Of a stretch of 64,000 nucleotides of DNA, positions 1-64,000 are shown piece by piece; position 1 is the stretch's first letter, and each line of letters starts with the position of its first letter. The DNA lies in the NCBI GenBank assembly GCA_015068855.1, contig SVJS01000007.1, positions 1-64,000 of the forward strand. The letters are read 5' to 3'. A program made the position numbers and the translations under genes. The notes beneath the pieces are model-generated. The model had not been told where the DNA came from and ran no database searches. It saw only the letters and a list, made by a program, of their open reading frames with translations. This DNA comes from Oscillospiraceae bacterium. GTDB taxonomy: Bacteria; Bacillota; Clostridia; UBA1381; UBA9506.

Positions 1-15
1 AATATAGGGTTTTAA

Positions 16-270
16 CTACAGACCCGCAACCATCGAAAGAGTGATATGTGTGCAGTGTCCGTATGCGTTTCGGTTAATTCTTTGGAACTTCCATTGTTGT
101 TCTGGCATCATCAGATTAACCATCTGGCCACCGATGGAACCGGCTTCTCTTGCGGTGATATCGCCGTTATAACCGTCTTTTAAGTTAACGCCGACTTCGT
201 TTGCAACTTCCATCTTGAACTTATCCAGTGCACTCTTTGCTTCGGGAACAACTTTTTTGTTACTATTCAT
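16..270 (-). CDS. Alpha/beta-type small acid-soluble spore protein (SASP)
   Basis: Proteins of this family coat and protect DNA in the dormant spore and are cut by the GPR protease at germination. The first ~50 residues carry the family signature: KFKMEVANEVGV (the GPR cleavage region), then GYNGDITAREAGSIGGQMV. The ATG at 268-270 has a good AAGGAGCG ribosome site upstream on the minus strand. At 84 residues it is longer than the usual 60-75, because after GGQMV the sequence leaves the family pattern and runs on for ~34 unrelated residues (LMMPEQQWKFQR...). This could be a true extension or a frameshift; a +1 shift just after GGQMV would end the protein within about 13 residues. The family call is firm, the C-terminus is not. 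Confidence 0.9.
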   Translation of the reverse strand: MNSNKKVVPEAKSALDKFKMEVANEVGVNLKDGYNGDITAREAGSIGGQMVNLMMPEQQWKFQRINRNAYGHCTHITLSMVAGL

Positions 271-300
271 GATTTGGTACGCTCCTTGTTTTTTTCTTCT

Positions 301-314
301 GAGGCGCTTGCCTC
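301..314. other. Small inverted repeat in the SASP upstream region
   Basis: GAGGC-gctt-GCCTC is a perfect 5-bp inverted repeat about 30 bases upstream of the spore-protein start, probably in its mRNA leader. The rest of 271-451 is AT-rich divergent intergenic DNA. I could not find a convincing sigma-G promoter with correct spacing there. Confidence 0.35.
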
Positions 315-451
315 GGTTCTATTTTGTACACATGAGGGCGGAATATTCGCGTTCCACATTGCAAAATTTATGGTTGGTTTGGCAAGAAAATGAAGCAAAA
401 ACAGTCTTTTGAAAATTCCACAAAGAAAGTGAAAAAATCTTCAAAAAAAGC

Positions 452-480
452 TTGACAAAACGGAGAAAATAGAGTAGAAT
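452..480 (+). promoter_or_regulatory. Sigma-A promoter of the ylxM-ffh operon
   Basis: TTGACA at 452-457 and TAGAAT at 475-480 are separated by 17 bases. The predicted transcription start near 487 rules out the GTG at 488 as the ylxM start and supports the GTG at 524. Confidence 0.8.
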
Positions 481-523
481 AATAGAGGTGTACAGGTCAA
501 CACCTTTACAGACGGGAAAGGGC

Positions 524-901
524 GTGAATGAATTGAGTAAAGATTTGAGCATTGCTATGCTGTATGATTTTTATGGCGAGCTGTTAACCACAAAGCAGGC
601 GCAAGCCATTGACCTTTACTATAATGAAGATTTATCCCTGGCCGAAATTGCAGAGCCTTTGGAGATTTCCCGTCAGGGTGTTCGCGACGCTATTAAGCGT
701 GGCGAAAAAACGCTTTTTGAAATGGAAGAGCGTTTGGGTCTTGTCAATCGCTTTATGAATCTGGAAGAAAAAATGCAGGATTTGGTTCATGATGTCGCCG
801 GCATGAAGCGCTATGCAAAGCTGTATCTGCATTCTCAAAAAATGTCTGAGGCATTGGATGCGCTCACAGAGAAGATTCAGGATATTATTGAAGAACTGTA
901 A
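524..901 (+). CDS. ylxM: YlxM/p13-like helix-turn-helix protein (UPF0122)
   Basis: Small DNA-binding-like protein encoded next to ffh in most Firmicutes and linked to signal recognition particle function. The 125-residue product shows the family core LYDFYGELLTTKQAQAIDLY near the N-terminus, followed by a sigma-70 region-4-like helix-turn-helix (LSLAEIAEPLEISRQGVRDA, ~residues 40-60) and a charged helical tail. I chose the GTG at 524 because GGGAAAGG precedes it and the upstream frame would start at the transcription start itself. It is the first gene of an operon with ffh, 39 bases away from the chosen ffh start. Confidence 0.88.
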   Translation: MNELSKDLSIAMLYDFYGELLTTKQAQAIDLYYNEDLSLAEIAEPLEISRQGVRDAIKRGEKTLFEMEERLGLVNRFMNLEEKMQDLVHDVAGMKRYAKLYLHSQKMSEALDALTEKIQDIIEEL

Positions 902-940
902 CGCAATCAGGATATATTTTGCATGAAGGAGGCCATGACA

Positions 941-2275
941 GTGGCGTTTGAGGGTTTATCAGAAAAACTGAGCATGGCTTTTAAGAAGCTGAAAAGTAAG
1001 GGTCTTGTCACGGAGAAGGACTTAAAAGAGTCCATGCGTGAAATCAAGCTGGCTCTGCTTGAAGCCGATGTTAATTTTAAGGTCGTTAAAGATTTTATCG
1101 CCAAGGTGTCCGAGCGTGCGGCCGGCAGCGCGGTGCTGGAAAGCCTGACGCCGGGACAACAAATTATCAAAATTGTTAATGATGAATTAACCGCTTTAAT
1201 GGGCGGGGAAAATGCTCGTATAGAATTTGGAAAGAAAACTCCGACGGTTGTTTTAATGGCGGGTCTTCAAGGTGCCGGTAAAACAACATTTTGCGCAAAA
1301 CTGGCGGGGTATATGCGTAAAAAGCATAACAAACGTCCTTTGCTTGTGGCTTGTGATATTTACCGTCCTGCGGCCATTAAACAGCTGCAAGTGGTGGGAA
1401 AACAAATTGATGTTCCTGTTTTTGCCATGGAAGATTGCAAGAACGCGGTGACGATTGCAAAAACAGCGGTGGACCATGCCAAGCAACATGGTAACGACTT
1501 TGTGATTGTGGATACAGCCGGCCGATTGCACATTGACGATGTTTTGATGCAGGAGCTGGAACAAATTAAAGCAGCCGTTTCGCCGGAGGAAATTCTTCTG
1601 GTGATTGATGCCATGACAGGTCAGGATGCCGTTAATATTGCCGAGAGCTTTAATGAGCGTTTGCAGATTACCGGCGTGATTATGACTAAACTCGACGGCG
1701 ATGCCCGTGGCGGTGCGGCTCTTTCTGTTAAGGCGGTCACAGGCAAACCGATTAAATTTGTGGGTGTGGGCGAAAAGCTTTCTGATATTGAGGAATTTCA
1801 TCCTGCGCGTATGGCGTCCCGTATTTTGGGAAGCGGCGACGTGCTCTCCCTGATTGAAAAGGCAGAGCAGGCCATTGATGAAAAATCAGCCGCAGCCTTG
1901 GAAGAAAAAATCCGCAAAAATCAGTTTGATTTAGAGGATTTTTTGGAGCAGATGCAGCAGATGAAAAAAATGGGTCCGCTTTCGCAGCTTGTTTCCATGT
2001 TGCCCGGTGTTAACGCCAAGGCGCTGGAAAATGTTGACCTTGATGACCGGCGCATGCTGCGAGTTGAAGCTATTATCCAGTCCATGACAAAGCAGGAGCG
2101 GCGCAATCCGTCCATCATTAATGCGGGCCGCAGAAAGCGTATTGCAGCCGGCAGCGGCAACACGGTGCAGGATGTGAATCAGTTGCTCCGTCAGTTTGAA
2201 CAGATGCAAAAAATGATGAAACAATTTGCAGGCGGCGGCTTAGGTCGCATGATGCGCCGGAAAAAACATCGCTAA
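941..2275 (+). CDS. ffh: Signal recognition particle GTPase Ffh
   Basis: Protein component of the bacterial signal recognition particle, which binds signal sequences on nascent chains and delivers them to FtsY at the membrane. An N domain (~1-90) is followed by the GTPase G domain with GLQGAGKTT (P-loop), DTAGR and TKLDGDARGG. The methionine-rich M domain follows (~300-444: EQMQQMKKMGP, QFEQMQKMMKQF). An upstream in-frame ATG exists at 923, but AAGGAGG at 926-932 sits inside that reading and is ideally spaced for the GTG at 941, giving the canonical MAFEGLSEKL start and 444 residues, a normal length. It is cotranscribed with ylxM and probably rpsP. Confidence 0.96.
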   Translation: MAFEGLSEKLSMAFKKLKSKGLVTEKDLKESMREIKLALLEADVNFKVVKDFIAKVSERAAGSAVLESLTPGQQIIKIVNDELTALMGGENARIEFGKKTPTVVLMAGLQGAGKTTFCAKLAGYMRKKHNKRPLLVACDIYRPAAIKQLQVVGKQIDVPVFAMEDCKNAVTIAKTAVDHAKQHGNDFVIVDTAGRLHIDDVLMQELEQIKAAVSPEEILLVIDAMTGQDAVNIAESFNERLQITGVIMTKLDGDARGGAALSVKAVTGKPIKFVGVGEKLSDIEEFHPARMASRILGSGDVLSLIEKAEQAIDEKSAAALEEKIRKNQFDLEDFLEQMQQMKKMGPLSQLVSMLPGVNAKALENVDLDDRRMLRVEAIIQSMTKQERRNPSIINAGRRKRIAAGSGNTVQDVNQLLRQFEQMQKMMKQFAGGGLGRMMRRKKHR

Positions 2276-2334
2276 CCGAGGTTAAATCACCTTTGTGGTT
2301 TATGATAAAAGAATAAAATTGGAGGTGAAAATAC

Positions 2335-2580
2335 ATGGCAGTTAAAATCAGATTAAGAAGAATGGGTGCGAAGAAGGCTCCGTTTTACAGAGTTGTTGTT
2401 GCTGATTCCAGATACCCCAGAGATGGTCGTTTCATCGAAGAAATCGGTACCTACAATCCTTTAACCAGCCCTTCCGAAATCAAGATTGACGCTGAAAAAG
2501 CGCAGAAATGGTTGGGTAACGGTGCACAGCCCACCGACACTGTTAAGGGTCTTTTGAAAAAGAGCGGCATCTTACAGTAA
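2335..2580 (+). CDS. rpsP: 30S ribosomal protein S16
   Basis: Small-subunit protein that stabilises the 16S rRNA 5' domain. The 81-residue product begins [19 protein letters not shown] and contains [20 protein letters not shown], both hallmarks of S16. A strong GGAGGTG ribosome site lies 7 bases before the ATG. It follows ffh and precedes khpA, the standard Firmicutes order ffh-rpsP-khpA-(rimM-trmD-rplS). Here rimM, trmD and rplS do not follow: a terminator and an unrelated gene do. Confidence 0.97.
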
Positions 2581-2619
2581 TAGGCGAAGGAATTTTGTAT
2601 GGTTTAGGAGGCTGACAAC

Positions 2620-2847
2620 ATGAAAGAATTGTTGGAAGTTCTTGCCAAGTCCTTGGTTGATTATCCCGAATCTGTGGATGTCAAAGAAATCGAAAACGAC
2701 AAAAATGTTGTTTTGGAGCTCCGTGTTGCCGATGGTGACATGGGTAAGGTCATTGGCAAAAAGGGCAGAATTGCACAGTCCATCAGAACCGTGATGCAGG
2801 CAGCTGCCAACCGTGACAACAAGCGTGTTGTTGTGGAAATTGTTTAA
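2620..2847 (+). CDS. khpA: KH-domain RNA-binding protein KhpA (YlqC)
   Basis: A 75-residue single KH domain protein. The GxxG loop is GKKG within VIGKKGRIAQSIRTVMQAAA (~residues 44-63). KhpA, with KhpB/EloR, binds small RNAs and affects cell elongation and division in Gram-positive bacteria. AGGAGG lies just upstream of the ATG. It is the last gene of the operon and is followed directly by a strong terminator. Confidence 0.93.
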   Translation: MKELLEVLAKSLVDYPESVDVKEIENDKNVVLELRVADGDMGKVIGKKGRIAQSIRTVMQAAANRDNKRVVVEIV

Positions 2848-2870
2848 TCAACCAAAGAGTTGAAACAAAT

Positions 2871-2907
2871 CCCTGTCGATGTTGGTCGGCAGGGTTTTGT
2901 TTTTTTT
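2871..2907 (+). terminator. Intrinsic terminator after khpA
   Basis: CCCTGtCGA and TCGgCAGGG form a stem (2871-2894) followed by TTTTGTTTTTTTT. It ends the ylxM-ffh-rpsP-khpA operon. Confidence 0.85.
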
Positions 2908-2927
2908 GAGAATTTTCTATTTTATCC

Positions 2928-2956
2928 TTGACAAAATTCGGCAGAAAATGTATACT
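2928..2956 (+). promoter_or_regulatory. Sigma-A promoter of the glycine-riboswitch/agcS transcript
   Basis: TTGACA at 2928-2933 and TATACT at 2951-2956 with a 17-base spacer. Transcription should start near 2963, giving a ~265-base leader that contains the riboswitch. Confidence 0.8.
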
Positions 2957-2984
2957 ATATGGTAGTTCAATATTGTGTTAAGTG

Positions 2985-3135
2985 AAGGTTGCAGGAAAAA
3001 GAGCTTTCTTACCAAAGGAGTAACACTCTCGGGTCACAAGACTGCAATCGGATAACATTCCGGAGAAGTCCGCCAAAGCGCGGGTGCCGAAGGTGCAAAG
3101 CGAACAGCTAATCTCTCAGGCAAAAGGACGGAACA
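2985..3135 (+). promoter_or_regulatory. Tandem glycine riboswitch
   Basis: The second aptamer is classical: CGGAGAA, then GGGTGCCGAAGGTGCAA and CTCTCAGGCAAAAGGAC, with a closing stem TTCCG (3058-3062)/CGGAA (3129-3133). Upstream, a first aptamer can be traced: closing stem TTGCAG (2989-2994)/CTGCAA (3042-3047), core ACCAAAGGAGTAACACTCTC, then GGGTCACAAGACTG. It departs from consensus at several positions (CCAAAGG for CCGAAGG, TCGGG for TCAGG). The downstream gene is an alanine/glycine symporter, the expected regulon. A terminator follows, so control is likely by transcription termination with glycine acting as the ON signal, as in many Gram-positive cases. Confidence 0.92.
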
Positions 3136-3166
3136 GAACATGCATAAAAGCATGACTCATCCTTTT

Positions 3167-3197
3167 GCATTGCGAATTTTCGCAGTGCTTTTTTCTT
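3167..3197 (+). terminator. Riboswitch expression-platform terminator
   Basis: GCATTGCGAA/TTCGCAGTGC stem with a very short loop, followed by TTTTTTCTTT. Just upstream, TCCTTTT (3160-3166) can pair with AAAAGGA (3122-3128) at the 3' end of aptamer 2, a plausible switch between the aptamer and the terminator arrangement. Confidence 0.75.
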
Positions 3198-3228
3198 TAC
3201 TTGACATGAAAAATAAAAGGAGGACAAT

Positions 3229-4719
3229 ATGGAAAAAATCTTAGCAGTTGTTGAGAAAATCAACGGAGTGGTTAACGGTTGGGTTTGGGGCCCTGTCATG
3301 CTGGTGTTCTTAGTGGGAACCGGCATTTTGCTGACAATCGGCCTGAAATTCTTCCAGGTTGGAAAAATTGGTTTGTGGATGAAGAACACCTTTGGTGTTA
3401 TGTTCAAGAAAAACAAAAAGCAATTGGATAAAGAGTCCAAGGCCATTTCTTCTTTCCAGGCGCTGTGTACGGCGTTGGGCGGCACAGTGGGCAGCGGTAA
3501 CGTTGTCGGTGTTGCAACGGCGATTGCAGCCGGTGGCCCCGGTGCTATCTTCTGGATGTGGATTGCAGCATTCTTTGGCATGATGACAAAATATGCTGAA
3601 ATCGTGTTAGGTATCTTCTACCGTAAAAAGAATGCTGAGGGCGAATGGCTCGGCGGTGCGATGGTGTACTTAAAGGAAGGCTTTAAGAACAAAAAAGGCC
3701 TTAAAACCATCGGTTCCATTTTAGGTGTTCTTTTTGCTGTGTTCTGCATTTTAGCATCCTTTGGTATCGGTAACATGAGCCAGATTAACACCATTGCAAC
3801 TAACTTTGAGCAAACCTTCCATATCGATACCGTTTTAACCGGTGTAGTTCTGTTGGCTTTAATGGCATTTATGGCGCTGGGCGGCTTAAAGAGAATTGCT
3901 TCCATCACGGAAAAGTTCGTTCCGTTTATGTCTGTTTTCTACATCATCGGCGGTATTATCATCCTTTGCTTCAACGCTGATCTGTTAGGGGCAGCATTTT
4001 TAGCTATTATCCGCGGCGCATTTGGTTTTGATGCCATTGCCGGCGGTGCGCTGGGTGTTGTTATTTCCAAGGTTGCTAAAAGCGGTATCGCCCGCGGTGT
4101 TTTCTCTAACGAAGCAGGTCTTGGTTCATCCGCTCTGGTTCATGCAACAGCTGATGTTAAAGAACCGGTTAAGCAGGGTGTTTGGGGTATCTTTGAGGTG
4201 TTTGTTGACACCATCGTTATCTGCTCTTTATCTGCGTTCATCATCTTAACCTCCGGTGTTGTTGACCTTTCAACCGGTTTGATTGCAGAGGGCTTTACAG
4301 CAAGCAAAGCCTCCGTTTTGGTAACAGAAGCGTTTGTTAATTCCTTTGGTAGTATTGGCGGTTACTTTGTAACCATTGCCATCTTCTTCTTTGCTCTGTC
4401 CACCGTTATCGGTTGGTTTATTTATGGTTCTAAATCCTGTGAATCCTTATTCGGCAAAACAGCCAAGGACCTTTACATGGCAATCTTTGTTGCTTTTGTT
4501 ATCGTCGGTGCCACTATGGACCTGTCCTTAGCTTGGGATATTTCCGATACCTTTAACGGCTTGATGGCAATTCCTAACTTGATTGGTGTTGTGGTTATGT
4601 CCGGTACTGTCTTTAAGATTACCAAAAATTATCTGGCAAGAGCCAAGGGCGAAAATCTGAAGCCCATGCTGTCTGCTTATGATGACATTCAGGCAGAAAT
4701 GGAAGCCAAAGAAGACTAA
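3229..4719 (+). CDS. Sodium:alanine/glycine symporter (AGCS family)
   Basis: Integral membrane carrier importing glycine or alanine with sodium. The 496-residue protein has ~10-11 hydrophobic segments and the family signature TVGSGNVVGVATAIAAGG followed by PGAIFWMW (~residues 84-108). SNEAGLGSSALVHA (~residues 293-306) is also typical. A strong AAAGGAGG site precedes the ATG. It stands alone under the glycine riboswitch, which supports glycine as a main substrate; whether it runs as importer or efflux carrier depends on gradients. Only the N-terminal 30 residues and the charged tail after ~475 are outside the membrane domain. Confidence 0.94.
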   Translation: MEKILAVVEKINGVVNGWVWGPVMLVFLVGTGILLTIGLKFFQVGKIGLWMKNTFGVMFKKNKKQLDKESKAISSFQALCTALGGTVGSGNVVGVATAIAAGGPGAIFWMWIAAFFGMMTKYAEIVLGIFYRKKNAEGEWLGGAMVYLKEGFKNKKGLKTIGSILGVLFAVFCILASFGIGNMSQINTIATNFEQTFHIDTVLTGVVLLALMAFMALGGLKRIASITEKFVPFMSVFYIIGGIIILCFNADLLGAAFLAIIRGAFGFDAIAGGALGVVISKVAKSGIARGVFSNEAGLGSSALVHATADVKEPVKQGVWGIFEVFVDTIVICSLSAFIILTSGVVDLSTGLIAEGFTASKASVLVTEAFVNSFGSIGGYFVTIAIFFFALSTVIGWFIYGSKSCESLFGKTAKDLYMAIFVAFVIVGATMDLSLAWDISDTFNGLMAIPNLIGVVVMSGTVFKITKNYLARAKGENLKPMLSAYDDIQAEMEAKED

Positions 4720-4735
4720 TCTGATCCTGATTTTG

Positions 4736-4773
4736 AGCAGGGAACAATCATGAATTGTTCCCTGCTTTTTTTG
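4736..4773 (+). terminator. Intrinsic terminator after the symporter
   Basis: AGCAGGGAACAAT pairs with ATTGTTCCCTGCT, a 13-bp stem with a short loop, followed by seven or more T. Confidence 0.92.
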
Positions 4774-4795
4774 TTGCATAAATTCAGGAAAGATA

Positions 4796-4824
4796 TTGAG
4801 AAAATTAAAAAACTGTGGTATACT
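4796..4824 (+). promoter_or_regulatory. Sigma-A promoter upstream of the short-chain dehydrogenase
   Basis: TTGAGA at 4796-4801 and TATACT at 4819-4824, 17-base spacer. It probably drives the genes from 4919 to about 8811, which are closely spaced on one strand. Confidence 0.7.
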
Positions 4825-4918
4825 TATTATGTATGGAATTTTATGAGGATTGTCTCTGCATGCAAGCTCAAAACGGGGCGGGCGCGGCAGAGTCATACGA
4901 TAAGAAAAAGGTGATTTC

Positions 4919-5626
4919 ATGAAGGGTAAAGTAGCTGTTTTAACGGGTGCCGGCGGCGGTATTGGCTCTGCCATTGCAGACATGCTTTTTTCGCTGGGAT
5001 GTCGGCTTGTTTTAATGGGACGGAATGAGGCGAAACTCAAACAAACAGCAAAGGGCAGAGAGTGCCTTATTCTGCCCGGGGATCTTTGTGATGATGCGTA
5101 CATACAAAACACGATAGATAAAACGGTTAAAGCGTATGGCGGGATTGATTATCTGATTAACAATGCCGGCGTTGCGCAGGCCGGTCCTTTTGAAGACGTT
5201 TCCATGGAAGACTATGACAGGGTTATGAACACCAACGTAAGAGCGCCTTTTCTTATGTGCAAAACGGCGCTCCCGCATCTGATGAAATCGTCCTGTGCCA
5301 CCATTATCAACATCGCTTCTGTGACGGCTCATCAGGGGTATGCTCTGCAAAGCGTGTATGCAGCATCCAAGCATGCCTTGCTTGGATTTAGTAAAGCTTT
5401 GAGCAAGGAATATTATGAAAAAGGCGTGCGGGTTCATGTAATCAGTCCGGGCGCCGTGTTTACGGACATGGTAAAAATCTCACGGCCGGATTTAACGGGC
5501 GTGGGGATGCTACTTCCGGAGGATATAGCGGAAACGGTTTCATATCTTATCAAAATGCGCGATAGCGCCGCGGTTATAGATGAAATTCAGCTTCACAGAG
5601 AAACCAAAGAGCCATTTATGTTTTAG
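4919..5626 (+). CDS. Short-chain dehydrogenase/reductase (SDR)
   Basis: NAD(P)-dependent oxidoreductase of the classical SDR family. The 235-residue sequence shows the cofactor motif TGAGGGIG (~residues 9-16), NNAG (~80-83), the catalytic serine in IASVTA (~134-139), the catalytic YAASK (~147-151) and the SPGAV turn after it. The residue after the first beta strand/helix unit is Arg (MGRNEAKL), which usually favours NADPH. It resembles 3-oxoacyl-ACP reductases, but no fatty-acid genes are near, so the substrate is unknown. It is first in a possible operon with a small anchored protein and two lipid kinases. Confidence 0.9.
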   Translation: MKGKVAVLTGAGGGIGSAIADMLFSLGCRLVLMGRNEAKLKQTAKGRECLILPGDLCDDAYIQNTIDKTVKAYGGIDYLINNAGVAQAGPFEDVSMEDYDRVMNTNVRAPFLMCKTALPHLMKSSCATIINIASVTAHQGYALQSVYAASKHALLGFSKALSKEYYEKGVRVHVISPGAVFTDMVKISRPDLTGVGMLLPEDIAETVSYLIKMRDSAAVIDEIQLHRETKEPFMF

Positions 5627-5691
5627 GGCGTTACCGTTTATGCTGGATGAACGGAGCATTGATTGTATCACATGTTTTGAGGTGCTGTGTA

Positions 5692-6057
5692 ATGAAGAGA
5701 AAAAGATATATCATTATCCTTGCTTTGCTTTTATGCTTAGCTGTCGGCGGCATTTTGTGTCAGCAACTGTTTATGCAGAAAAATCAGCCGATAAGCTCCG
5801 AGGATGCCGAAGCTCTATGTTACTCTGTATTAGGGGAGAAAGACGAAGCGACGGGCTTTTCCTTTTCCTTTGGCGTTACTGAAACCATCGAAAAAGAGGG
5901 AAAGGAATATTATGTTATACGGGGCTCCTGGCTGGTTAATAACAGCCACATGTCATATATCGGTGATTTCTTTGTTTCAATGGATGGTAAGGAAATGTAC
6001 AGTGGCTTTGTCGGAGACGGGGAATACGACATGGAAGACCTGATATGGAGTGAATGA
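5692..6057 (+). CDS. Small membrane-anchored protein of unknown function
   Basis: I do not recognise this 121-residue protein. It begins MKRKRYIIILALLLCLAVGG, one hydrophobic segment after a positive N-terminus, so it is exported and probably anchored. The rest is an acidic extracellular domain with a repeated Tyr/Gly/Asp pattern (YVIRGSWLVNN, YSGFVGDGEYDMED). I chose the ATG at 5692, which has GAGGTG upstream, over earlier in-frame starts. Its stop overlaps the start of the next gene (ATGA), so the two are likely translated together. It could be a lipoprotein-like accessory, but the cysteine context ILCQQ is not a good lipobox. Confidence 0.7.
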   Translation: MKRKRYIIILALLLCLAVGGILCQQLFMQKNQPISSEDAEALCYSVLGEKDEATGFSFSFGVTETIEKEGKEYYVIRGSWLVNNSHMSYIGDFFVSMDGKEMYSGFVGDGEYDMEDLIWSE

Positions 6058-6968
6058 ATGTGAAAAAAACGAAACAGCTTTTACTCATCATGAATCCTTG
6101 TGCAGGAATCAAAAAAGCAAATAAATATTTAACGGATATCTTGGTGCTGTTCGGCAAAAACGGATACCAAAGCACCGTGCATCTGACTGAGGGTACAGGG
6201 GATGCCTGTCAATGTGCCGAGGCAAATGCCAAACGCTTTGATTTGGTTGTGGCCGTAGGCGGAGACGGGACCTTTAACGAGGTTGTTGCGGGGGTGCTTG
6301 CATCAGGGAGCAAGGCCGTGATTGGCTATATCCCGTCAGGCAGCACAAACGATTTTGCAAACAGCTTGCATTTATCCAAAAATATCTTAAAGGCCGCAGG
6401 CGATATCATGGACGGCACGGCGCGACCCATTGATATCGGTTCGTTTAACGGCAGAATTTTCTCTTATGTGGCATCTTTTGGTGCCTTTACGGAGATTTCC
6501 TACAAAACACCGCAAAACGTTAAAAACACGTTGGGGTATCTCGCTTATGCCTTAGAGGGTATTAAAGATATTGCTAACGTAAAAAGCAAGCATCTTCGCT
6601 TTGTGGCAGATGGCACAGTCATTGAGGACGATTTCATTTTCGGTGCCATCTGTAACTCCACCTCTGTCGGTGGCGTTATTAACCTTGACCCGAAGCTGGT
6701 TGATTTGAGTGACGGTAAATTTGAGCTTTTGCTTATCAGACGGCCCAAGGACCTTTTTGAGCTTAATGAAATCGTTGTTGCCCTAAGCTCAAAGAAATAT
6801 AAGACAAAATTGATCAGCTTCATGAGCGCCCAAAGTATTACGGTTGAAACTGCCGAAAAGATTAACTGGACCTTAGACGGGGAATTTGCCCACGGCGCCC
6901 AAACGATTAAGGTGGAAAATCTTAATAAGGCCATCAGGCTTATTACCAATCCGGTGCAGGGGAAATAA
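6054..6968 (+). CDS. Diacylglycerol/lipid kinase family protein (copy 1)
   Basis: ATP-dependent lipid kinase of the DagK/YegS/BmrU superfamily, which recycles diacylglycerol or phosphorylates related lipids at the membrane. The 304-residue protein has the N-terminal IMNPCAG motif (~residues 12-18), the nucleotide-binding GGDGTFNEV (~64-72) and a PSGSTNDFA loop (~91-99), followed by a beta-sandwich domain with TLDGE near the end. The start overlaps the preceding stop by four bases. A second member of the same family follows 67 bases later, sharing the motifs but diverging elsewhere, so they are tandem paralogues rather than a recent duplication. Confidence 0.92.
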   Translation: MNVKKTKQLLLIMNPCAGIKKANKYLTDILVLFGKNGYQSTVHLTEGTGDACQCAEANAKRFDLVVAVGGDGTFNEVVAGVLASGSKAVIGYIPSGSTNDFANSLHLSKNILKAAGDIMDGTARPIDIGSFNGRIFSYVASFGAFTEISYKTPQNVKNTLGYLAYALEGIKDIANVKSKHLRFVADGTVIEDDFIFGAICNSTSVGGVINLDPKLVDLSDGKFELLLIRRPKDLFELNEIVVALSSKKYKTKLISFMSAQSITVETAEKINWTLDGEFAHGAQTIKVENLNKAIRLITNPVQGK

Positions 6969-7035
6969 AAGGCTTGTTGCTATTGACGTTTATTATGTAT
7001 TTTACAGTTTGAGTATATACGAAAAAGGTGTCGTT

Positions 7036-8010
7036 ATGAAAACAGTTTTTATTGTTAATCCCAAGGCGGGACGCGGTAAAAAGTTTCGTAAAACCATGAA
7101 CGAAATTCATCAGTTTTGCAAGCTGGATGCGTTTGATGCCGAGTGCTATATAACAAAAGCACCGCAGGATGCCAGCCGCTTTGTGAAAGACTATTGTGCT
7201 ATGTTCGGTCCTGCCCGTTTTATCGCCTGCGGCGGCGACGGCACACTTAACGAGGTCTTAAACGGCGCCATGGGTTGTGAAGGTGCAGAGGTAGGCGTTG
7301 TGCCTATCGGCACGGGGAACGATTTTCGCCGTAACTTTAAGACAGGCACGGATTTTTATAATTTGGAAAGTCAGGTTTTGTCCTCTTGCGTGCGCTGTGA
7401 TGCCGTTCGCTATCGTCTGATGTCCGGCGGCAAGGAAACAATCGGGTATTGTGCGAATATGTTTAATATTGGTTTTGATTGTGCGGTAGCTGATTTCACG
7501 GGCACCGTCAAGGAAAAAACCTTTTTCAGCGGCACGGCGGCCTATGTGGTTTCCATTTTTGTTGCACTTCTGAAAAAGGAAACCTATTGCATGGATGTGG
7601 CGATTGACGGGAACGAGGTTTACAGCGGCAAGCTGCTTTTAACCTCCATTGCAAACGGAAAGTATTGCGGCGGCGGTCTTAAAACCAATCCTGTTGCCAC
7701 AGTTGACAGCGGGCTTTTGAACATTAATATGGTTAAAAATTTGTCCCGCAGGCGCCTGCTTTCAATTCTGCCGTCCTACTGTAACGGAAGCTACATCAAT
7801 CGGACAGATTTAGCTGACATTGTTTCAACGAAAAACGGTGCTTGCGTTACCGTTATCCCGCACACGGGGCGGATGCGCATTTCCGTTGACGGCGAAATTG
7901 TATCAGCATCACGGGCTGAATTTACCATTGTGCCCCGCGGCTTTGCTTTTGTTGTGCCGATGGCTTCGGCTCAAAAGACGCATCAAGAGGAAATCAGTAT
8001 AGACATATAA
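7036..8010 (+). CDS. Diacylglycerol/lipid kinase family protein (copy 2)
   Basis: Second lipid kinase of the DagK/YegS type, 324 residues. It starts MKTVFIVNPKAGRGKKF, then GGDGTLNEV (~residues 75-83) and PIGTGNDFRRNF (~95-106), and ends with an SVDGE motif in the C-terminal sandwich domain. The frame is open 150 bases further upstream, but only the ATG at 7036 (after AAAAGGTG) gives the family N-terminus. The PIGTGNDF loop matches the canonical form better than copy 1 (PSGSTNDF), so this copy is the better candidate for a true diacylglycerol kinase. The stop codon lies in a tandem repeat AGACATATAA (8001-8020). Confidence 0.92.
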   Translation: MKTVFIVNPKAGRGKKFRKTMNEIHQFCKLDAFDAECYITKAPQDASRFVKDYCAMFGPARFIACGGDGTLNEVLNGAMGCEGAEVGVVPIGTGNDFRRNFKTGTDFYNLESQVLSSCVRCDAVRYRLMSGGKETIGYCANMFNIGFDCAVADFTGTVKEKTFFSGTAAYVVSIFVALLKKETYCMDVAIDGNEVYSGKLLLTSIANGKYCGGGLKTNPVATVDSGLLNINMVKNLSRRRLLSILPSYCNGSYINRTDLADIVSTKNGACVTVIPHTGRMRISVDGEIVSASRAEFTIVPRGFAFVVPMASAQKTHQEEISIDI

Positions 8011-8020
8011 AGACATATAA
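8001..8020 (+). repeat. Perfect 10-base tandem duplication at a stop codon
   Basis: AGACATATAA occurs twice in a row. The first copy encodes the last residues and stop of the lipid kinase; the second sits in the spacer just before the AAGGAG ribosome site of the next gene. It is probably a small slippage duplication. Confidence 0.6.
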
Positions 8021-8034
8021 AAGGAGTTTTTTTC

Positions 8035-8811
8035 GTGGATTATAATTATCATACGCACACGGCACGTTGCCATCATGCAACGGGAACGCCCGAAGAGTAT
8101 ATTCAAAATGCGTTGGAGCATGGCATACGCTATATGGGTTTTTCGGAACATCTCCCGTTTCGCTTTCCTGATGGTTCTGAAAGCGACTACCGTGTTTCCA
8201 CAGAGGAGGGTAAGGACTACTGTGTGGAAATTTGCAAGCTGAAAGAACAGTATAAGGACAAAATGGATCTTGCCGTGGGCTTTGAAATGGAATATTATGC
8301 AGAGTATTTTGACGAGATGCTGCAAAACGCAAGGGAATATGGTGCGGAGTATCTGATTTTAGGTCAGCATTTTGTAAGGCCTGAAAACAGTAAACCGGCC
8401 CATTATGTTCTGGTTGAATGCATGCTCGCCAAGGAGCTTAAAGCCTATACAGATGCCGTGATAGCGGGCATGGAGACAGGCGTGTTTACCTATGTAGCGC
8501 ATCCTGATATTTTCAATTTTACAGGAGATAGCGGTTTTTACCGTCGTGAAATGCAGCGGCTTTGCAAAGCAGCGAAAAAGACGGACACGCCGCTTGAAAT
8601 CAACTGCTTGGGCATCCGAGAAAAGCGGAATTACCCGGCTAATGAATTTTGGGCTATCGCAGGGGAAGAGCAGGCGCCCGTCACTATTGGTTTTGATGCT
8701 CATGCTCCTGAGGTTGCCTATGACGGAGCCTCGCTTGAGGTGGCGATGGACATGATTGAGCGCTACGGACTCCACTATATTGGCAGACCGACGCTCAAGC
8801 CTCTGGATTAA
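8035..8811 (+). CDS. PHP-domain phosphatase, histidinol-phosphatase (HisK/HisJ) type
   Basis: Metal-dependent phosphoesterase. The 258-residue protein carries the PHP metal ligands in order: HTHTARCHH (~residues 6-14), GFSEH (~residues 36-40), GFEMEYY (~82-88), GQHF (~112-115), AHPDIF (~156-161) and FDAHAP (~220-225). This layout is that of histidinol-phosphatase of the PHP class (last but one step of histidine synthesis: L-histidinol phosphate to L-histidinol). No other his gene is in the window, so a general phosphatase role is possible. It starts with GTG at 8035 after AAGGAG. Confidence 0.85.
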   Translation: MDYNYHTHTARCHHATGTPEEYIQNALEHGIRYMGFSEHLPFRFPDGSESDYRVSTEEGKDYCVEICKLKEQYKDKMDLAVGFEMEYYAEYFDEMLQNAREYGAEYLILGQHFVRPENSKPAHYVLVECMLAKELKAYTDAVIAGMETGVFTYVAHPDIFNFTGDSGFYRREMQRLCKAAKKTDTPLEINCLGIREKRNYPANEFWAIAGEEQAPVTIGFDAHAPEVAYDGASLEVAMDMIERYGLHYIGRPTLKPLD

Positions 8812-8905
8812 TTTTGTGCACGGATACGTTAAAAAGATTGCGATACATTACGTAGAAGCAAAGCTTTATATTGTGTCATCATCCAAAAGATAAGGAGCGA
8901 TTTTT

Positions 8906-9646
8906 GTGACAGTCAAAGAGAAACTCAACATGGAAATGGAAGATTTGATAACCTACGGCCCTATTACGATTGTGGCCTTTGGGGATAGTGTGACCCATGG
9001 TGCTTTGGCGGGCTGCATTGATTATGAAACGGTGTATTGGAATGTCTTAAAGCAAAAGCTGAATGCCCTTAGGGACTCTATTCCCGTTAACGTGATTAAT
9101 GCGGGCATTGCCGGTCTTGCGGCAGGCAATTCCTTAGGCCGTATGGAGCGCGATGTGCTCAGCCATCATCCCGACCTTGTCATTGTCTGCTTTGGATTAA
9201 ATGACGTTAACGGCGAGCTTGCAGACTACGTGGCTGGTCTTAAAACGATTTTCAAGGCTTGTCAAGATTGCGGCGCAGAGGTTATTTTCATGACACCCAA
9301 CATGCTCAACACCTATGTGGCTGACGATGTCGACCCCAATTTCCGTGACTATGCCGCCGTCACAGCGGAGCATCAGAACAATGGCCGCATGGACCTTTAT
9401 ATGGAATCGGCCATGGCAGCTGCCAAAGAGATGGGCGTAACGGTTTGTGATTGTTACAGCCAGTGGAAAAAGCTGTATGCCGAGGGTGCTGATGTAACCA
9501 AGCTTTTGTGTAACCGCATCAATCATCCCGACAGACCGATGCACAAGCTGTTTGCGGATATGCTTTTTGATTGTATCATGGGCACGGAAACTTTTGAGCC
9601 CAAGGCTCTTGTGAATACGATGTATCAGGAAGAAAAGGCAGAATGA
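8906..9646 (+). CDS. SGNH/GDSL-type hydrolase
   Basis: Esterase or lipase-like enzyme of the SGNH family, 246 residues, GTG start after AAGGAGCG. Block I is FGDSVTHG (~residues 24-31, catalytic Ser), block II Gly is in NAGIAG (~65-70), block III is FGLNDVNG (~97-104) and the C-terminal Asp/His dyad appears to be NHPDRPMH. No signal peptide is visible, so it is probably cytoplasmic. Substrate is unknown; deacetylation of sugars or esters is common in this group. It has its own ~95-base upstream spacer with no clear promoter. Confidence 0.85.
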   Translation: MTVKEKLNMEMEDLITYGPITIVAFGDSVTHGALAGCIDYETVYWNVLKQKLNALRDSIPVNVINAGIAGLAAGNSLGRMERDVLSHHPDLVIVCFGLNDVNGELADYVAGLKTIFKACQDCGAEVIFMTPNMLNTYVADDVDPNFRDYAAVTAEHQNNGRMDLYMESAMAAAKEMGVTVCDCYSQWKKLYAEGADVTKLLCNRINHPDRPMHKLFADMLFDCIMGTETFEPKALVNTMYQEEKAE

Positions 9647-9689
9647 TACAGTCGCGGCGCTTTGCTATGTCAGTTTAGGGAGGGTTACC

Positions 9690-11015
9690 ATGCAACAGCC
9701 CAGAGAGATTGTTCTGCAAATTTTATATGACATTGAGGTCAATAAGGCTTATCTGAACATCAGTTTTCAAAATCACATGGAAAAGGCAGGCCTTTTCGGT
9801 CGTGATGTGGCGTTTGTTAAGGAACTGGTGTACGGCAGTGTTAAGCAGCAGCTTGCGCTGGATGCTTCCATCAGCCGGATGTCCTCCGTTAAACTGCGCA
9901 AATTGGCGCCTTATGTTCTTTGTCTTTTGCGTTTGGGCTTATACCAGATTTTTTATATGGACAAGGTCCCGCAGAGTGCGGCTGTTAATGAAACCGTGAG
10001 TCTGGCGGGTAAATATGCAGGCCGTTCACGCGGCTTTGTCAATGCCATTTTGCGGCGTGCCACCCGTGAGGGTTTAACCCTGCCTGAGGGAGAAAGCAGA
10101 GAGGCCCTTTCTGTGCGTTATTCTCATCCTGCTCCCTTGGTGGAGTGGATGTGTAACACGTTCGGGCAGGCAAAAGCCATCACTATCTTAGAGGCTAATC
10201 AGGAAACACCGCCCCTGTGCCTGCGGACGAATACCCTGAAAACGACCCGCGATGCTCTCCTTGCAGCGTTGCATCAGGCGGGTGTTGCAGCCAAGGCGGG
10301 GAGCTTAAATGATGTGGCTGTTTTGGTGGAGGGCGCAAACATTCAGGGACTTGCAGCTTACGGAGAGGGGCTCTTTACCATACAGGACCAAAGTGCACAG
10401 TTGGCAGCGATTGCTCTGTCCCCCGAGCCGGGACAGTTTGTGATTGATTTTTGTGCCGCCCCCGGCGGTAAAACCACGCATCTTGCCGAACTGATGGAGA
10501 ATCAGGGCGAGATTTTAGCACTGGATGTATATGAAAAACGGCTGCGCTCTGTTACGGAGTCTGCAAAACGCTTGGGGCACAGCATCATTACAACCCGGGC
10601 CGCAGACGGAACAAAATTTACAACAGAGAGAAAAGCCGATAAGATTTTAGTGGACGCCCCTTGCTCGGGCTTAGGGGTTATCCGTCGCCGGCCAGACTTG
10701 AAATATAAGCCGGAGCTGACGGACTTTGAGGGCTTAGAAGCCGTGCAGCTTGCTATTCTGCATCAGGCGGCAGAGGCTTTGCGAGGCGGTGGGGAGCTGG
10801 TTTACAGCACCTGCACCATTAACCCGGGCGAAAACGAGGGCGTTGTCAAGCGGTTTTTGGAAAGTCACTCAGACTTTTCCCTGCAGCCCGTTCTAAGCCC
10901 GCACCTAAGCGATGCTGCCGCACAGACATTACAAACAGGAATGGGAACCTTATATCCCAATCAGGAACAAGGCGATGGCTTTTTCATTGCCAAACTGAAA
11001 AAGGAGCTGTCATGA
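9690..11015 (+). CDS. rsmB: 16S rRNA m5C967 methyltransferase RsmB
   Basis: SAM-dependent methyltransferase acting on C967 of 16S rRNA. The 441 residues comprise an N-terminal NusB-like RNA-binding domain (~1-135, e.g. VPQSAAVNETVSLA) and a C-terminal methyltransferase domain with the SAM motif FCAAPGGKTTHLAE (~252-265). The catalytic cysteines are in VDAPCSGLGV and YSTCTINPGENE. AGGGAGG precedes the ATG. It opens a conserved gene string (rsmB-rlmN-stp-prkC-rsgA-rpe-thiN); the usual priA-def-fmt upstream part is absent and replaced by the SGNH hydrolase. Its stop overlaps rlmN by four bases. Confidence 0.96.
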   Translation: MQQPREIVLQILYDIEVNKAYLNISFQNHMEKAGLFGRDVAFVKELVYGSVKQQLALDASISRMSSVKLRKLAPYVLCLLRLGLYQIFYMDKVPQSAAVNETVSLAGKYAGRSRGFVNAILRRATREGLTLPEGESREALSVRYSHPAPLVEWMCNTFGQAKAITILEANQETPPLCLRTNTLKTTRDALLAALHQAGVAAKAGSLNDVAVLVEGANIQGLAAYGEGLFTIQDQSAQLAAIALSPEPGQFVIDFCAAPGGKTTHLAELMENQGEILALDVYEKRLRSVTESAKRLGHSIITTRAADGTKFTTERKADKILVDAPCSGLGVIRRRPDLKYKPELTDFEGLEAVQLAILHQAAEALRGGGELVYSTCTINPGENEGVVKRFLESHSDFSLQPVLSPHLSDAAAQTLQTGMGTLYPNQEQGDGFFIAKLKKELS

Positions 11016-12052
11016 CAACGAAATTTGATATTTACAGCATGACAAAAGAAGAACTCTGTGCCATGGCGGAAGAGCTGGGCGAAAAGGCCTTTCGCGGAAA
11101 GCAGATTTTTGGTTGGTTATATAGCGGGGCAGACAGCTTTGAAGATATGACAAACCTGCCGAAGAGCTTTCGCCAAAAGTTGGCTGAACGTTGCCTTTTG
11201 TATAAGCCTGTCATTCATTGCAAGCAGGTGTCCCGTGACGGAACGGTTAAATATGCGTTCCGCTTAGCCGATGGCGAAATCATTGAATCCGTTGTGATGT
11301 CCTATCATCACGGATACACCATTTGCGTTTCCACGCAGGCAGGCTGCAATATGGGTTGCCGCTTCTGCGCTACGGCCGTTGGCGGGAAAGCCCGTGATTT
11401 AACGGCGGGCGAAATGCTTGGGCAAATCATGGTGGCGCAGCAGGATTTATCCTGCCGCATCGGCAATGTGGTCCTGATGGGCATGGGCGAACCTCTGGAT
11501 AACTTAGAGCAGGTGCTGCGTTTCATGGCGATAGCCAATCATGAAGAAGGTTTTTGTATCGGTTATCGACATTTTACCTTGTCAACTTGCGGATTATGTG
11601 ATAAAATTAAATTGTTGGCAGACAAAAACCTGCCGATTACCCTGTCTGTGTCGGTGCATTCCCCCTTTAATGAGGAGCGGAGCGCCATGATGCCGGTGAA
11701 TAAAAAATTTCCTCTGGAAATACTCGCACAGACACTTCTTGACTATCAAAAACAAACAGGGCGGCGTATCAGCTTAGAATACGCCCTGATTAAAGATAAA
11801 AATGACAGTCCGGCGCACGCTAAGGCGCTTATGGAGCTGTTTTCAGACCTTTCTTACCATGTGAATGTTATCCCCGTTAACGAGGCGCGTGAGGGCTTTC
11901 ATAAAGGGGATAAAGAGAGTTTGAAGCGCTTTCTGGATTGCTTTACACGGGCCGGGATTGCGGCCACAACCAGGCGGGAATTGGGCGCTGATATCAGTGC
12001 GGCCTGCGGCCAGTTAAAACATCAGGTTAAACAAAAAGAAATAGAAAAATGA
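11012..12052 (+). CDS. rlmN: 23S rRNA/tRNA adenine-C2 methyltransferase RlmN
   Basis: Radical SAM enzyme that methylates A2503 of 23S rRNA and A37 of some tRNAs. The 346-residue protein has the CxxxCxxC cluster motif CNMGCRFCAT (~residues 115-124) and MGMGEPLDN (~156-164). The C-terminal methyl-carrying cysteine lies in SAACGQL (~residue 335), and RRELGADI is also typical. It overlaps rsmB (ATGA), showing translational coupling. Confidence 0.97.
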   Translation: MTTKFDIYSMTKEELCAMAEELGEKAFRGKQIFGWLYSGADSFEDMTNLPKSFRQKLAERCLLYKPVIHCKQVSRDGTVKYAFRLADGEIIESVVMSYHHGYTICVSTQAGCNMGCRFCATAVGGKARDLTAGEMLGQIMVAQQDLSCRIGNVVLMGMGEPLDNLEQVLRFMAIANHEEGFCIGYRHFTLSTCGLCDKIKLLADKNLPITLSVSVHSPFNEERSAMMPVNKKFPLEILAQTLLDYQKQTGRRISLEYALIKDKNDSPAHAKALMELFSDLSYHVNVIPVNEAREGFHKGDKESLKRFLDCFTRAGIAATTRRELGADISAACGQLKHQVKQKEIEK

Positions 12053-12096
12053 TTTGATAAAACAGAGTAAACCGAACATAAAGTAGAGGTGATTTT

Positions 12097-12846
12097 ATGT
12101 TGAAATGGGGAGGCTGTACAGATGTAGGAAAAGCCCGCCCTGTTAACGAGGACGGTTATTATTTTTCCGTATGCAGCGAAGAAACAGAGACGACCTATGC
12201 CATGGTTGCAGACGGTATGGGCGGTCATTTGGCAGGCGAAGTGGCCAGCACAATGGCAATACGGCAAATCAGCGAGCACATTAACGCGCAATATGCAGAA
12301 GAGTTGACCATTGCCGCCACAAAGAAGCTGCTTGTTAAGGCCATTAAGAAAGCCAACAGCGAGATTTATCAAAAAAGCCGTAAAGACATGGCGTATCACG
12401 GCATGGGAACAACGCTAACCCTTTGCTTTACGACAAAAGGGAAGGCCATTGTGGCTCATGTGGGCGATTCCAGGGCTTACCTTATGCGACATGGCGAACT
12501 GCATCAGATTACAACGGATCATTCCTTGGTGCAGGAGCTCTTATCCGGCGGACAAATCACCGAGAAAGAAGCGGCAACCCACCCGCAGAAGAATGTAATC
12601 ACCAGAGCGTTGGGAACGGATGCGGCTGTTGACATTGATTTATATGAATTTGAGCTTACAAGCGGGGATCTTGTCCTGCTGAGCACGGACGGACTGACCA
12701 ATATGTTGCAGGATGCAGAGCTTGTGTCTCTGCTTGCCGAACGTCCCGAACAACCGGTAGAAGAGGCGGCAAAGCATTTGGTTTTGAAGGCCAACGAAAA
12801 AGGCGGCCACGATAATATTACGGCGGTGCTCGGCCGCAGCGAGTAA
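12097..12846 (+). CDS. stp: PP2C-family serine/threonine protein phosphatase
   Basis: Mn/Mg-dependent phosphatase that reverses phosphorylation by the adjacent PASTA kinase. The 249-residue protein has the motifs RPVNEDGYYF (~residues 14-23), VADGMGGHLAGE (~37-48), HVGDSRAYL (~115-123), DGLTN (~193-197) and GGHDNIT (~236-242). It is soluble, with no membrane segment. The pair stp-prkC is a regulatory unit controlling cell wall synthesis, division and germination in Gram-positive bacteria. AGAGGTG precedes the ATG. Confidence 0.96.
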   Translation: MLKWGGCTDVGKARPVNEDGYYFSVCSEETETTYAMVADGMGGHLAGEVASTMAIRQISEHINAQYAEELTIAATKKLLVKAIKKANSEIYQKSRKDMAYHGMGTTLTLCFTTKGKAIVAHVGDSRAYLMRHGELHQITTDHSLVQELLSGGQITEKEAATHPQKNVITRALGTDAAVDIDLYEFELTSGDLVLLSTDGLTNMLQDAELVSLLAERPEQPVEEAAKHLVLKANEKGGHDNITAVLGRSE

Positions 12847-12897
12847 AACTTTTCTCTAAGAGAATGAAGATGGAAAGTACGGAAAGGATTGATATAC

Positions 12898-14682
12898 ATG
12901 ACAAACGGTAACATAATCGGCAATCGTTATGAGATCGTAGAAACCGTAGGCAAAGGCGGCATGGCCATTGTATATAAGGCAAGATGCACAATGCTCAATC
13001 GCTATGTTGCCTTGAAAGTGTTGCGCCCGGAATTTCGGGAGGATAAGGATTTTATCAGTCGTTTTAAGGCGGAGGCGCAATCGGCGGCCAGCCTGTCACA
13101 TCCCAACATTGTGTCCATTTATGATGTCGGACAAGACGGGGACTTAGACTATATTGTTATGGAATATGTTGAGGGCGTAACCTTAAAACAATATATCGAT
13201 GTGCAGGGTATTTTACCCTGGCGTGAGGCTGTTGACTATGCAGCACAGATTAGTGCAGGCCTCGAGCACGCGCACAAAAAAGGCATTATCCATAAAGATA
13301 TTAAGCCGCATAACATTATGATTACGCGGGAAGGAACGCTGAAAATAACCGATTTTGGTATTGCCAAGGTCATGAGTTCCAGCACCATTGCAACGGGAAA
13401 TACAACCATGGGCAGCGTTCATTATTTCTCTCCGGAGCAGGCAAGAGGCGGCTATACGGATTATAAGACAGATATTTATTCTTTGGGCGTTGTTCTCTAT
13501 GAAATGGTAACGGGCCATCTGCCTTTCCAGGGCGACACAGCGATTGCCATTGCCATGCAGCACATTGAAAAAGAGGCAACACCGCCGCGTGAATTGAATG
13601 CAGACATTCCCGAGTCCCTGGAAAATGTGATTCGTCGGGCTATGTGTAAGGACCAGAATTTGCGTTATGATTCCGTGACGCAAATGATGGTTGACCTCAA
13701 AAAAGTGTACACAGGCAGCCCGGTTAGCTATCCTGACCCTGTCAGTGACGATACGACCATCGCACCGAAAATCAAGGGTTACGAAACGGAGATTACCATC
13801 CCTGTTGGTGGAAAGAAGAAACAATCCAAAGGAAGCGTCAAAAAGGACATTTTAGGCGTTATAGCAGGCAGCCTGGCAGGCATCTTAGTTGTTGTGGGTC
13901 TGTTCTTTGTCGGCTACCGCTTTATCGGCCATGGTGGCGGCAATAGCGAAAAAATACAGTTGCCGGATTTTGTGAATCAAACAGTTACGGCAGCCCAAGG
14001 CATGGTTGTTAACAGCAAGATTCAGATTGTTGTTGACAAGGAAGTTGAAAGTGAAACCATTGCTCCGGGCAAGATTATTTCCCAGAGCCCGAAAGCAGGG
14101 AAGATGGTGAACGAGGATGCCATTGTTAAGGTGGTTGTCAGCGCCGGCGGCGGCGAGTTCCCCATGCCTGACCTTGTGAATAAGCATGAGACCAAGGTGC
14201 AGGAACTGCTGCATGAAAAAGGTCTTTCCTTCACATTGACGCCGGAGCCCAGCGATAATATTCCGGCGGGCTATGTTGTCCGTCAGGTGCCCACATCGGG
14301 AACCTATATTGATGGTGCAACCTTTGTAACGGTGTATGTCAGCAGCGGTAAGGAAGATAAACTCGTTGAAGTGCCGAATTTGTTAGGTCTTAGTGAAGAT
14401 GAAGCCAAAGCAGCCTTGTTAGATGCCGGCTTAACATGGGGCAGACTGGTAACGGCAACCAGCGATAAAGCCAAAGGAACGGTGATTGGCCAGTCTGTTG
14501 ACCCGGGCACCAAAGTGGAAGAAAAAACGGCTGTCAGCCTTAAAATTTCAGAGGGCCGCAAGGAAGAGACGCCTCAAACACCTCAGACCCCCGATACCCC
14601 GCAAACACCGGAGAATCCGTCAGGAAACGGTGGCAATCCGCCTATTGTTATCGGACCCCCGAATGCAGGCGGCGCAGAATAG
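12898..14682 (+). CDS. prkC: PASTA-domain serine/threonine protein kinase (PrkC/StkP type)
   Basis: Membrane kinase sensing muropeptides or lipid II. The 594 residues contain a cytoplasmic kinase domain (~10-270: GKGGMAIVYKA P-loop, VALKV lysine, HKDIKPHN catalytic loop, DFGIAK, then TTMGSVHYFSPEQ). A basic linker leads to one membrane segment (~320-345, AGSLAGILVVVGLFFVGY), then three extracellular PASTA repeats (~350-560). The tail is a Pro/Thr-rich wall-type linker (TPQTPQTPDTPQTPE) ending in Gly/Pro. The catalytic loop reads HKD rather than the usual HRD. I chose the ATG at 12898 because GGAAAGGA is correctly spaced; the TTG at 12889 is too close. rsgA starts 8 bases after the stop. Confidence 0.96.
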   Translation: MTNGNIIGNRYEIVETVGKGGMAIVYKARCTMLNRYVALKVLRPEFREDKDFISRFKAEAQSAASLSHPNIVSIYDVGQDGDLDYIVMEYVEGVTLKQYIDVQGILPWREAVDYAAQISAGLEHAHKKGIIHKDIKPHNIMITREGTLKITDFGIAKVMSSSTIATGNTTMGSVHYFSPEQARGGYTDYKTDIYSLGVVLYEMVTGHLPFQGDTAIAIAMQHIEKEATPPRELNADIPESLENVIRRAMCKDQNLRYDSVTQMMVDLKKVYTGSPVSYPDPVSDDTTIAPKIKGYETEITIPVGGKKKQSKGSVKKDILGVIAGSLAGILVVVGLFFVGYRFIGHGGGNSEKIQLPDFVNQTVTAAQGMVVNSKIQIVVDKEVESETIAPGKIISQSPKAGKMVNEDAIVKVVVSAGGGEFPMPDLVNKHETKVQELLHEKGLSFTLTPEPSDNIPAGYVVRQVPTSGTYIDGATFVTVYVSSGKEDKLVEVPNLLGLSEDEAKAALLDAGLTWGRLVTATSDKAKGTVIGQSVDPGTKVEEKTAVSLKISEGRKEETPQTPQTPDTPQTPENPSGNGGNPPIVIGPPNAGGAE

Positions 14683-14689
14683 GAGCCTT

Positions 14690-15565
14690 ATGTTAACAGG
14701 AATCATCGTTAAAGGCATTGGTGGGTTTTATTATGTCACTACCGATGCGGGTTTAATTGAATGCCGTGCCAGGGGGATTTTCCGGAAGCAGGGCCAGCAG
14801 CCTCTGGTGGGGGATAAAGTGCTGATTAAAAGAACGACCGAGGACCCGACAAAGGGAAGCCTGGAAGAAATTTTGCCACGCAAAAATCAGTTTGTAAGAC
14901 CGCCGGTTGCGAACATTGACCAGCTGATTATCACCGTTGCGGCAGGGCAGCCGGAGCCGAACCTTTTGTTGGTTGACCAGCTGACGGTTACGGCGGAAAT
15001 GGCGCATGTTAAGCCCGTCATCTGCATTAACAAAATGGATCTGGATGCCAAAATGGCGGAGGAGCTGGCTTCTGTTTACCGACAGGTGGGATATGAAACC
15101 TTGCTTGTCAGTGCCCGACAAGACTCAGGAACAGATGCCCTACGCCGGATTTTGCAGAATAAAACGACGGCTTTTGCAGGTAATTCCGGTGTTGGAAAGT
15201 CGACGCTTCTCAATTGCATTGGCGGTTCCTTTGGCCTGGAAACAGGCTCTCTCAGCGAGAAAACCCAAAGAGGGCGGCACACCACCAGACACACGGAGTT
15301 ATTTCCCTTGCCGTTTGGCGGGTATGTGTTTGACACGCCCGGCTTTTCGTCCTATGAATCGGTAGGACTCGTGCCGGAAACGCTGGCAGAGTATTTTCCG
15401 GACATTCACAGGCATGCAGATGCTTGTCGCTTTGCCGGTTGTGCGCACATGGCAGAGCCCGATTGCTCCGTTAAGGCGGCGCTGGAGGACGGGCAAATTG
15501 CAAAAGAACGCTATGAAAGCTATTGCACTTTATATACAGAAGCAAAAAAACAAAAAAAATGGTAA
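14690..15565 (+). CDS. rsgA: Small-subunit ribosome maturation GTPase RsgA
   Basis: Circularly permuted GTPase that checks late 30S assembly. The 291-residue protein has an N-terminal OB fold (~1-65). The G motifs occur in permuted order: NKMDL (G4, ~residues 104-108), SARQ (G5), GNSGVGKST (G1, ~164-172), RGRHTT (G2) and DTPGF (G3, ~215-219). A C-terminal zinc knuckle follows (CRFAGCAHMAEPDC). The open frame extends 204 bases upstream inside prkC, but AGGAG ending 5 bases before the ATG at 14690 and the family N-terminus (MLTGIIVKGIGGFYYV) fix the start. Confidence 0.96.
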   Translation: MLTGIIVKGIGGFYYVTTDAGLIECRARGIFRKQGQQPLVGDKVLIKRTTEDPTKGSLEEILPRKNQFVRPPVANIDQLIITVAAGQPEPNLLLVDQLTVTAEMAHVKPVICINKMDLDAKMAEELASVYRQVGYETLLVSARQDSGTDALRRILQNKTTAFAGNSGVGKSTLLNCIGGSFGLETGSLSEKTQRGRHTTRHTELFPLPFGGYVFDTPGFSSYESVGLVPETLAEYFPDIHRHADACRFAGCAHMAEPDCSVKAALEDGQIAKERYESYCTLYTEAKKQKKW

Positions 15566-15599
15566 GGCCCCGTGCCTTATGGAAAGAGGATGTAAGACC

Positions 15600-16247
15600 A
15601 TGGCAATTATTGTAGCACCGTCACTTTTGGCGGCGGATTTTACTAAATTAGAAGAACAAATCAGCGCTGTTGAGGCAGCAGGGGCTGAGTATTTACATTT
15701 GGATGTTATGGACGGTCACCTTGTGCCCAACATTTCCTTTGGCGTTCCCGTGATTGCATCCCTGCGCAAATGCAGTAATATGGTTTTTGATACGCATTTA
15801 ATGATCAGCGAGCCTCACAAATATGTGAAAGCCTTTGCTGATGCAGGTGCTGACATCATCACGATTCATGTGGAATGTGACAGCGATGTTGACAAAACCA
15901 TAGACGAGATTCATGCCCTCGGTAAAAAGGCGGGTCTTGCCTTAAATCCGGATGCGGACTTATCCCGTGCGGTTCCCTATTTTGACAAAATTGATATGCT
16001 CCTCATTATGAGCGTTTATGCAGGTTTTGGCGGACAGAAATACATCATGGATGTGAACGATAAAATCAAGGAAGCCAGAAAGCTTTTAGGCCCTGATTTT
16101 GATATTCAGGTGGATGGCGGCATTTATCTTTCCAATCTGGATGTTCCCGTTTCGGCCGGTGCCAACGTGATTGTTGCTGGTAGCGCTGTTTTTGGCAGCG
16201 CGGATCCGGCACAGGCCGTTCGTGACTTTAAGGCGGCTACGGCATGA
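15600..16247 (+). CDS. rpe: Ribulose-phosphate 3-epimerase
   Basis: Interconverts D-ribulose 5-phosphate and D-xylulose 5-phosphate in the pentose phosphate pathway. The 215-residue TIM barrel starts APSLLAADF, with LDVMDGHLVPNISFG (~residues 32-46, metal-binding Asp), DTHLMI (~64-69), HVE and VDGGI (~172-176). The usual MTVNPGFGGQ loop reads MSVYAGFGGQ, with Tyr-Ala in place of Asn-Pro. It sits between rsgA and thiN as in other Firmicutes and overlaps thiN by four bases. The ATG at 15600 is preceded by GGAAAGAGG. Confidence 0.95.
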   Translation: MAIIVAPSLLAADFTKLEEQISAVEAAGAEYLHLDVMDGHLVPNISFGVPVIASLRKCSNMVFDTHLMISEPHKYVKAFADAGADIITIHVECDSDVDKTIDEIHALGKKAGLALNPDADLSRAVPYFDKIDMLLIMSVYAGFGGQKYIMDVNDKIKEARKLLGPDFDIQVDGGIYLSNLDVPVSAGANVIVAGSAVFGSADPAQAVRDFKAATA

Positions 16248-16864
16248 GGGCCGTTATCATAGCAGGCGGAACCATTTGTGACCCAAGTTTTTACAGGCCC
16301 TTGGTGCAGGCGGATGATTTTGTTATTTGTGCCGACAGCGGCTACATAAACGCAGCTAAAATCGGCATCACGCCTAAGCTCGTCATTGGGGATTTTGACT
16401 CCTCGGAAAGACAGGGCGTCCCCGGGGCGGCCGAAGTACGGGTTTTGCCTGTGGAGAAGGACAGAACTGATTTACATGAATGCATCCTCTGCGCTATCTC
16501 TTATGGCGCAGAGGAAATTTTGTTGTTTGGTGCCGGTGGAACGAGGCTTGACCATAGTCTTGCAGCCATCTCGCTTTTGAAACTGGGTTTAGAGCGCGGC
16601 GTCCGGATTCGTCTGATTGATGAACACAATGAAGCGTTTTTGTTGCAGGGGTCTGTTACCATCCCCAAACGTGAGGGATATAAGCTTTCCCTTTTGCCCA
16701 TCACAAAGGCCTCGGGCATCAGCGCCCGGGGAGTGTATTACCCGCTTAGTGACAGCGAGATGGATTGGGGCAATCCCTACGGCGTCAGCAATGAATTTAC
16801 AGACGATGAGGCGACAATAACAGTCCGTGAGGGCATTTTGCTTGTTATGCTCTGCCGTGATTAA
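16244..16864 (+). CDS. thiN: Thiamine pyrophosphokinase
   Basis: Transfers pyrophosphate from ATP to thiamine to make thiamine diphosphate. The 206-residue sequence has the family motifs CADSGYINA (~residues 29-37), IGDFDSS (~48-54), EKDRTDLHE (~71-79) and GGTRLDH (~99-105). The C-terminal beta domain ends in FTDDEATITVREGILLVM. The start overlaps the rpe stop (ATGA). It closes the conserved rsmB-to-thiN string; a HAD phosphatase follows, which may act on nucleotides or sugars and is not a normal member of the string. Confidence 0.94.
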   Translation: MRAVIIAGGTICDPSFYRPLVQADDFVICADSGYINAAKIGITPKLVIGDFDSSERQGVPGAAEVRVLPVEKDRTDLHECILCAISYGAEEILLFGAGGTRLDHSLAAISLLKLGLERGVRIRLIDEHNEAFLLQGSVTIPKREGYKLSLLPITKASGISARGVYYPLSDSEMDWGNPYGVSNEFTDDEATITVREGILLVMLCRD

Positions 16865-16887
16865 GGGCCTGCATAGGAGAGAATTTG

Positions 16888-17706
16888 ATGATTAAACTGA
16901 TCGCGTTTGATATGGATTACACCTTGCTGAAAACCGGCGGGGCGTTGTCATCTGTTACGGAAGAAACCTTGAAAAAAGCTGATGAACAGGGACTTTTGCT
17001 GGTTCCTGTTACAGGTCGGAACCGGGATGAACTGCAAAAGCTTTTGCCAAAGCTTCATGCCCGTTATGCAGTTACGGTGAACGGGGCAACAGTGCTTAAT
17101 CTTTCCGATAACAGCGTTTTATATCAGCAACTTGCGCCCGTGGAGGACATGCTGGAGTATATTCTTAAGGCGGAGTCCATGGATATTTATACCGAGGTGT
17201 ATAGCGGCAAGGTTTGCACAAACCCGTTTTGTTATGAGAATATGGAAGCATTGGGGATGCCGCCGGATCAGGTGCCTCTGTTTCAGGCAACCCGCACCGT
17301 GGTGCCCAGCCTATACGACTTTGCCAAAGAGCGGGGTGGTGTTGAAAAATTGCACCTTGTGTTTCACGATGTGCCGGATAAAGAAAAACGGCAGCATATC
17401 TTTTTGGGAAATCCTGATTTTTCTTATACCTCGGCGTATGTAAACAACTTAGAGCTGTGCTCCAACAAGGTCAACAAGGCAACAGGGCTTGCGGCTCTGA
17501 TTGAGCATCTGGGGATTGCGCCTGAGGAGGTTATGGCGCTTGGAGACGGCGCAAATGATGCGTCCATGCTGCAATTTGCAGGCTTGGGCGTGGCTGTTTC
17601 CAATGCCGTGCCGGAGGCGAAAGAGGCGGCCGATGTCATAACGCTTTCCAACGATGAAGACGGGGCGGCCATTGCCATTCAGAAATATGCATTGAATCAA
17701 TCATGA
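16888..17706 (+). CDS. Cof-type HAD-superfamily phosphatase
   Basis: Phosphatase of HAD subfamily IIB (Cof/YidA-like), 272 residues. Motif I is DMDYTLL (~residues 7-13, catalytic aspartates), motif II VTGR (~42-45), motif III lysine near residue ~193 (NKVNKATGL), and motif IV GDGANDASML (~214-223). The ATG at 16888, with AGGAGA seven bases upstream, is preferred over the TTG three bases before it. These enzymes act on sugar phosphates or flavin/pyridoxal phosphates; the substrate here is not predictable. A strong terminator follows. Confidence 0.9.
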   Translation: MIKLIAFDMDYTLLKTGGALSSVTEETLKKADEQGLLLVPVTGRNRDELQKLLPKLHARYAVTVNGATVLNLSDNSVLYQQLAPVEDMLEYILKAESMDIYTEVYSGKVCTNPFCYENMEALGMPPDQVPLFQATRTVVPSLYDFAKERGGVEKLHLVFHDVPDKEKRQHIFLGNPDFSYTSAYVNNLELCSNKVNKATGLAALIEHLGIAPEEVMALGDGANDASMLQFAGLGVAVSNAVPEAKEAADVITLSNDEDGAAIAIQKYALNQS

Positions 17707-17714
17707 AATGAATT

Positions 17715-17750
17715 AAAAAAGCTTGCAGCGAAATCGCTGCAAGCTTTTCA
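17715..17750. terminator. Bidirectional terminator between the HAD phosphatase and dapB
   Basis: GCTTGCAGCG-aaat-CGCTGCAAGC (17721-17744) with six A on the left and TTTTCATTTT on the right. It serves the rsmB-to-HAD run (plus) and asd-dapA-dapB (minus). Confidence 0.9.
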
Positions 17751-17760
17751 TTTTGTCTTC

Positions 17761-18519
17761 TTATGATTCGTTAATCAGGTCCGTCATATCATAAAAACCG
17801 GGCTTTCGACCGGCCATGAAAAGACCTGCTTTCACAGCACCGGTAGCAAAAACCTCACGGGAGGAGGCGTGATGGTGCAATTCAATAATTTCATTGTCTC
17901 CGGCAAAAATCACCGTGTGGTCGCCCACGATGGTGCCACCGCGAATGGCATGAATACCGATTTCGTTTGATTCCCGCTTTTTGCGAACGCTGTGACGGTC
18001 ATAGACATAACGTCCGCCACCTGAGAGCTCCTCGTTGATAGCGTCAGCAATGGCCAATGCCGTACCGCTGGGGGCATCCAATTTTTGATTGTGATGTCGT
18101 TCAACAATCTCAATGTCAAAATTTTCGCCTAAGAAACGCGTGGCCTTTTTGGCCAGTTCGCAAATCAGGTTAACCCCTAAGGACATGTTGGCGGAGAAGA
18201 AAACGGGGATAGAGGCTGCCGCTTCGTGCAGGCGCTCCTTTTGCTCCTTGGAAAGGCCGGTGGTTGCAACCACAACAGGCAGCTTTTCGCTTTCTGCATA
18301 GTCCATTAACTTTTCAAAGTTAGCGGGGTTGGAAAAATCAATAACAACATCGGGCCGTGAGGGAACAGAGGCAAAATCAGCATACACGGGGAAGCCGTTT
18401 GCGCTCTCGGTGTTAATATCAACGCCGCAGAGAATTTCAGCATCCGCGGTTTGCGCCACCAAGTTTGTAATGGCTCTGCCCATGCGCCCGTTGGCACCGC
18501 TGAGGAGAATTTTAATCAT
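17761..18519 (-). CDS. dapB: 4-hydroxy-tetrahydrodipicolinate reductase
   Basis: NAD(P)H-dependent step of the diaminopimelate/lysine pathway. The 252-residue protein begins with the dinucleotide-binding ILLSGANGRMGRAI. It has the catalytic EIVERHHNQKLDAPSGTAL segment (~residues 136-154; HH and Lys) and ends in a substrate-binding domain. It is third in the asd-dapA-dapB operon, 25 bases from dapA, and is governed by the upstream lysine riboswitch. Diaminopimelate is needed for peptidoglycan, and dipicolinate in spores derives from the same branch. Confidence 0.96.
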   Translation of the reverse strand: MIKILLSGANGRMGRAITNLVAQTADAEILCGVDINTESANGFPVYADFASVPSRPDVVIDFSNPANFEKLMDYAESEKLPVVVATTGLSKEQKERLHEAAASIPVFFSANMSLGVNLICELAKKATRFLGENFDIEIVERHHNQKLDAPSGTALAIADAINEELSGGGRYVYDRHSVRKKRESNEIGIHAIRGGTIVGDHTVIFAGDNEIIELHHHASSREVFATGAVKAGLFMAGRKPGFYDMTDLINES

Positions 18520-18544
18520 TTGTGTATCATCCTTTCTGGATGGG

Positions 18545-19429
18545 TTAAATGAGTCCGTGAGCTTTCAGTGCTTTTTTCAGGGTTTCCAAATTAGCATCGC
18601 TCATTTCGTATAAAGGCAGGCGGAGTTTGCCTGCGTTAAAGCCCATCAGGTTCAGGGCAGTTTTAGCAGGAATCGGATTCACTTCGCAGAACAGCGCGCC
18701 AATCAGGTCCAAAAGGTCTAATTGCAGTTTTAGCGCGCCGGCCAGGTCGCCGTTTGTGTATTTTTCGCACATGTCATGGGTTTCCTCCGGCATAACGTTA
18801 GCCAGCACGGAGATAACACCCTTGCCGCCTAAACTCATTACCGGCAGAATCATATCGTCGTTGCCGGAATAAATATCAACATCCGGGCAAGCGGCTGCCA
18901 GCTGCGCTGTGTAGGAAATGTTACCGGTTGCATCCTTAACGCCGATAAACTGTTCATTGGCCGATAAGGTTTTAACGGTCTGCACATCGATGCCAAGACC
19001 GGTACGGCTGGGAACGTTATAGAGGATAATCGGCAGGTCAACACCGGCAGCAATGGCGCTATAATGCTGAATTAAACCGCGTTGGGTGGTTTTGTTGTAG
19101 TATGGCGTTACCAACAGAAGCCCGTCGGCGCCTGCCTGCTGTGCCTTTTTAGCGAGCTGTACGCCGTGGGCAGTATCGTTACTGCCTGTGCCGGCGATAA
19201 CGGGAACACGGCCGGCTGTGCGCTCAACAGTATAACGAATGGTCTCGATGTGTTCAGCATCCGGCATGGTGGACGCCTCGCCGGTTGTGCCGCAGATGAT
19301 AATGGCATCTGTTTTATGTTCAATCTGGAAATCAATCAGTTTTCCAAGTGCATCAAAATCCACACCGCTTTCGTTAAAGGGTGTTACCAGGGCAACACCG
19401 GAGCCTGTAAACAGGGTTTTCTTGCTCAT
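18545..19429 (-). CDS. dapA: 4-hydroxy-tetrahydrodipicolinate synthase
   Basis: Condenses pyruvate with aspartate semialdehyde. The 294-residue TIM-barrel protein has GTTGEASTM (~residues 46-54), LLVTPYYNK (~103-111), the catalytic tyrosine in LYNVPSRTG (~136-144) and the Schiff-base lysine in GVKDATGN (~163-170). It is the second gene of the lysine-riboswitch operon, 51 bases downstream of asd. Confidence 0.97.
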   Translation of the reverse strand: MSKKTLFTGSGVALVTPFNESGVDFDALGKLIDFQIEHKTDAIIICGTTGEASTMPDAEHIETIRYTVERTAGRVPVIAGTGSNDTAHGVQLAKKAQQAGADGLLLVTPYYNKTTQRGLIQHYSAIAAGVDLPIILYNVPSRTGLGIDVQTVKTLSANEQFIGVKDATGNISYTAQLAAACPDVDIYSGNDDMILPVMSLGGKGVISVLANVMPEETHDMCEKYTNGDLAGALKLQLDLLDLIGALFCEVNPIPAKTALNLMGFNAGKLRLPLYEMSDANLETLKKALKAHGLI

Positions 19430-19480
19430 AAAAAACCGTCCTTTCCGATAGGTATTGCGTGTTGTGGGGTCAAGGGTTTC

Positions 19481-20494
19481 TTAGCGGCTGATTTCGCCGG
19501 ATTCCCACATCTCAATTAATTTGCTTGCAATCTGTACTGCATTGGTAGCGGCACCTTTTCGGATGTTATCAGCAACAACCCAGAGATTAACGCCGTTTTC
19601 AATGCTTTCATCACGACGGATACGACCAACAAAGGTCTCGTTCTTGCCCTTGGCGGTGATGGCCATGGGGTAGAAAGCATTAGCCGGATCGTCCTGTACA
19701 ATCAGGCCGGGTGCTGCAGAGAGAATTTTCTTTAATTCTTCCAGTTCGAAGGGCTTTTTCAGCTCAACGTTGATGGATTCGCTGTGGCAATCGAATACAG
19801 GCACGCGAACAGTAGTAGCTGTGATGCGGATAGAGTCGTCACCCAGAATTTTCCTGGTTTCGTTCACCATCTTCATTTCTTCCTTGGTGTAACCGTTGTC
19901 TAAGAAACTGTCAATCTGGGGCAGACAGTTATTGAAAATGGGGTGGTTAAACTTTTTGGGAGCTTCGCCCTTAATGCCGTTTTCCAGGTCAGCATAGCCA
20001 CCCATGCCGGCACCGGAAACAGCCTGATAGGTTGAGTAAATAACACGCTCAATGCCGTAAGCCAGCTGCAGGGGACGCAGAGCAACCATAGCCTGAATGG
20101 TGGAGCAGTTGGGGTTGGCAATAATGCCCTTGTGCCATTTGATGTCGTCCGGATTAACTTCGGGAACAACCAGGGGCACTTCGGGGTCCATACGCCATGC
20201 GCTGGAGTTGTCAATGACAACACAACCATGTGCAGCAGCAATGGGAGCAAATTTTTCGCTGGTGGAACCGCCGGCAGAGAACAGGGCGATATCAATGTCA
20301 CGATCGAAAGAGTGCTCGGTTAATTCTTCAATCACATAGTCTTTGCCCATGAACTGTATGGTTTTTCCCGCAGAACGTGCGGAAGCCAGTAAGTAATAGT
20401 TTTCAGCAGGCAGATTCATTTCTTCCAGAACTTTCAGGAAGGTTCTGCCAACCATGCCGGTTGCACCGACGATTGCAATGTTGTACTTTTTCAT
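19481..20494 (-). CDS. asd: Aspartate-semialdehyde dehydrogenase
   Basis: NADPH-dependent reduction of aspartyl phosphate, the branch point to lysine, threonine and methionine. The 337-residue enzyme begins with the cofactor motif GATGMVGRTF and has the active-site cysteine in NPNCSTIQ (~residues 128-135). SGAGMGG and the His-containing RVPVFDCHSESI are also typical. The frame is open further upstream into the riboswitch leader; I chose the ATG at 20492-20494, preceded by GGAG at the right distance, over the ATG four codons earlier. It is the first gene after the lysine riboswitch. Confidence 0.96.
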   Translation of the reverse strand: MKKYNIAIVGATGMVGRTFLKVLEEMNLPAENYYLLASARSAGKTIQFMGKDYVIEELTEHSFDRDIDIALFSAGGSTSEKFAPIAAAHGCVVIDNSSAWRMDPEVPLVVPEVNPDDIKWHKGIIANPNCSTIQAMVALRPLQLAYGIERVIYSTYQAVSGAGMGGYADLENGIKGEAPKKFNHPIFNNCLPQIDSFLDNGYTKEEMKMVNETRKILGDDSIRITATTVRVPVFDCHSESINVELKKPFELEELKKILSAAPGLIVQDDPANAFYPMAITAKGKNETFVGRIRRDESIENGVNLWVVADNIRKGAATNAVQIASKLIEMWESGEISR

Positions 20495-20572
20495 ATTTAA
20501 CTCCATTCTGCCGTAAGTTTCTATACGGCTAAAAATTTTAACTTGTTCATTCGTGCCCGTGCCGGAGAATAT

Positions 20573-20610
20573 CAAAAAAGCCAAACCTCCGACTGCGGGA
20601 GCGTTTGGCT
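20573..20610 (-). terminator. Lysine-riboswitch terminator
   Basis: On the minus strand AGCCAAAC and GTTTGGCT close a stem containing an inner CTCCCGCAGTCGGAG hairpin, followed by six T. It lies between the aptamer and asd and would stop transcription when lysine is bound. Confidence 0.88.
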
Positions 20611-20646
20611 TACACATGCACATACGTACAACTGTTGATAAGCGTT

Positions 20647-20818
20647 GATAGCTCCCCATCCGCCCGAAGCAGGATGACAGTGACACGATTTTTAATCGGG
20701 CCCCCAGGTCTATGCGGGCGGAACTGCATAACCTTCGGCGTTTTTTCCTTTTGCGGCAATGTCAGCAAATTTCCGCATTCTCTTTTGCCGTTACTGATAA
20801 AAAACGCGCCTCTATCTA
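20647..20818 (-). promoter_or_regulatory. Lysine riboswitch (L box)
   Basis: Read on the minus strand, the conserved L-box elements appear in order: AGATAGAGGCGCG, ATCAGTAA, CGCCGAAGG, CTGGGG, CACTGTCAT and finally GGATGGGGAGCTATC. The last element pairs with GATAG of the first to form P1. The whole is ~172 bases, a normal size. With the downstream terminator this is an OFF switch: lysine binding favours termination and lowers asd-dapA-dapB expression. Confidence 0.95.
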
Positions 20819-20826
20819 CATTTATT

Positions 20827-20855
20827 ATATTATCATGTATTCACAGTGTTGTCAA
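20827..20855 (-). promoter_or_regulatory. Sigma-A promoter of the lysine-riboswitch operon
   Basis: Minus strand TTGACA (20850-20855) and TAATAT (20827-20832) with a 17-base spacer, just upstream of the first aptamer stem. Confidence 0.8.
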
Positions 20856-20904
20856 CAATTTTTACAAAATTTCCTTACTTTTTCGTGGTGTCTGTACAAA
20901 AAAA

Positions 20905-20932
20905 GAAAAACCCGGAGAAAAACCGGGTTTTT
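20905..20932 (-). terminator. Terminator of tRNA-Gly(CCC)
   Basis: Minus strand ACCCGG-tttttct-CCGGGT followed by a T-rich run, immediately after the CCA end of the tRNA. Confidence 0.85.
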
Positions 20933-21007
20933 TGGAGCGGGAAACGAGATTCGAACTCGCAACGTTCACCTTGGGAAGGTGACGCTCTACCGTTGAGCCA
21001 TTCCCGC
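20933..21007 (-). tRNA. tRNA-Gly (anticodon CCC)
   Basis: A 75-base tRNA with encoded CCA. The acceptor stem is GCGGGAA/TTCCCGC, the D arm has GGCTCAACGGTAGAGC, the anticodon loop is TTCCCAA within CACC/GGTG, and the T loop is GTTCGAATC. It has its own promoter and terminator. It differs little from the tRNA-Gly(GCC) at 63732, apart from the anticodon. Confidence 0.96.
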
Positions 21008-21023
21008 CCGTCTGAGCAAAGTT

Positions 21024-21052
21024 ATTGTACCATGCTTTCCTCAGTTTGTCAA
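21024..21052 (-). promoter_or_regulatory. Promoter of tRNA-Gly(CCC)
   Basis: Minus strand TTGACA (21047-21052) and TACAAT (21024-21029), 17-base spacer. Confidence 0.82.
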
Positions 21053-21064
21053 GGGCGGGCCTTG

Positions 21065-21658
21065 TCATTCATCAATCAAATTTCCTTTTTTTGTATTTTC
21101 TTCGATGAGCTTTTTGGTATAGTCCCAAATCAGTTCCGAGCCCGCTTTGGAGCGCTCCTGCCGCCGGATGACCTGTGATTTGCGGACATTATGCGCTTTC
21201 CAGTCGGCACCGTCGTTATGGTTATTGAGCAAAAATGGCTGAAAATTGTCCATCGCACGGGCAAAACGCGCCTCAGGACTTTTGCCTTCTTCAAACTCGT
21301 TGAAGAGGGCATGCAAATCTTCCTTTTGTTCCTCCGGCAACAAGCCGAAAATGCGGCGGGCGGCTTTGTCCTCCCGTTCTTTTTGTGTTTTACCGGCCTC
21401 CGGGTCGTAGGCATAGGTATCGCCCGCATCAATCTCCACAATGTCATGAATGAGGGCCATAATCATAGCTTTTGCCAGGTCAAATTCCTCGTTTGCATAT
21501 TCTCTGAGCAGATAAATCATAATGGCCATGTGCCAGGCGTGTTCAGCGTCATTTTCAGAACGCACCATTCCTGTCAGATGGTTCTGACGCACAATGGTTT
21601 TTTCTTTATCAATTTCAAGGATGAAATTCAGCTGTTTTTGCAGTCTTTCGGCATTCAT
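21065..21658 (-). CDS. HD-domain hydrolase (YfbR-like 5'-nucleotidase family)
   Basis: The 197-residue protein has the metal-binding HD pattern: ENDAEHAWHMA (~residues 33-43), ALIHDIVEIDAGDTYAYD (~65-82) and a downstream ARAMDNFQPFL aspartate. This arrangement matches the YfbR/YGK1 group, which removes phosphate from deoxynucleoside monophosphates. An earlier in-frame start at 21697 falls inside the -10 box of the promoter, so the ATG at 21656-21658, preceded by AAGGGAG, is the better start. It is monocistronic. Confidence 0.85.
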   Translation of the reverse strand: MNAERLQKQLNFILEIDKEKTIVRQNHLTGMVRSENDAEHAWHMAIMIYLLREYANEEFDLAKAMIMALIHDIVEIDAGDTYAYDPEAGKTQKEREDKAARRIFGLLPEEQKEDLHALFNEFEEGKSPEARFARAMDNFQPFLLNNHNDGADWKAHNVRKSQVIRRQERSKAGSELIWDYTKKLIEENTKKGNLIDE

Positions 21659-21695
21659 CGGCGATACTCCCTTGTCGTTATGTGTAACAGATAAC

Positions 21696-21724
21696 ATTGT
21701 AGCACATTTATAGCAAAAAGTAAA
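21696..21724 (-). promoter_or_regulatory. Promoter of the HD-domain hydrolase
   Basis: Minus strand TTTACT (21719-21724) and TACAAT (21696-21701), 17-base spacer. Confidence 0.68.
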
Positions 21725-21846
21725 GAAAAAAGGCCAATTTCACAGACTTTTATCAACAGGAAAAATAGCCAAAAAACTATGGTTAATTTTGTTATTTTTT
21801 TCGGGAAAAATTCGTCGTTTTATAGGAGAAAACAACAAATTTTTTC

Positions 21847-21875
21847 TTGACAATCGATTATTTTTATCATATAAT
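21847..21875 (+). promoter_or_regulatory. Perfect consensus sigma-A promoter of the large SLH protein
   Basis: TTGACA (21847-21852) and TATAAT (21870-21875) with exactly 17 bases between them. This predicts very strong transcription, as expected of an S-layer-type gene. Confidence 0.88.
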
Positions 21876-21881
21876 TATGAT

Positions 21882-22065
21882 AGGATTGTTTGTATACTGT
21901 GGACATATCAGTCAAACAGCTCGCGTCTATCTGCATTTTCAGTTTAAAATGCCGGTTTCAGAGGCGCAAAGGTCAATAAAAAACAGCAGGCGGGAAGAGA
22001 AGGGGCCTGAGGTTTTTTAGTATAAAAAGTGTATAAACAAAAACAAAAGGAAGGTGCGTGGTGTA
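21882..22065 (+). promoter_or_regulatory. Long structured 5' leader
   Basis: About 185 bases separate the predicted transcription start from the ATG at 22066. The leader holds an inverted repeat GCATTTT (21933-21939)/AAAATGC (21946-21952), a GAGGCGCAAAGG stretch (21961-21972), and a terminator-like element: CAGGC (21987-21991)/GCCTG (22005-22009) followed by AGGTTTTTTAG. It does not match a riboswitch class I know. It may be an attenuator or an mRNA-stabilising leader. Confidence 0.5.
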
Positions 22066-25000
22066 ATGAAAGGTTTACACAAACAATGCTTGTCATTGCT
22101 GCTTTCTGTGCTGATGATTCTCAGCATGGGCATTTTGCCTGTTGCAGCAGAACAAGAAGCAGATGCAACTGCGGAAACTGTTATTGCAGTAGAAGTTCCG
22201 GCGGAGCATCTTGCGTTGGTTGAAAAATGGGCAGCCCTGGGTATCATCCCGGCGGACACTGACCCGACAGCGGTGATCTCCCGCGTGGAGACAGCTAAGG
22301 TTATCGCCAACATCTTAGGCGTTGCAAACGTTGCTCCGTTTGCACACATTGTGGATGTTCCGGCTGATGCTGCCGGCGCCGTTCGCGCAGTGATTGACCT
22401 TGGTTTCTTTGATCCGGTTGAATCCAATTTCCGCCCGGATGAGAGCCTCTATATCAGTGGCGCTCTGAAAATGATGTGCGTTTTGATTGGCTATCCTCAG
22501 CGCATGCTGAGCAGCGGTGGCTCCCTGGCCCTGCAGGCTCGCCTGTCAAAGGGTATCAATGTAAGCTACGGCTCTGAATGTACATGGGCAACATTCTTGG
22601 AATTGTTAGAAAATGCAGCTGAGGAAGACTTGGTTCGCATTATTGGTTATGTTGACGGCAAAGCATTTTCCGCCGAAGTAACCAAAGGCACCACATTTTT
22701 AAGTGAGTATGTACATATTTTTGAAACCGAGGGCCGCATTGATGCCACCAGCATCACAGCTCTTGTGGGTTCAAAAACAGGTAGCGGCATTCGTATCGAC
22801 GGCGTGCATTATGATGATAAAGCAGGCCTCACGGATAAAATCGCCCGCGACGTAAAGGTTTGGTATTCTGTTGCCAGAAACGGCGACCGTACCGCCTTAT
22901 ATGCTGAACCGGCAGACGATGAAGTGATTTACACCATCGCGGATGTAGACATTTTGCCGGCTACCAACACTTCTACCGTTCATTTTGTAAACGAAGAGGA
23001 TGAGGATGACGAGATTGACGTTACCGGTGCAACCTTCCTGTTCAACGGTCATGTTCTTTCCGCTCCGACAGTTGATGACTTAAAGCCTGTAACCGGTCAG
23101 TTGCAGATTATTGACGTAGCAGATGACGGCGACGGTGACATTGTTTACATCAGCAGCGTTGAGACCTTTGTAGTTAAGGAAGTTAACGCAAAGAGCCTTT
23201 ACCTTTCCGATAAATATAATGATGAAAAAATTCTGCGCCTGGATGAAGACTGTGAATACACAGTTCTGAAACGTGGCGTAGCCATCAGCTTCGCTGACAT
23301 CATCAAGAACAATGTTGTTTATGTTGGTATGAGTAAAGATGGCGATTATGCATTAATTGACGTTTATGCTGCACAGCAGAAGGGCGTTTTAACAGGCAGA
23401 ACCAGTGATTCCATTTTCATTGATGATAAGGAATTCCCTGTTGCAGCAGCCAATGCAGACATTATCTTGGGCCTGGCACTGGGTGCACAGTACACCTTCT
23501 TTGAAGGTATGGGTGGCACAATTGCAGGTGCTGTTGAAACTGTTAATGAAGATACCTATGGTTACCTGACTCGTGCTAAAACAGTCACCTCCGGTCTGTC
23601 TAACGGTGCCGTTCTCAGAATTTTCTCCGCGACATACGGTCTTTCCGACTACAACACTGCTGAGAAAGTTTACGTTAACGGCGTGAGAAAGACACCGGCA
23701 GAAATGATAACCATCTTAAAGGATGGTGGCAGCGAGGTTGCAGACCAGGCTGTTATGTTCCGCTTAAATGCTGACGGCGAGCTGTCTCACCTGCAGATTG
23801 CGGTTACAACACCTGCAGCAGACCTCTACAATGAGGCGCTGTTCTCTAAGGACTGGGAATTCTCAAACGTTACAGCTGTATTGCCCGGCTTAATGGCTTC
23901 CAAGTACATTTTTGACGGTAGCATGACAACCTTCAGCGTTCCGAAAGATGGTAGCGGTAACGTTATGGAAGATGATATCGCAGTGGTTAATTCTTCCACT
24001 ATGAACTTTGACGGCTTCACCTATTCCGGTGTTGTCTATGATGCAACCGCTGACCGTAACGTTAAACTGTTCATCTGGGAGCGTGCTTCCGGCTCTTCCG
24101 GTGCAGATTTAACCACGGACCGTTCACAGTTTATGGTTGTTAACAAGGTTTATAAGAAGTTAAATAAAGACAATGAGATTGTAACCGTTGTTGACGGTTT
24201 CTATGATAGACTCCCCGTTGAGTATGTTGTCAGTGAAAAATGCGTAGCCAGCAATGGCGAAGCTGCTGTTTTAGTTGACCACGATGCTTTGGACTTGCAG
24301 TTTGGTGACGTTATCCATGCTTCCCTGGATGGTGGCGGCAGAATGCAGGGCTTTAAGCGTGTGTTCACCTTAGATGAACGAGAGGGTAACTTATCTCCCT
24401 TTAACAAGGGCATCTTCGGTTGTGCCGGTTGGAACGTATCCATTGCAACACCCTATAGCGCAGCTTCCGTTGGCGACAGTAACTTAGGTAGCCTCGGAAA
24501 CTGGGCATCTGTACACATTGACCCGGTTCGTGTTATGGGCAACAACATGTTGGTTAACGCTCATACCGGCCTGGTAGATTCCTTAATTGCACCGTATGGT
24601 TATAATTCCGTTCTTGTCGTTGATGAAGCATCCAAGACCATCCGCACAGGTAGCCCTGCTGCTGATGTAATGCCTTATGATGAAAATCAGACGGTTCTGC
24701 TTCAGATGATGAACGGACGTTACCAGCACCTGATTATCATTAACCATGAACCTGACGTTGAATATGCATCCTGGATGTATGAACCGTTCACAACAGCAGA
24801 GCTGAACTCGGCCGGCCTGCCGTATCACGTAGGTGGCGCGGAAAGATGGTCAGCTGATGGCGCAGTTCTTAATTATGCATTGGTTGCTAACCCCGCTGAT
24901 GCTACTGATACTGTTCTGAAGATTACAAATGGTTCCGAGCAGAATAACTCTATGAATATGGTAGTGACAGATGTTGCTAAGCCGACACAGAATCCGATGG

Positions 25001-26118
25001 CATTCAGCCTGAGATTCCGTCTCTACATTGATGAATTTACAAATGACGCAGGCGCATCCTTCCGCATTGGTAACTCTGCTAACTCTGTCAGCATCCATGA
25101 TGGTGCTCTGTGGTTAAGAACCGGTGCCGGTGAATCTAAGATTTTAGATTACACAACTGACACTTGGTATGAACTGTGTCTGCAGGTTGCAAAACAATCC
25201 GCAACCAGCACCACAACAACCGTTTTTGTTGACGGCGTCCGCGCTGTTAAGAGAATGGCCAACGATGGTGACTGGACCTTTAACGGCGAAGACAGAGGTT
25301 ACTTCAACCTTGAAAACGCCGGCGAAGGCGATGCTGTTAACATGGCATACACCGTTTATGTTGACGATGTATACTTAGATTGGGATAAGGCTCCCGAAAA
25401 TGTAAACTATGACGGCGAAGTTCCTGTCTTTACAGAACTTCAGCTTCCCGATTATCTGCAGAATGAAGAATTTGTTGACACAATTGTTACGGGTGGTATC
25501 CCCTCTAATGGTAGCGGCGACCTGTCCTGGAATGCAGGTATGAACGCATTTGAGGTTATGGCAGACCCGGATGATCCGGCAGATAACATTCTGAAGATCA
25601 GCCTTGCAAGCGGCACAGCGCACTGGCCGGTTCCCTCTGCCCTGTCTTGCACAAGACTGGCAACGGCTACACCGTCTGAATACACGGTTGAATTCAGATT
25701 CAAGATGTCCGCTAGCAGCAGCCATGCATGGGCACAGAGACCGTTTGGTATTTACTTAGGTAATACCATCTTGGGTGTTGCATGGCGTGGCGGCGAATCG
25801 GCTGACCTGTTTATCACCAATAACCTTGACTGGGGTGGAAATACACCGCCGGCCGCTAAGGGTACAGCAAGACTGGCAGGCATCAACGGCTGGGCAACCA
25901 TCAAGCTTCGCGTTTACCAGAGCGGCGGCCAGACCGTGAAAGACCTGTGGGTTAACGGCACGCAGGTAGCAACAGCTCTTGCAGACTTTAATACAACGCA
26001 GCAGATTACACCGCAGGCTGACGGTGGCTATCTCAGGATCGGTAACGGTATTAACTCCCAGGCAACATGTCCGTGGAGTGTATACTTAGACTACGTGAAG
26101 TATAGCCAGGTTGACTAA
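22066..26118 (+). CDS. Large secreted SLH-type surface protein with C-terminal jelly-roll domains
   Basis: I do not recognise a named family for the whole 1350-residue protein. It has a signal peptide (~1-28, SVLMILSMGILPVAA), then one or two weak SLH-like repeats (~45-150, e.g. WAALGIIPADTDPTAVISRVETA) that would attach it to wall polymers. A long beta-rich region follows (~200-860) with repeated small modules of the type seen in S-layer proteins (YVNGVRKTPAEM, SIFIDDKEFPVA). Two LamG-like/concanavalin-like sandwiches make up the C-terminus (~905-1110 and ~1120-1350; FRIGNSANSVSI, VDGVRAVKR and LWVNGTQVA). No catalytic motif is visible, so a structural or glycan-binding role is likely. GTT, GGT and AAC codons are frequent, as in gapA. 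AAGGAAGGTG precedes the ATG. Confidence 0.8.
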   Translation: MKGLHKQCLSLLLSVLMILSMGILPVAAEQEADATAETVIAVEVPAEHLALVEKWAALGIIPADTDPTAVISRVETAKVIANILGVANVAPFAHIVDVPADAAGAVRAVIDLGFFDPVESNFRPDESLYISGALKMMCVLIGYPQRMLSSGGSLALQARLSKGINVSYGSECTWATFLELLENAAEEDLVRIIGYVDGKAFSAEVTKGTTFLSEYVHIFETEGRIDATSITALVGSKTGSGIRIDGVHYDDKAGLTDKIARDVKVWYSVARNGDRTALYAEPADDEVIYTIADVDILPATNTSTVHFVNEEDEDDEIDVTGATFLFNGHVLSAPTVDDLKPVTGQLQIIDVADDGDGDIVYISSVETFVVKEVNAKSLYLSDKYNDEKILRLDEDCEYTVLKRGVAISFADIIKNNVVYVGMSKDGDYALIDVYAAQQKGVLTGRTSDSIFIDDKEFPVAAANADIILGLALGAQYTFFEGMGGTIAGAVETVNEDTYGYLTRAKTVTSGLSNGAVLRIFSATYGLSDYNTAEKVYVNGVRKTPAEMITILKDGGSEVADQAVMFRLNADGELSHLQIAVTTPAADLYNEALFSKDWEFSNVTAVLPGLMASKYIFDGSMTTFSVPKDGSGNVMEDDIAVVNSSTMNFDGFTYSGVVYDATADRNVKLFIWERASGSSGADLTTDRSQFMVVNKVYKKLNKDNEIVTVVDGFYDRLPVEYVVSEKCVASNGEAAVLVDHDALDLQFGDVIHASLDGGGRMQGFKRVFTLDEREGNLSPFNKGIFGCAGWNVSIATPYSAASVGDSNLGSLGNWASVHIDPVRVMGNNMLVNAHTGLVDSLIAPYGYNSVLVVDEASKTIRTGSPAADVMPYDENQTVLLQMMNGRYQHLIIINHEPDVEYASWMYEPFTTAELNSAGLPYHVGGAERWSADGAVLNYALVANPADATDTVLKITNGSEQNNSMNMVVTDVAKPTQNPMAFSLRFRLYIDEFTNDAGASFRIGNSANSVSIHDGALWLRTGAGESKILDYTTDTWYELCLQVAKQSATSTTTTVFVDGVRAVKRMANDGDWTFNGEDRGYFNLENAGEGDAVNMAYTVYVDDVYLDWDKAPENVNYDGEVPVFTELQLPDYLQNEEFVDTIVTGGIPSNGSGDLSWNAGMNAFEVMADPDDPADNILKISLASGTAHWPVPSALSCTRLATATPSEYTVEFRFKMSASSSHAWAQRPFGIYLGNTILGVAWRGGESADLFITNNLDWGGNTPPAAKGTARLAGINGWATIKLRVYQSGGQTVKDLWVNGTQVATALADFNTTQQITPQADGGYLRIGNGINSQATCPWSVYLDYVKYSQVD

Positions 26119-26341
26119 GATTTTTATTCTATTATTCTCCCTATATCGAGGGAGCAGACTTGCTCCCTCGGTCCCGCTTGTGGGTGGAGAAGTGTAGTAG
26201 AAGGCTTGCCGGGCAAGGCGGCTGAAAAATCTGCCTTGCATGGCTTGCAGACGTGCTTTTTAGCACATTATTTTGATTATCCCGTTGGGTTTTCCCAACA
26301 GTCTATATTGGAAACGATTACTCAGAAAAGGAGGAATCAGC
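26119..26341 (+). other. Structured intergenic region between two secreted-protein genes
   Basis: A perfect 10-bp inverted repeat CGAGGGAGCA-gact-TGCTCCCTCG lies at 26147-26170, without a T run. Further on, GCAAGGC pairs with GCCTTGC (around 26214-26240), GTGCtttttaGCAC follows, and GTTGGGttttCCCAAC lies at 26283-26298. I see no good promoter here. The hairpins could trim or stabilise a shared transcript or reduce read-through into the second gene. Confidence 0.5.
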
Positions 26342-29011
26342 ATGAAACGATTATTTGCTCTTCTCGTTGCTTTCGTGATGCTTGCAAGCTGCGGCACCAT
26401 TGCTTTTGGTGCTGACCTGGAAACCCCCGGCTATGCAGCAGGCATTGCCGGCGTGTATTCATCCGGTAACGAAGCAGGCAACGTGGTAGAGAATATTTTC
26501 GATGGTTCGCTGGGTACCAAATGGGCTCACGATGCCAGACCCAGTGTGGTTTGGTTCAAGACTGACCCGGCTGTAACCTATGACCATATTAACATTGCAC
26601 TCACAAACGGCCATCTTCGTCATTATGAATTTGAACTGGCGGTCATGGCAGAAGATGGCAAAAGCTGGGATATCGTCTGGGACCACACGCAGAAGAAAAG
26701 CTCCGGCACAACGGACCAGCTTGAGCGCTTTGATTTTACAAAACCCGTAAACAGTGAATGGCTTCGTTTCACAGGGTATGGTTCTGATGTTAACCTTTGG
26801 AACAACCTGAGTGAAATTACGGGTGTGCCCCTGCAGGAGGGCCCCTCCGGTCTCGTTATTGTTGGTACGGAGTGGAAGCAGGAACTTGCCGTTAAAGATG
26901 TTGACGGTCAGAGCTACCTGCCGTTTATTCAAACCGCAGAGTCCTGCGGTTATGTAGCGAGCTGGGATCAGGCAACAGGCGTGGTAACGGCTGTTAATGA
27001 AGGCAGCGGCTGGAACCTGAAAGCTGTTGTTGATTCAATCAGCTACACAACACAGGAGGGTTCTTTTGATATCGAAAAACCCCTGACTGTGATTGATGGC
27101 GAACTTATGTGTCCCATTGATTCATTAGATGAACTGATCAGCTATAACTGTTCGCTGACAGAATCCAGCCACACCTATGGCATTAACTATCAGCGTGCAA
27201 CAAAGGAAATTCTGGCGGCGCTTGATGAAATGTCCTCCATGATTTCCGTGCAGGGTCAGATGGAACTGTATGCAAGTCTCTTTGACCCGGACACCTGCGC
27301 TATGTATTTTGGTCAGGGCGCTGTTGGACGTGCGGGTTTTGGCCCCGGTATTGAGCCTACGGCACAGTCCGGTATTGCCGGCGTTTTGAAAAAATACGCG
27401 CCCGATAAGCTCCAGAGATTAGGCGAATGGGTGCAGGGCTTGCAGGACCCCGTAACCGGCTGGTTCATGGAGCCGGAATACACCATTGATACGCAGGGCG
27501 ACGGTAAAAAACAGCGTAACCTGCAAATGGGTATTTCCATTCTGAATGCTTGTGGCATGAAGCCTCTTTACTTAACACCCACCGAACGCGTTATGCAGAA
27601 TCAGACACAAACAGAGGCAACCGGTGGTGCCACAACTGAGAAAGAGGAAGAGACAGTTTTAGAGGCCGATGCTAAATATCAGTCTTTAGAAGCCTACATG
27701 AATTATGTTAAAACAAACTTTGACTGGGATGGCGATGGCGTTGGTGCCAGCGTTTGGTCCGCCGGTAACGATATCGGTGATATCGCCGGAACCTTAAAAG
27801 AATTAGGATACTTAGATGCAGTTTCCGAATTCATTCGCTCTCAGCAGAGACCGGATAACGGCCTGTTTACCGATGAGATTAACATCACAGGTATTTCCGC
27901 TGTTACCAAGCTGTCCGGTATGTATACGTTAACCGGAACCCCCATGCCTTACATGGATAAAATCATTGAATCAGCCGCATGGCTTGCTGAAAACACAGAC
28001 TTTGCCGGTATATCCGAGCCTTACAACATTAGCCTTGCGATTCGCTTCATGGTTAACTCTGCCGGTTCTGCCGGTTTGGATGAGGCAACCCAGCAGCAGT
28101 TGAATGAGGCTGCTCCCCGTTTTGTTCGCGGTTTGTCCGCGGGCCTGAAAAAGTTCTTAAAGGACGACGGTGGTTTTGGTTATAGCCCTTCAGGTCCTTG
28201 TACACATTCGCAGGGCGCCAGCGTGCTTCCGGTAGGCTATGACTGCGCTGACGTTAACGGTAATCAGCTTGCCCTGGGCGTTATTAATGACCTGTACTGG
28301 ATGATGGGTATGACCACCCCTGTTTATAAGGATGAGGCCCTTTGGTGGGAGCTGATTAAGGATAAAGCCCCCATCACCGAGCCCTTAATTGAAATGCCCG
28401 GTAAAGCAGGCTATTTCTTTGAAGATGGCGAAATCGGAACTGTCAGCAAGGGTGTTTCCAAGGTTAATCCCATTATTGAAGACCCTGTTAACTGGCACAA
28501 TCAGTGCATCAAGGTTGACCTGAAAAAGGGCGGGAACCTTTGCGGTACCGGCGAGTTCTGCGAAGAAAAGCAGGCCATCAATTTCAGCATTATGTTAGGT
28601 AAGGTCCGCTCTCACGGCTCCGGCTTGTTCTATGGCGGACTTGGTCAGGCAGTGCAGATTTCTTCGTCAGCAAGCTCCGGCAATCTGATGCTCTATCTAA
28701 GACGTCACGGTAGCGACGGTATCGGCGTTGCCATGTCAACACCGCTCGAACCCTTTATGTGGTACGACATTCGCATTGAATATGAACCGAAAGGCCATGA
28801 CGATACGGAATTCAGAATGTATGTTAACGGTAAATTAACCGGTACAACAAACATCTTCATGAATTCGCAGTCTCCGGCAGCAGTGCCGAACAAGGATGCA
28901 ACCGGTCTTTCCTTTACGCCTTATATGAACACAGATGCAGATATCTATTTGGATAATGTTTGGTTTGAGGCAGACTGGGATAAACCGAAAGCTGAAGAAA
29001 CAGAAGAATAA
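26342..29011 (+). CDS. Secreted multidomain protein with putative alpha/alpha-toroid domain (paralogue 1)
   Basis: Not a family I can name; 889 residues. The N-terminus MKRLFALLVAFVMLASC contains a possible lipobox (LASC, Cys17), but a signal-peptidase-I site after AFGA is also possible. Visible segments are a discoidin/F5-8C-like sandwich (~30-160, NIFDGSLGTKWAHD), a copper-amine-oxidase-N-like domain (~165-290, SYLPFIQTAESCGY), a helical repeat domain (~300-690) and a C-terminal LamG-like sandwich (~700-880, YVNGKLTG). The helical domain has repeated LQDPVTGWFMEP-, LLNACG/ILNACG- and GGFGYSPSGP-type motifs and is clearly homologous to the protein at 60761. Such repeats suggest an alpha/alpha toroid as in polysaccharide lyases and related enzymes, but that is inference. 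AAAGGAGG precedes the ATG at 26342. Confidence 0.75.
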   Translation: MKRLFALLVAFVMLASCGTIAFGADLETPGYAAGIAGVYSSGNEAGNVVENIFDGSLGTKWAHDARPSVVWFKTDPAVTYDHINIALTNGHLRHYEFELAVMAEDGKSWDIVWDHTQKKSSGTTDQLERFDFTKPVNSEWLRFTGYGSDVNLWNNLSEITGVPLQEGPSGLVIVGTEWKQELAVKDVDGQSYLPFIQTAESCGYVASWDQATGVVTAVNEGSGWNLKAVVDSISYTTQEGSFDIEKPLTVIDGELMCPIDSLDELISYNCSLTESSHTYGINYQRATKEILAALDEMSSMISVQGQMELYASLFDPDTCAMYFGQGAVGRAGFGPGIEPTAQSGIAGVLKKYAPDKLQRLGEWVQGLQDPVTGWFMEPEYTIDTQGDGKKQRNLQMGISILNACGMKPLYLTPTERVMQNQTQTEATGGATTEKEEETVLEADAKYQSLEAYMNYVKTNFDWDGDGVGASVWSAGNDIGDIAGTLKELGYLDAVSEFIRSQQRPDNGLFTDEINITGISAVTKLSGMYTLTGTPMPYMDKIIESAAWLAENTDFAGISEPYNISLAIRFMVNSAGSAGLDEATQQQLNEAAPRFVRGLSAGLKKFLKDDGGFGYSPSGPCTHSQGASVLPVGYDCADVNGNQLALGVINDLYWMMGMTTPVYKDEALWWELIKDKAPITEPLIEMPGKAGYFFEDGEIGTVSKGVSKVNPIIEDPVNWHNQCIKVDLKKGGNLCGTGEFCEEKQAINFSIMLGKVRSHGSGLFYGGLGQAVQISSSASSGNLMLYLRRHGSDGIGVAMSTPLEPFMWYDIRIEYEPKGHDDTEFRMYVNGKLTGTTNIFMNSQSPAAVPNKDATGLSFTPYMNTDADIYLDNVWFEADWDKPKAEETEE

Positions 29012-29019
29012 AAAAACAA

Positions 29020-29055
29020 AACCCCTGTGAGTGTATTCTCACAGGGGTTTTTTCG
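29020..29055 (+). terminator. Intrinsic terminator after the secreted toroid protein
   Basis: AACCCCTGTGAG and CTCACAGGGGTT form a 12-bp stem with a 6-base loop, followed by TTTT. Confidence 0.9.
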
Positions 29056-29132
29056 AAAGATATATAGGGGAGAGCACGAGATGGGCGAGACGGGTTTTCT
29101 TTATAGAAAAGGTAAAAAAATAGAGTTTTCCG

Positions 29133-29161
29133 TTGACATCGTAACGATTATTTGTTATTAT
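29133..29161 (+). promoter_or_regulatory. Promoter of the aminotransferase gene
   Basis: TTGACA (29133-29138) and TATTAT (29156-29161), 17-base spacer. A TATAAT at 29159-29164 is an alternative at 20 bases. Confidence 0.7.
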
Positions 29162-29216
29162 AATAACTGTTATTATATTAACAAACCAAGTTGAGTTATG
29201 TTATTAGGAGGAATTC

Positions 29217-30419
29217 ATGATGGAAGTTGCAGCAAAAAGAATGGAGAACATTGGTTCAGATATTCGCGGCAAGAATTTCTGGGCGGCCTTAGACCTTGAA
29301 AAGCAGGGTCAAAAAGTATTAAAATTAAACACGGGTAATCCCGCGGCTTTCGGTTTTAAGACTCCGGAATCTGTTAGAGAAGCCCTGATTAAGAACTTAG
29401 ACCGCGCTCTGGGTTATAGTGATGTTCGCGGCATGATTGATGCCCGCGAAGCTATTTTTGCTTATCACAAGGGTAAGGGTGTTGAAAACTTTGGCATGGA
29501 TGATATTTTCATTGGTAACGGTGTCAGCGAAATTGCATCTATGATTGCCACCGCTCTCTTTGATAAGGGCGATGAAATTTTAGTTCCCTCTCCCTGTTAT
29601 TCTCTCTGGTCCAACGAAATTCTTTTGAGTGATGCTGTTCCTGTTTATTATACATGTGATGAATCTAACCACTGGAATCCCGATATTGACCACATCAAGA
29701 GCCTGATTACCCCGAAGACTAAGGCTATTTTGTTAATCAACCCCAACAACCCCACAGGTGTTTTATATTCTAATGAAATCCTGCTTGAGATTGCTGAAAT
29801 TGCGCGCCAGAACGACATGATGATTCTGTCCGATGAAATTTATGACAGACTGGTGTTTGATGGCTTAGAACACACCGCTATGGCTAAACTGGCGCCCGAC
29901 CTGACAGTTTTAACCATGAACGGTCTTTCCAAATCTCATTGTCTGTGCGGCTATCGTTGCGGTTGGGTTGTTGTCAGCGGTCCTGAGGCTGTCAGAAGTG
30001 AAATCAATGCAGCTATGTTGAAGGTTGCTTCCATCCGTCTGGGTGCAAACTCCATCATGCAGACCACCATCCCTGCAGCGCTCGCTGATACAGAATATTC
30101 CAAGAGCATGATTATGCCCGGCGGCAGACTCTATGAACAGCGCAAGGCAACCTGCGAAGAGCTGGATAAGATTGACGGCGTTTCTTATGTTAAGAACGAT
30201 GGTAGCTTGTATGTCTTCCCGAAAATCGAGAAGGGCGTGATTGAAAACGACAAGCAGTTTGCTTATGACCTGCTCATGGATAAACACGTTCTGATTGTTC
30301 CCGGTAGCGGCTTTAAGTGGCCGACACATGACCATTTCCGTATTGTTATGCTGCCCGAGGCAGATATTCTGCGTAAAGCTGTCAGCGAAATTGGTGACTT
30401 TATCACAAAGACTCTGTAA
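29217..30419 (+). CDS. Pyridoxal-phosphate aminotransferase, AlaA-like (alanine/glutamate)
   Basis: Fold-type I, class I/II aminotransferase of 400 residues. It is closely similar along its length to Escherichia coli AlaA as I recall that sequence: IRGKNFWAALDLEKQGQKVL, LNTGNPAAFGF, FIGNGVSEI, NPNNPTGVLYS, SDEIYDRLVFD and the PLP-lysine motif NGLSKSHCLCGYR (~residues 237-249). AlaA makes alanine from pyruvate and glutamate, and D-alanine from it is needed for peptidoglycan. AGGAGG precedes ATG 29217; an ATG three bases later is equally possible. It is monocistronic between two terminators, a metabolic gene inside a run of surface genes. Confidence 0.88.
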   Translation: MMEVAAKRMENIGSDIRGKNFWAALDLEKQGQKVLKLNTGNPAAFGFKTPESVREALIKNLDRALGYSDVRGMIDAREAIFAYHKGKGVENFGMDDIFIGNGVSEIASMIATALFDKGDEILVPSPCYSLWSNEILLSDAVPVYYTCDESNHWNPDIDHIKSLITPKTKAILLINPNNPTGVLYSNEILLEIAEIARQNDMMILSDEIYDRLVFDGLEHTAMAKLAPDLTVLTMNGLSKSHCLCGYRCGWVVVSGPEAVRSEINAAMLKVASIRLGANSIMQTTIPAALADTEYSKSMIMPGGRLYEQRKATCEELDKIDGVSYVKNDGSLYVFPKIEKGVIENDKQFAYDLLMDKHVLIVPGSGFKWPTHDHFRIVMLPEADILRKAVSEIGDFITKTL

Positions 30420-30429
30420 GAACAGAAAA

Positions 30430-30458
30430 GGCTGTGGTTTAAGGCCACAGCCCTTTTT
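30430..30458 (+). terminator. Terminator after the aminotransferase
   Basis: GGCTGTGG-tttaagg-CCACAGCC followed by CTTTTTAT. Confidence 0.88.
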
Positions 30459-30499
30459 ATAACATTTTAAGTTTGTTATTTTGTGGGAGGGCATAACAG

Positions 30500-32434
30500 A
30501 TGATAAGAAGACTTATTGCTATACTATTGTCCGGTGCAATGTTTCTTAGTTCCTTTTGTTTGGTTAATGCGAATGCAAACAAGACCATTCCGGAGGTTCC
30601 ATCTGTTTTCACAACAGAGCACATAGCCTACATAACCGGACGAGAGGGAAATCAGATTGAACCCTATGCGTTGATTACAAGAGCGGAGGTTGCGGCGATT
30701 CTCTCCCGGCTGTTGCGAGAGGAATTTCGAAATGTAAATCATGGGTCGGTACAACGGTTTGCAGATGTTCGTGAGGACCAATGGTTTTTTGAGCCGGTTA
30801 TGCTGATGGTTAATCTTGGCATTATAAACGGCAGGACAGAAACGGAATTTTCTCCCGATGCGCCCGTGACAAGAGCGGAGCTTGCAGCCATTGCGGCACG
30901 ATTTGCAGAGGAAGAGGCAAAGGAGAAGGTGCAGTTTGTCGATATGGAAAACCACTGGGCAAAGCCCTATGTTGAAAAGGTTGTAGATTTTGGCTGGATG
31001 GATGGTTATGGCAGAGTTTTTTATCCGGATAATCGCTTGATTCGAGCAGAGGTTATCACAACAATTAACCGCATGTTAAAGCGTGAGCCTGAAACGGTTG
31101 CGGATATTTTGCCGCAGGATATGTTGCGCTTTAAGGATAACAGTGACACCAAGGCCTGGTACTATCTGGCGATTCAGGAAGCAGCGAACAGCCATACCCA
31201 TGTCATGAAAGAAGATGGCGTTCATGAAACCTGGGGCAAGGTGCTTTCCGTTGTTCCGCCTGTAACGCTTCAAAATGCAGCACGATATCAACAAGCAACA
31301 GAGCTTACAGACCAGATGGTTCGAAAAGCCATGGATGATGCTGTTGAAAAACTGCGTCGTAACATTCCGAAATGGGAAACAAAGTTCCCAACTGCGTACA
31401 GCAATAACAGTCAATATGGCGTATCAGGTGGTATCAACTGGACAAGCGGCATGTTAACAGGCTGCTATTGGCTTGCCTATGAATACACAAAGGATAGTGC
31501 GTTTCGAGAGGCGGCTCTGCAACACACCAATCAATTTCAAACGTTTGCTCAGAATGCCAACAACTTGAATGACCATGATACAGGGTTTATCTATACGCCG
31601 TCCTGCGTGGCCGGCTATAAAATTATGAAGAATGACGCCCTGCGGAAAACAGCAATTTCGGCAGCGGAGACTTTATTGACCCATTATGATTGGGAGAACA
31701 ATTTTATTATTCGCTCCGGATATAGAAATGTGTCTAATTATAATGGCTATCGCACTCTGGTGGACTCCATGATGAATATTCCCCTGTTTTTCTTTGCCTA
31801 TCAGGAAACAGCAGAACAGCAGTTCTATCAGGCGGCGATGGAGCACTATCGAACAACGATGCAATATTTGATTCGTAACGATGGGTCATCCTATCATCAT
31901 TACCAATTTGACCCTGCAACAGGTGCTCCGGTTGGTGGTGTTACTCATCAGGGGAATAGTAATGAGTCCTGTTGGAGCAGGGGACATTCATGGCTGCTTT
32001 ACGGGTTTCCTATTGCATATAGCTACACAAAGGATAAGGAAATAATAGATGTTTATAAAAAGGTGGCATATTTCTACTTAAACAACCTGCCGTCAGACAA
32101 CATTCCGTATTGGGATTTTGATTTTAACGAGGGAAGCTCCGAGCCTCGTGATGCATCAGCGGCGGCCATCACGGTTTGCGGTTTTTTGGAAATGTGCAAA
32201 TGGTTGCCGGAGGGGTCTGCCGATAAAATATACTTTAAGAATGCGGCAGATGCGCAAATGCGAGCTTTAATTACGAACTGTGCCGACACATCCGTCGGCA
32301 ATGGCCTGATTGGGAAGGTCAGCCACGCAGTTCCGCAAAAAAACGGCATTTTGGAATATGCCGTTTACGGCGATTATTTTTACATGGAAGCCCTAATGCG
32401 CTATCTAAACCCGGATTGGCAACGGTATTGGTAA
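30500..32434 (+). CDS. SLH-anchored GH88 unsaturated glucuronyl hydrolase
   Basis: Enzymes of glycoside hydrolase family 88 hydrate the double bond of unsaturated uronic acids left by polysaccharide lyases, releasing keto-uronate. The 644-residue protein has a signal peptide (~1-26) and three SLH repeats (~35-75, 85-138, 145-195: FADVREDQWF, ITRAEVAAIL, HWAKPYVEKVVDFGWMDGYG). A partial fourth lies at ~208-245. The (alpha/alpha)6 catalytic domain spans ~265-640. The two catalytic aspartates are present: Asp360 in NDHDTGF and Asp422 in LVDSMMN. The substrate loop reads CWSRGHSWLLYG (~491-502) where WARGQAW is usual. GGGAGG precedes the ATG. Classical GH88 enzymes are cytoplasmic, so surface anchoring is notable. 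Confidence 0.88.
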   Translation: MIRRLIAILLSGAMFLSSFCLVNANANKTIPEVPSVFTTEHIAYITGREGNQIEPYALITRAEVAAILSRLLREEFRNVNHGSVQRFADVREDQWFFEPVMLMVNLGIINGRTETEFSPDAPVTRAELAAIAARFAEEEAKEKVQFVDMENHWAKPYVEKVVDFGWMDGYGRVFYPDNRLIRAEVITTINRMLKREPETVADILPQDMLRFKDNSDTKAWYYLAIQEAANSHTHVMKEDGVHETWGKVLSVVPPVTLQNAARYQQATELTDQMVRKAMDDAVEKLRRNIPKWETKFPTAYSNNSQYGVSGGINWTSGMLTGCYWLAYEYTKDSAFREAALQHTNQFQTFAQNANNLNDHDTGFIYTPSCVAGYKIMKNDALRKTAISAAETLLTHYDWENNFIIRSGYRNVSNYNGYRTLVDSMMNIPLFFFAYQETAEQQFYQAAMEHYRTTMQYLIRNDGSSYHHYQFDPATGAPVGGVTHQGNSNESCWSRGHSWLLYGFPIAYSYTKDKEIIDVYKKVAYFYLNNLPSDNIPYWDFDFNEGSSEPRDASAAAITVCGFLEMCKWLPEGSADKIYFKNAADAQMRALITNCADTSVGNGLIGKVSHAVPQKNGILEYAVYGDYFYMEALMRYLNPDWQRYW

Positions 32435-32440
32435 TTAAAA

Positions 32441-32475
32441 AGCAGCAGTGGTTATAACCACTGCTGCTTTTTTTA
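32441..32475. terminator. Bidirectional terminator between GH88 and the nuclease gene
   Basis: AGCAGCAGTGG-ttataa-CCACTGCTGCT with A residues before it and TTTTTTT after it, placed between converging genes. Confidence 0.9.
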
Positions 32476-32500
32476 TGGTATCCGAAAGTTACTCAGGTTT

Positions 32501-33358
32501 TTAAGGCTTACATCTTCCGCAGGGAGAATAGCCGTTTTGAGTAAGCCATGCCCTTGTGCCGTTATAGGTCTCCTTGTTTTTAGCCTGAATATCATCTATT
32601 GAGGCGCAGGCTTCTTCGTGGAATTTCTTGGTATTGGTATTCAAAATGTAAGCGTGTTGTTCTTCCTTTTGTGTTGCATCCGAAGAGGCGTCAAAAGCAT
32701 GTTGCGCGCCACTGTTTATAAGCCTGCTTTGTCCGGTGGCGTAATCAATTTCTATCCCCGGCTGGATGTTGTTCACAAACACGTTAAAGGCGATTCCGCT
32801 GCCGCCATCTTCCACGGAAAGGGCCTCCATTTGAACGCCCGTTGCCACTAAGTTTTCTCCGTCAAATTGGGGCGTTACCCGATACATAACATGGTTTTTG
32901 GTTTCCTCAACATAAGATGCCACCATATTTTCAAAGGGTAACATGCCTTGGGTGTTCATGTAGCGAGTGCCGGTTATCAGGTTTTTCTCGTTTGCATTTT
33001 CCCCTGTCAGCTGATACCCGATTAAATGACATCTGTTATATAAATAGTTCCCATCCACAATATCATATTTTGCCATTTGCCATCCCGATGGTTTAACCTG
33101 ACCGATGGCACCCCGTTCTTCTGTTGGCATGATGTCAACGCCGATACAGGCCATGGCCACACCGCAGCGACCAATCGCATCCAGTTCGCTATACAATTCA
33201 TAGGAATCGGTTGTTATATCGCTTGGCTCAAATTGCGGAATGTTTCCGTTGACGATGTGGTAAGCTTTGCTCACGGTCTGTAATTCACATGCTGTCAACA
33301 GAAGCAGTATACAAATGACAAGAGACAGTATTTTTGTTTTTGTTAGCATTGTTTTCAT
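32501..33358 (-). CDS. Secreted lipoprotein DNA/RNA non-specific endonuclease
   Basis: The 285-residue protein carries a lipoprotein signal (LLLLTAC, Cys24), then a beta-beta-alpha-metal nuclease domain of the EndA/streptodornase type. Its core is YLYNRCHLIGYQLTGENANE (~residues 105-124) with NLITGTRYMN following; the His in CHLIG is the general base and the downstream Asn binds Mg. The usual DRGH is NRCH here. The C-terminal ~50 residues form a separate cysteine module (FHEEACASI...SPCGRCKP) like the metal-binding tails of other secreted Gram-positive nucleases. A role in DNA scavenging or biofilm turnover is likely. RBS and promoter are weak. Confidence 0.88.
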   Translation of the reverse strand: MKTMLTKTKILSLVICILLLLTACELQTVSKAYHIVNGNIPQFEPSDITTDSYELYSELDAIGRCGVAMACIGVDIMPTEERGAIGQVKPSGWQMAKYDIVDGNYLYNRCHLIGYQLTGENANEKNLITGTRYMNTQGMLPFENMVASYVEETKNHVMYRVTPQFDGENLVATGVQMEALSVEDGGSGIAFNVFVNNIQPGIEIDYATGQSRLINSGAQHAFDASSDATQKEEQHAYILNTNTKKFHEEACASIDDIQAKNKETYNGTRAWLTQNGYSPCGRCKP

Positions 33359-33439
33359 GTTAAATCGTGCCTTTCCGGTGTTGCATAGCTGAGCTTTTTA
33401 TGCAGTCTATCAATAAAAAGCGCCTGCTTATGAGCATAT

Positions 33440-33472
33440 AAAAACACCGTCAAAATTTGACCGTGTTTTTAT
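33440..33472 (-). terminator. Terminator of the minus-strand SLH gene
   Basis: TAAAAACACcGTCAAA/TTTGACcGTGTTTTTA, a near-perfect symmetrical stem in the spacer between the two minus-strand genes. It separates the SLH protein from the nuclease. The remaining spacer (33359-33522) shows nothing else I can support. Confidence 0.8.
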
Positions 33473-33522
33473 AGTTTCCATATATGAATGCGTACCCCAA
33501 ATGCAGCGGGTACCTTTCTAAT

Positions 33523-34713
33523 TTAATAGCATTCATAGAGCCTGAGTGCTGTTGCAATGGCCTGTTCAACCGTGTAGATTCCCTTTGGCTCAAACCGGGT
33601 TTCGGAGGTGCCCCGCATGATGTCCATACTCTTCATGGTTCTGACGGCAGAGCGGGCCCAATCTGAAATGGCGTTTTCATCATCATACAGGCTGGCAGAG
33701 CCTGCGCCCGGTATGGTTTTGTTTTGTAAAAACACGGCTGTTCTGTATAGCAACGTTGCCGCTTGTTCCCGTGTGATAGAAGCATCAGGAGCAAAGGTTC
33801 CGTCGCCCATGCCCAAAATGATGCCGGCAGCGGCTAAGAACTGAATTTTGTAGTCCTCACAATCGGAGAAAGAGACAGCCTGCATTTTGTCTGCCAGTTG
33901 CCGCTCAGCCGTAACACGCTCAATGGTGGCAACCTCTCCCATTCTCGAATCGCTGTCAGGCGAAAATTCGGTTGCAATTAAACGGTACATTAAACTGCCA
34001 AATTCCTGTCTTGTGATGCTGTTTCTGTATCCATCCGTCAGCTCATAGGGCAACAGGTTACAAGCCGCGGCCTTTTGAATTTCGGCTTTTGCCCATGGGC
34101 TTGCGTCCGCTGTCATTAGGAGGTTTTGCCCGGGCAAACTTGCCGCGTCATCCGGTGTTGATTCCCGTAACGTCCCGGCAAAAGTATCAGAATTTTCAAA
34201 CAAGTATTTTGTGGCCAATTTGGTGTCCGCGGTGTATAAAGCGTTTCGGCCGTTGCCGATATAGGGCAGATACCAAATATAATTTTTCTTTGTTTCTCCA
34301 TGAGAAAAAGAGGGCTCGCCGTAGGCGCCAACGATAACGCCGCCGTTTGGATAGACAACATAGGACTTTGTTTTATCCTTTGTCCACAATTTGATATAGT
34401 ATTCATAGGAGACCGTCTCATCATAGGGCACAATCACGCGGTCGAATGGCGAAAAATTCCAATAGACGGTAAGCCATGAACGTAAATCTTCCTGACCGAT
34501 ATCGGCGCATTGCCCGTCCTGTTTAACCATTGCGGCGCTTCCGATTTCATCCATATCACTAAGCCCTAAAACAGCATGGAACGGCTGCCCTGCGGGCATA
34601 TAACGCTGCATTGGCGCAGAGGTTACAAAAGCGGACTCAGCGTGGGTTGAGCCGGCGGGAAACGTAGTTGCCAAAAGCGTAAACATTAATAAAAAGGCGA
34701 ATGTTTTCTTCAT
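33523..34713 (-). CDS. Secreted SLH-domain surface protein of unknown function
   Basis: A 396-residue exported protein. A signal peptide (~1-25, FLLMFTLLATTFPAGSTHA) precedes an unrecognised N-terminal beta-rich domain (~26-185, with YYIKLWTKDKTKSYVVYPNG). Three C-terminal SLH repeats follow (~190-245, 270-330, 340-396: SPWAKAEIQKAAACNLLP, AAGIILGMGDGTFAPDASIT, ARSAVRTMKSMDIMRG). The SLH repeats bind pyruvylated wall polymers in other bacteria. The N-terminal part resembles a stalk domain of wall sensors rather than an enzyme. I chose ATG 34711-34713, with AGGA nine bases upstream, over earlier ATGs. Confidence 0.82.
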   Translation of the reverse strand: MKKTFAFLLMFTLLATTFPAGSTHAESAFVTSAPMQRYMPAGQPFHAVLGLSDMDEIGSAAMVKQDGQCADIGQEDLRSWLTVYWNFSPFDRVIVPYDETVSYEYYIKLWTKDKTKSYVVYPNGGVIVGAYGEPSFSHGETKKNYIWYLPYIGNGRNALYTADTKLATKYLFENSDTFAGTLRESTPDDAASLPGQNLLMTADASPWAKAEIQKAAACNLLPYELTDGYRNSITRQEFGSLMYRLIATEFSPDSDSRMGEVATIERVTAERQLADKMQAVSFSDCEDYKIQFLAAAGIILGMGDGTFAPDASITREQAATLLYRTAVFLQNKTIPGAGSASLYDDENAISDWARSAVRTMKSMDIMRGTSETRFEPKGIYTVEQAIATALRLYECY

Positions 34714-34806
34714 TATTCTCATTCCTGACATTATGTTTTTTTTGGTCGTGTTGTAGCCGTCGATAAGGGATACGGCAGGCAAGGAAAACCGTTGCTTTAT
34801 AATTTT

Positions 34807-34836
34807 ATTATAACGCCTTATGCACTTTTGTGTCAA
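34807..34836 (-). promoter_or_regulatory. Promoter of the minus-strand SLH gene
   Basis: Minus strand TTGACA (34831-34836) and TATAAT (34807-34812) with an 18-base spacer. It diverges from the promoter at 34881, about 45 bases away. Confidence 0.82.
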
Positions 34837-34880
34837 GTGATTGGCAAAATACCTTCATGGGCTTTTTTGCCCGCTGTCTC

Positions 34881-34909
34881 TTGACTTCTGTCATAGAATT
34901 TTATATTAT
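34881..34909 (+). promoter_or_regulatory. Promoter of the DUF4091 gene
   Basis: TTGACT (34881-34886) and TATTAT (34904-34909), 17-base spacer. Confidence 0.68.
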
Positions 34910-34949
34910 TAAGATATATATTTGTATCATGTTAAAGGTGGGGACTATT

Positions 34950-36602
34950 ATGGCTATGAAAGTCAAGCAAGTGTCATCCTTAGAGAAAATAATGACCAAA
35001 AATTATGACGATGCTAAAACCATATACCAAAAAACCGTGATGGGTGGCGAGAGTTTTTCTTATCAGCTTGCCATCTGCCCTGATGATTTTGTGGATATTT
35101 TCTTTACGGTGCAATCGCCCTTGAAAGAGGCAGTCAGCCTATACGAAGTGAGAAACACTGTGATGGATTTGCCTATCTATTCCTATGCCATTGATGATGA
35201 TTACATCACGCGTTCTGCCGGCACAATGCCGGATTTGCTCTTGCCGCTTGAAGCAGAAAAACCGATGCGACTCGTTTACGAAGCGGGGGCACTCTGGGTG
35301 GAGGTTAATGTGCCTGAAAACACACCTGCAGGGACCTATTCCGTAGAGATTGATGTACGTGCCATTTTGGTTGGTAACGGAGAGGTGGGCTACGAAGGCA
35401 GGGAAACCATGCAGATAGAGGTGCTGCCCTGCAACATCCCTACACAAAAAACAATCTACACGCAGTGGTTCCACACGGACTGCATTGCGGACTATCATAA
35501 TGTGCCTGTTTATAGTGAAGCACATTGGGAACTCATTGATGCCTATATGGCCCTTTATGCAAAGCTTGGCGGTAACATGATTTTAACGCCGATTATCACG
35601 CCGCCCTTAGATACGGGCCTGGGCATCCGTCGTACGAATGTACAGCTTGTGGATTTTGAGAAAAAGGGCCATGTTTACAGTTTTGATTTTTCCCGTCTTG
35701 TCCGCTGGATTTCTTTGGTTAATAAGAACGGCATCCGTTATTTTGAAATGTCGCCCCTGTTTTCGCAGTGGGGCCTTGCCTATACGCCCAATATCCTGGT
35801 AAAGGAAAATGGAGAAGAGTCCTATCTTTTTGGCTGGGAGATGGATTCTCACAACCCGGAATATAAAAACTTTTTATCTCAGTTTCTTCCGGCATTGATT
35901 GATTTTGCCAAGGAGCAGGGGATTAAAGAACGGCTTTATTTCCATATCTCGGATGAGCCTAACGAAAAGCATCTGGATGCCTACCGGTTTGCCCATGATT
36001 TAATAGTGCCGCTGATTGATGGTTGCCCTACAATGGATGCCCTTTCTAATTATGCATTTTACGAAAAGGGACTTGTGCCTGTGCCTGTGACCTCCATTGC
36101 TGACCTTGCACCCTTCCTTGAAAACAAGGTGGAAAATCAGTGGGGTTATTATTGTTGCAGTCATTTTGATGCGGTATCCAACCGCTTTATGGCAATGCCT
36201 TCTTACCGTAACCGTATTATCGGCCTGCAAATTTACAAATTCGGTTTAGTTGGCTTTTTGCATTGGGGCTATAACTTTTATAACAGCATGCATTCCCGCA
36301 AGCAGATTAACCCTTATCTTACTTCTTCGGCAGAAGGAACATTTCCATCCGGCGACGCATTCTCTGTATATCCTGTGAAAAATGGCGTTGCTCCCTCTTT
36401 GCGCGCCCTGGTCTTCAAGGAAGCGCTGACAGATGTTGAGGTCTGCCGAAAACTTGAGGAATATATCGGTAAAGATGCGGTTGTTAAGATGATTGACGAT
36501 GCGGCAGGGATGGACCTGACTTTCAAGGACTATCCGCGTCAAAAGGAGTTTATCCCGAACCTGATGAACAAGATGATGGAGAAAATTAAGACGTTTATCT
36601 AA
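34950..36602 (+). CDS. DUF4091 / GH123-like protein
   Basis: The 550-residue protein has the layout of DUF4091/GH123-type proteins: an N-terminal beta-sandwich (~1-160, LWVEVNVPENTPAGTYSVEI) and a TIM-barrel-like domain (~165-520). The barrel includes FHTDCIADYH, YFEMSPLFSQWG, and LYFHISDEPNE (~residues 328-338) with the Asp-Glu pair used by GH123 beta-N-acetylgalactosaminidases. LHWGYNFYNS is also typical. There is no signal peptide, so it should act in the cytoplasm on imported sugars. GH123-like activity is an inference; the family includes uncharacterised members. Of several starts, ATG 34950 is best placed after AAGGTGGGG. Confidence 0.82.
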   Translation: MAMKVKQVSSLEKIMTKNYDDAKTIYQKTVMGGESFSYQLAICPDDFVDIFFTVQSPLKEAVSLYEVRNTVMDLPIYSYAIDDDYITRSAGTMPDLLLPLEAEKPMRLVYEAGALWVEVNVPENTPAGTYSVEIDVRAILVGNGEVGYEGRETMQIEVLPCNIPTQKTIYTQWFHTDCIADYHNVPVYSEAHWELIDAYMALYAKLGGNMILTPIITPPLDTGLGIRRTNVQLVDFEKKGHVYSFDFSRLVRWISLVNKNGIRYFEMSPLFSQWGLAYTPNILVKENGEESYLFGWEMDSHNPEYKNFLSQFLPALIDFAKEQGIKERLYFHISDEPNEKHLDAYRFAHDLIVPLIDGCPTMDALSNYAFYEKGLVPVPVTSIADLAPFLENKVENQWGYYCCSHFDAVSNRFMAMPSYRNRIIGLQIYKFGLVGFLHWGYNFYNSMHSRKQINPYLTSSAEGTFPSGDAFSVYPVKNGVAPSLRALVFKEALTDVEVCRKLEEYIGKDAVVKMIDDAAGMDLTFKDYPRQKEFIPNLMNKMMEKIKTFI

Positions 36603-36606
36603 AAAA

Positions 36607-36642
36607 AAGGAACTGTGTCTTGCTGACGCAGTTCCTTTTTTA
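36607..36642. terminator. Terminator between the DUF4091 gene and lysS
   Basis: AAGGAACTGtGTC-ttgct-GACgCAGTTCCTT followed by TTTTTATTTT; the A run before it also serves lysS on the other strand. Confidence 0.88.
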
Positions 36643-36653
36643 TTTTACACCAT

Positions 36654-38138
36654 TTATTTATCAAGCGGCTTCATTGTTGGGAACAGGAGCACGTCACGGA
36701 TGGCGGCGGAGTCGGTGAGCAGCATGCACATGCGATCGATACCGAAGCCGATACCACCTGTGGGCGGCATACCGATTTCCAGAGCGTTCATAAAGTCCTC
36801 GTCTGTTGTGTTGGCTTCTTCGTCACCCTGCGCCAAAAGCTCTTCCTGTGCGCGGAAGCGTTCTCTCTGGTCAATGGGGTCGTTAAGTTCGGAATAAGCA
36901 TTGGCCATTTCCCAGCCATTCATGAAGAACTCAAAGCGTTCAACATAGTCGGGATTTTCCGGTTTTTTCTTGGTCAGCGGCGAAATCTCGATGGGGTGGT
37001 CCATAACAAAAGTGGGCTGAATTAAATGCTCTTCGGCAAATTCTTCGAAGAAAAGGCTTAAAATATCGCCCTTTTTGTGACGGTCTTCAAATTCAACGTG
37101 GTGCTCCTTGGCAACGGCCCGAGCCTCCTCGAGAGTGTGAATTGTATCAAAGTCAACACCGGCATATTTCTTAACGGCTTCCACCATGGTGATTCTTTCA
37201 AAGGGCTTGCCCAAATCCATCTCAATGCCGTTATAGACAATTTTGGTTGTGCCCAAAACTTCCTGTGCCACATGGCGATAGAGATTTTCAGTTAAGTCCA
37301 TCATGCCGTGGTAATCGGTATACGCCTGATAGAGCTCCATCAGAGTAAATTCAGGGTTATGACGGGTGTCTAAGCCTTCGTTACGGAACACACGGCCGAT
37401 TTCATACACGCGCTCCAAGCCACCGACAATCAAACGCTTTAAGTAAAGCTCCAGGGAAATGCGCAGCTTAAAATCTTCGTCCAGGGCGTTAAAATGCGTT
37501 TCAAAGGGACGGGCAGCGGCGCCGCCGGCGTTGGACACCAGCATGGGCGTTTCAACCTCCAAAAAGCCCTGACCGTTCAGGTATTGACGGATGCAAGCGA
37601 TGATTTTGGAACGCTTAATAAAGGTGTCTTTAACCTCGTTGTTCATAATCAAATCCACATAGCGCTGACGATAGCGGGTGTCGGTATCGGTCAGGCCGTG
37701 GAATTTTTCCGGCAGGGGCTGCAAAGACTTGGAAAGCAGAGTGTAACGTTCAATCTTAACAGAAATTTCTCCCGTCTGGGTTGTGAAAACCTCGCCGGTT
37801 GCGCCGATGATATCGCCAATGTCTAATTTCTTGCAGGCGGCATACTCATCGTCGCCCAGAATGTCTTTTTTAACAAAGAGCTGGATGCGACCGCTCAGGT
37901 CCTGAATGTGACAAAACATAACCTTGCCCATGCCGCGTTTAGACATTAAACGACCGGCTACGGTTACGGTTTTACCTTCCACGTCAGCATAGTTATCAAT
38001 TACATCTTTGGCAGAGTGTGTTCTGTCAAACTTAACCTGCACAAAGGGGTCTTTGCCGGCGTCCTGTAACTCTTTTAATTTATCTCGGCGAACCTGTAAA
38101 ATTTCATTTAAGTCTGTTTCCTTAGTTTGTTGTTGCAT
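36654..38138 (-). CDS. lysS: Lysyl-tRNA synthetase (class II)
   Basis: Charges tRNA-Lys. The 494-residue enzyme has an N-terminal OB-fold anticodon-binding domain (~60-170, [15 protein letters not shown]), class II motif 2 ([20 protein letters not shown], ~257-276) and motif 3 ([14 protein letters not shown], ~463-476). Length is normal. It is transcribed alone from the promoter at 38228-38256. There is no T-box in its short leader. It is not part of the lysine riboswitch operon. Confidence 0.97.
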
Positions 38139-38227
38139 GTGTAACCTCCCGGATTTTTATCGTGTACTTACAATGGGGTAGGGGTGCTGTGAAGAAAAAG
38201 CAATCACAGGCAAACCTATCCTTTTAT

Positions 38228-38256
38228 ATTGTATCACAAAAGACGGATTTTGTAAA
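38228..38256 (-). promoter_or_regulatory. Promoter of lysS
   Basis: Minus strand TTTACA (38251-38256) and TACAAT (38228-38233), 17-base spacer. The ~85-base leader can fold (CTGTGA/TCACAG with an outer GGxTAGG/CCTACCC). Confidence 0.75.
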
Positions 38257-38305
38257 ATACTTTTTAGATTTATTTACAAAATATCCATAAAGCAAACAAA
38301 AACTA

Positions 38306-38334
38306 TTGATTTTATCAGTAAAAAATAGTATAAT
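38306..38334 (+). promoter_or_regulatory. Promoter of murA
   Basis: TTGATT (38306-38311) and TATAAT (38329-38334), 17-base spacer; ~60-base leader to the TTG start. Confidence 0.78.
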
Positions 38335-38399
38335 GATACTAAGTATACTTATGTCAATTAACATATAACTTGATTCGGGTTGATAAGGGGATGTGAACT

Positions 38400-39656
38400 T
38401 TGGAGAAAATAGTGGTTAAAGGAGGAAAACGGCTTTGCGGCGAGGTTACCGTCAGCGGTGCCAAAAATGCTGTTGTTGCCGTTATACCCGCTGCTATTTT
38501 AGTTGATGGTGTTTGTGTCGTTGAAAATGTACCCAACATCAAGGATGTTCGGGTTATTGTTACCATATTAGAAAACATGGGTGCGGTTGCTGAGTTTACT
38601 GATGCAACAACCCTTACAATTGATTGCCGTCATGTGCAAAAACAAACAGAGCCGGATGCCCTGATGCGGAAAATGCGTGCGTCTTATTATCTGCTTGGTG
38701 CACTGCTCGGACGGTTTCATTCAGCCAAGGTAACAATGCCCGGTGGGTGCTGTTTCGGTACTAGGCCCATTGACCAGCATATTAAAGGGTTTGAAGCGCT
38801 GGGCGCAACTGTCAGACAGGATAGCGACGTGATTGTGGCGGAAGCTGAGCGCCTGGTTGGTACAAGCATTTACTTAGACACAGTCAGCGTTGGTTCCACC
38901 ATTAACATCATGCTGGCAGCGGTTTTAGCAGAGGGCGTAACCGTCATTGAAAATGCCGCCAAGGAACCGCACATTGTTGACCTGGCAAACTTTCTGAATG
39001 CCATGGGTGCCAACATTAAGGGTGCCGGCACAGACGCAATTAAAATTAAAGGTGTTAAGCGGCTATCCGGCGGTACATATTCGATTATTCCCGACCAGAT
39101 TGAAGCCGGAACTTTCATGGTTGCGGCAGCTGCAACAGGCGGGAATGTTCTGGTTAAGAACGTGATTCCCAAGCACATGGAATCCATCAGCGCCAAGCTG
39201 GTTGAAATCGGCGCTAAGGTTATAGAGTATGACGACAGCATCCGTGTGGAGGGTAGTGAAACCCTGTCGCCCGTTAACATTAAAACGCAGCCGTATCCCG
39301 GCTTTCCCACCGATATGCAGCCGCAGATTGTAACGCTTTTGTCTGTCGCAAACGGCATCAGCCTGGTGCGTGAGGGCGTTTGGGACAACCGTTTTCAGTA
39401 TGTTGGCGAGCTTCTTCGCATGGGCGCCAACATTCGTGTTGACGGGAAAACGGCTTTTGTAACCGGTGTTGACCATTTGCAGGGTGCGCCGGTGCGCGCA
39501 ACGGACCTGCGCGGCGGTGCCGGTATGGTTATTGCCGGTCTCATGGCCCACGGCACGACGGAAATTACGGACGTTGAGCATATTGACCGTGGTTATGAAG
39601 ATTTGGAAACCAAATTCAAGCAGCTCGGTGCAGACATTCACCGCGAAAACGATTAA
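38400..39656 (+). CDS. murA: UDP-N-acetylglucosamine 1-carboxyvinyltransferase
   Basis: First committed step of peptidoglycan synthesis: transfer of enolpyruvate to UDP-GlcNAc. The 418-residue protein has SGAKNAVVAV (~residues 18-27, catalytic Lys), the fosfomycin-binding cysteine in MPGGCCFGTRPIDQH (~111-125), FPTDMQPQ (~302-309) and DLRGGAGMVIAGL (~370-382). The cysteine is present, so fosfomycin sensitivity would be expected. It begins with TTG at 38400 after AAGGGG. Low-GC Gram-positive bacteria often have two murA copies; I cannot say which this is. It heads a run with a KorC-like gene and the walRK locus. Confidence 0.96.
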   Translation: MEKIVVKGGKRLCGEVTVSGAKNAVVAVIPAAILVDGVCVVENVPNIKDVRVIVTILENMGAVAEFTDATTLTIDCRHVQKQTEPDALMRKMRASYYLLGALLGRFHSAKVTMPGGCCFGTRPIDQHIKGFEALGATVRQDSDVIVAEAERLVGTSIYLDTVSVGSTINIMLAAVLAEGVTVIENAAKEPHIVDLANFLNAMGANIKGAGTDAIKIKGVKRLSGGTYSIIPDQIEAGTFMVAAAATGGNVLVKNVIPKHMESISAKLVEIGAKVIEYDDSIRVEGSETLSPVNIKTQPYPGFPTDMQPQIVTLLSVANGISLVREGVWDNRFQYVGELLRMGANIRVDGKTAFVTGVDHLQGAPVRATDLRGGAGMVIAGLMAHGTTEITDVEHIDRGYEDLETKFKQLGADIHREND

Positions 39657-39752
39657 TGTGTTTATCCCCATAATGCCTCGTTTGTCCACGACGAGAGCAG
39701 GGAGCTATATATTACTAATTACGCAATGTGGGCAGAAAGGCAAGGAACAAGT

Positions 39753-40289
39753 ATGAAAAATTGTAAAATCATGTTGGCCGGTTTTGGCGGACAAGGTATT
39801 TTGTTTGCCGGTAAGGTACTCGCTTATGCCGGCTTAAAAGCAGGCAGAGAGGTTTCCTGGTTACCCTCTTACGGCCCGGAGATGCGTGGCGGCACATGTA
39901 ATTGCAGCGTTGTTATTTCCGATAAACCGGTGGGTTCTCCCGTTATCCCGAATCCGGATGTTTTAGTGGCTATGAACAGACCGTCGCTGGATAAATTTGA
40001 AAAAACACTGGTCAGCGGTGGTGTTATCATTACAGACAGTTCCATGGTTGATCGTGATGTTGAGAGAGATGATGTAACTGTTGTTGCCATTCCTGCAAAG
40101 GAAATTGCACTCAGCAATGATTTGGGAAATCTGGCTAACATGGTTATTGTGGGTCGACTGTTAAAGGAAACAGGCCTGTATTCGTTAGATGAAATCAAAG
40201 AGGGTCTTGCAAAAAGCATTCCTCCCAGCAAAGCAGCACTGCTTGAAAAGAACGTAAAGGCCATTGAGCTTGGCTTTCAATATGCATAA
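39753..40289 (+). CDS. 2-oxoacid:acceptor oxidoreductase gamma subunit-like protein (KorC type)
   Basis: The 178-residue product looks like the gamma subunit of 2-oxoglutarate/2-oxoacid:ferredoxin oxidoreductases: IMLAGFGGQGILFAGKVLA (~residues 6-24), SYGPEMRGGTCNCSVVIS (~38-55) and AMNRPSLDKFE (~73-83). Such subunits act with alpha and beta subunits that bind thiamine diphosphate. No alpha or beta gene lies beside it, which is unusual. ATG 39753 after AAGGAAC is used; an upstream in-frame start would add 9 unlikely residues. The 96-base spacer after murA has no clear promoter, so cotranscription with murA is possible. Confidence 0.88.
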   Translation: MKNCKIMLAGFGGQGILFAGKVLAYAGLKAGREVSWLPSYGPEMRGGTCNCSVVISDKPVGSPVIPNPDVLVAMNRPSLDKFEKTLVSGGVIITDSSMVDRDVERDDVTVVAIPAKEIALSNDLGNLANMVIVGRLLKETGLYSLDEIKEGLAKSIPPSKAALLEKNVKAIELGFQYA

Positions 40290-40310
40290 TTGCAGACAGT
40301 ATTTCTGCAA
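40290..40310. repeat. Inverted repeat upstream of walR
   Basis: TTGCAGA-cagtatt-TCTGCAA, two 7-base arms and a 7-base spacer, at the end of the KorC-like gene and 33 bases before walR. There is no T run, so it is either a protein-binding site or a weak hairpin. Confidence 0.4.
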
Positions 40311-40342
40311 GTACATTTAAGAAAAACAAAAGGGGTGGCACG

Positions 40343-41041
40343 ATGGAACGAGTTGTCTTGGTTGTGGATGATGAAAAACCGATTCTTGACATTTTGAAGT
40401 TTAATCTTGAAAAAGAAGGTTTTCGGGTTTTGGGCGCTTCCGATGGCGAAGAAGGTCTGGTGCTGGCACTCACGCAAAATCCTGACCTCATTTTGCTTGA
40501 CATTATGTTGCCGAAATTAGATGGTTTTGACGTTTGCAAGCGCATTCGTGAAAAATCCAATGTGCCCATTATTATGATAACGGCTCGTGAGGAAGAGGTC
40601 GATAAGGTGCTGGGTTTAGAGCTCGGCGCAGATGACTATATCACCAAGCCGTTCAGCATTCGCGAGGTTCTGGCCCGTGTCAGAGCCAACATGCGCCGCT
40701 TTGCCGGCGATGCCAAGGAGGGAGCGCAGGATATCATCACAGCGGCTCCCGACCTTTTGATTAACACGACCAAATATGAGGTCATCAAAAATGGTGCGCC
40801 TCTTGATTTAACCCTGAGAGAATATGAGCTTTTGAAGTATCTGGTCACGCAGCCGAATCGCATTTTCTCCCGCGAAGCCCTGCTGTCTAATGTCTGGGGC
40901 TATGAGTTTTACGGGGATGTGCGCACAGTGGATGTTACGGTTCGTCGTCTTCGTGAAAAGCTGGAGGATGATTCCAGCAATCCCCGTTACATTTTAACCA
41001 AGCGCGGCGTTGGGTATTATTTCAACAAATCAGCCGAATAA
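40343..41041 (+). CDS. walR: Response regulator WalR (YycF)
   Basis: OmpR/PhoB-family transcription factor of the essential cell-wall two-component system. The 232-residue protein has an N-terminal receiver (~1-120; VVDDEKPI, phospho-acceptor Asp in LLDIMLPKLDGFD, TAREEE, KPFSIREV). The winged-helix DNA-binding domain follows (~130-230; LREYELLKYLVTQPNRIFSRE, VDVTVRRLREKLEDD, RGVGYYF). It is followed 21 bases later by walK, and the locus includes yycH and yycI, which fixes the identity. GGGGTGG precedes the ATG. Confidence 0.94.
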   Translation: MERVVLVVDDEKPILDILKFNLEKEGFRVLGASDGEEGLVLALTQNPDLILLDIMLPKLDGFDVCKRIREKSNVPIIMITAREEEVDKVLGLELGADDYITKPFSIREVLARVRANMRRFAGDAKEGAQDIITAAPDLLINTTKYEVIKNGAPLDLTLREYELLKYLVTQPNRIFSREALLSNVWGYEFYGDVRTVDVTVRRLREKLEDDSSNPRYILTKRGVGYYFNKSAE

Positions 41042-41062
41042 GACGGCGATAGGAGATGCGGC

Positions 41063-42826
41063 ATGTTTAAGGGTCTGCAATGGAAAGTGGTGATGATTTT
41101 CGTTTCCGTGGTAATCGCGATTATGACGGTTGCCGGAACGTTTATGTTTTTCTCCGTCACCAATTCATATTATGAACTGTTTGCGGATGAGATGGATTCG
41201 GTTTTCACAGAATCACTGCTTGAACAGATGAAAACCGGTGCCGCAGCAGGCGAGGATTATGTCAAGCAGGTTTTATCTGCCTATACGGCTCGTATCGGCA
41301 TTGACTCCTACCGCAACTATTACATTTTGGAGGCCCAAAGCGGGCAAGTTATTGATAGCTCTGCCGTGCCGGGAGACAGTTTTTCAATGCATACCCCCAA
41401 CATGATAATGGCCCTTTCGGGGCAGGTTGGTCGTGAGGTCAACCCCAGAGCCTCGGTCATGGACTATGCTGTGCCGGTTCAGGGGGATGGGTTTTTCTAT
41501 GTAATTTATGTCCGCGACACCATGCAGGAACTGACGGCGGTTATTGAGCGCATTGTCAGCATCGTTTTGCAGGCACTTTTGCTGGGTGTTTCCATTGCAC
41601 TGTGTCTCGGTTATTTTCTGTCAAGAACCATCACAACCCCCATTCAGAACCTGACCCACAAGGTGCAGGGCCTGGCAGAGGGCGAGTTTGAGTCTAAAAT
41701 TGAGGTTAAGTCCGATGATGAAATTGGTACCTTAACGGAAGCTTTTAACGACATGTCCACCAAATTGCAGGAAGCCATGCTGCAAATGTCAACGGAAAAG
41801 AATAAGGTGGAAGCCATTTTGGTTAACATGACGGATGGCGTTATGGCCTTTGCAACGGACGGCAACCTGATTCATATTAACCCCACGGCGCGGAAAATGT
41901 TTTCTCTTTCGGAGACGGAAAGCATTAATTTCGATGAGTTTTTTGAAAAAAATCATGCAGACATCCGACTGGGTGATTTGTTATATTTAGAGGATAACCG
42001 CTTTATGGAGCGGGATATTGAGCTTGCCAATCTATCCATTAAAGCCAGCTTTGTTGTGTTTGAAGACGAGCTTGATAACAAAGGCTCCGTTTTGGTTGTG
42101 CTCCATGACGTTACCCGCCAGCAGAAGCTTGAAAATGCACGTCGTGAATTTGTTGCCAATGTGTCTCACGAGCTGAGAACCCCGCTGACGACGGTTAAGT
42201 CCTATGCAGAAACCTTGCTTGATATGGTGGACGGAACCGATGTTCCCGTTTCCTTTATTAATACGATTGTGAATGAAACGGACCGCATGACAAGATTGGT
42301 TAAAGACCTTTTGGTGCTGTCGAGCTTAGAGCAATCGGGGCAGCTTAACAAGTCTAGCTTTGACATGAAAGTGCTTTTGGCGGAGGTGGTTGATACTTTG
42401 AGCCTTGTTGCCAAGGAGCAGGGGCACAGACTAAACCTTAAAACAAAGGGCGACTTCTCTGATTTTTATGGAGACAGAGACCGTTTGGAACAGCTTTTGT
42501 ATAACATTATTTCCAATTCACTTAAATACACGCCCAACGGCGGGAAAATTGAAGTGACGGCTGAACGTATTTATAACACCGTTTATATCCGTGTTAAAGA
42601 TAACGGTATCGGCATTCCGGAAAAGGATTTAGGACGCATTTTTGAACGTTTTTACCGTGTGGATAAAGCCAGAAGCAGGCAGCAGGGCGGAACGGGCCTC
42701 GGGCTTGCTATTTCCAAGAACATTGTGGATGCTCATGAGGGAAACATCTCCATTATGAGCGCCTTGCAAAAGGGTACGGAAGTGACGATTTCCCTGCCTG
42801 TTTTGCCTCCGGAACTGGCCGGCTGA
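41063..42826 (+). CDS. walK: Sensor histidine kinase WalK (YycG)
   Basis: Membrane kinase for WalR that adjusts autolysin and wall-metabolism genes. The 587 residues contain a first membrane segment (~8-30), an extracellular sensing domain (~30-165) and a second segment (~168-190). These are followed by HAMP (~192-245, TTPIQNLTHKVQGLAEGEF), a PAS domain (~250-350), the dimerisation/phosphorylation helix (VSHELRTPLTTVKSYAE, ~371-387) and the ATPase domain (N box ISNSLKYTPNGG, G boxes DNGIGIPEKDL and GTGLGLAIS). Length and domain order match WalK exactly. Confidence 0.95.
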   Translation: MFKGLQWKVVMIFVSVVIAIMTVAGTFMFFSVTNSYYELFADEMDSVFTESLLEQMKTGAAAGEDYVKQVLSAYTARIGIDSYRNYYILEAQSGQVIDSSAVPGDSFSMHTPNMIMALSGQVGREVNPRASVMDYAVPVQGDGFFYVIYVRDTMQELTAVIERIVSIVLQALLLGVSIALCLGYFLSRTITTPIQNLTHKVQGLAEGEFESKIEVKSDDEIGTLTEAFNDMSTKLQEAMLQMSTEKNKVEAILVNMTDGVMAFATDGNLIHINPTARKMFSLSETESINFDEFFEKNHADIRLGDLLYLEDNRFMERDIELANLSIKASFVVFEDELDNKGSVLVVLHDVTRQQKLENARREFVANVSHELRTPLTTVKSYAETLLDMVDGTDVPVSFINTIVNETDRMTRLVKDLLVLSSLEQSGQLNKSSFDMKVLLAEVVDTLSLVAKEQGHRLNLKTKGDFSDFYGDRDRLEQLLYNIISNSLKYTPNGGKIEVTAERIYNTVYIRVKDNGIGIPEKDLGRIFERFYRVDKARSRQQGGTGLGLAISKNIVDAHEGNISIMSALQKGTEVTISLPVLPPELAG

Positions 42827-42891
42827 GTCCCGCATGGGCGAAAAATGTAAATAGAACATAATGTTTTCGTAACACGTTTGTAAAAAAGACA

Positions 42892-42900
42892 TGGTATAAT
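42892..42900 (+). promoter_or_regulatory. Extended -10 promoter candidate 1 after walK
   Basis: TGG-TATAAT at 42892-42900, a TGn-extended -10 box with no good -35. It lies in the 288-base gap before the secreted protein at 43115. A TGTAAA-N5-CATAAT element at 42846-42862 resembles half of a WalR box. Confidence 0.5.
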
Positions 42901-42982
42901 GAACACATACAGGAATAACCTTAATAGGGTTGTGTTCGTTACACCATAAATTTCCTTGAATTATCTTTAATAAGAAAATTTG

Positions 42983-42991
42983 TGGTATAAT
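42983..42991 (+). promoter_or_regulatory. Extended -10 promoter candidate 2 after walK
   Basis: TGG-TATAAT again, at 42983-42991, about 91 bases downstream of the first and inside a similar AT-rich context. Again no clear -35 box. Confidence 0.5.
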
Positions 42992-43114
42992 AGGAATGCA
43001 GTACAATCTAAACTGGGTATTCGTATTCACTTTTGTCTTGCGTTTTCGTGGCAATTGTGAACTGTAAACAGAATAGAAAGTAACGAGATGAATTTTACTT
43101 AGGAGGTGTTTTAG

Positions 43115-43588
43115 ATGGCTGCAAAAAGTTTGCTTCGCAAGGGAGCGGCATTCGTTTTGGTGATTATGCTGATGAGTGTGACCATGTCAGTGTTAGCTGC
43201 GCCGGACGTGTTGCCTGCGACTGTTGAGTCCACCGCGGAGAACCTGGTAACCTTAAAAGCACCGGAACAGTTGATTTCATCGACGAATAACAGAAAGTTA
43301 CCGATTTCGGCAACTGCACCCCAAGGCGTTTTGGTTTCAGTTTACCGATATAATTATGCCACAGGCTGTTTCCATAAAATTACGACAGGGGATGTACCGC
43401 TTGAATCTGTTGTCGGTTCTACCATGTTGTTTGCCGGTCAGGTTGATTTGAATTCCGGTATGAATAAGTTTTTAATCCGTGGTGCATATGACGACGCAAC
43501 CTATTCCGTTGTGAAGTTTGATGTCAACGTATTAAACGAAGGTTTTATGGATCGGATTAAGGGTGTTATCAGTAATATCTTTAATTAA
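43115..43588 (+). CDS. Small secreted protein of unknown function inside the wal locus
   Basis: I do not recognise this 157-residue protein. It has a signal peptide (~1-28, AAFVLVIMLMSVTMSVLA) and then a compact domain with repeated beta-type segments (LPISATAPQGVLVSVYRYN, TMLFAGQVDLNSGMNKFLIRG). This is reminiscent of an Ig-like or wall-interacting fold. It ends FMDRIKGVISNIFN, an amphipathic tail. GGAGGTG precedes the ATG. It sits between walK and yycH, where Bacillus has nothing, with its own promoter region and a large hairpin after it, so it is expressed separately and probably strongly. Confidence 0.72.
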   Translation: MAAKSLLRKGAAFVLVIMLMSVTMSVLAAPDVLPATVESTAENLVTLKAPEQLISSTNNRKLPISATAPQGVLVSVYRYNYATGCFHKITTGDVPLESVVGSTMLFAGQVDLNSGMNKFLIRGAYDDATYSVVKFDVNVLNEGFMDRIKGVISNIFN

Positions 43589-43604
43589 ACAGAAACAAAA
43601 ATCA

Positions 43605-43666
43605 TGATGGGGCGTCCAGGTGGTTTTCATCCGTCCAGGTTGAAAACGGCGGATGTCCCATTTTAT
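43605..43666 (+). terminator. Branched hairpin between the secreted protein and yycH
   Basis: ATGGGGCGTCC (43607-43617) can pair along 11 positions with GGATGTCCCAT (43651-43661, two G-U pairs). Inside it, GTTTTC (43623-43628) pairs with GAAAAC (43642-43647). The structure is followed by TTTATATT. It could be a weak terminator or attenuator that sets yycHI expression apart from the upstream gene. Confidence 0.55.
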
Positions 43667-43712
43667 ATTCATAAGCCGGTTATGTGCTGGCATAATGATG
43701 GGGAGGCCAACA

Positions 43713-45176
43713 ATGATTAGAAAATATATGCAAAATATTGTCCTGGCGCTTTCAATCTTTGTGGCAGCGGTGCTTGTGTATCAGCTTTGGTTTAACAGCT
43801 ATTTTATGCCGGCAGGGTCAGACTATTTGCGTAGTCATATTCTAAGCCCCCTGGCCCGCTTATTCAAGCAGCAGGTCGAGACTGATTTTTCAGAAGACCT
43901 GCACAGATTATTCAGACCAACTCAAATCGTTCTGCAAACCACCGGTCAACGTGTTGTCTTTTCAGACGGCTCGCCTCATTATCGTGAAGCAAGAGAAATG
44001 GCAGGCGAGGTTGTCAGCGGATGCCTTTCGGGAGACCTCTCCTTAAAGTCACGGGAAAGCGTGGATGAGGAAACCTATTATAACGCCCTAAAAGGTAAAT
44101 CCATTTATGTAGACTATGGGAAAAATTGTGATTTTCGCTTGTTTTCTTATGGCCTTTCAGGGCGGGAAAAAAATCCGCTCACGGAGGATTTAAGCGTCAT
44201 CCGAGGGTATATTATTAACCTACACGATGGCATTATGAACGATTTATCGCTTTACATTCGTGATGAAAAAAGCGGGAACACCTATCGCTATATGCTGGAA
44301 GCGAATAAAACAGAGCTTTCCGAGCGGGTGGATAAAATGATGGCGTCCCAAAACGACGGTCACACGTCCTATTCCTTTGAACTGAACTTTCATAAAATGC
44401 AGGAAACAGCCGTTTCTAAGGTTTTATTTGAACCCAGAGTTTTGATTGACCTTGTTCCCGCGCAAAGGCCCAAGTTGGAGCGTGTTCGCGATAAGCAAAT
44501 GGACGAGATGGTTCAGGGTGCTGGTTCTGTTGACCCGATTTTGAATTCCTTTTCTATTAATGAGCGAACCATGCGACGATATACAGATTTGAATAATGCC
44601 CATGTTTTTGTGGAAAATAACGCTACCTTAACCATTTATCCCGAAGGCCTTTTGGTGTATCAAGCTGTTCCCGGCAGCCGGGGGCTGGATTTATTAGAGG
44701 ATGACAACCGAACGGATTATGATATTTACAAAGCAACGACCCATGCGGTTCAGTTTGTTTCCGGTTTGTGCAATCAGCTTTCTCCGGAGTTTTTTAATCA
44801 TCTGCAAATTACCAGCCATTTGGTGGATGATGCGTCCCGCCCGGGATATTACCGCATTTGCTTTGATTACTGCGTTGACGGCGTCAGCGTTTTGAAAAAA
44901 ACAGAAGCGGGCTTTGAATCTGCCATTGTGGTTGAAATTGAGAATGGGTATTTGCAATCCTACCGCCAGTATATGGATGCCTATGAGGAGCTGGTGGAGA
45001 CCCAGCAACTCAGTCCCATGCTCAGTGCGGCAGACAGTCTGGTTGATTCCATGTACGAGGAGGGCTCGCCGCTCTTTATTCAAGCGATGACTCCAATTTA
45101 TATTGAAGAGGCAGATGGCCGTATTCCTTTGGCATGGAAAGCCAGCGTTAACGGAATCGAAGCCATTGTTGAATAA
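43713..45176 (+). CDS. yycH: YycH-like regulator of the WalK kinase
   Basis: Membrane-anchored extracytoplasmic protein which, with YycI, controls WalK. The 487-residue product begins with a single membrane segment (~7-27, VLALSIFVAAVLVYQLWF) and continues as an alternating helix/beta extracellular region, consistent with YycH. Sequence conservation in this family is low, so the call rests on length, single anchor and position before yycI. ATG 43713 follows GGGAGG; a frame start 60 bases earlier is less likely. Confidence 0.82.
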   Translation: MIRKYMQNIVLALSIFVAAVLVYQLWFNSYFMPAGSDYLRSHILSPLARLFKQQVETDFSEDLHRLFRPTQIVLQTTGQRVVFSDGSPHYREAREMAGEVVSGCLSGDLSLKSRESVDEETYYNALKGKSIYVDYGKNCDFRLFSYGLSGREKNPLTEDLSVIRGYIINLHDGIMNDLSLYIRDEKSGNTYRYMLEANKTELSERVDKMMASQNDGHTSYSFELNFHKMQETAVSKVLFEPRVLIDLVPAQRPKLERVRDKQMDEMVQGAGSVDPILNSFSINERTMRRYTDLNNAHVFVENNATLTIYPEGLLVYQAVPGSRGLDLLEDDNRTDYDIYKATTHAVQFVSGLCNQLSPEFFNHLQITSHLVDDASRPGYYRICFDYCVDGVSVLKKTEAGFESAIVVEIENGYLQSYRQYMDAYEELVETQQLSPMLSAADSLVDSMYEEGSPLFIQAMTPIYIEEADGRIPLAWKASVNGIEAIVE

Positions 45177-45216
45177 AGAAGCGGTACGTGATTAGTCAAA
45201 AAGGGGAGGGCGACAG

Positions 45217-46074
45217 ATGAACTGGGGACGAGCCAAATCAATCCTGATTGTTTTGTTTCTTATAACCGATGTGTTCTTGTCCTTTGTTTTAGTTCAAGGC
45301 AGACAAGCCCAAAACAGCTTATCAAAGGAGGCTATTTCAGCAACTGTTCGAGTGCTGAATAATCATGAGATTTATGTTACGGAGGATGTGATTCCCCGCA
45401 CGCGGACCGCTAACCGTCATGTGGTTTTGCAAAATTTCTTTGCATCCCCTGAGGAAGCAGCCGTAATCATGCTCGGGACGTATACAGTGTTAGAAGCAAA
45501 CGAAGAAGTGCACGCCTATCAATATAAAAACGAGGAAGCGCTTTTGCAGATTACAGATGCAGGTTTTAACTATCTTTGCAGCCGAGAGCATGTGCCTTAC
45601 AAATTGGAAAAAGAGCCAAGCAACAAGGATATGTGGGATAAAGTTTCATCGCAATTGGAAGAACTGGGTTTTAAGCGGGAGGAAACTGCTGTTGAAAACG
45701 AGCGTTGGGAGCAGGGGCTCTATCATGCTGATGTTGTTCCGGTCTTTGAGGACATGAAACTGTATGGCATCTCCATGAAGCTCATAGCGGACAGCCATGG
45801 TATTTTGAGTTTAGAGGGCGCCTGGTTCCATGAGGCAGAGGCGGAAAAAAGTGACGAAGCACTTTTGGATCTTACGGCTGTGCTGACGGCTATGATTTAT
45901 CGTGACGATTGCCGAAACCTTCGTATTGCATCCATTGATACAGGGTTTTATATAGCGGGCGATTACCTGACAAGCAGGGCCATCACGGCGATTCCTGTGT
46001 ATGTGATTCATGACACGGATGATGGCGTTATGTTCTTTGATGCAAGAGCCGGTCAGCTTCTGGCAAGACGGTAA
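45217..46074 (+). CDS. yycI: YycI-like regulator of the WalK kinase
   Basis: The 285-residue protein starts MNWGRAKSILIVLFLITDVF, the conserved one-helix anchor of YycI (compare MDWSKTKTIFIV in Bacillus), and then a large extracellular domain. With YycH it forms a membrane complex that modulates WalK activity. GGGGAGGG lies before the ATG. It closes the locus; the usual yycJ (walJ) metallo-hydrolase does not follow, obgE does. Confidence 0.88.
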   Translation: MNWGRAKSILIVLFLITDVFLSFVLVQGRQAQNSLSKEAISATVRVLNNHEIYVTEDVIPRTRTANRHVVLQNFFASPEEAAVIMLGTYTVLEANEEVHAYQYKNEEALLQITDAGFNYLCSREHVPYKLEKEPSNKDMWDKVSSQLEELGFKREETAVENERWEQGLYHADVVPVFEDMKLYGISMKLIADSHGILSLEGAWFHEAEAEKSDEALLDLTAVLTAMIYRDDCRNLRIASIDTGFYIAGDYLTSRAITAIPVYVIHDTDDGVMFFDARAGQLLARR

Positions 46075-46107
46075 CAGAATGAGAAATGTAAGGAAGGAAA
46101 CAAAGAG

Positions 46108-47373
46108 ATGTTAGTTGATATAGCTGAAATTAAAATTCAATCGGGCAACGGAGGCAACGGCCTTGTGGCCTTTCATCGTGAAAAATATGTGGCAGCCGGT
46201 GGCCCTGATGGCGGTGACGGTGGCCGTGGCGGCGACGTTCTTTTTATGGCAGATTCCCGCCTTTTAACCTTGATGGATTTTCGGTATAAAAAGGAATATA
46301 AAGCCCAAAACGGCGGTGATGGCCGTGGCTCTAAATGCTCCGGCAAAAACGGAGAAAATCTGGTCATTCGTGTGCCTGTAGGCACGTTGATTAAGGATGC
46401 GGAAACAGACAGACCCATTGCAGACTTAAACCACGATGGCGCTGTTTTTGTTGCCGCACGAGGCGGTAACGGCGGTTGGGGGAATATGCATTTCGCCACA
46501 CCGACAAGACAAGTTCCCAAGTTTGCCAAGCCGGGCCAGAAAGGCGTTACCCGTCGCATTAAACTGGAGCTTAAACTCTTGGCGGATGTCGGTCTTGTCG
46601 GATTTCCGAATGTTGGTAAATCAACCTTGTTATCTGTTGTTTCCAGCGCCAAACCCAAAATTGCCAACTACCATTTCACGACATTAGAGCCCAATCTGGG
46701 CGTCATTTCAGTTGGAGAAGGGGATAGCTTTGTTATGGCGGACATCCCCGGTATCATTGAAGGCGCCAGCGAGGGAGCCGGTTTAGGCCATGAATTTTTG
46801 CGTCACATTGAGCGCACAAGGCTGCTCCTGCATCTGGTTGATGTATCCGGCATCGAGGGCCGCAATCCCATTGAAGATTTTGATACCATTTGCGAAGAAA
46901 TGAGGCGCTATAACCCCATTTTAGCGGAAAAACCGCAGGTTGTTGTGGCCAATAAAACAGATATCATTACGGATGAGGCAGCCTATGAGGCGTTCAAAAA
47001 GGAAATAGAGGAGCGCGACCTTTTGCTGTTTGAAATCTCAGCCGCAACGGGCAAGGGCACCCGCGAACTGATGGCCTTTGCGTCCGGTTGCTTAAAGGAA
47101 CTGCCCATTCCTGAGCAGGTTGTTTATGAGGATGTTTTAGAGGAAGAGCAGGAGCTTACCTTTACAATTGTTCGTGAAGGAGAAGCGTTCCGCGTGGAAG
47201 GCAGCCGTGCTGAGCATATTGTGAACAGCACTAACTTCTCCGATTATGAATCCCTGCAATTTTTCCAGCGCTCCCTGCGCGACCATGGCATTATTGATGC
47301 CTTAGAAAAAGCGGGCATTCAAGAGGGCGATTTGGTTCGGATGATGGATTTGGAATTTGAGTTTGTACACTAA
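46108..47373 (+). CDS. obgE: GTPase Obg/CgtA
   Basis: Essential GTPase in large-subunit ribosome assembly and stress response. The 421-residue protein has the glycine-rich Obg domain (~1-158, SGNGGNGLVAFHREKYV, GGDGGRGG). The GTPase domain follows (~159-330, GFPNVGKSTLLS, DIPGIIEGASEGAGLGH, NKTD, SAATGKG), then the C-terminal OCT domain (~350-421, ending MMDLEFEFVH). AAGGAAGG precedes the ATG. The genes rplU-ysxB-rpmA that often precede obg are absent here. ispE follows after 13 bases. Confidence 0.96.
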   Translation: MLVDIAEIKIQSGNGGNGLVAFHREKYVAAGGPDGGDGGRGGDVLFMADSRLLTLMDFRYKKEYKAQNGGDGRGSKCSGKNGENLVIRVPVGTLIKDAETDRPIADLNHDGAVFVAARGGNGGWGNMHFATPTRQVPKFAKPGQKGVTRRIKLELKLLADVGLVGFPNVGKSTLLSVVSSAKPKIANYHFTTLEPNLGVISVGEGDSFVMADIPGIIEGASEGAGLGHEFLRHIERTRLLLHLVDVSGIEGRNPIEDFDTICEEMRRYNPILAEKPQVVVANKTDIITDEAAYEAFKKEIEERDLLLFEISAATGKGTRELMAFASGCLKELPIPEQVVYEDVLEEEQELTFTIVREGEAFRVEGSRAEHIVNSTNFSDYESLQFFQRSLRDHGIIDALEKAGIQEGDLVRMMDLEFEFVH

Positions 47374-47386
47374 GAGAGGGCTGGCT

Positions 47387-48238
47387 ATGAATGCAATCAG
47401 TTTGCCGTCTGCGGCAAAAATTAACCTGTTATTAAATATCACGGGCAAGCGGGATGATGGCTATCATGATATTGAAAGCCTGATGCAGACCGTTTGCTTT
47501 GGTGACACGGTGCATATTTCCAAGGCGGAGGGCTCACAGATTGTCATTGAAAGCAATCGGGCGGATTTACCGACAGATGCGGGAAACATTGCCTACCGTG
47601 CAGCGACCCTGATGCAGGAGCAATATGGCATCTCCTGCGGCTTTACGATTTATCTTGATAAGAAAATCCCTGTGGCAGCCGGTCTTGCCGGCGGCAGCGG
47701 GAATGCGGCAGCTGTGCTCCATGGCATCAACGAGCTTTGCGGGCTTGGCTTATCGATGGAAAGTCTGGCGCAGTTAGGTTTGCGCCTGGGAGCTGATGTG
47801 CCGTTTTGTTTGTATGGCCATCCGGCGCTGGCAACCGGCATTGGCGAGATTTTGACGCCCGTAACGGGGCTTTCCAATTGTTATATTGTGCTGGTTAACC
47901 CCGGTGTTGGCGTCAGCACGGGCCTTATTTATCAAAGCTTAGACCATGGCAAGCTGCCCGAGGCAGGGGATGCAAAGGCATTGGTTTCGGCCTTGAGCCG
48001 AGGCGATTTGGATGCCGCTTTTCCGGAAATGAAAAACATGATGGAGCCTGCGGCTATTTCCTATTGCCCTGAGATTCAGGATTTAATTGATAGACTGCGC
48101 ATGGTAGGGGCAGACCATGCCATGATGAGCGGTTCGGGTGCCACCTGCTTTGGCATTTTTAAGAAAGAACCGGACGAAAAAGAACTGCGGTCTTGCTTCG
48201 GCAATCATCTGATTGCTATCACAAAACCGCAGATATAA
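47387..48238 (+). CDS. ispE: 4-diphosphocytidyl-2-C-methyl-D-erythritol kinase
   Basis: GHMP-family kinase of the non-mevalonate isoprenoid pathway. The 283-residue protein has SAAKINLLLNITGKRDDGYHD (~residues 7-27, substrate region) as two short runs, the ATP loop PVAAGLAGGSGNAAAVL (~94-110) and the C-terminal MMSGSGATCFGIF (~248-260). It shows the organism makes isoprenoids through MEP. ATG 47387 is preceded by GAGAGGG and sits 13 bases after obgE, so the two are cotranscribed. A strong terminator follows. Confidence 0.95.
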   Translation: MNAISLPSAAKINLLLNITGKRDDGYHDIESLMQTVCFGDTVHISKAEGSQIVIESNRADLPTDAGNIAYRAATLMQEQYGISCGFTIYLDKKIPVAAGLAGGSGNAAAVLHGINELCGLGLSMESLAQLGLRLGADVPFCLYGHPALATGIGEILTPVTGLSNCYIVLVNPGVGVSTGLIYQSLDHGKLPEAGDAKALVSALSRGDLDAAFPEMKNMMEPAAISYCPEIQDLIDRLRMVGADHAMMSGSGATCFGIFKKEPDEKELRSCFGNHLIAITKPQI

Positions 48239-48251
48239 AACTGTATGTAAC

Positions 48252-48288
48252 AAAAACCCTGAGGAAGACATTCCTCAGGGTTTTTTGT
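48252..48288. terminator. Bidirectional terminator between ispE and the EamA gene
   Basis: AACCCTGAGGAA-gaca-TTCCTCAGGGTT with A run before and TTTTTT after; the genes converge here. Confidence 0.92.
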
Positions 48289-49214
48289 TAGTGTTTTTTA
48301 TTGTAGTTTGCCGTCACGATACCGCTGCAAATCAAAACCAAGCCAAGCAGGAGATTTTGCAGAGGAACGTTCCCGTTTTCTGTCAGCATTAAAGCAGAGA
48401 GCAGAACCCCGAAAATGGGGATGGCAAAGCAGTAAATGGTAACGGAGGAAACGGGATTGTGCTTTAAGAGGATGCCCCAGACAGCGTATGCAATGGCAGA
48501 AAGCATGGCAAGATATAAAAGAACAGCTAGGGCCGTCAGATTAGGGATTTGCACAACGCCGCCAAACAAAAGTCCAACCACCACTAAAAACAGACCGCCA
48601 ATCACGAACTGGTAACCGCTTAAAATAACGGGGTCTTCATGGTCGCTATACCGCTTCATTAAAACGGAGGAAAAAGCGTAAGCCACAGCGGCAAAAAGAA
48701 CAAAACAGTCGCCTGTGAAATTAAAGGTTAAATCAAGGCCGTTTAGGTTGACTAAAATAATGCCCGCAAAGCCTAAAATGCAGGCCAGAATTTTCTTCAC
48801 GGTCAACTTTTCCTGACGGTAAATCAGGCAGGCAATCAAAATGGAAAAGAATGTGTTGGAAGCGCTGCCCACGGTTCCCTTAACCCCTGTGGTGTTAGCA
48901 AGACCTATGTAAAAGAAAATATATTGAATCACCGTTTGAAAGGAACTGATTTTGCAAATGGAAAGCCAGCTTTCCTTTTTGGGCCATAAAAAACGGCGAC
49001 GCGCCAGACTGTAAATCAAGATGGTCAAAACACCTGCCAGGGTGAAACGGAGACCGGCAAACAAAATGGTGGAAGCGGTATCGCGCACGGGCAGGGAGAA
49101 CTCATAGCCCAGCTTGATAAAGGGTGTTGCGCTGCCCCAGAGTGCGCAGCAGAGTAAACCCAAAAGAGCCACAATCCACGGATTTGTAAAGATGCTTTTG
49201 CTTGTTTTATTCAT
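48288..49214 (-). CDS. EamA/DMT-superfamily transporter
   Basis: Ten-segment inner membrane carrier of the drug/metabolite transporter superfamily, 308 residues. Two EamA repeats are visible: the first ~14-155 (LLGLLCCALWGSATPFIKLG, NTTGVKGTVGSASNTFFSIL), the second ~170-305 (AVAYAFSSVLMKRYS, AIAYAVWGILLKHNPVSSVT, AIPIFGVLLSALMLTEN). Substrate is unknown; relatives export amino acids or metabolites. A GATAGGAG site lies before the ATG and a promoter is at 49252-49280. The stop lies against the terminator. Confidence 0.9.
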   Translation of the reverse strand: MNKTSKSIFTNPWIVALLGLLCCALWGSATPFIKLGYEFSLPVRDTASTILFAGLRFTLAGVLTILIYSLARRRFLWPKKESWLSICKISSFQTVIQYIFFYIGLANTTGVKGTVGSASNTFFSILIACLIYRQEKLTVKKILACILGFAGIILVNLNGLDLTFNFTGDCFVLFAAVAYAFSSVLMKRYSDHEDPVILSGYQFVIGGLFLVVVGLLFGGVVQIPNLTALAVLLYLAMLSAIAYAVWGILLKHNPVSSVTIYCFAIPIFGVLLSALMLTENGNVPLQNLLLGLVLICSGIVTANYNKKH

Positions 49215-49251
49215 ACGTAAACTCCTATCTTTTCTGTACTACACAAAGAGC

Positions 49252-49280
49252 ATCATACCACAAAACAGACAATTTTTCAA
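49252..49280 (-). promoter_or_regulatory. Promoter of the EamA transporter gene
   Basis: Minus strand TTGAAA (49275-49280) and TATGAT (49252-49257), 17-base spacer. Confidence 0.72.
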
Positions 49281-49336
49281 GAGAAAAAGCACGAAAACAG
49301 GAAGCTGCTTTTGCATGCCGGCAGTCATGACAACAG

Positions 49337-49365
49337 TTGACGAATGGTATTTTTTGCAGTATAAT
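49337..49365 (+). promoter_or_regulatory. Promoter of the cyclophilin lipoprotein gene
   Basis: TTGACG (49337-49342) and TATAAT (49360-49365), 17-base spacer. Confidence 0.8.
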
Positions 49366-49412
49366 TGGTACATATGAAAATTATGAAAATGGACCATAAA
49401 GGAGAATCGGTT

Positions 49413-50009
49413 ATGAAAAAAACAATCAGCCTTATCGTCTCTGTCCTGCTGTGCCTGTGCCTTTTGGCAGCCTGCGGCGGTGAAAAAAACGGCCAAACAG
49501 AGCATAGCTTTGTCAAAATGAGTCTGGAAGAGGGGGACTTTATCATTGAACTTTACCCTGAGGTTGCCCCCAAAACGGTTAAACATTTCTTAGAAACCGT
49601 GAAGTCGGGCTACTATGATGGCAAAGTGTTTCACCGTACCATTCCCGGCCTGATTCAGGGAGGCTCCGCTGACGGCTTTGGTGTTGGCGGCACGGGAAAA
49701 ACCGTTAAGGGAGAGTTTACGGAAAACGGCTTTGAGAACAACTTAAAGCATGAGCGTGGCGTCATTTCTATGGCGCGGACGAACGACCCGAACTCTGCCA
49801 GCGCCCAGTTTTTTATTATGACAACGGCCCAGCCCTATTTAGACGGTAATTATGCGACCTTTGGCAGGGTGGTAGAGGGTATTGAAATCGCTGACCGCAT
49901 TGCAGCCGGCCCCACACGCGGCATCAATAACGATGAACTGGTAGAAAAGCCTGTTATCGTTAAAGCGGAAATTCTGGAAAGCTATACCCCTTCTGTAAAG
50001 GCGGAATAA
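49413..50009 (+). CDS. Lipoprotein cyclophilin-type peptidyl-prolyl isomerase
   Basis: Exported foldase that speeds proline isomerisation. The 198-residue protein has a lipoprotein signal peptide with lipobox LLAAC (Cys20) followed by GGEKNGQTE. The cyclophilin domain covers ~30-190 with VFHRTIPGLIQGG, GGTGKTVKGEF, GVISMARTNDPNSASAQFFI and NYATFGRV. The catalytic Arg and the Phe/Gln of the active site are present. ATG 49413 lies after AAGGAGAAT. It would be anchored outside the membrane, a place usually held by PrsA-type parvulins in Firmicutes. Confidence 0.94.
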   Translation: MKKTISLIVSVLLCLCLLAACGGEKNGQTEHSFVKMSLEEGDFIIELYPEVAPKTVKHFLETVKSGYYDGKVFHRTIPGLIQGGSADGFGVGGTGKTVKGEFTENGFENNLKHERGVISMARTNDPNSASAQFFIMTTAQPYLDGNYATFGRVVEGIEIADRIAAGPTRGINNDELVEKPVIVKAEILESYTPSVKAE

Positions 50010-50091
50010 GTGATTTTGTATAAAGAAAGTGGCAGAAGCCGTAATTTTTATGTTAATTAGAAGAAAAAATTAAAAAAAAGGAAAATAATAC

Positions 50092-50120
50092 TTGCATATT
50101 TCGCTCTAATATTGTAAAAT
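50092..50120 (+). promoter_or_regulatory. Promoter of gapA
   Basis: TTGCAT (50092-50097) and TAAAAT (50115-50120), 17-base spacer, in a very AT-rich region. Confidence 0.7.
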
Positions 50121-50164
50121 GTATTATGATATTTTAACAACAATAATTTTAGGAGGTTTTACTC

Positions 50165-51178
50165 ATGGCAGTAAAAGTTGGTATTAATGGTTTTGGCCGT
50201 ATCGGTCGTCTGGCTTTCAGACAGATGTTCGGTGCTGAGGGTTATGAGGTTGTAGCAATCAACGACCTGACAAGCCCTAAAATGCTTGCTCATTTGCTCA
50301 AATACGATTCCGCTCAGGGTAAATATGCTCTGGCAGATACCGTTTCTGCAAGTGATGATTCCATCACTGTTGATGGCAAGACAATCAAAATTTATGCTGA
50401 AAAAGACGCTGTAAACATCCCCTGGGGTGCATTAGACGTTGACGTTGTTTTAGAGTGCACAGGTTTCTATACCTCTAAGGAAAAGGCTTCTGCTCACTTA
50501 ACAGCAGGCGCTAAGAAGGTTGTTATCTCTGCTCCGGCCGGCAACGATCTGCCCACCGTTGTTTACAACGTAAACCACAATATTCTGACCAAGGATGACA
50601 AGGTTATTTCCGCTGCATCCTGCACAACAAACTGCTTAGCTCCCATGGCTAAGGCTCTGAATGATTACATGCCCGTTGAAAGCGGTATCATGTCCACCAT
50701 TCATGCTTACACCGGCGACCAGATGATCTTAGACGGTCCTCAGAGAAAGGGCGACCTGCGTCGTTCCAGAGCTGGTGCGATCAACATCGTTCCCAACTCC
50801 ACCGGTGCTGCAAAAGCTATCGGCCTGGTTATTCCCGAACTGAACGGCAAGCTGATCGGTTCTGCTCAGCGTGTTCCGACCCCGACCGGTTCTACAACAA
50901 TCTTAGTTGCAGTTGTTAAGGGCAAGGCTACTGTTGAAGGTATCAACGCTGCTATGAAGGCTGCTGCTAACGAATCCTTTGCTTATAACGAAGACGAAAT
51001 CGTTTCTTCCGACATCATCGGTAGCCGTTTCGGTTCCATCTTCGACGCAACTCAGACAATGGTAACCAACATGGACAATGGTTATTCTCAGGTACAGGTT
51101 GTTTCCTGGTACGATAACGAGAACTCCTACACCAGCCAGATGGTTAGAACCATTAAATATTTCGCTGAGTTAGGCTAA
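50165..51178 (+). CDS. gapA: Glyceraldehyde-3-phosphate dehydrogenase, type I
   Basis: Glycolytic enzyme: glyceraldehyde 3-phosphate + NAD + phosphate to 1,3-bisphosphoglycerate. The 337-residue protein has the cofactor motif [13 protein letters not shown] (~residues 6-18), the active site [15 protein letters not shown] (~150-164, catalytic Cys), HAYTGDQ and a C-terminal [12 protein letters not shown]. An excellent AGGAGG site precedes the ATG. It is monocistronic, with its own terminator, and shows high-expression codon use. pgk and tpi, which often follow, are not here. Confidence 0.98.
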
Positions 51179-51195
51179 GTTTAATTTAAGCGTAA

Positions 51196-51232
51196 AAGTC
51201 CGAAAAGCATTTGCTTTTCGGACTTTTTTTGC
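51196..51232 (+). terminator. Terminator of gapA
   Basis: AAGTCCGAAAAGC-attt-GCTTTTCGGACTT followed by a TTTTT run. Confidence 0.92.
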
Positions 51233-51252
51233 TTTTATAACAAAACGACAAC

Positions 51253-51290
51253 AAAAAAAGGACCGATGAAATCGGCCCTTTTTATTTTTA
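51253..51290 (-). terminator. Terminator of the dusB-mscL side (minus strand)
   Basis: GGaCCGAT-gaa-ATCGGcCC flanked by AAAAAAA on the left and TTTTTATTTTTA on the right; read on the minus strand the T run ends mscL transcription. Confidence 0.8.
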
Positions 51291-51299
51291 GCCTGTTAA

Positions 51300-51740
51300 T
51301 CAGGCTTCGTCTTTTTTGGCGGCTTCTTTTAATAAATCGCGAATTTCGGTTAAAAGCTCTTCCTGTGTCGGCTTCGGTTCCTCCGGAACCGCCTCGGCCA
51401 CAGGCTCCGGCTTGATTTTGTTCTTTGTTTTGGTAACCAGGCGAATCATCAGGAAAATGGAGAACGAAATAATCAAAAAGTCAATCACGTTCTGAATAAA
51501 ATTGCCGTATGTAATGGCGGCCTCCGGTTTCATCACCGTGCCGTTTTCAATGATGGCGGGAGAGAGCACCAGCTTTAAGGACTTAAAATCCATGCCGGCG
51601 GTTAAGAAACCGAAGAACGGCATGATTAAATCATTGACAATGGATGTGACAATTTTCCCGAAAGCGCCACCGATGATAACACCAATGGCCATGTCGACTA
51701 CGTTGCCTTTCATGGCAAATGCTTTGAAATCTTTTAACAT
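51300..51740 (-). CDS. mscL: Large-conductance mechanosensitive channel
   Basis: Pentameric stretch-gated channel that vents solutes under osmotic downshock. The 146-residue protein begins MLKDFKAFAMKGNVVDMAIGV, with first transmembrane helix IGVIIGGAFGKIVTSIVNDL (~19-40) and second NVIDFLIISFSIFLMIRLV (~82-100). A cytoplasmic helix is followed by EELLTEIRDLL. I take the ATG at 51738-51740; the frame is open to 51791 but that adds an unlikely 17 residues. It lies 28 bases after dusB. Confidence 0.95.
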   Translation of the reverse strand: MLKDFKAFAMKGNVVDMAIGVIIGGAFGKIVTSIVNDLIMPFFGFLTAGMDFKSLKLVLSPAIIENGTVMKPEAAITYGNFIQNVIDFLIISFSIFLMIRLVTKTKNKIKPEPVAEAVPEEPKPTQEELLTEIRDLLKEAAKKDEA

Positions 51741-51768
51741 AGAATAGCCCCCTGTTATTATATTTTGT

Positions 51769-52707
51769 TTATGCCCAAACTCGTTGGGCAATTTCTTTCA
51801 TTTCCTCTAAACTGGTTGCGGCAAAGGCCTTGTTCTTGGCAGCGGCGGAATGCGGCATGCCCTTTAAGTACCAGGCCATGTGCTTGCGGGCTTCCAAAAT
51901 CCCTTGACGCTCGCCTTTATAATGCACCAAAAGCTCTACATGTTTCAGGACGGTCACCAGTTTTTCTTCGTTTGTAACCGCCTCATACTGCCCGCTTTCG
52001 GTAAATGCCTTGCATTGGCGGAACAGGAACGGGTTCCCTAAGGCACCACGGCCAATCATCACGCTGTCGCAACCGGTTTCCTGCTTCATGCGGATGGCTT
52101 CTTCCGGCGTAGTAATATCGCCGTTGCCAATGACCGGAATGGAAACGGCGGCTTTGACGGCCTTAATGTCCGCCCAGTCTGCATGACCTGCATAAAATTG
52201 CTGCCTGGTTCTGGCATGAAGTGTAACGGCGCTGACGCCTTCGGCTTCGGCAAGACGAGCCAGCTCCACACAGTTTTTGCTCATCTCGTCCCAACCGGAA
52301 CGAAACTTAACGCTTAAAGGAACAGAAAGCTCCCGCATCATGGCGGAAAGAACTTTTTGCGCTTTTTCCAAATCGCGCCCGAGGGCGGCACCGTCACCGT
52401 TTGAGACAATCTTCGGGGTAGGGCAACCCATGTTTAGGTCCAGGGCGCTGACGCCGGCCTCTTGCAGCTCGCATGCCGCTTTGGCCAGAGGCTCCGGCTC
52501 GCTGCCGAAGAGCTGCACAATCAAAGGGGCTTCCTTTACTTCCGTCTGCAAGAGAGTTTTGGTTTTTTTGTCGCCATACATAATGCCCTTGGCGCTAATC
52601 ATTTCAGAAACCACATAATCGGCGCCGAAATCCTTGCAAATCAAGCGGAAGGGCAGGTCTGTCACACCGGCCATGGGTGCTAACAATATCTGATTTGAGT
52701 AGTTCAC
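51769..52707 (-). CDS. dusB: tRNA-dihydrouridine synthase (DusB family)
   Basis: Flavin enzyme that reduces uridines in tRNA D loops. The 312-residue protein has ILLAPMAGVTDLPFR (~residues 7-21), SEMISAKGI, the active-site Cys in LNMGCPTPKIVSNGDGAAL (~93-111), HARTRQQFY (~165-173), NGDI and GRGALGNPFLF (~219-229). The minus-strand GTG at 52705-52707 is best placed after AGGAG; the GTG three codons upstream is too near. It lies between mscL and an HPr-kinase-like ATPase, all minus strand and closely spaced. Confidence 0.94.
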   Translation of the reverse strand: MNYSNQILLAPMAGVTDLPFRLICKDFGADYVVSEMISAKGIMYGDKKTKTLLQTEVKEAPLIVQLFGSEPEPLAKAACELQEAGVSALDLNMGCPTPKIVSNGDGAALGRDLEKAQKVLSAMMRELSVPLSVKFRSGWDEMSKNCVELARLAEAEGVSAVTLHARTRQQFYAGHADWADIKAVKAAVSIPVIGNGDITTPEEAIRMKQETGCDSVMIGRGALGNPFLFRQCKAFTESGQYEAVTNEEKLVTVLKHVELLVHYKGERQGILEARKHMAWYLKGMPHSAAAKNKAFAATSLEEMKEIAQRVWA

Positions 52708-52734
52708 AAAGAACACTCCTGTTCTGTTTCGAAT

Positions 52735-53604
52735 TTATAGGCCGCGAAGCGCTTGCTTAGCCGCCCGGACGGCATCCTCTGAAATGTCACAACGCAGAAG
52801 ATAAATAGGCAGGTTTTCTACCAGTTTTGCAACCAGGTCCATGTTCTTTTCGGCTAAGACAGGCAGCGCCGGCTTGCGAACAGCATCTAAAATCTGCCAG
52901 ACGGCTTCCATGGGGTCCATGGGCAATAGCGCGCAGGTGGTGGCACGCTCAATAAAAATGATGGCCGCAAGGGGCACACGAACATTTTTGTGAATGGAAT
53001 TTTTGCCACTCCAGGGGGCGCCATATAAGAAAGGCTTGTCCGCCTCCATGCGAATGATGGGTTTATCATCATTGACCATAGCGGTCCCGGGTACATGTTT
53101 GAGCCACAAACCGGTATGGGTGGACTTTCCCGTGCCCGAGGGAGCGGAGAAGATTAAACCCTGTGAGTTCACAGCGATAGAGGAACCGTGGAACACCATG
53201 CCCTGATGCAAAAGCAGGGCATAGCATAGCATTTCGTGAATCAAATTGTAGGGACGCTGGTCTTCTGAAAGCCCTAACACCTCAGAAGGGCACAGCCAAA
53301 GCTCCACGTTGCGGAAAGCGCTGTCTGTCACCATGGCATTATAAATTCTGTCGGAAATTTCCGGAATCTGGTCATAAAAAGCATAGCCGCCGTCCTTTGT
53401 GATGCACCAATGCCGTTTGTTAACGTCAGCGACCAGGGTATGCTCCGGCAATGTAATATCCGTGCAGTTCAAATGAAAGGTAAAGACCATGTCGGGCGCT
53501 TCGGTTGGCTCGACCTGATAGCAGGCCAGATGCTTACGGTCTGCTTCTAAAAAATGGTCCTCCGTCTGTATGGTAAGACCGGCTATTTTATAAAATAATG
53601 ACAT
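52735..53604 (-). CDS. HPr-kinase-like P-loop ATPase of unknown role
   Basis: A 289-residue protein resembling the nucleotide-binding domain of HPr kinase/PEP carboxykinase-like proteins. It has the P-loop SAPSGTGKSTHTGLW (~residues 153-167), a NDDKPIIR acidic motif (~178-185) and GAPWSGKNSIH (~195-205). Residues 1-110 form a separate, unrecognised beta-rich domain (LWLCPSEVLGL). Relatives with the GTGKSTHTGLW loop often lie in ribosomal-peptide (RiPP) gene cassettes with radical SAM genes. None is visible here. It is first of the minus-strand group with dusB and mscL and has its own promoter at 53627-53655. Confidence 0.75.
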   Translation of the reverse strand: MSLFYKIAGLTIQTEDHFLEADRKHLACYQVEPTEAPDMVFTFHLNCTDITLPEHTLVADVNKRHWCITKDGGYAFYDQIPEISDRIYNAMVTDSAFRNVELWLCPSEVLGLSEDQRPYNLIHEMLCYALLLHQGMVFHGSSIAVNSQGLIFSAPSGTGKSTHTGLWLKHVPGTAMVNDDKPIIRMEADKPFLYGAPWSGKNSIHKNVRVPLAAIIFIERATTCALLPMDPMEAVWQILDAVRKPALPVLAEKNMDLVAKLVENLPIYLLRCDISEDAVRAAKQALRGL

Positions 53605-53626
53605 GTTATCACACCCCTACCTGTTT

Positions 53627-53655
53627 ATTGTATCATGGGGACCCGTCAAAGTCAA
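53627..53655 (-). promoter_or_regulatory. Promoter of the HPr-kinase-like/dusB/mscL run
   Basis: Minus strand TTGACT (53650-53655) and TACAAT (53627-53632), 17-base spacer. Confidence 0.78.
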
Positions 53656-53709
53656 TCGGCATTTATGCCCGGCTTTTAATAAAAATCAAAAGTAATCGTC
53701 GGTTGGGTC

Positions 53710-53738
53710 TTGTTTTTGTTTACCTCTTATGATATACT
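53710..53738 (+). promoter_or_regulatory. Promoter of tyrS
   Basis: TTGTTT (53710-53715) and TATACT (53733-53738), 17-base spacer. Only ~30 bases separate it from the GTG, so there is no T-box leader. Confidence 0.68.
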
Positions 53739-53769
53739 TATTATAATTATGTTGTAAGGAGCGAGAACC

Positions 53770-54987
53770 GTGAGAAACGTATTCGACATTTTGAAGGAAA
53801 GGGAATTGATTGCCCAGACCACCCATGAAGAAGAAATCAGGGAACTTTTAGGTAAGGAAAAAGTGACCTTTTATATCGGTTTTGACCCAACGGCGGACAG
53901 CCTGCATGTTGGTCATTTTCTGCAAATGGTAGTTATGCGTCACTTGCAGGATGCCGGCCACAGACCCATTGCTTTGGTTGGCGGCGGCACCGGTATGGTG
54001 GGCGATCCCTCCGGCAGAACGGATATGCGCCAGATGATGACGGTGGAAACCATTAACTATAACTGTGAGCGTTTCAAAAAACAGCTCTCCACGATTATTG
54101 ATTTTTCCGATGGCAAAGCCATTATGGTTAATAATGCAGACTGGCTGAGAAACTTAAATTACATAGAATTTCTGCGCGACATCGGCTCCTGCTTCTCTGT
54201 TAACGAGATGCTGCGTGCCAAGTGCTTCCAGACCCGCTTGGAAAAAGGTCTGTCCTTTATTGAGTTTAACTATATGCTCATGCAAAGCTATGACTTTTTG
54301 CAGCTCTATAAGCAGTATGGCTGTAAAATGGAGCTGGGCGGCGATGACCAGTGGAGCAACATTTTAGGCGGTATCGACCTGGTTCGCCGTAAGGAAAATC
54401 AGCAGGTATACGGCATGACCTTTGCCCTTCTGACAACCTCTGACGGCAAGAAGATGGGTAAAACAGCCAAGGGTGCTCTGTGGCTTGACCCTGAAAAAAC
54501 CTCTCCTTACGAATTCTATCAGTATTTCCGCAATGTGGGTGACGATGATGTTATCCGTTGCTTAAAGCTCATCACTTTTGTGCCCATGGACGAAATTCAT
54601 CGCCTGGAAAAGCTGGAAGGTCAGGAGCTCAATGAAGCAAAGCGTATTCTGGCTTTTGAGGTTACCAAGCTTGTTCACGGCGAAGCGGAGGCACAAAAGG
54701 CCATGGAAACCGCTGAGAGCCTGTTTGGCGCGGCTAAGAGCGCTGAAAACATGCCCACAACCGAAATGGAGCTGACAGAAGCGACCTACGGTCTTTTAGA
54801 TGTCATGCTGCTGGCAAAACTGATTCCCTCAAAGGGCGAGGGACGCAGACTCATTCAGCAGGGTGGCGTATCTGTTAACGATGAAAAAATTACAGATGCA
54901 GCCTATCAGGTGTCCGCTGACAGTCTCCGTGAGGGCATCATTATCAAAAAAGGTAAAAAGGTTTACCACAGAGTAGTTGGAAAGTAA
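53770..54987 (+). CDS. tyrS: Tyrosyl-tRNA synthetase
   Basis: Class I synthetase for tyrosine, 405 residues. HVGHF (~residues 47-51) is the HIGH motif, [11 protein letters not shown] (~175-185) and GGDDQWSNI (~192-200) form the tyrosine pocket. The KMSKS loop reads KKMGKT (~230-235). A C-terminal S4 domain follows (~345-405, [17 protein letters not shown]). GTG start after AAGGAGCG. Firmicutes tyrS is often T-box controlled; here the leader is too short. Confidence 0.97.
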
Positions 54988-54994
54988 CATAACG

Positions 54995-55025
54995 ATGCGC
55001 CCTGAACCAAGCAGGGCGCATTTTA
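54995..55025 (+). terminator. Terminator after tyrS
   Basis: ATGCGCCCTG-aaccaag-CAGGGCGCAT followed by TTTATCTTT, just before metA. Confidence 0.82.
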
Positions 55026-55055
55026 TCTTTGAATCGTTTGGCAAGGAGTGATGGT

Positions 55056-55976
55056 ATGCCAATTAAAATTCCAAATAAGTTACCGGCAACAAAAACCTTA
55101 ACAGAGGAAAATATTTTCGTTATCACGGAAACCCGTGCGCTGACGCAGGACATTCGTCCCTTGAAAATTGCCATCTTAAACTTAATGCCCACCAAAATTG
55201 AAACGGAAACGCAGCTGGCAAGGCTTTTGGGCAATTCTCCGTTGCAGGTGGAGCTGACACTTCTGCACACAGAAAGCTATAAATCCAAAAACATCAATGA
55301 AGAGCACATGCTTTCGTTTTATAAAACCTTTGCTGAGGTGGAGGACGAAACCTTTGACGGCATGGTAATCACCGGTGCGCCTGTGGAGCAGATGGAGTTT
55401 GAGGATGTGCTCTATTGGGATGAGCTTTGCCGCATTTTCGAATGGACAAAAACCCACGTGACCAGCACGTTTCATATTTGCTGGGGCGCACAGGCAGGGC
55501 TTTACTATCACTACGGTATTAAAAAGCATCCCTTACAGGAAAAGCTGTTTGGCGTTTATGAACATCAGGTGGAGCATAAGTCCTCCATTTTGTTCCGTGG
55601 CTTTGATGACGTGTTTTATGTGCCCCATTCCCGTCACACAACGATTTTGCGTGAGGATGTGGAAAAGGTCCCTCAGCTGAAAATTTTAGCATCATCTCCT
55701 GATGCCGGGCTTTATGTTATCAGCACTTCCCGCGGGCGACAGATTTTCGTCACCGGCCACTCAGAATATGATGCGAAAACGCTGGATAACGAATATAGGC
55801 GCGATGTTGCCGCAGGGCTTCCGATTGCGGTGCCCCAGCATTATTTCCCTGATGATGACCCGTCGCGTCCGCCTATTGTTTCCTGGCGCAGCCACGCCAA
55901 CCTCTTATATTCCAACTGGCTGAACTATTTTGTATATCAGGTGACCCCCTACGATATCACAAAAATCAAGCAATAA
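55056..55976 (+). CDS. metA: Homoserine O-acyltransferase MetA (probably O-acetyltransferase)
   Basis: Activates homoserine for methionine synthesis. The 306-residue enzyme has the MetA start [15 protein letters not shown], the catalytic Cys in [10 protein letters not shown] (~residues 139-148) and the catalytic His in VPHSRHTT (~195-202 region), with a further Glu in [11 protein letters not shown]. The specificity position reads GAPVE (Glu at ~111): in characterised MetA enzymes, Glu there gives acetyl-CoA use, and Gly gives succinyl-CoA use. So despite the gene name, homoserine acetyltransferase is predicted. ATG 55056 follows AAGGAG by about 7 bases. It is separated from tyrS by a terminator, and I see no promoter of its own between. 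Confidence 0.95.
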
Positions 55977-55989
55977 TGTTTATACAATA

Positions 55990-56023
55990 AAAAAAGACAG
56001 TCCGCACGGACTGTCTTTTTTTG
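55990..56023. terminator. Bidirectional terminator between metA and the PfkB kinase
   Basis: AAAAAGACAGTCCG-ca-CGGACTGTCTTTTT, symmetrical and flanked by A and T runs; genes converge here. Confidence 0.92.
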
Positions 56024-56031
56024 AATCTGTT

Positions 56032-56973
56032 TTATTGTACGTCGCTCAGGGTAGGCAGAGCCGGAATGGCGCCGCGCTTTCCAACGCAGAAACCGGCAAC
56101 GCGGTTTGCAAAAGCACCAAAGTCTTCTGCCTGAGCCGGTGTTATCAGGCAGGAAGCGTTGTTTTCGCTGCAAAGCTTGTATAAAAATCCACCTAAGAAT
56201 GAGTCGCCTGCACCGGTCGTGTCAACAACCTGTGCCTGCGCTGCGGGAACAAACACCTTACTTCCCTGACAGGAAATCAAAGCACCATCGCCGCCGCAGG
56301 TCAGTAAAACCAACTTAACGCCCTGCTGATGCAGATGGTCGGCTGCGGTTTCGATATCTGTGGTGTCACAGAGAAGCTCTGTTTCATTATCAGATAATTT
56401 CATGATATCCACCATGGGAACAACGGAGCGCATAGCTTCTATGGCGGCCGCCTCGGAAGACCACAAAAGGGGTCTGTAATTGGGGTCATAGGAGATTAAG
56501 CATCCGTTTTCGCGCGCTCTTGTAACGGCAGACAGAGTCGCTGTTTTAACCGGCTCATCCGTTAAAGAAAGGGAGCCGAAGTGCAAAATGTCAGCCGCGC
56601 CAAGCAGTGCATCAGGAATCTCATCAGCACAAAGACGGGTGTCCGCGCTACCTTTTCTGGCAAAGGAAAAGCTTCTGTCGCCATCGGGGGAGAGCTTTAC
56701 AAACGCCAGGGTTGTAAAGGCTTCATCAGTTTGCAAGGTATAATCGGTAGAAACGCCGCAAGCCTTTAAGGTTTCAATCAAAAAATCGCCATGCATATCG
56801 TTGCCGACCTTGCCTAAGAAAGCTGTTTTGAGTCCTAATTTAGCACAGGCGCATGCCACGTTGGCCGGGGCACCGCCGGGGTTTTGCTCAAAAATCTTCA
56901 TACCGTTCTGGGACAGCCCGATATCCGTAAAGTCAATCAAAGCTTCGCCCATGGAAATAATGTTGAATTTCAT
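56032..56973 (-). CDS. PfkB-family carbohydrate kinase (fructokinase-like)
   Basis: Ribokinase-superfamily sugar kinase of 313 residues. It shows GEALIDF (~residues 8-14), the first PfkB signature GGAPANVACACAKLG (~32-46), LGKVGNDMHGDFL (~53-65), and the ATP/catalytic signature DTTGAGDSFLGGFLY (~247-261) with the catalytic Asp. The N-terminal MGEALIDFTDIG pattern matches fructokinases, but other sugars are possible. No sucrose or PTS gene is nearby. Promoter at 57017-57045. Confidence 0.9.
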   Translation of the reverse strand: MKFNIISMGEALIDFTDIGLSQNGMKIFEQNPGGAPANVACACAKLGLKTAFLGKVGNDMHGDFLIETLKACGVSTDYTLQTDEAFTTLAFVKLSPDGDRSFSFARKGSADTRLCADEIPDALLGAADILHFGSLSLTDEPVKTATLSAVTRARENGCLISYDPNYRPLLWSSEAAAIEAMRSVVPMVDIMKLSDNETELLCDTTDIETAADHLHQQGVKLVLLTCGGDGALISCQGSKVFVPAAQAQVVDTTGAGDSFLGGFLYKLCSENNASCLITPAQAEDFGAFANRVAGFCVGKRGAIPALPTLSDVQ

Positions 56974-57016
56974 ATTTTTCGCTCCTTGTTACTTAAACAT
57001 CTGAGAGTATATGTTT

Positions 57017-57045
57017 AGTGTATCATAATTAGCAGGAAAAGTAAA
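57017..57045 (-). promoter_or_regulatory. Promoter of the PfkB kinase gene
   Basis: Minus strand TTTACT (57040-57045) and TACACT (57017-57022), 17-base spacer. Confidence 0.65.
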
Positions 57046-57108
57046 GACAATTATGCATAATGTCCCATTGGCGGGGGCAAACTGAGAAAAAACAAAAGGA
57101 GGGTTAAC

Positions 57109-57543
57109 ATGGTTGAAAGTGATACCATTAAACTTTTGAGAGAATGTGATGCGGGCATTATTATGGGTGTCGATTCCATTGATGATGTACTCTCTCATGT
57201 CAAGGATGAGCGCTTGAAGCGAACACTCGAAACCTGTAAGGAAGAGCATGAGAAATTAAAAGAGAAATTACAGGAGCAACTTGCCGATTATCAGGATGAC
57301 GGGAAAAATCCCAACCCTGTGGCCAAAGGCATGTCCTGGATGAAAACCATGGGAAAAATGATGATGGATGATTCAGATGCAACCATCGCAGACCTGATGA
57401 CAGACGGCAGCAACATGGGCGTTAAGTCGCTCAGCCGTTATCTTAATCAATATGCCGCAGCCGATGAGGATTCCAAAAACATCACCAAGGACCTGATTCA
57501 GCTGGAAGAAAAGCTTTCTGTGGATATGCGCGCTTATCTGTAA
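57109..57543 (+). CDS. Helical cytoplasmic protein of unknown function (possibly ferritin-like DUF2383 type)
   Basis: A 144-residue, mainly alpha-helical protein without signal peptide. It starts VESDTIKLLRECDAGIIMGV and continues with amphipathic helices (EEHEKLKEKLQEQLADY, GMSWMKTMGKMMMDD, YLNQYAAADEDSKNITKDL). The spacing of long helices fits a four-helix bundle of the DUF2383/ferritin-like kind, but I cannot see metal ligands clearly. AGGAGGG precedes the ATG. It sits between the sugar kinase and dnaA, where rnpA/rpmH usually lie in Firmicutes. Confidence 0.6.
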   Translation: MVESDTIKLLRECDAGIIMGVDSIDDVLSHVKDERLKRTLETCKEEHEKLKEKLQEQLADYQDDGKNPNPVAKGMSWMKTMGKMMMDDSDATIADLMTDGSNMGVKSLSRYLNQYAAADEDSKNITKDLIQLEEKLSVDMRAYL

Positions 57544-57549
57544 GAGTAG

Positions 57550-57587
57550 AGGTTGTGACAAAGGTAGATTGTCACAACCTTTTTTTG
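57550..57587 (+). terminator. Terminator before the dnaA region
   Basis: AGGTTGTGAC-aaaggtagatt-GTCACAACCT followed by TTTTTTT. Confidence 0.9.
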
Positions 57588-57610
57588 TGCAAGTTTCAGC
57601 GGAAATTTCC

Positions 57611-57639
57611 TTGCTTATTTTTTGCGCTTGTGGTATACT
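57611..57639 (+). promoter_or_regulatory. Promoter of dnaA
   Basis: TTGCTT (57611-57616) and TATACT (57634-57639), 17-base spacer, ~75-base leader. No TTATCCACA-type DnaA boxes are visible in 57544-57719, so this intergenic space does not look like an origin. Confidence 0.75.
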
Positions 57640-57719
57640 AAGATGGGTGTAACTTTTTAACAGATTTGATTAAAAAGAGATAGAAAAGTTGTAAATGTAA
57701 CAATGGGGAGACTAAGGAA

Positions 57720-59060
57720 ATGAAAGCGCAATTATCATCAATTTGGTATCAGGCCTTAAAAATAATCAAGGATAATCCCAATGTGAGCCAATCGGCTTAT
57801 GAGCATTGGATTGAACCTCTTTTGCCTGTCGGTATGACAGAAGAGGCGATTTATTTGAAGGTGCCGACGGAGCTGCATCTGGAAATTGTCAAGTCCATGC
57901 ATTTTGACACTATCCAGAGCGCCATTTTAGCTGCCTCGGAACGTTTTTACAACGTGGAGCTGTTAGACTATAACCAGCCTCTGCCGGCAGAGCTTGAATA
58001 CACGGTTACCTACAATGACCGTGACGAAGGCGCCATCACCTTAAACCCGAAATATTCATTCTCATCGTTTGTGGTAGGCGATTCCAACCGCCTGGCGCAT
58101 GCTGCATCTCAGGCAGTTTCCGAACGTCCGGCCGATGCTTTTAACCCGCTTTTTATCTATGGCGGACCGGGACTTGGTAAAACCCATCTTGTGCAGGCGA
58201 TTGGTAACGAAATCAAGGAAAAGAATCCCATGGCAAACATCGTGTATGTTACCAGTGAAAAATTTACCAATGACTTTATTAACACGTTGCTTGACAAAAA
58301 GACGGTGGATTTTCGTAATAAGTACAGAACCTGTGATGTCCTGATTGTTGATGACATTCAGTTTATTTCCAATAAAGACCAGACGCAGATTGAATTTTTC
58401 CATACCTTTAACACGCTGCACGAGGCCAACAAACAGATTATCATTACCTCTGACCGTCCCCCGCGTGAAATCAAGGAACTGGAAGAGCGTATGCGGACCC
58501 GTTTTGAATGGGGCCTGATTGTGGATATCAAGCAGCCGGACTTGGAAACCCGTGTGGCGATTCTGAAAAAGAAAGCCAGCGAGGAAAACTTTGAGGTGCC
58601 GGACGATATTCTGTTTTACATAGCGGAGCACTTAAAATCAAACATCCGTAATTTAGAGGGCGTCTTAAAGCGCCTGATGGCTTACAATGTTTTGATGGGC
58701 AAGCCCATCACCATGCAGCTTGCCGATGAAGCCATCAAGGAGTTTTTGAACAAATCGGATGACCCTCATGTGAACACGGAATACATTTTATCCATTGTGT
58801 CCAATTATTTTGGTGTTACCTCGGACGAAATTTTGTCCTCCAAGCGCACCAAGGAGATTGCCTATGCCCGTCATATTGCCATGTATCTGATGCGTGAATT
58901 CACGGGACAGTCCCTGCCGGAAATCGGCAAAGAGCTGGGCGGCAGAAACCATGCCACCGTACTGAACGGTATTAATAACATCAAAAACAGCATGGAGAAA
59001 AATGAAGATACCAAAAAAATTGTGGAGGAGCTTGTGACAAATCTGGAAAACAGACAGTAA
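57720..59060 (+). CDS. dnaA: Chromosomal replication initiator DnaA
   Basis: AAA+ ATPase that melts the origin. The 446 residues hold domain I (~1-85, binds helicase loader), a short linker and the AAA+ domain (~110-330). Walker A is [10 protein letters not shown] (~148-157) and Walker [11 protein letters not shown] (~207-216). Sensor II and domain IV follow, with the DNA-binding signature [12 protein letters not shown] (~412-423). Length is typical of Firmicutes. The following gene is not dnaN, as it is in nearly all Firmicutes, but the S4-domain yaaA. Confidence 0.98.
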
Positions 59061-59076
59061 TGCAAGCATCAAAAAC

Positions 59077-59292
59077 ATGCAGATACAGATTGAAACAGAA
59101 TTTATCAAATTAGACCAGCTATTAAAATTGGCGGGGATCGCCATGACCGGCGGAGATGCTAAGTTTTTAATTCAATCCGGGGCGGTCAGCGTAAACGGCG
59201 AGCCTTGTACCATGCGGGGAAAAAAGCTGTATCCCGGGGATGCTGTCTTAGTATCCTTAGAGGATGAGAGCATGGAGCTGGTCGTGGAGTAG
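59077..59292 (+). CDS. yaaA: S4-domain protein YaaA (RlbA-like)
   Basis: A 71-residue RNA-binding S4 domain protein, normally coded between dnaN and rec[21 protein letters not shown] (~residues 10-29), then [20 protein letters not shown], ending in ELVVE. Probably a ribosome or RNA-associated factor. It lies 16 bases after dnaA with no clear Shine-Dalgarno sequence, and recF starts 3 bases after its stop. Confidence 0.92.
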
Positions 59293-59295
59293 TCT

Positions 59296-60369
59296 ATGTA
59301 TATTAAAAGTCTAACCCTGCAAAATTTCCGCAATTATGAGGCACAAACGCTGCAATTTCATAGCGGAACCAATGTTTTTTGCGGCGATAATGCCCAAGGG
59401 AAAACGAATTTGTTAGAGGCCCTGTATGTGTTCAGTATGGGAAAATCTTTCCGCACGGTTTGCGATGCGGATTTAATTCGTTTTGGTGCGGATTATACAA
59501 AAGCAAGCCTTTCGTTTTGCGACCGGCATCGGGAGCATACCCTTGAAATTATCATTTTACGGAATAAGAAGAAGCAGATTAAAATCAACGGTGTCACCAT
59601 CAGCCGTCTCAGTGAACTTGTGGGACACTTAAATGTCGTTTTGTTTTATCCGGAGGAACTGGGTCTTGTCAAAGAGGGCCCTTACGTCAGACGGCACTTT
59701 ATGGATGTGGCCATGAGCCAGCTGCGACCTACTTATTATCACGCCTTAGGGCGCTACCAGCGGGTTTTGGAGCAGCGCAATAAGCTGATTAAAAGAACAA
59801 GGCTGTCCGGCGGGGATTCCTTTCGCGAAACGGTGTTTGCCTGGAATGAAAAGCTTGTGGATTACGGCCTGGAGCTGATGAACTATCGTTCCGTTTTCAT
59901 GGAGCGGTTGGGCGAACTTGCCGCCAAGGCGCATTATGAAGCATCCGGGGAAAAACTGCAGCTTATATACAAACCGCGCTTTACCACCAAAGAAGCGTTT
60001 TTGGAGAAGCTGGAAGAGAACTTTGAGAGGGAATTGGAACAGGGTTGCACGCTCTACGGTCCTCACCGTGAAGATTTTGATATTTTTATCAATGATAAGG
60101 AAGCAAAAAGCTTTGGCTCGCAAGGGCAGCAGCGGAGTGCCGTTTTGGCGTTGAAGCTTGCGCAGGCAGACCTTTTATTTGAGGAATATGGGGAATATCC
60201 CGTCTTGCTTTTAGATGACATTATGAGCGAGTTGGACCAGAATCGAAGAGCTTACCTTGCCGGGAAAATTCCGGACAAGCAGGTGTTTATCACGTGTACG
60301 GACGCAGAAGGGCTTTTAGACGGCGGACAGATGTATTCTGTCTCGGCCGGTTCTGTTACGTTGGGGTAG
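59296..60369 (+). CDS. recF: DNA replication and repair protein RecF
   Basis: ABC-type ATPase that helps load RecA at gaps and stalled forks. The 357-residue protein has Walker A GDNAQGKTNLLEAL (~residues 31-44), the signature SQGQQRSAVLALKLAQ (~275-290) and Walker B LLLDDIMSELD (~304-314). Length is normal. It is translationally linked to yaaA and followed after 39 bases by remB. Confidence 0.97.
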   Translation: MYIKSLTLQNFRNYEAQTLQFHSGTNVFCGDNAQGKTNLLEALYVFSMGKSFRTVCDADLIRFGADYTKASLSFCDRHREHTLEIIILRNKKKQIKINGVTISRLSELVGHLNVVLFYPEELGLVKEGPYVRRHFMDVAMSQLRPTYYHALGRYQRVLEQRNKLIKRTRLSGGDSFRETVFAWNEKLVDYGLELMNYRSVFMERLGELAAKAHYEASGEKLQLIYKPRFTTKEAFLEKLEENFERELEQGCTLYGPHREDFDIFINDKEAKSFGSQGQQRSAVLALKLAQADLLFEEYGEYPVLLLDDIMSELDQNRRAYLAGKIPDKQVFITCTDAEGLLDGGQMYSVSAGSVTLG

Positions 60370-60408
60370 GTATTTTTGCCGGAGCAGGCGAAAGAAAAGA
60401 GGCGTTGT

Positions 60409-60678
60409 ATGTTTTTACATTTGGGTTCTGATGTGGTTGTGAATCTCTCAGACGTTATTGCTATTTTGGATTTGGATGTCACGAGCACATCGCGTATCAC
60501 GCGTGAATTTCTGACTGTGGCAGAAGACGAGGGCTTTGTCATCAATGTTTCTGAGGATTTACCAAAATCTTTTGTGATTACGGAAATTGATAAAAAAAGC
60601 CGTGTTTTTGTGTCGCCGATTTCAACGGCAACGCTATTAAAACGAGCAAAAAATAAAGGTGGAATTGCATCTTTATAG
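60409..60678 (+). CDS. remB: RemB/YaaB-like regulatory protein (DUF370)
   Basis: An 89-residue DUF370 protein, the RemA/RemB family of biofilm-matrix DNA-binding regulators, normally next to recF. It starts MFLHLGSDVVV and has VIAILDLD and SRVFVSPISTATLLKRA. The 39-base spacer carries AAAAGAGG before the ATG at 60409; an earlier in-frame start at 60376 adds 11 atypical residues. gyrB, which usually follows, is replaced by a secreted surface protein. Confidence 0.9.
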   Translation: MFLHLGSDVVVNLSDVIAILDLDVTSTSRITREFLTVAEDEGFVINVSEDLPKSFVITEIDKKSRVFVSPISTATLLKRAKNKGGIASL

Positions 60679-60690
60679 TATCGATAATTA

Positions 60691-60719
60691 TTGACAAAGA
60701 TAATGTATTGGTATATAAT
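60691..60719 (+). promoter_or_regulatory. Perfect consensus promoter of the second toroid protein
   Basis: TTGACA (60691-60696) and TATAAT (60714-60719) with exactly 17 bases between them, like the promoter at 21847. Confidence 0.88.
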
Positions 60720-60760
60720 AATAGTATGTGAACGAATGTGGAAAGAAAGGAATTGGTAAC

Positions 60761-63250
60761 ATGAGAATTTGGGGAAGAGTGGTGGCATTATTATGTTGTG
60801 CCGTTCTGCTTTTAGGCATGACAGGCATTACGGTTTTGGCGGCAACGCCATGCTACCTGTTTGAAGACTTTGAAGCAGGCGATTTTACAAACACAGCGGT
60901 CAATAACGTGCCGCCCAGTCACACTGGCGGTTCTTCGGAGACGTGGAGCACCACCTCCGGTTCTGACGGTCTGTATTCATTGCAGACAGAAACGCTCTCC
61001 AATAGCCGCACGAATACATATCTTCGTTTTCAGTCAACCGGAACCGGCAACTGGAACAATGGTCTGACAATCAAGAGCAGTCATCTTGCCGGCAAAACGG
61101 TGTATGATTACACCATCAGTTTTGATATGAAGGTTGATGCCTGGTCAGGTTATAATAGTAACACGGAAGCCTTTGACCACGCATCCCGTATTTTTAACAT
61201 TCGTTTGGGCAACAGTCCTACAAAGGCAGTCTGCCTTCGCTTAGAAGGTGGATATTTGCAGGGCGTTGTCGGTAACGATGCAGAGGGTGGCGGTATTGAA
61301 AATGGTGTCATCCGCAACCTGGCGCCTGTTTGGAATGTAGGCACCGGTGTAGGGGATATGCACAATTACCGCCTGAGTTTCCGCAAGGGTGCTTCCGGCG
61401 AGGGGTTGGTTGATTTGTATATTGACAACGAGCGTGTTTTAGACTCTGCAAAATATGCTGATGTGGCAACACCGCTTAACTCGTCAACCGGTGAATATCT
61501 GTCAATGAGCGCCTATGATAATTCAATCGGTAAATTAATAACGGATATCCGTTTTGATAACATTCGTTTAGAATATGCCGGTGCACCGGCTTCGGCCAAG
61601 GAGCCCTTTGGTGATGGACAGGTTCGTGTTCACAACGCCCGTCTTATTAATGCAACAACAACCTACCAGGGTTCCACAGTTGATGCGATGAATGGTACAC
61701 ATCGTTGCACCTTTACGGTAGATAATAAAGGTGCTGCAACTACCATGAAGGTTATTATCGGTGCTTATGATGAAAATGGCGTTATGTATGCCTGCAAGGC
61801 AACTGATATTGCAGTAGCTGCCAACAGCACGCAAAATTGCAGCGCGGATCTTACTGTTAGCGGTTTTGGTGATGAAAATGCAAAACGCAGTATTCGTGCT
61901 TATATCTGGACAGGCAATATTCAACCGCGTTATGAGGTTTTAAGCGTTGAATTATCTGTTGTGGACCGCGCCTTAGCAGAGCTGGACACTATGTTCAATA
62001 AGGAAACGCAGCTTTCCTGGATTACATCACTGTATGATAAATCAACAGGCGCTTTCTTCTATTCAGCATCCTCCCGTGATGCAGCAAAAACTCAGCCATC
62101 AAAGTATGGTCCTCATCTGGAATCTACATTTGGTAGCGGCTTACCTGCTGCCCTTCAGTATATGGATGAAGATGCAAAGCTTGCAGTAGGCAGATGGGTG
62201 CAAAGCTTGCAGGATTCTGCAACAGGTTACTTTGTTGAACCGCAGTATAAGAGCCTTGTTTTAGGAAACACAACGAACTATCAGAATAAATTGGGTCGTG
62301 ATCTGGGTTATGCTTTAGGTCTTTTGAATGCTTGTGGTCTTGAACCTCTGTATCTGACCCCCAGCGAGCGTCAGCAAGCAGCAGCAGCTTCTGAGGTTTC
62401 CCTTTTCAGCATGACTCGTGCAGTCAGCAATGCAGTAGCAGACAATCTGGGTTCCTGGGAAGCATGGAAGGCCTGGATGGATAGACAGAGCTGGGACGAA
62501 GGAAGCGTTTGGGGCACCTGTCATACCATGGAATCCAATTCCGGCTTAATTATAGCAGCAGGCTATAAGAAACAGACTGCAGAATATTTGGTTGCAAACC
62601 ACATCGATTCGACCACCGGTATGATGAAGAGAACATCTGGCGGCACCTATCTGGGTGGCTATTCCTATAACACCATTTCCGGTACCTTAAAAGCTATGTG
62701 GGCATTCGGTGCAGACAGTATTGCTTATCCCTATATTGATAAGTTGTATAACAATGCATTAGACCTTGCAGAAAATCAAACACCGGGCGATATGGCACAG
62801 CTCATCAACCTGCCGGTCGGTATGCAGGGCGCCCGTAAGAGCTATGCTGCATCTGGAACGGCGTTACCCGCCGGTGTAGATGAAACCTTAGAGTCCATGG
62901 CACCGCGCTTCATCAGAGCGCTCACCAAGCAGCTGAAAGCTTACCAGAAGCCGGACGGATGCTTTGGTTATTCTAAGAGTGGTCCTCAGACCTACTCACA
63001 AGGCGTTCAGGTTTCCCCGGGAACCGTTAATGAAGCTGATATTAACGGTAATAATGCTTTGGCATGCCGTGCCCGCGATGTTCTGTACGAATTTGGCGGC
63101 GTGATTCCTGAGAAGATTTACACACCGCAGGAATTGGCAGAACGCATAAAGATAAAGTGGATAGGCACATTCAACTATGGCGGCACTCATACCTTTGCGT
63201 GGAAGCAAAATAATGGAATGCTACCGATCACAAACTGGACACTTAAATAA
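60761..63250 (+). CDS. Secreted multidomain protein with putative alpha/alpha-toroid domain (paralogue 2)
   Basis: An 829-residue exported protein I cannot assign to a named family. A signal peptide (~1-28, LLCCAVLLLGMTGITVLAA) is followed by a LamG-like/concanavalin sandwich (~30-275, YIDNERVLDSAKYA, DIRFDNIRLEY), an Ig-like beta domain (~282-400) and a helical repeat domain (~405-815). The last is homologous to that of the protein at 26342: W-VQ-LQD-TG-F-EP-Y, LLNACGLEPLYLTPSER, APRFIRALTKQLKAY, GCFGYSKSGP, SQGVQV and ADINGN all have counterparts there in the same order. No SLH repeats or lipobox are visible, so it may be freely secreted. GAAAGG precedes the ATG. A terminator follows. Confidence 0.75.
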   Translation: MRIWGRVVALLCCAVLLLGMTGITVLAATPCYLFEDFEAGDFTNTAVNNVPPSHTGGSSETWSTTSGSDGLYSLQTETLSNSRTNTYLRFQSTGTGNWNNGLTIKSSHLAGKTVYDYTISFDMKVDAWSGYNSNTEAFDHASRIFNIRLGNSPTKAVCLRLEGGYLQGVVGNDAEGGGIENGVIRNLAPVWNVGTGVGDMHNYRLSFRKGASGEGLVDLYIDNERVLDSAKYADVATPLNSSTGEYLSMSAYDNSIGKLITDIRFDNIRLEYAGAPASAKEPFGDGQVRVHNARLINATTTYQGSTVDAMNGTHRCTFTVDNKGAATTMKVIIGAYDENGVMYACKATDIAVAANSTQNCSADLTVSGFGDENAKRSIRAYIWTGNIQPRYEVLSVELSVVDRALAELDTMFNKETQLSWITSLYDKSTGAFFYSASSRDAAKTQPSKYGPHLESTFGSGLPAALQYMDEDAKLAVGRWVQSLQDSATGYFVEPQYKSLVLGNTTNYQNKLGRDLGYALGLLNACGLEPLYLTPSERQQAAAASEVSLFSMTRAVSNAVADNLGSWEAWKAWMDRQSWDEGSVWGTCHTMESNSGLIIAAGYKKQTAEYLVANHIDSTTGMMKRTSGGTYLGGYSYNTISGTLKAMWAFGADSIAYPYIDKLYNNALDLAENQTPGDMAQLINLPVGMQGARKSYAASGTALPAGVDETLESMAPRFIRALTKQLKAYQKPDGCFGYSKSGPQTYSQGVQVSPGTVNEADINGNNALACRARDVLYEFGGVIPEKIYTPQELAERIKIKWIGTFNYGGTHTFAWKQNNGMLPITNWTLK

Positions 63251-63257
63251 CAAAGAG

Positions 63258-63287
63258 AGGCACCCTGCAATGCAGGGTGCCTTTTTA
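63258..63287 (+). terminator. Terminator after the second toroid protein
   Basis: AGGCACCCTGC-aat-GCAGGGTGCCT followed by TTTT. Between here and the tRNA promoter the sequence (63288-63380) is AT-rich with no other feature. Confidence 0.9.
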
Positions 63288-63380
63288 ATGGCATATTAAG
63301 TTAAAACAGCCTGTTTATAAACGGCTTACAGGGCTATTTTATATTTTTTGAAAAAATATAAAAATTTTTTCAATTTTCTA

Positions 63381-63409
63381 TTGACAAACGCTTCGGAGTC
63401 GTGTATAAT
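63381..63409 (+). promoter_or_regulatory. Promoter of the tRNA cluster
   Basis: TTGACA (63381-63386) and TATAAT (63404-63409), 17-base spacer, perfect consensus as expected for a stable-RNA operon. Confidence 0.9.
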
Positions 63410-63463
63410 ACTATTTGTTGCTGAACGAGACCGAATCAATCAGCAGCCAAGTGATGAACCATT

Positions 63464-63539
63464 GGGCGCATAGCTCAGCTGGGAGAGCATCTGCCTTACA
63501 AGCAGAGGGTCACAGGTTCGAGCCCTGTTGCGCCCACCA
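63464..63539 (+). tRNA. tRNA-Val (anticodon TAC)
   Basis: 76 bases with encoded CCA. Acceptor GGGCGCA/TGCGCCC, anticodon loop CTTACAA, T loop GGTTCGAGCC. Confidence 0.97.
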
Positions 63540-63556
63540 TAATTCATCCATTATTC

Positions 63557-63633
63557 GGCCCGATAGTTCAGTTGGTTAGAATGCCAGCCTGTCACGCTGG
63601 AGGTCGGGGGTTCGAGCCCCCCTCGGGTCGCCA
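63557..63633 (+). tRNA. tRNA-Asp (anticodon GTC)
   Basis: 77 bases with encoded CCA. Acceptor GGCCCGA/TCGGGTC with one G-U pair, anticodon loop CTGTCAC, T loop GGTTCGAGCC. Confidence 0.97.
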
Positions 63634-63637
63634 ATCT

Positions 63638-63713
63638 GCCTCTGTAGCTCAGTCGGTAGAGCAAAGGACTGAAAATCCTTGTGTCGGCGGTTCGATTCCA
63701 CCCGGAGGCACCA
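63638..63713 (+). tRNA. tRNA-Phe (anticodon GAA)
   Basis: 76 bases with encoded CCA. Acceptor GCCTCTG paired with CGGAGGC, anticodon loop CTGAAAA, T loop GGTTCGATTCC. It begins 4 bases after tRNA-Asp. Confidence 0.96.
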
Positions 63714-63731
63714 ATTGAGCTTGGTAATGAT

Positions 63732-63806
63732 GCGGGAGTGGCTCAGTGGTAGAGCGTCACCTTGCCAAGGTGAACGTCGCGAGTTCGAATCTCGTCTTCC
63801 GCTCCA
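63732..63806 (+). tRNA. tRNA-Gly (anticodon GCC)
   Basis: 75 bases with encoded CCA. Acceptor GCGGGAG/CTTCCGC, anticodon loop TTGCCAA, T loop AGTTCGAATC. The body is nearly identical to the tRNA-Gly(CCC) at 20933. Confidence 0.97.
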
Positions 63807-63810
63807 ATTA

Positions 63811-63847
63811 AAAACTTGCTTCTAAGCCCTTAGAGGCAAGTTTTTTT
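63811..63847 (+). terminator. Terminator after tRNA-Gly
   Basis: AAACTTGCTTCTAA-gccc-TTAGAGGCAAGTTT followed by TTTT. Confidence 0.88.
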
Positions 63848-63892
63848 ATCGCTAAGTGGTCTTTTTTAAGACTGTTACATATAATAGAATAT

Positions 63893-63966
63893 GGCGCCAT
63901 AGCCAAGTGGTAAGGCAGAGGTCTGCAACACCTTTACCCCCAGTTCAAATCTGGGTGGCGCCTCCA
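63893..63966 (+). tRNA. tRNA-Cys (anticodon GCA)
   Basis: 74 bases with encoded CCA. Acceptor GGCGCCA/TGGCGCC, anticodon loop CTGCAAC, T loop AGTTCAAATC. Preceded by TATAAT at 63880-63885 with only a weak -35; separate from the cluster upstream, which ends in a terminator. Confidence 0.96.
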
Positions 63967-63968
63967 CG

Positions 63969-64000
63969 TCGGAACAAGTTACGCTTGTTCCGATTTTTTT
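63969..64000 (+). terminator. Terminator after tRNA-Cys
   Basis: TCGGAACAAG-ttacg-CTTGTTCCGA followed by seven T up to the window edge. Confidence 0.9.

Follow-up and report, generated by a model that had tools for sequence, protein, structure and literature searches.

A GH88 domain joined to a signal peptide and an SLH module in an Oscillospiraceae genome: a probable surface-anchored unsaturated glucuronyl hydrolase

Introduction

In streptococci, the polysaccharide lyase works at the cell surface and the unsaturated glucuronyl hydrolase (UGL) of family GH88 in the cytoplasm after import of the products (PMC6837340), and the Bacteroides GH88 enzymes BT3348 and BT4658 act on lyase products in the periplasm (PMC9067506). 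The window analysed here, a stretch of 64,000 nucleotides from an Oscillospiraceae bacterium with a small genome (contig SVJS01000007.1, positions 1 to 64,000), contains an open reading frame that a sequence-only reading had taken for a GH88 enzyme fused to SLH repeats. The locus raises the question of whether such a hydrolase works outside a Gram-positive cell, and on which substrate.

Results and discussion

Gene structure

The ORF was recovered at exactly the coordinates given in the sequence-only reading, and Pfam finds both SLH and Glyco_hydro_88 in its product.

30500..32434, + strand: SLH-GH88 fusion gene, 644 aa, ATG start (ORF call plus domain searches)
30430..30452, + strand: terminator-like hairpin 5' of the ORF, after the upstream aminotransferase gene (consensus match only)
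32444..32468, + strand: terminator-like hairpin 3' of the ORF (consensus match only)

A GGGAGGG-like ribosome site lies upstream of the ORF, and the terminator-like hairpins on both sides suggest a single-gene unit. The GC content is 0.465 in the SLH part and 0.451 in the GH88 part, compared with 0.468 for the window, and since it is even along the gene, nothing points to a chimera made by the assembly. The complete ORF was recovered unaltered in the genome, which is the same assembly as the window. The analysis confirmed that one ORF encodes a predicted signal peptide, an SLH module and the entire GH88 domain.

The GH88 catalytic domain

31262..32431, + strand: GH88 catalytic domain, residues 255-644 (matches SagUGL 3anj over its full length)
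31577..31579, + strand: catalytic Asp D360, SagUGL D115 (alignment with SagUGL)
31763..31765, + strand: catalytic Asp D422, SagUGL D175 (alignment with SagUGL)

The Pfam profile Glyco_hydro_88 (PF07470) matched residues 309-619 with an E value of 1.7e-19 and 70.5 bits against a cut-off of 26.6. When solved structures were searched, residues 255-644 matched the Streptococcus agalactiae UGL (SagUGL, 3anj) over the full length with an E value of 2.5e-88. The two domains share about 37% identity (145/387 aligned positions) and end at the same last residue, and D360 and D422 align with D115 and D175 of SagUGL, so that both catalytic aspartates are kept, as had been proposed. In every test that we made on the sequence, the catalytic domain behaved as an ordinary GH88.

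The export signal and the SLH module

30500..30577, + strand: Sec signal peptide, residues 1 to ~25 (MIRRLIAILLSGAMFLSSFCLVNANA) (hydropathy and inspection)
30623..30739, + strand: degenerate first SLH repeat, residues 42-80, with an LITRAEV motif (below the Pfam threshold; alignment with the SLH module of G015)
30755..30886, + strand: SLH repeat, residues 86-129 (Pfam PF00395)
30935..31054, + strand: SLH repeat, residues 146-185 (Pfam PF00395)
31124..31249, + strand: half SLH repeat and module end, residues 209-250, RFKDN...HETWGKVL (conserved to its end in G015)

The N-terminus begins with MIRR, followed by a hydrophobic core (19-residue mean hydropathy 2.08) and an A-N-A site near residue 25, and inspection and hydropathy agree with the signal peptide claimed earlier. 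The same two approaches revealed no lipobox or further strongly hydrophobic segment in the protein. Pfam SLH matched two stretches with an E value of 5.9e-21. The earlier count of three or four SLH repeats is fair, with two full Pfam repeats, one degenerate repeat containing ITRAE, and one half repeat. Residues 33-250 share 47% identity with the three-SLH module at the C-terminus of a 644-aa repeat protein from a congeneric genome (G015), and the two modules align end to end. This identity suggests that the module behaves as a movable cassette, and the cassette stops just where the GH88 domain starts.

The genome also encodes the pyruvyltransferase CsaB (TIGR03609, 274.8 bits against a curated cut-off of 213.1) and contains 26 SLH matches. 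The presence of CsaB supports SLH anchoring of the target and, together with the 26 SLH matches and the secreted lyase-like proteins and KduI described below, strengthens the reading that we consider the best one, namely that the protein is probably a surface-anchored GH88 hydrolase.

Two further proteins in the window were noted in this connection. Near the GH88 gene, the ORF at 33523-34836 (- strand) encodes an SLH protein whose large N-terminal region has no assigned function. The protein of 1354 aa encoded at 22054-26118 (+ strand) has a leader and gave no Pfam, NCBIfam or PDB match, and its N-terminus resembles diverged SLH repeats by eye.

Substrate loop and sulfate-site residues

31973..31993, + strand: WSRGHSW loop, WARGQAW in SagUGL (sequence and alignment)
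32327..32344, + strand: positions of SagUGL S365, S368 and K370, here A610, Q613 and N615 (alignment with SagUGL)

The loop had been described as SRGHSW in place of WARGQAW, with a hint of altered specificity. SRGHSW is present, but the full motif is WSRGHSW and keeps the first W. Among 65 GH88-like frames, WARGQAW is the commonest form (30 frames), while H replaces Q in nine including the target, all within the clade of the target. The other eight are plain leaderless enzymes. Because H at this position marks a clade of ordinary GH88s, SRGHSW is unspecific as evidence on specificity, and we rejected it as a sign of a new one.

The residues R236, S365, S368 and K370 of SagUGL, which we take to be sulfate contacts, correspond to H483, A610, Q613 and N615 in the target, so the SagUGL-type residues for sulfated substrates are absent; some of the four are also missing in many other GH88 relatives. 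As far as the alignment can tell, this loss appears more informative on specificity than the loop. The sole sulfatase-family match in the genome looks LtaS-like.

The slightly unusual loop and the missing SagUGL contacts might also be taken to mean that the target is a degenerate or inactive fusion retained as a surface binding protein. We consider this highly improbable, since neither aspartate is lost, the loop keeps its R, G and W, no part of the domain is missing up to the last residue, and the branch length is within the range of the paralogues.

Paralogues and the search for other fusions

The genome encodes four full GH88s, comprising the target, a GH88 lipoprotein and two leaderless enzymes whose genes adjoin ABC importers. 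In the tree, the target and the lipoprotein are sisters (support 100/99) and the two transporter-linked enzymes group together (support 100/99). The nearest outside relatives of these paralogues belong to a different family within the class, a pattern that points to either shared ancestry or transfer. We tentatively propose, as a possibility somewhat short of an even chance, that the four paralogues split a single step between the wall (SLH), the membrane (lipid) and the cytoplasm (the two copies beside importers), and that the surface copies would finish lyase products to monosaccharides outside the Gram-positive cell.

GH88 matches at E values up to 1e-30 were found in 69 of the 95 genomes of the order, with the target genome counted, and no second SLH-GH88 fusion was present among the GH88 frames of these 95 genomes. 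There was likewise no such fusion in samples of 391 genomes of the class and 399 of the phylum, or among the matches listed for 400 genomes of one large-genome family, presumably Paenibacillaceae; with at most four candidates scored per genome, these three scans were shallower than that of the order, and rare fusions could escape them. A scan of genome contigs gave only an SLH match, in Paenibacillus, and no paper describing an SLH-GH88 fusion was found in the literature searched. Several long frames were rejected as fusions. Those in G268 and G460 are neighbouring ORFs, that in G269 is a GH88-like protein of greater length that lacks a leader, and that in G1186 is joined to a pyruvyltransferase-like ORF.

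A convincing leader was observed in four of 82 distinct GH88-like frames, which are the target, its sister lipoprotein, and lipoproteins in G091 and G093 of the same order that join an N-terminal copper-amine-oxidase-N domain to GH88. These frequencies indicate that extracytoplasmic GH88s are rare but recurrent in this set, and SLH is one more route to them. A predicted place outside the cytoplasm does not by itself make the target unique, as GH88 lipoproteins exist in the same genome and in G091 and G093; the unusual feature is the SLH anchor. The novelty lies in this anchor and in the arrangement of four paralogues, and the enzyme itself is, by sequence comparison, ordinary.

Lyase-like proteins and uronate metabolism in the genome

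Two large PL35-like lyase proteins with signal-like N-termini are encoded on contigs C17 and C18, and KduI (equivalog) adjoins a KduD-like dehydrogenase on C9; the SLH-GH88 gene lies on a different contig from all of these. The PL35-like proteins matched 8khv, 8khw and 9o3q over most of the lyase domain with E values from 5e-32 to 1e-46, a distant similarity. They carry a copper-amine-oxidase-N domain, and one has an F5/8-type domain. The catalytic triad of PL35 is Asn/Tyr/His, and its substrates include hyaluronan, chondroitin and heparan sulfate (PMC12088678). The residues matching N187, Y241 and H397 of GAGase VII (PMC12088678) are kept in both proteins when the alignments are read by eye at a constant numbering offset of 14. 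In Bacteroides caccae, a PL35-GH88 pair degrades chondroitin (PMC12269599). The genome gave no match to PL8, but the control search for PL8 was likewise silent, which gives this negative little weight. Taken together, these genes appear to form a coherent uronate-polymer pathway around the target.

The target could instead be a surface GH88 for another uronate polymer of plant, algal or bacterial origin, which we regard as rather unlikely. Several classes of lyase supply the substrates of GH88 and the related GH105 (PMC8511951), alginate is also cut by one PL35 enzyme (PMC12088678), an alpha-L-rhamnosidase-like protein is encoded near one PL35-like gene, and the SagUGL sulfate-site residues are missing, as described above. 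Against this, the two lyases found most resemble glycosaminoglycan-active PL35, and a gene for a GH123-like protein lies 2.4 kb from the target (34830-36602 of the window, + strand, E 2.8e-99, no leader evident; the true start is probably downstream of the listed GTG). Family GH123 is known for beta-N-acetylgalactosaminidases.

Other genes were noted beside these. The stretch L076:11481-16142 encodes two secreted-looking proteins (833 and 703 aa) for which Pfam gave no match; a PL35-like gene immediately precedes them, and a gene for an SLH protein follows. In the window, a protein of 912 aa (26273-29011, + strand) has a leader, a weak F5/8-type domain, a copper-amine-oxidase-N domain, a long middle that Pfam leaves unmatched and, at the C-terminus, a weak laminin-G-like match, and is possibly an unrecognised toroid enzyme. 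An ordinary lysine riboswitch (20641-20822, - strand) lies upstream of the aspartate-semialdehyde dehydrogenase, dapA and dapB genes.

Proposed role at the cell surface

The sequence shows the domains, the catalytic residues, the signal-like N-terminus and the presence and similarity of the other genes; from these we infer display at the surface, enzymatic activity, the substrate and how the steps follow one another. We consider it reasonably likely that the SLH-GH88 protein trims unsaturated uronate from the products of the PL35-like lyases at the cell surface, with paralogues carrying out the same trimming in the cytoplasm. Sec would export the protein and the SLH module would hold it in the wall, where it probably binds a pyruvylated secondary wall polymer that CsaB would help to make. 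The secreted PL35-like lyases would cut a uronate polymer outside the cell, leaving a 4,5-unsaturated uronate on each fragment, which the SLH-GH88 protein would take off at the surface. The most likely polymer is a glycosaminoglycan with light or no sulfation, although the link to this class, as opposed to other polymers of uronates, is indirect. The products or shortened fragments would then be imported, the two leaderless paralogues beside the ABC importers would treat fragments that enter intact in the same way, and KduI and the adjacent dehydrogenase would channel the uronate into metabolism.

The target is a stand-alone gene between terminator-like hairpins, with catabolic paralogues elsewhere, and could alternatively serve mainly in sensing or signalling, releasing or clearing a small inducer near the membrane, and not be the main catabolic enzyme. 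Surface glycosidases have been reported as sensors (discussed in PMC4976890), and GH88 activity tunes the sensor in Bacteroides (PMC9067506). However, no dedicated sensor was identified beside the target, and the nearest histidine kinase (41063-42826) is WalK/PhoR-like; we thus find a sensing role very unlikely.

If surface trimming by the anchored enzyme is true, the end-trimming step in the use of uronate polymers, which normally follows uptake in Gram-positive bacteria, moves to the outer surface, and the share of products imported or leaked to neighbours would change. The genome would also offer a defined set of four paralogues for testing why one enzyme is kept in several compartments.

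Comparison with known systems

SagUGL (gbs1889; GH88; PDB 3anj and others) resembles the target over the whole catalytic domain, with the same catalytic aspartates. It differs in the four residues R236, S365, S368 and K370, and is cytoplasmic after PTS import (PMC6837340), whereas the target has a signal peptide and an SLH module. The Bacteroides enzymes BT3348, BT4658 and BcGH88, the last of which works after a PL35 lyase (PMC12269599), belong to a Gram-negative setting, and no SLH anchor is described for them in the literature consulted. The GH88 lipoproteins of G091, G093 and the target genome are extracytoplasmic like the target, with a lipid anchor in place of SLH.

The attachment of CAZymes through SLH modules is a well-documented feature of Gram-positive bacteria, with a predicted SLH hyaluronate lyase among the examples, and such enzymes make sugars next to the cell (PMC4765114, PMC4976890). 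Cel5I and, from Paenibacillus sp. JDR-2, Xyn10A1 and hyaluronate lyase 3195 combine a signal peptide, SLH repeats and a CAZyme domain as the target does (PMC4976890, PMC4765114). However, the SLH-anchored CAZymes are mostly large polymer-degraders with binding modules, while the target is compact, would trim chain ends, and has no binding module.
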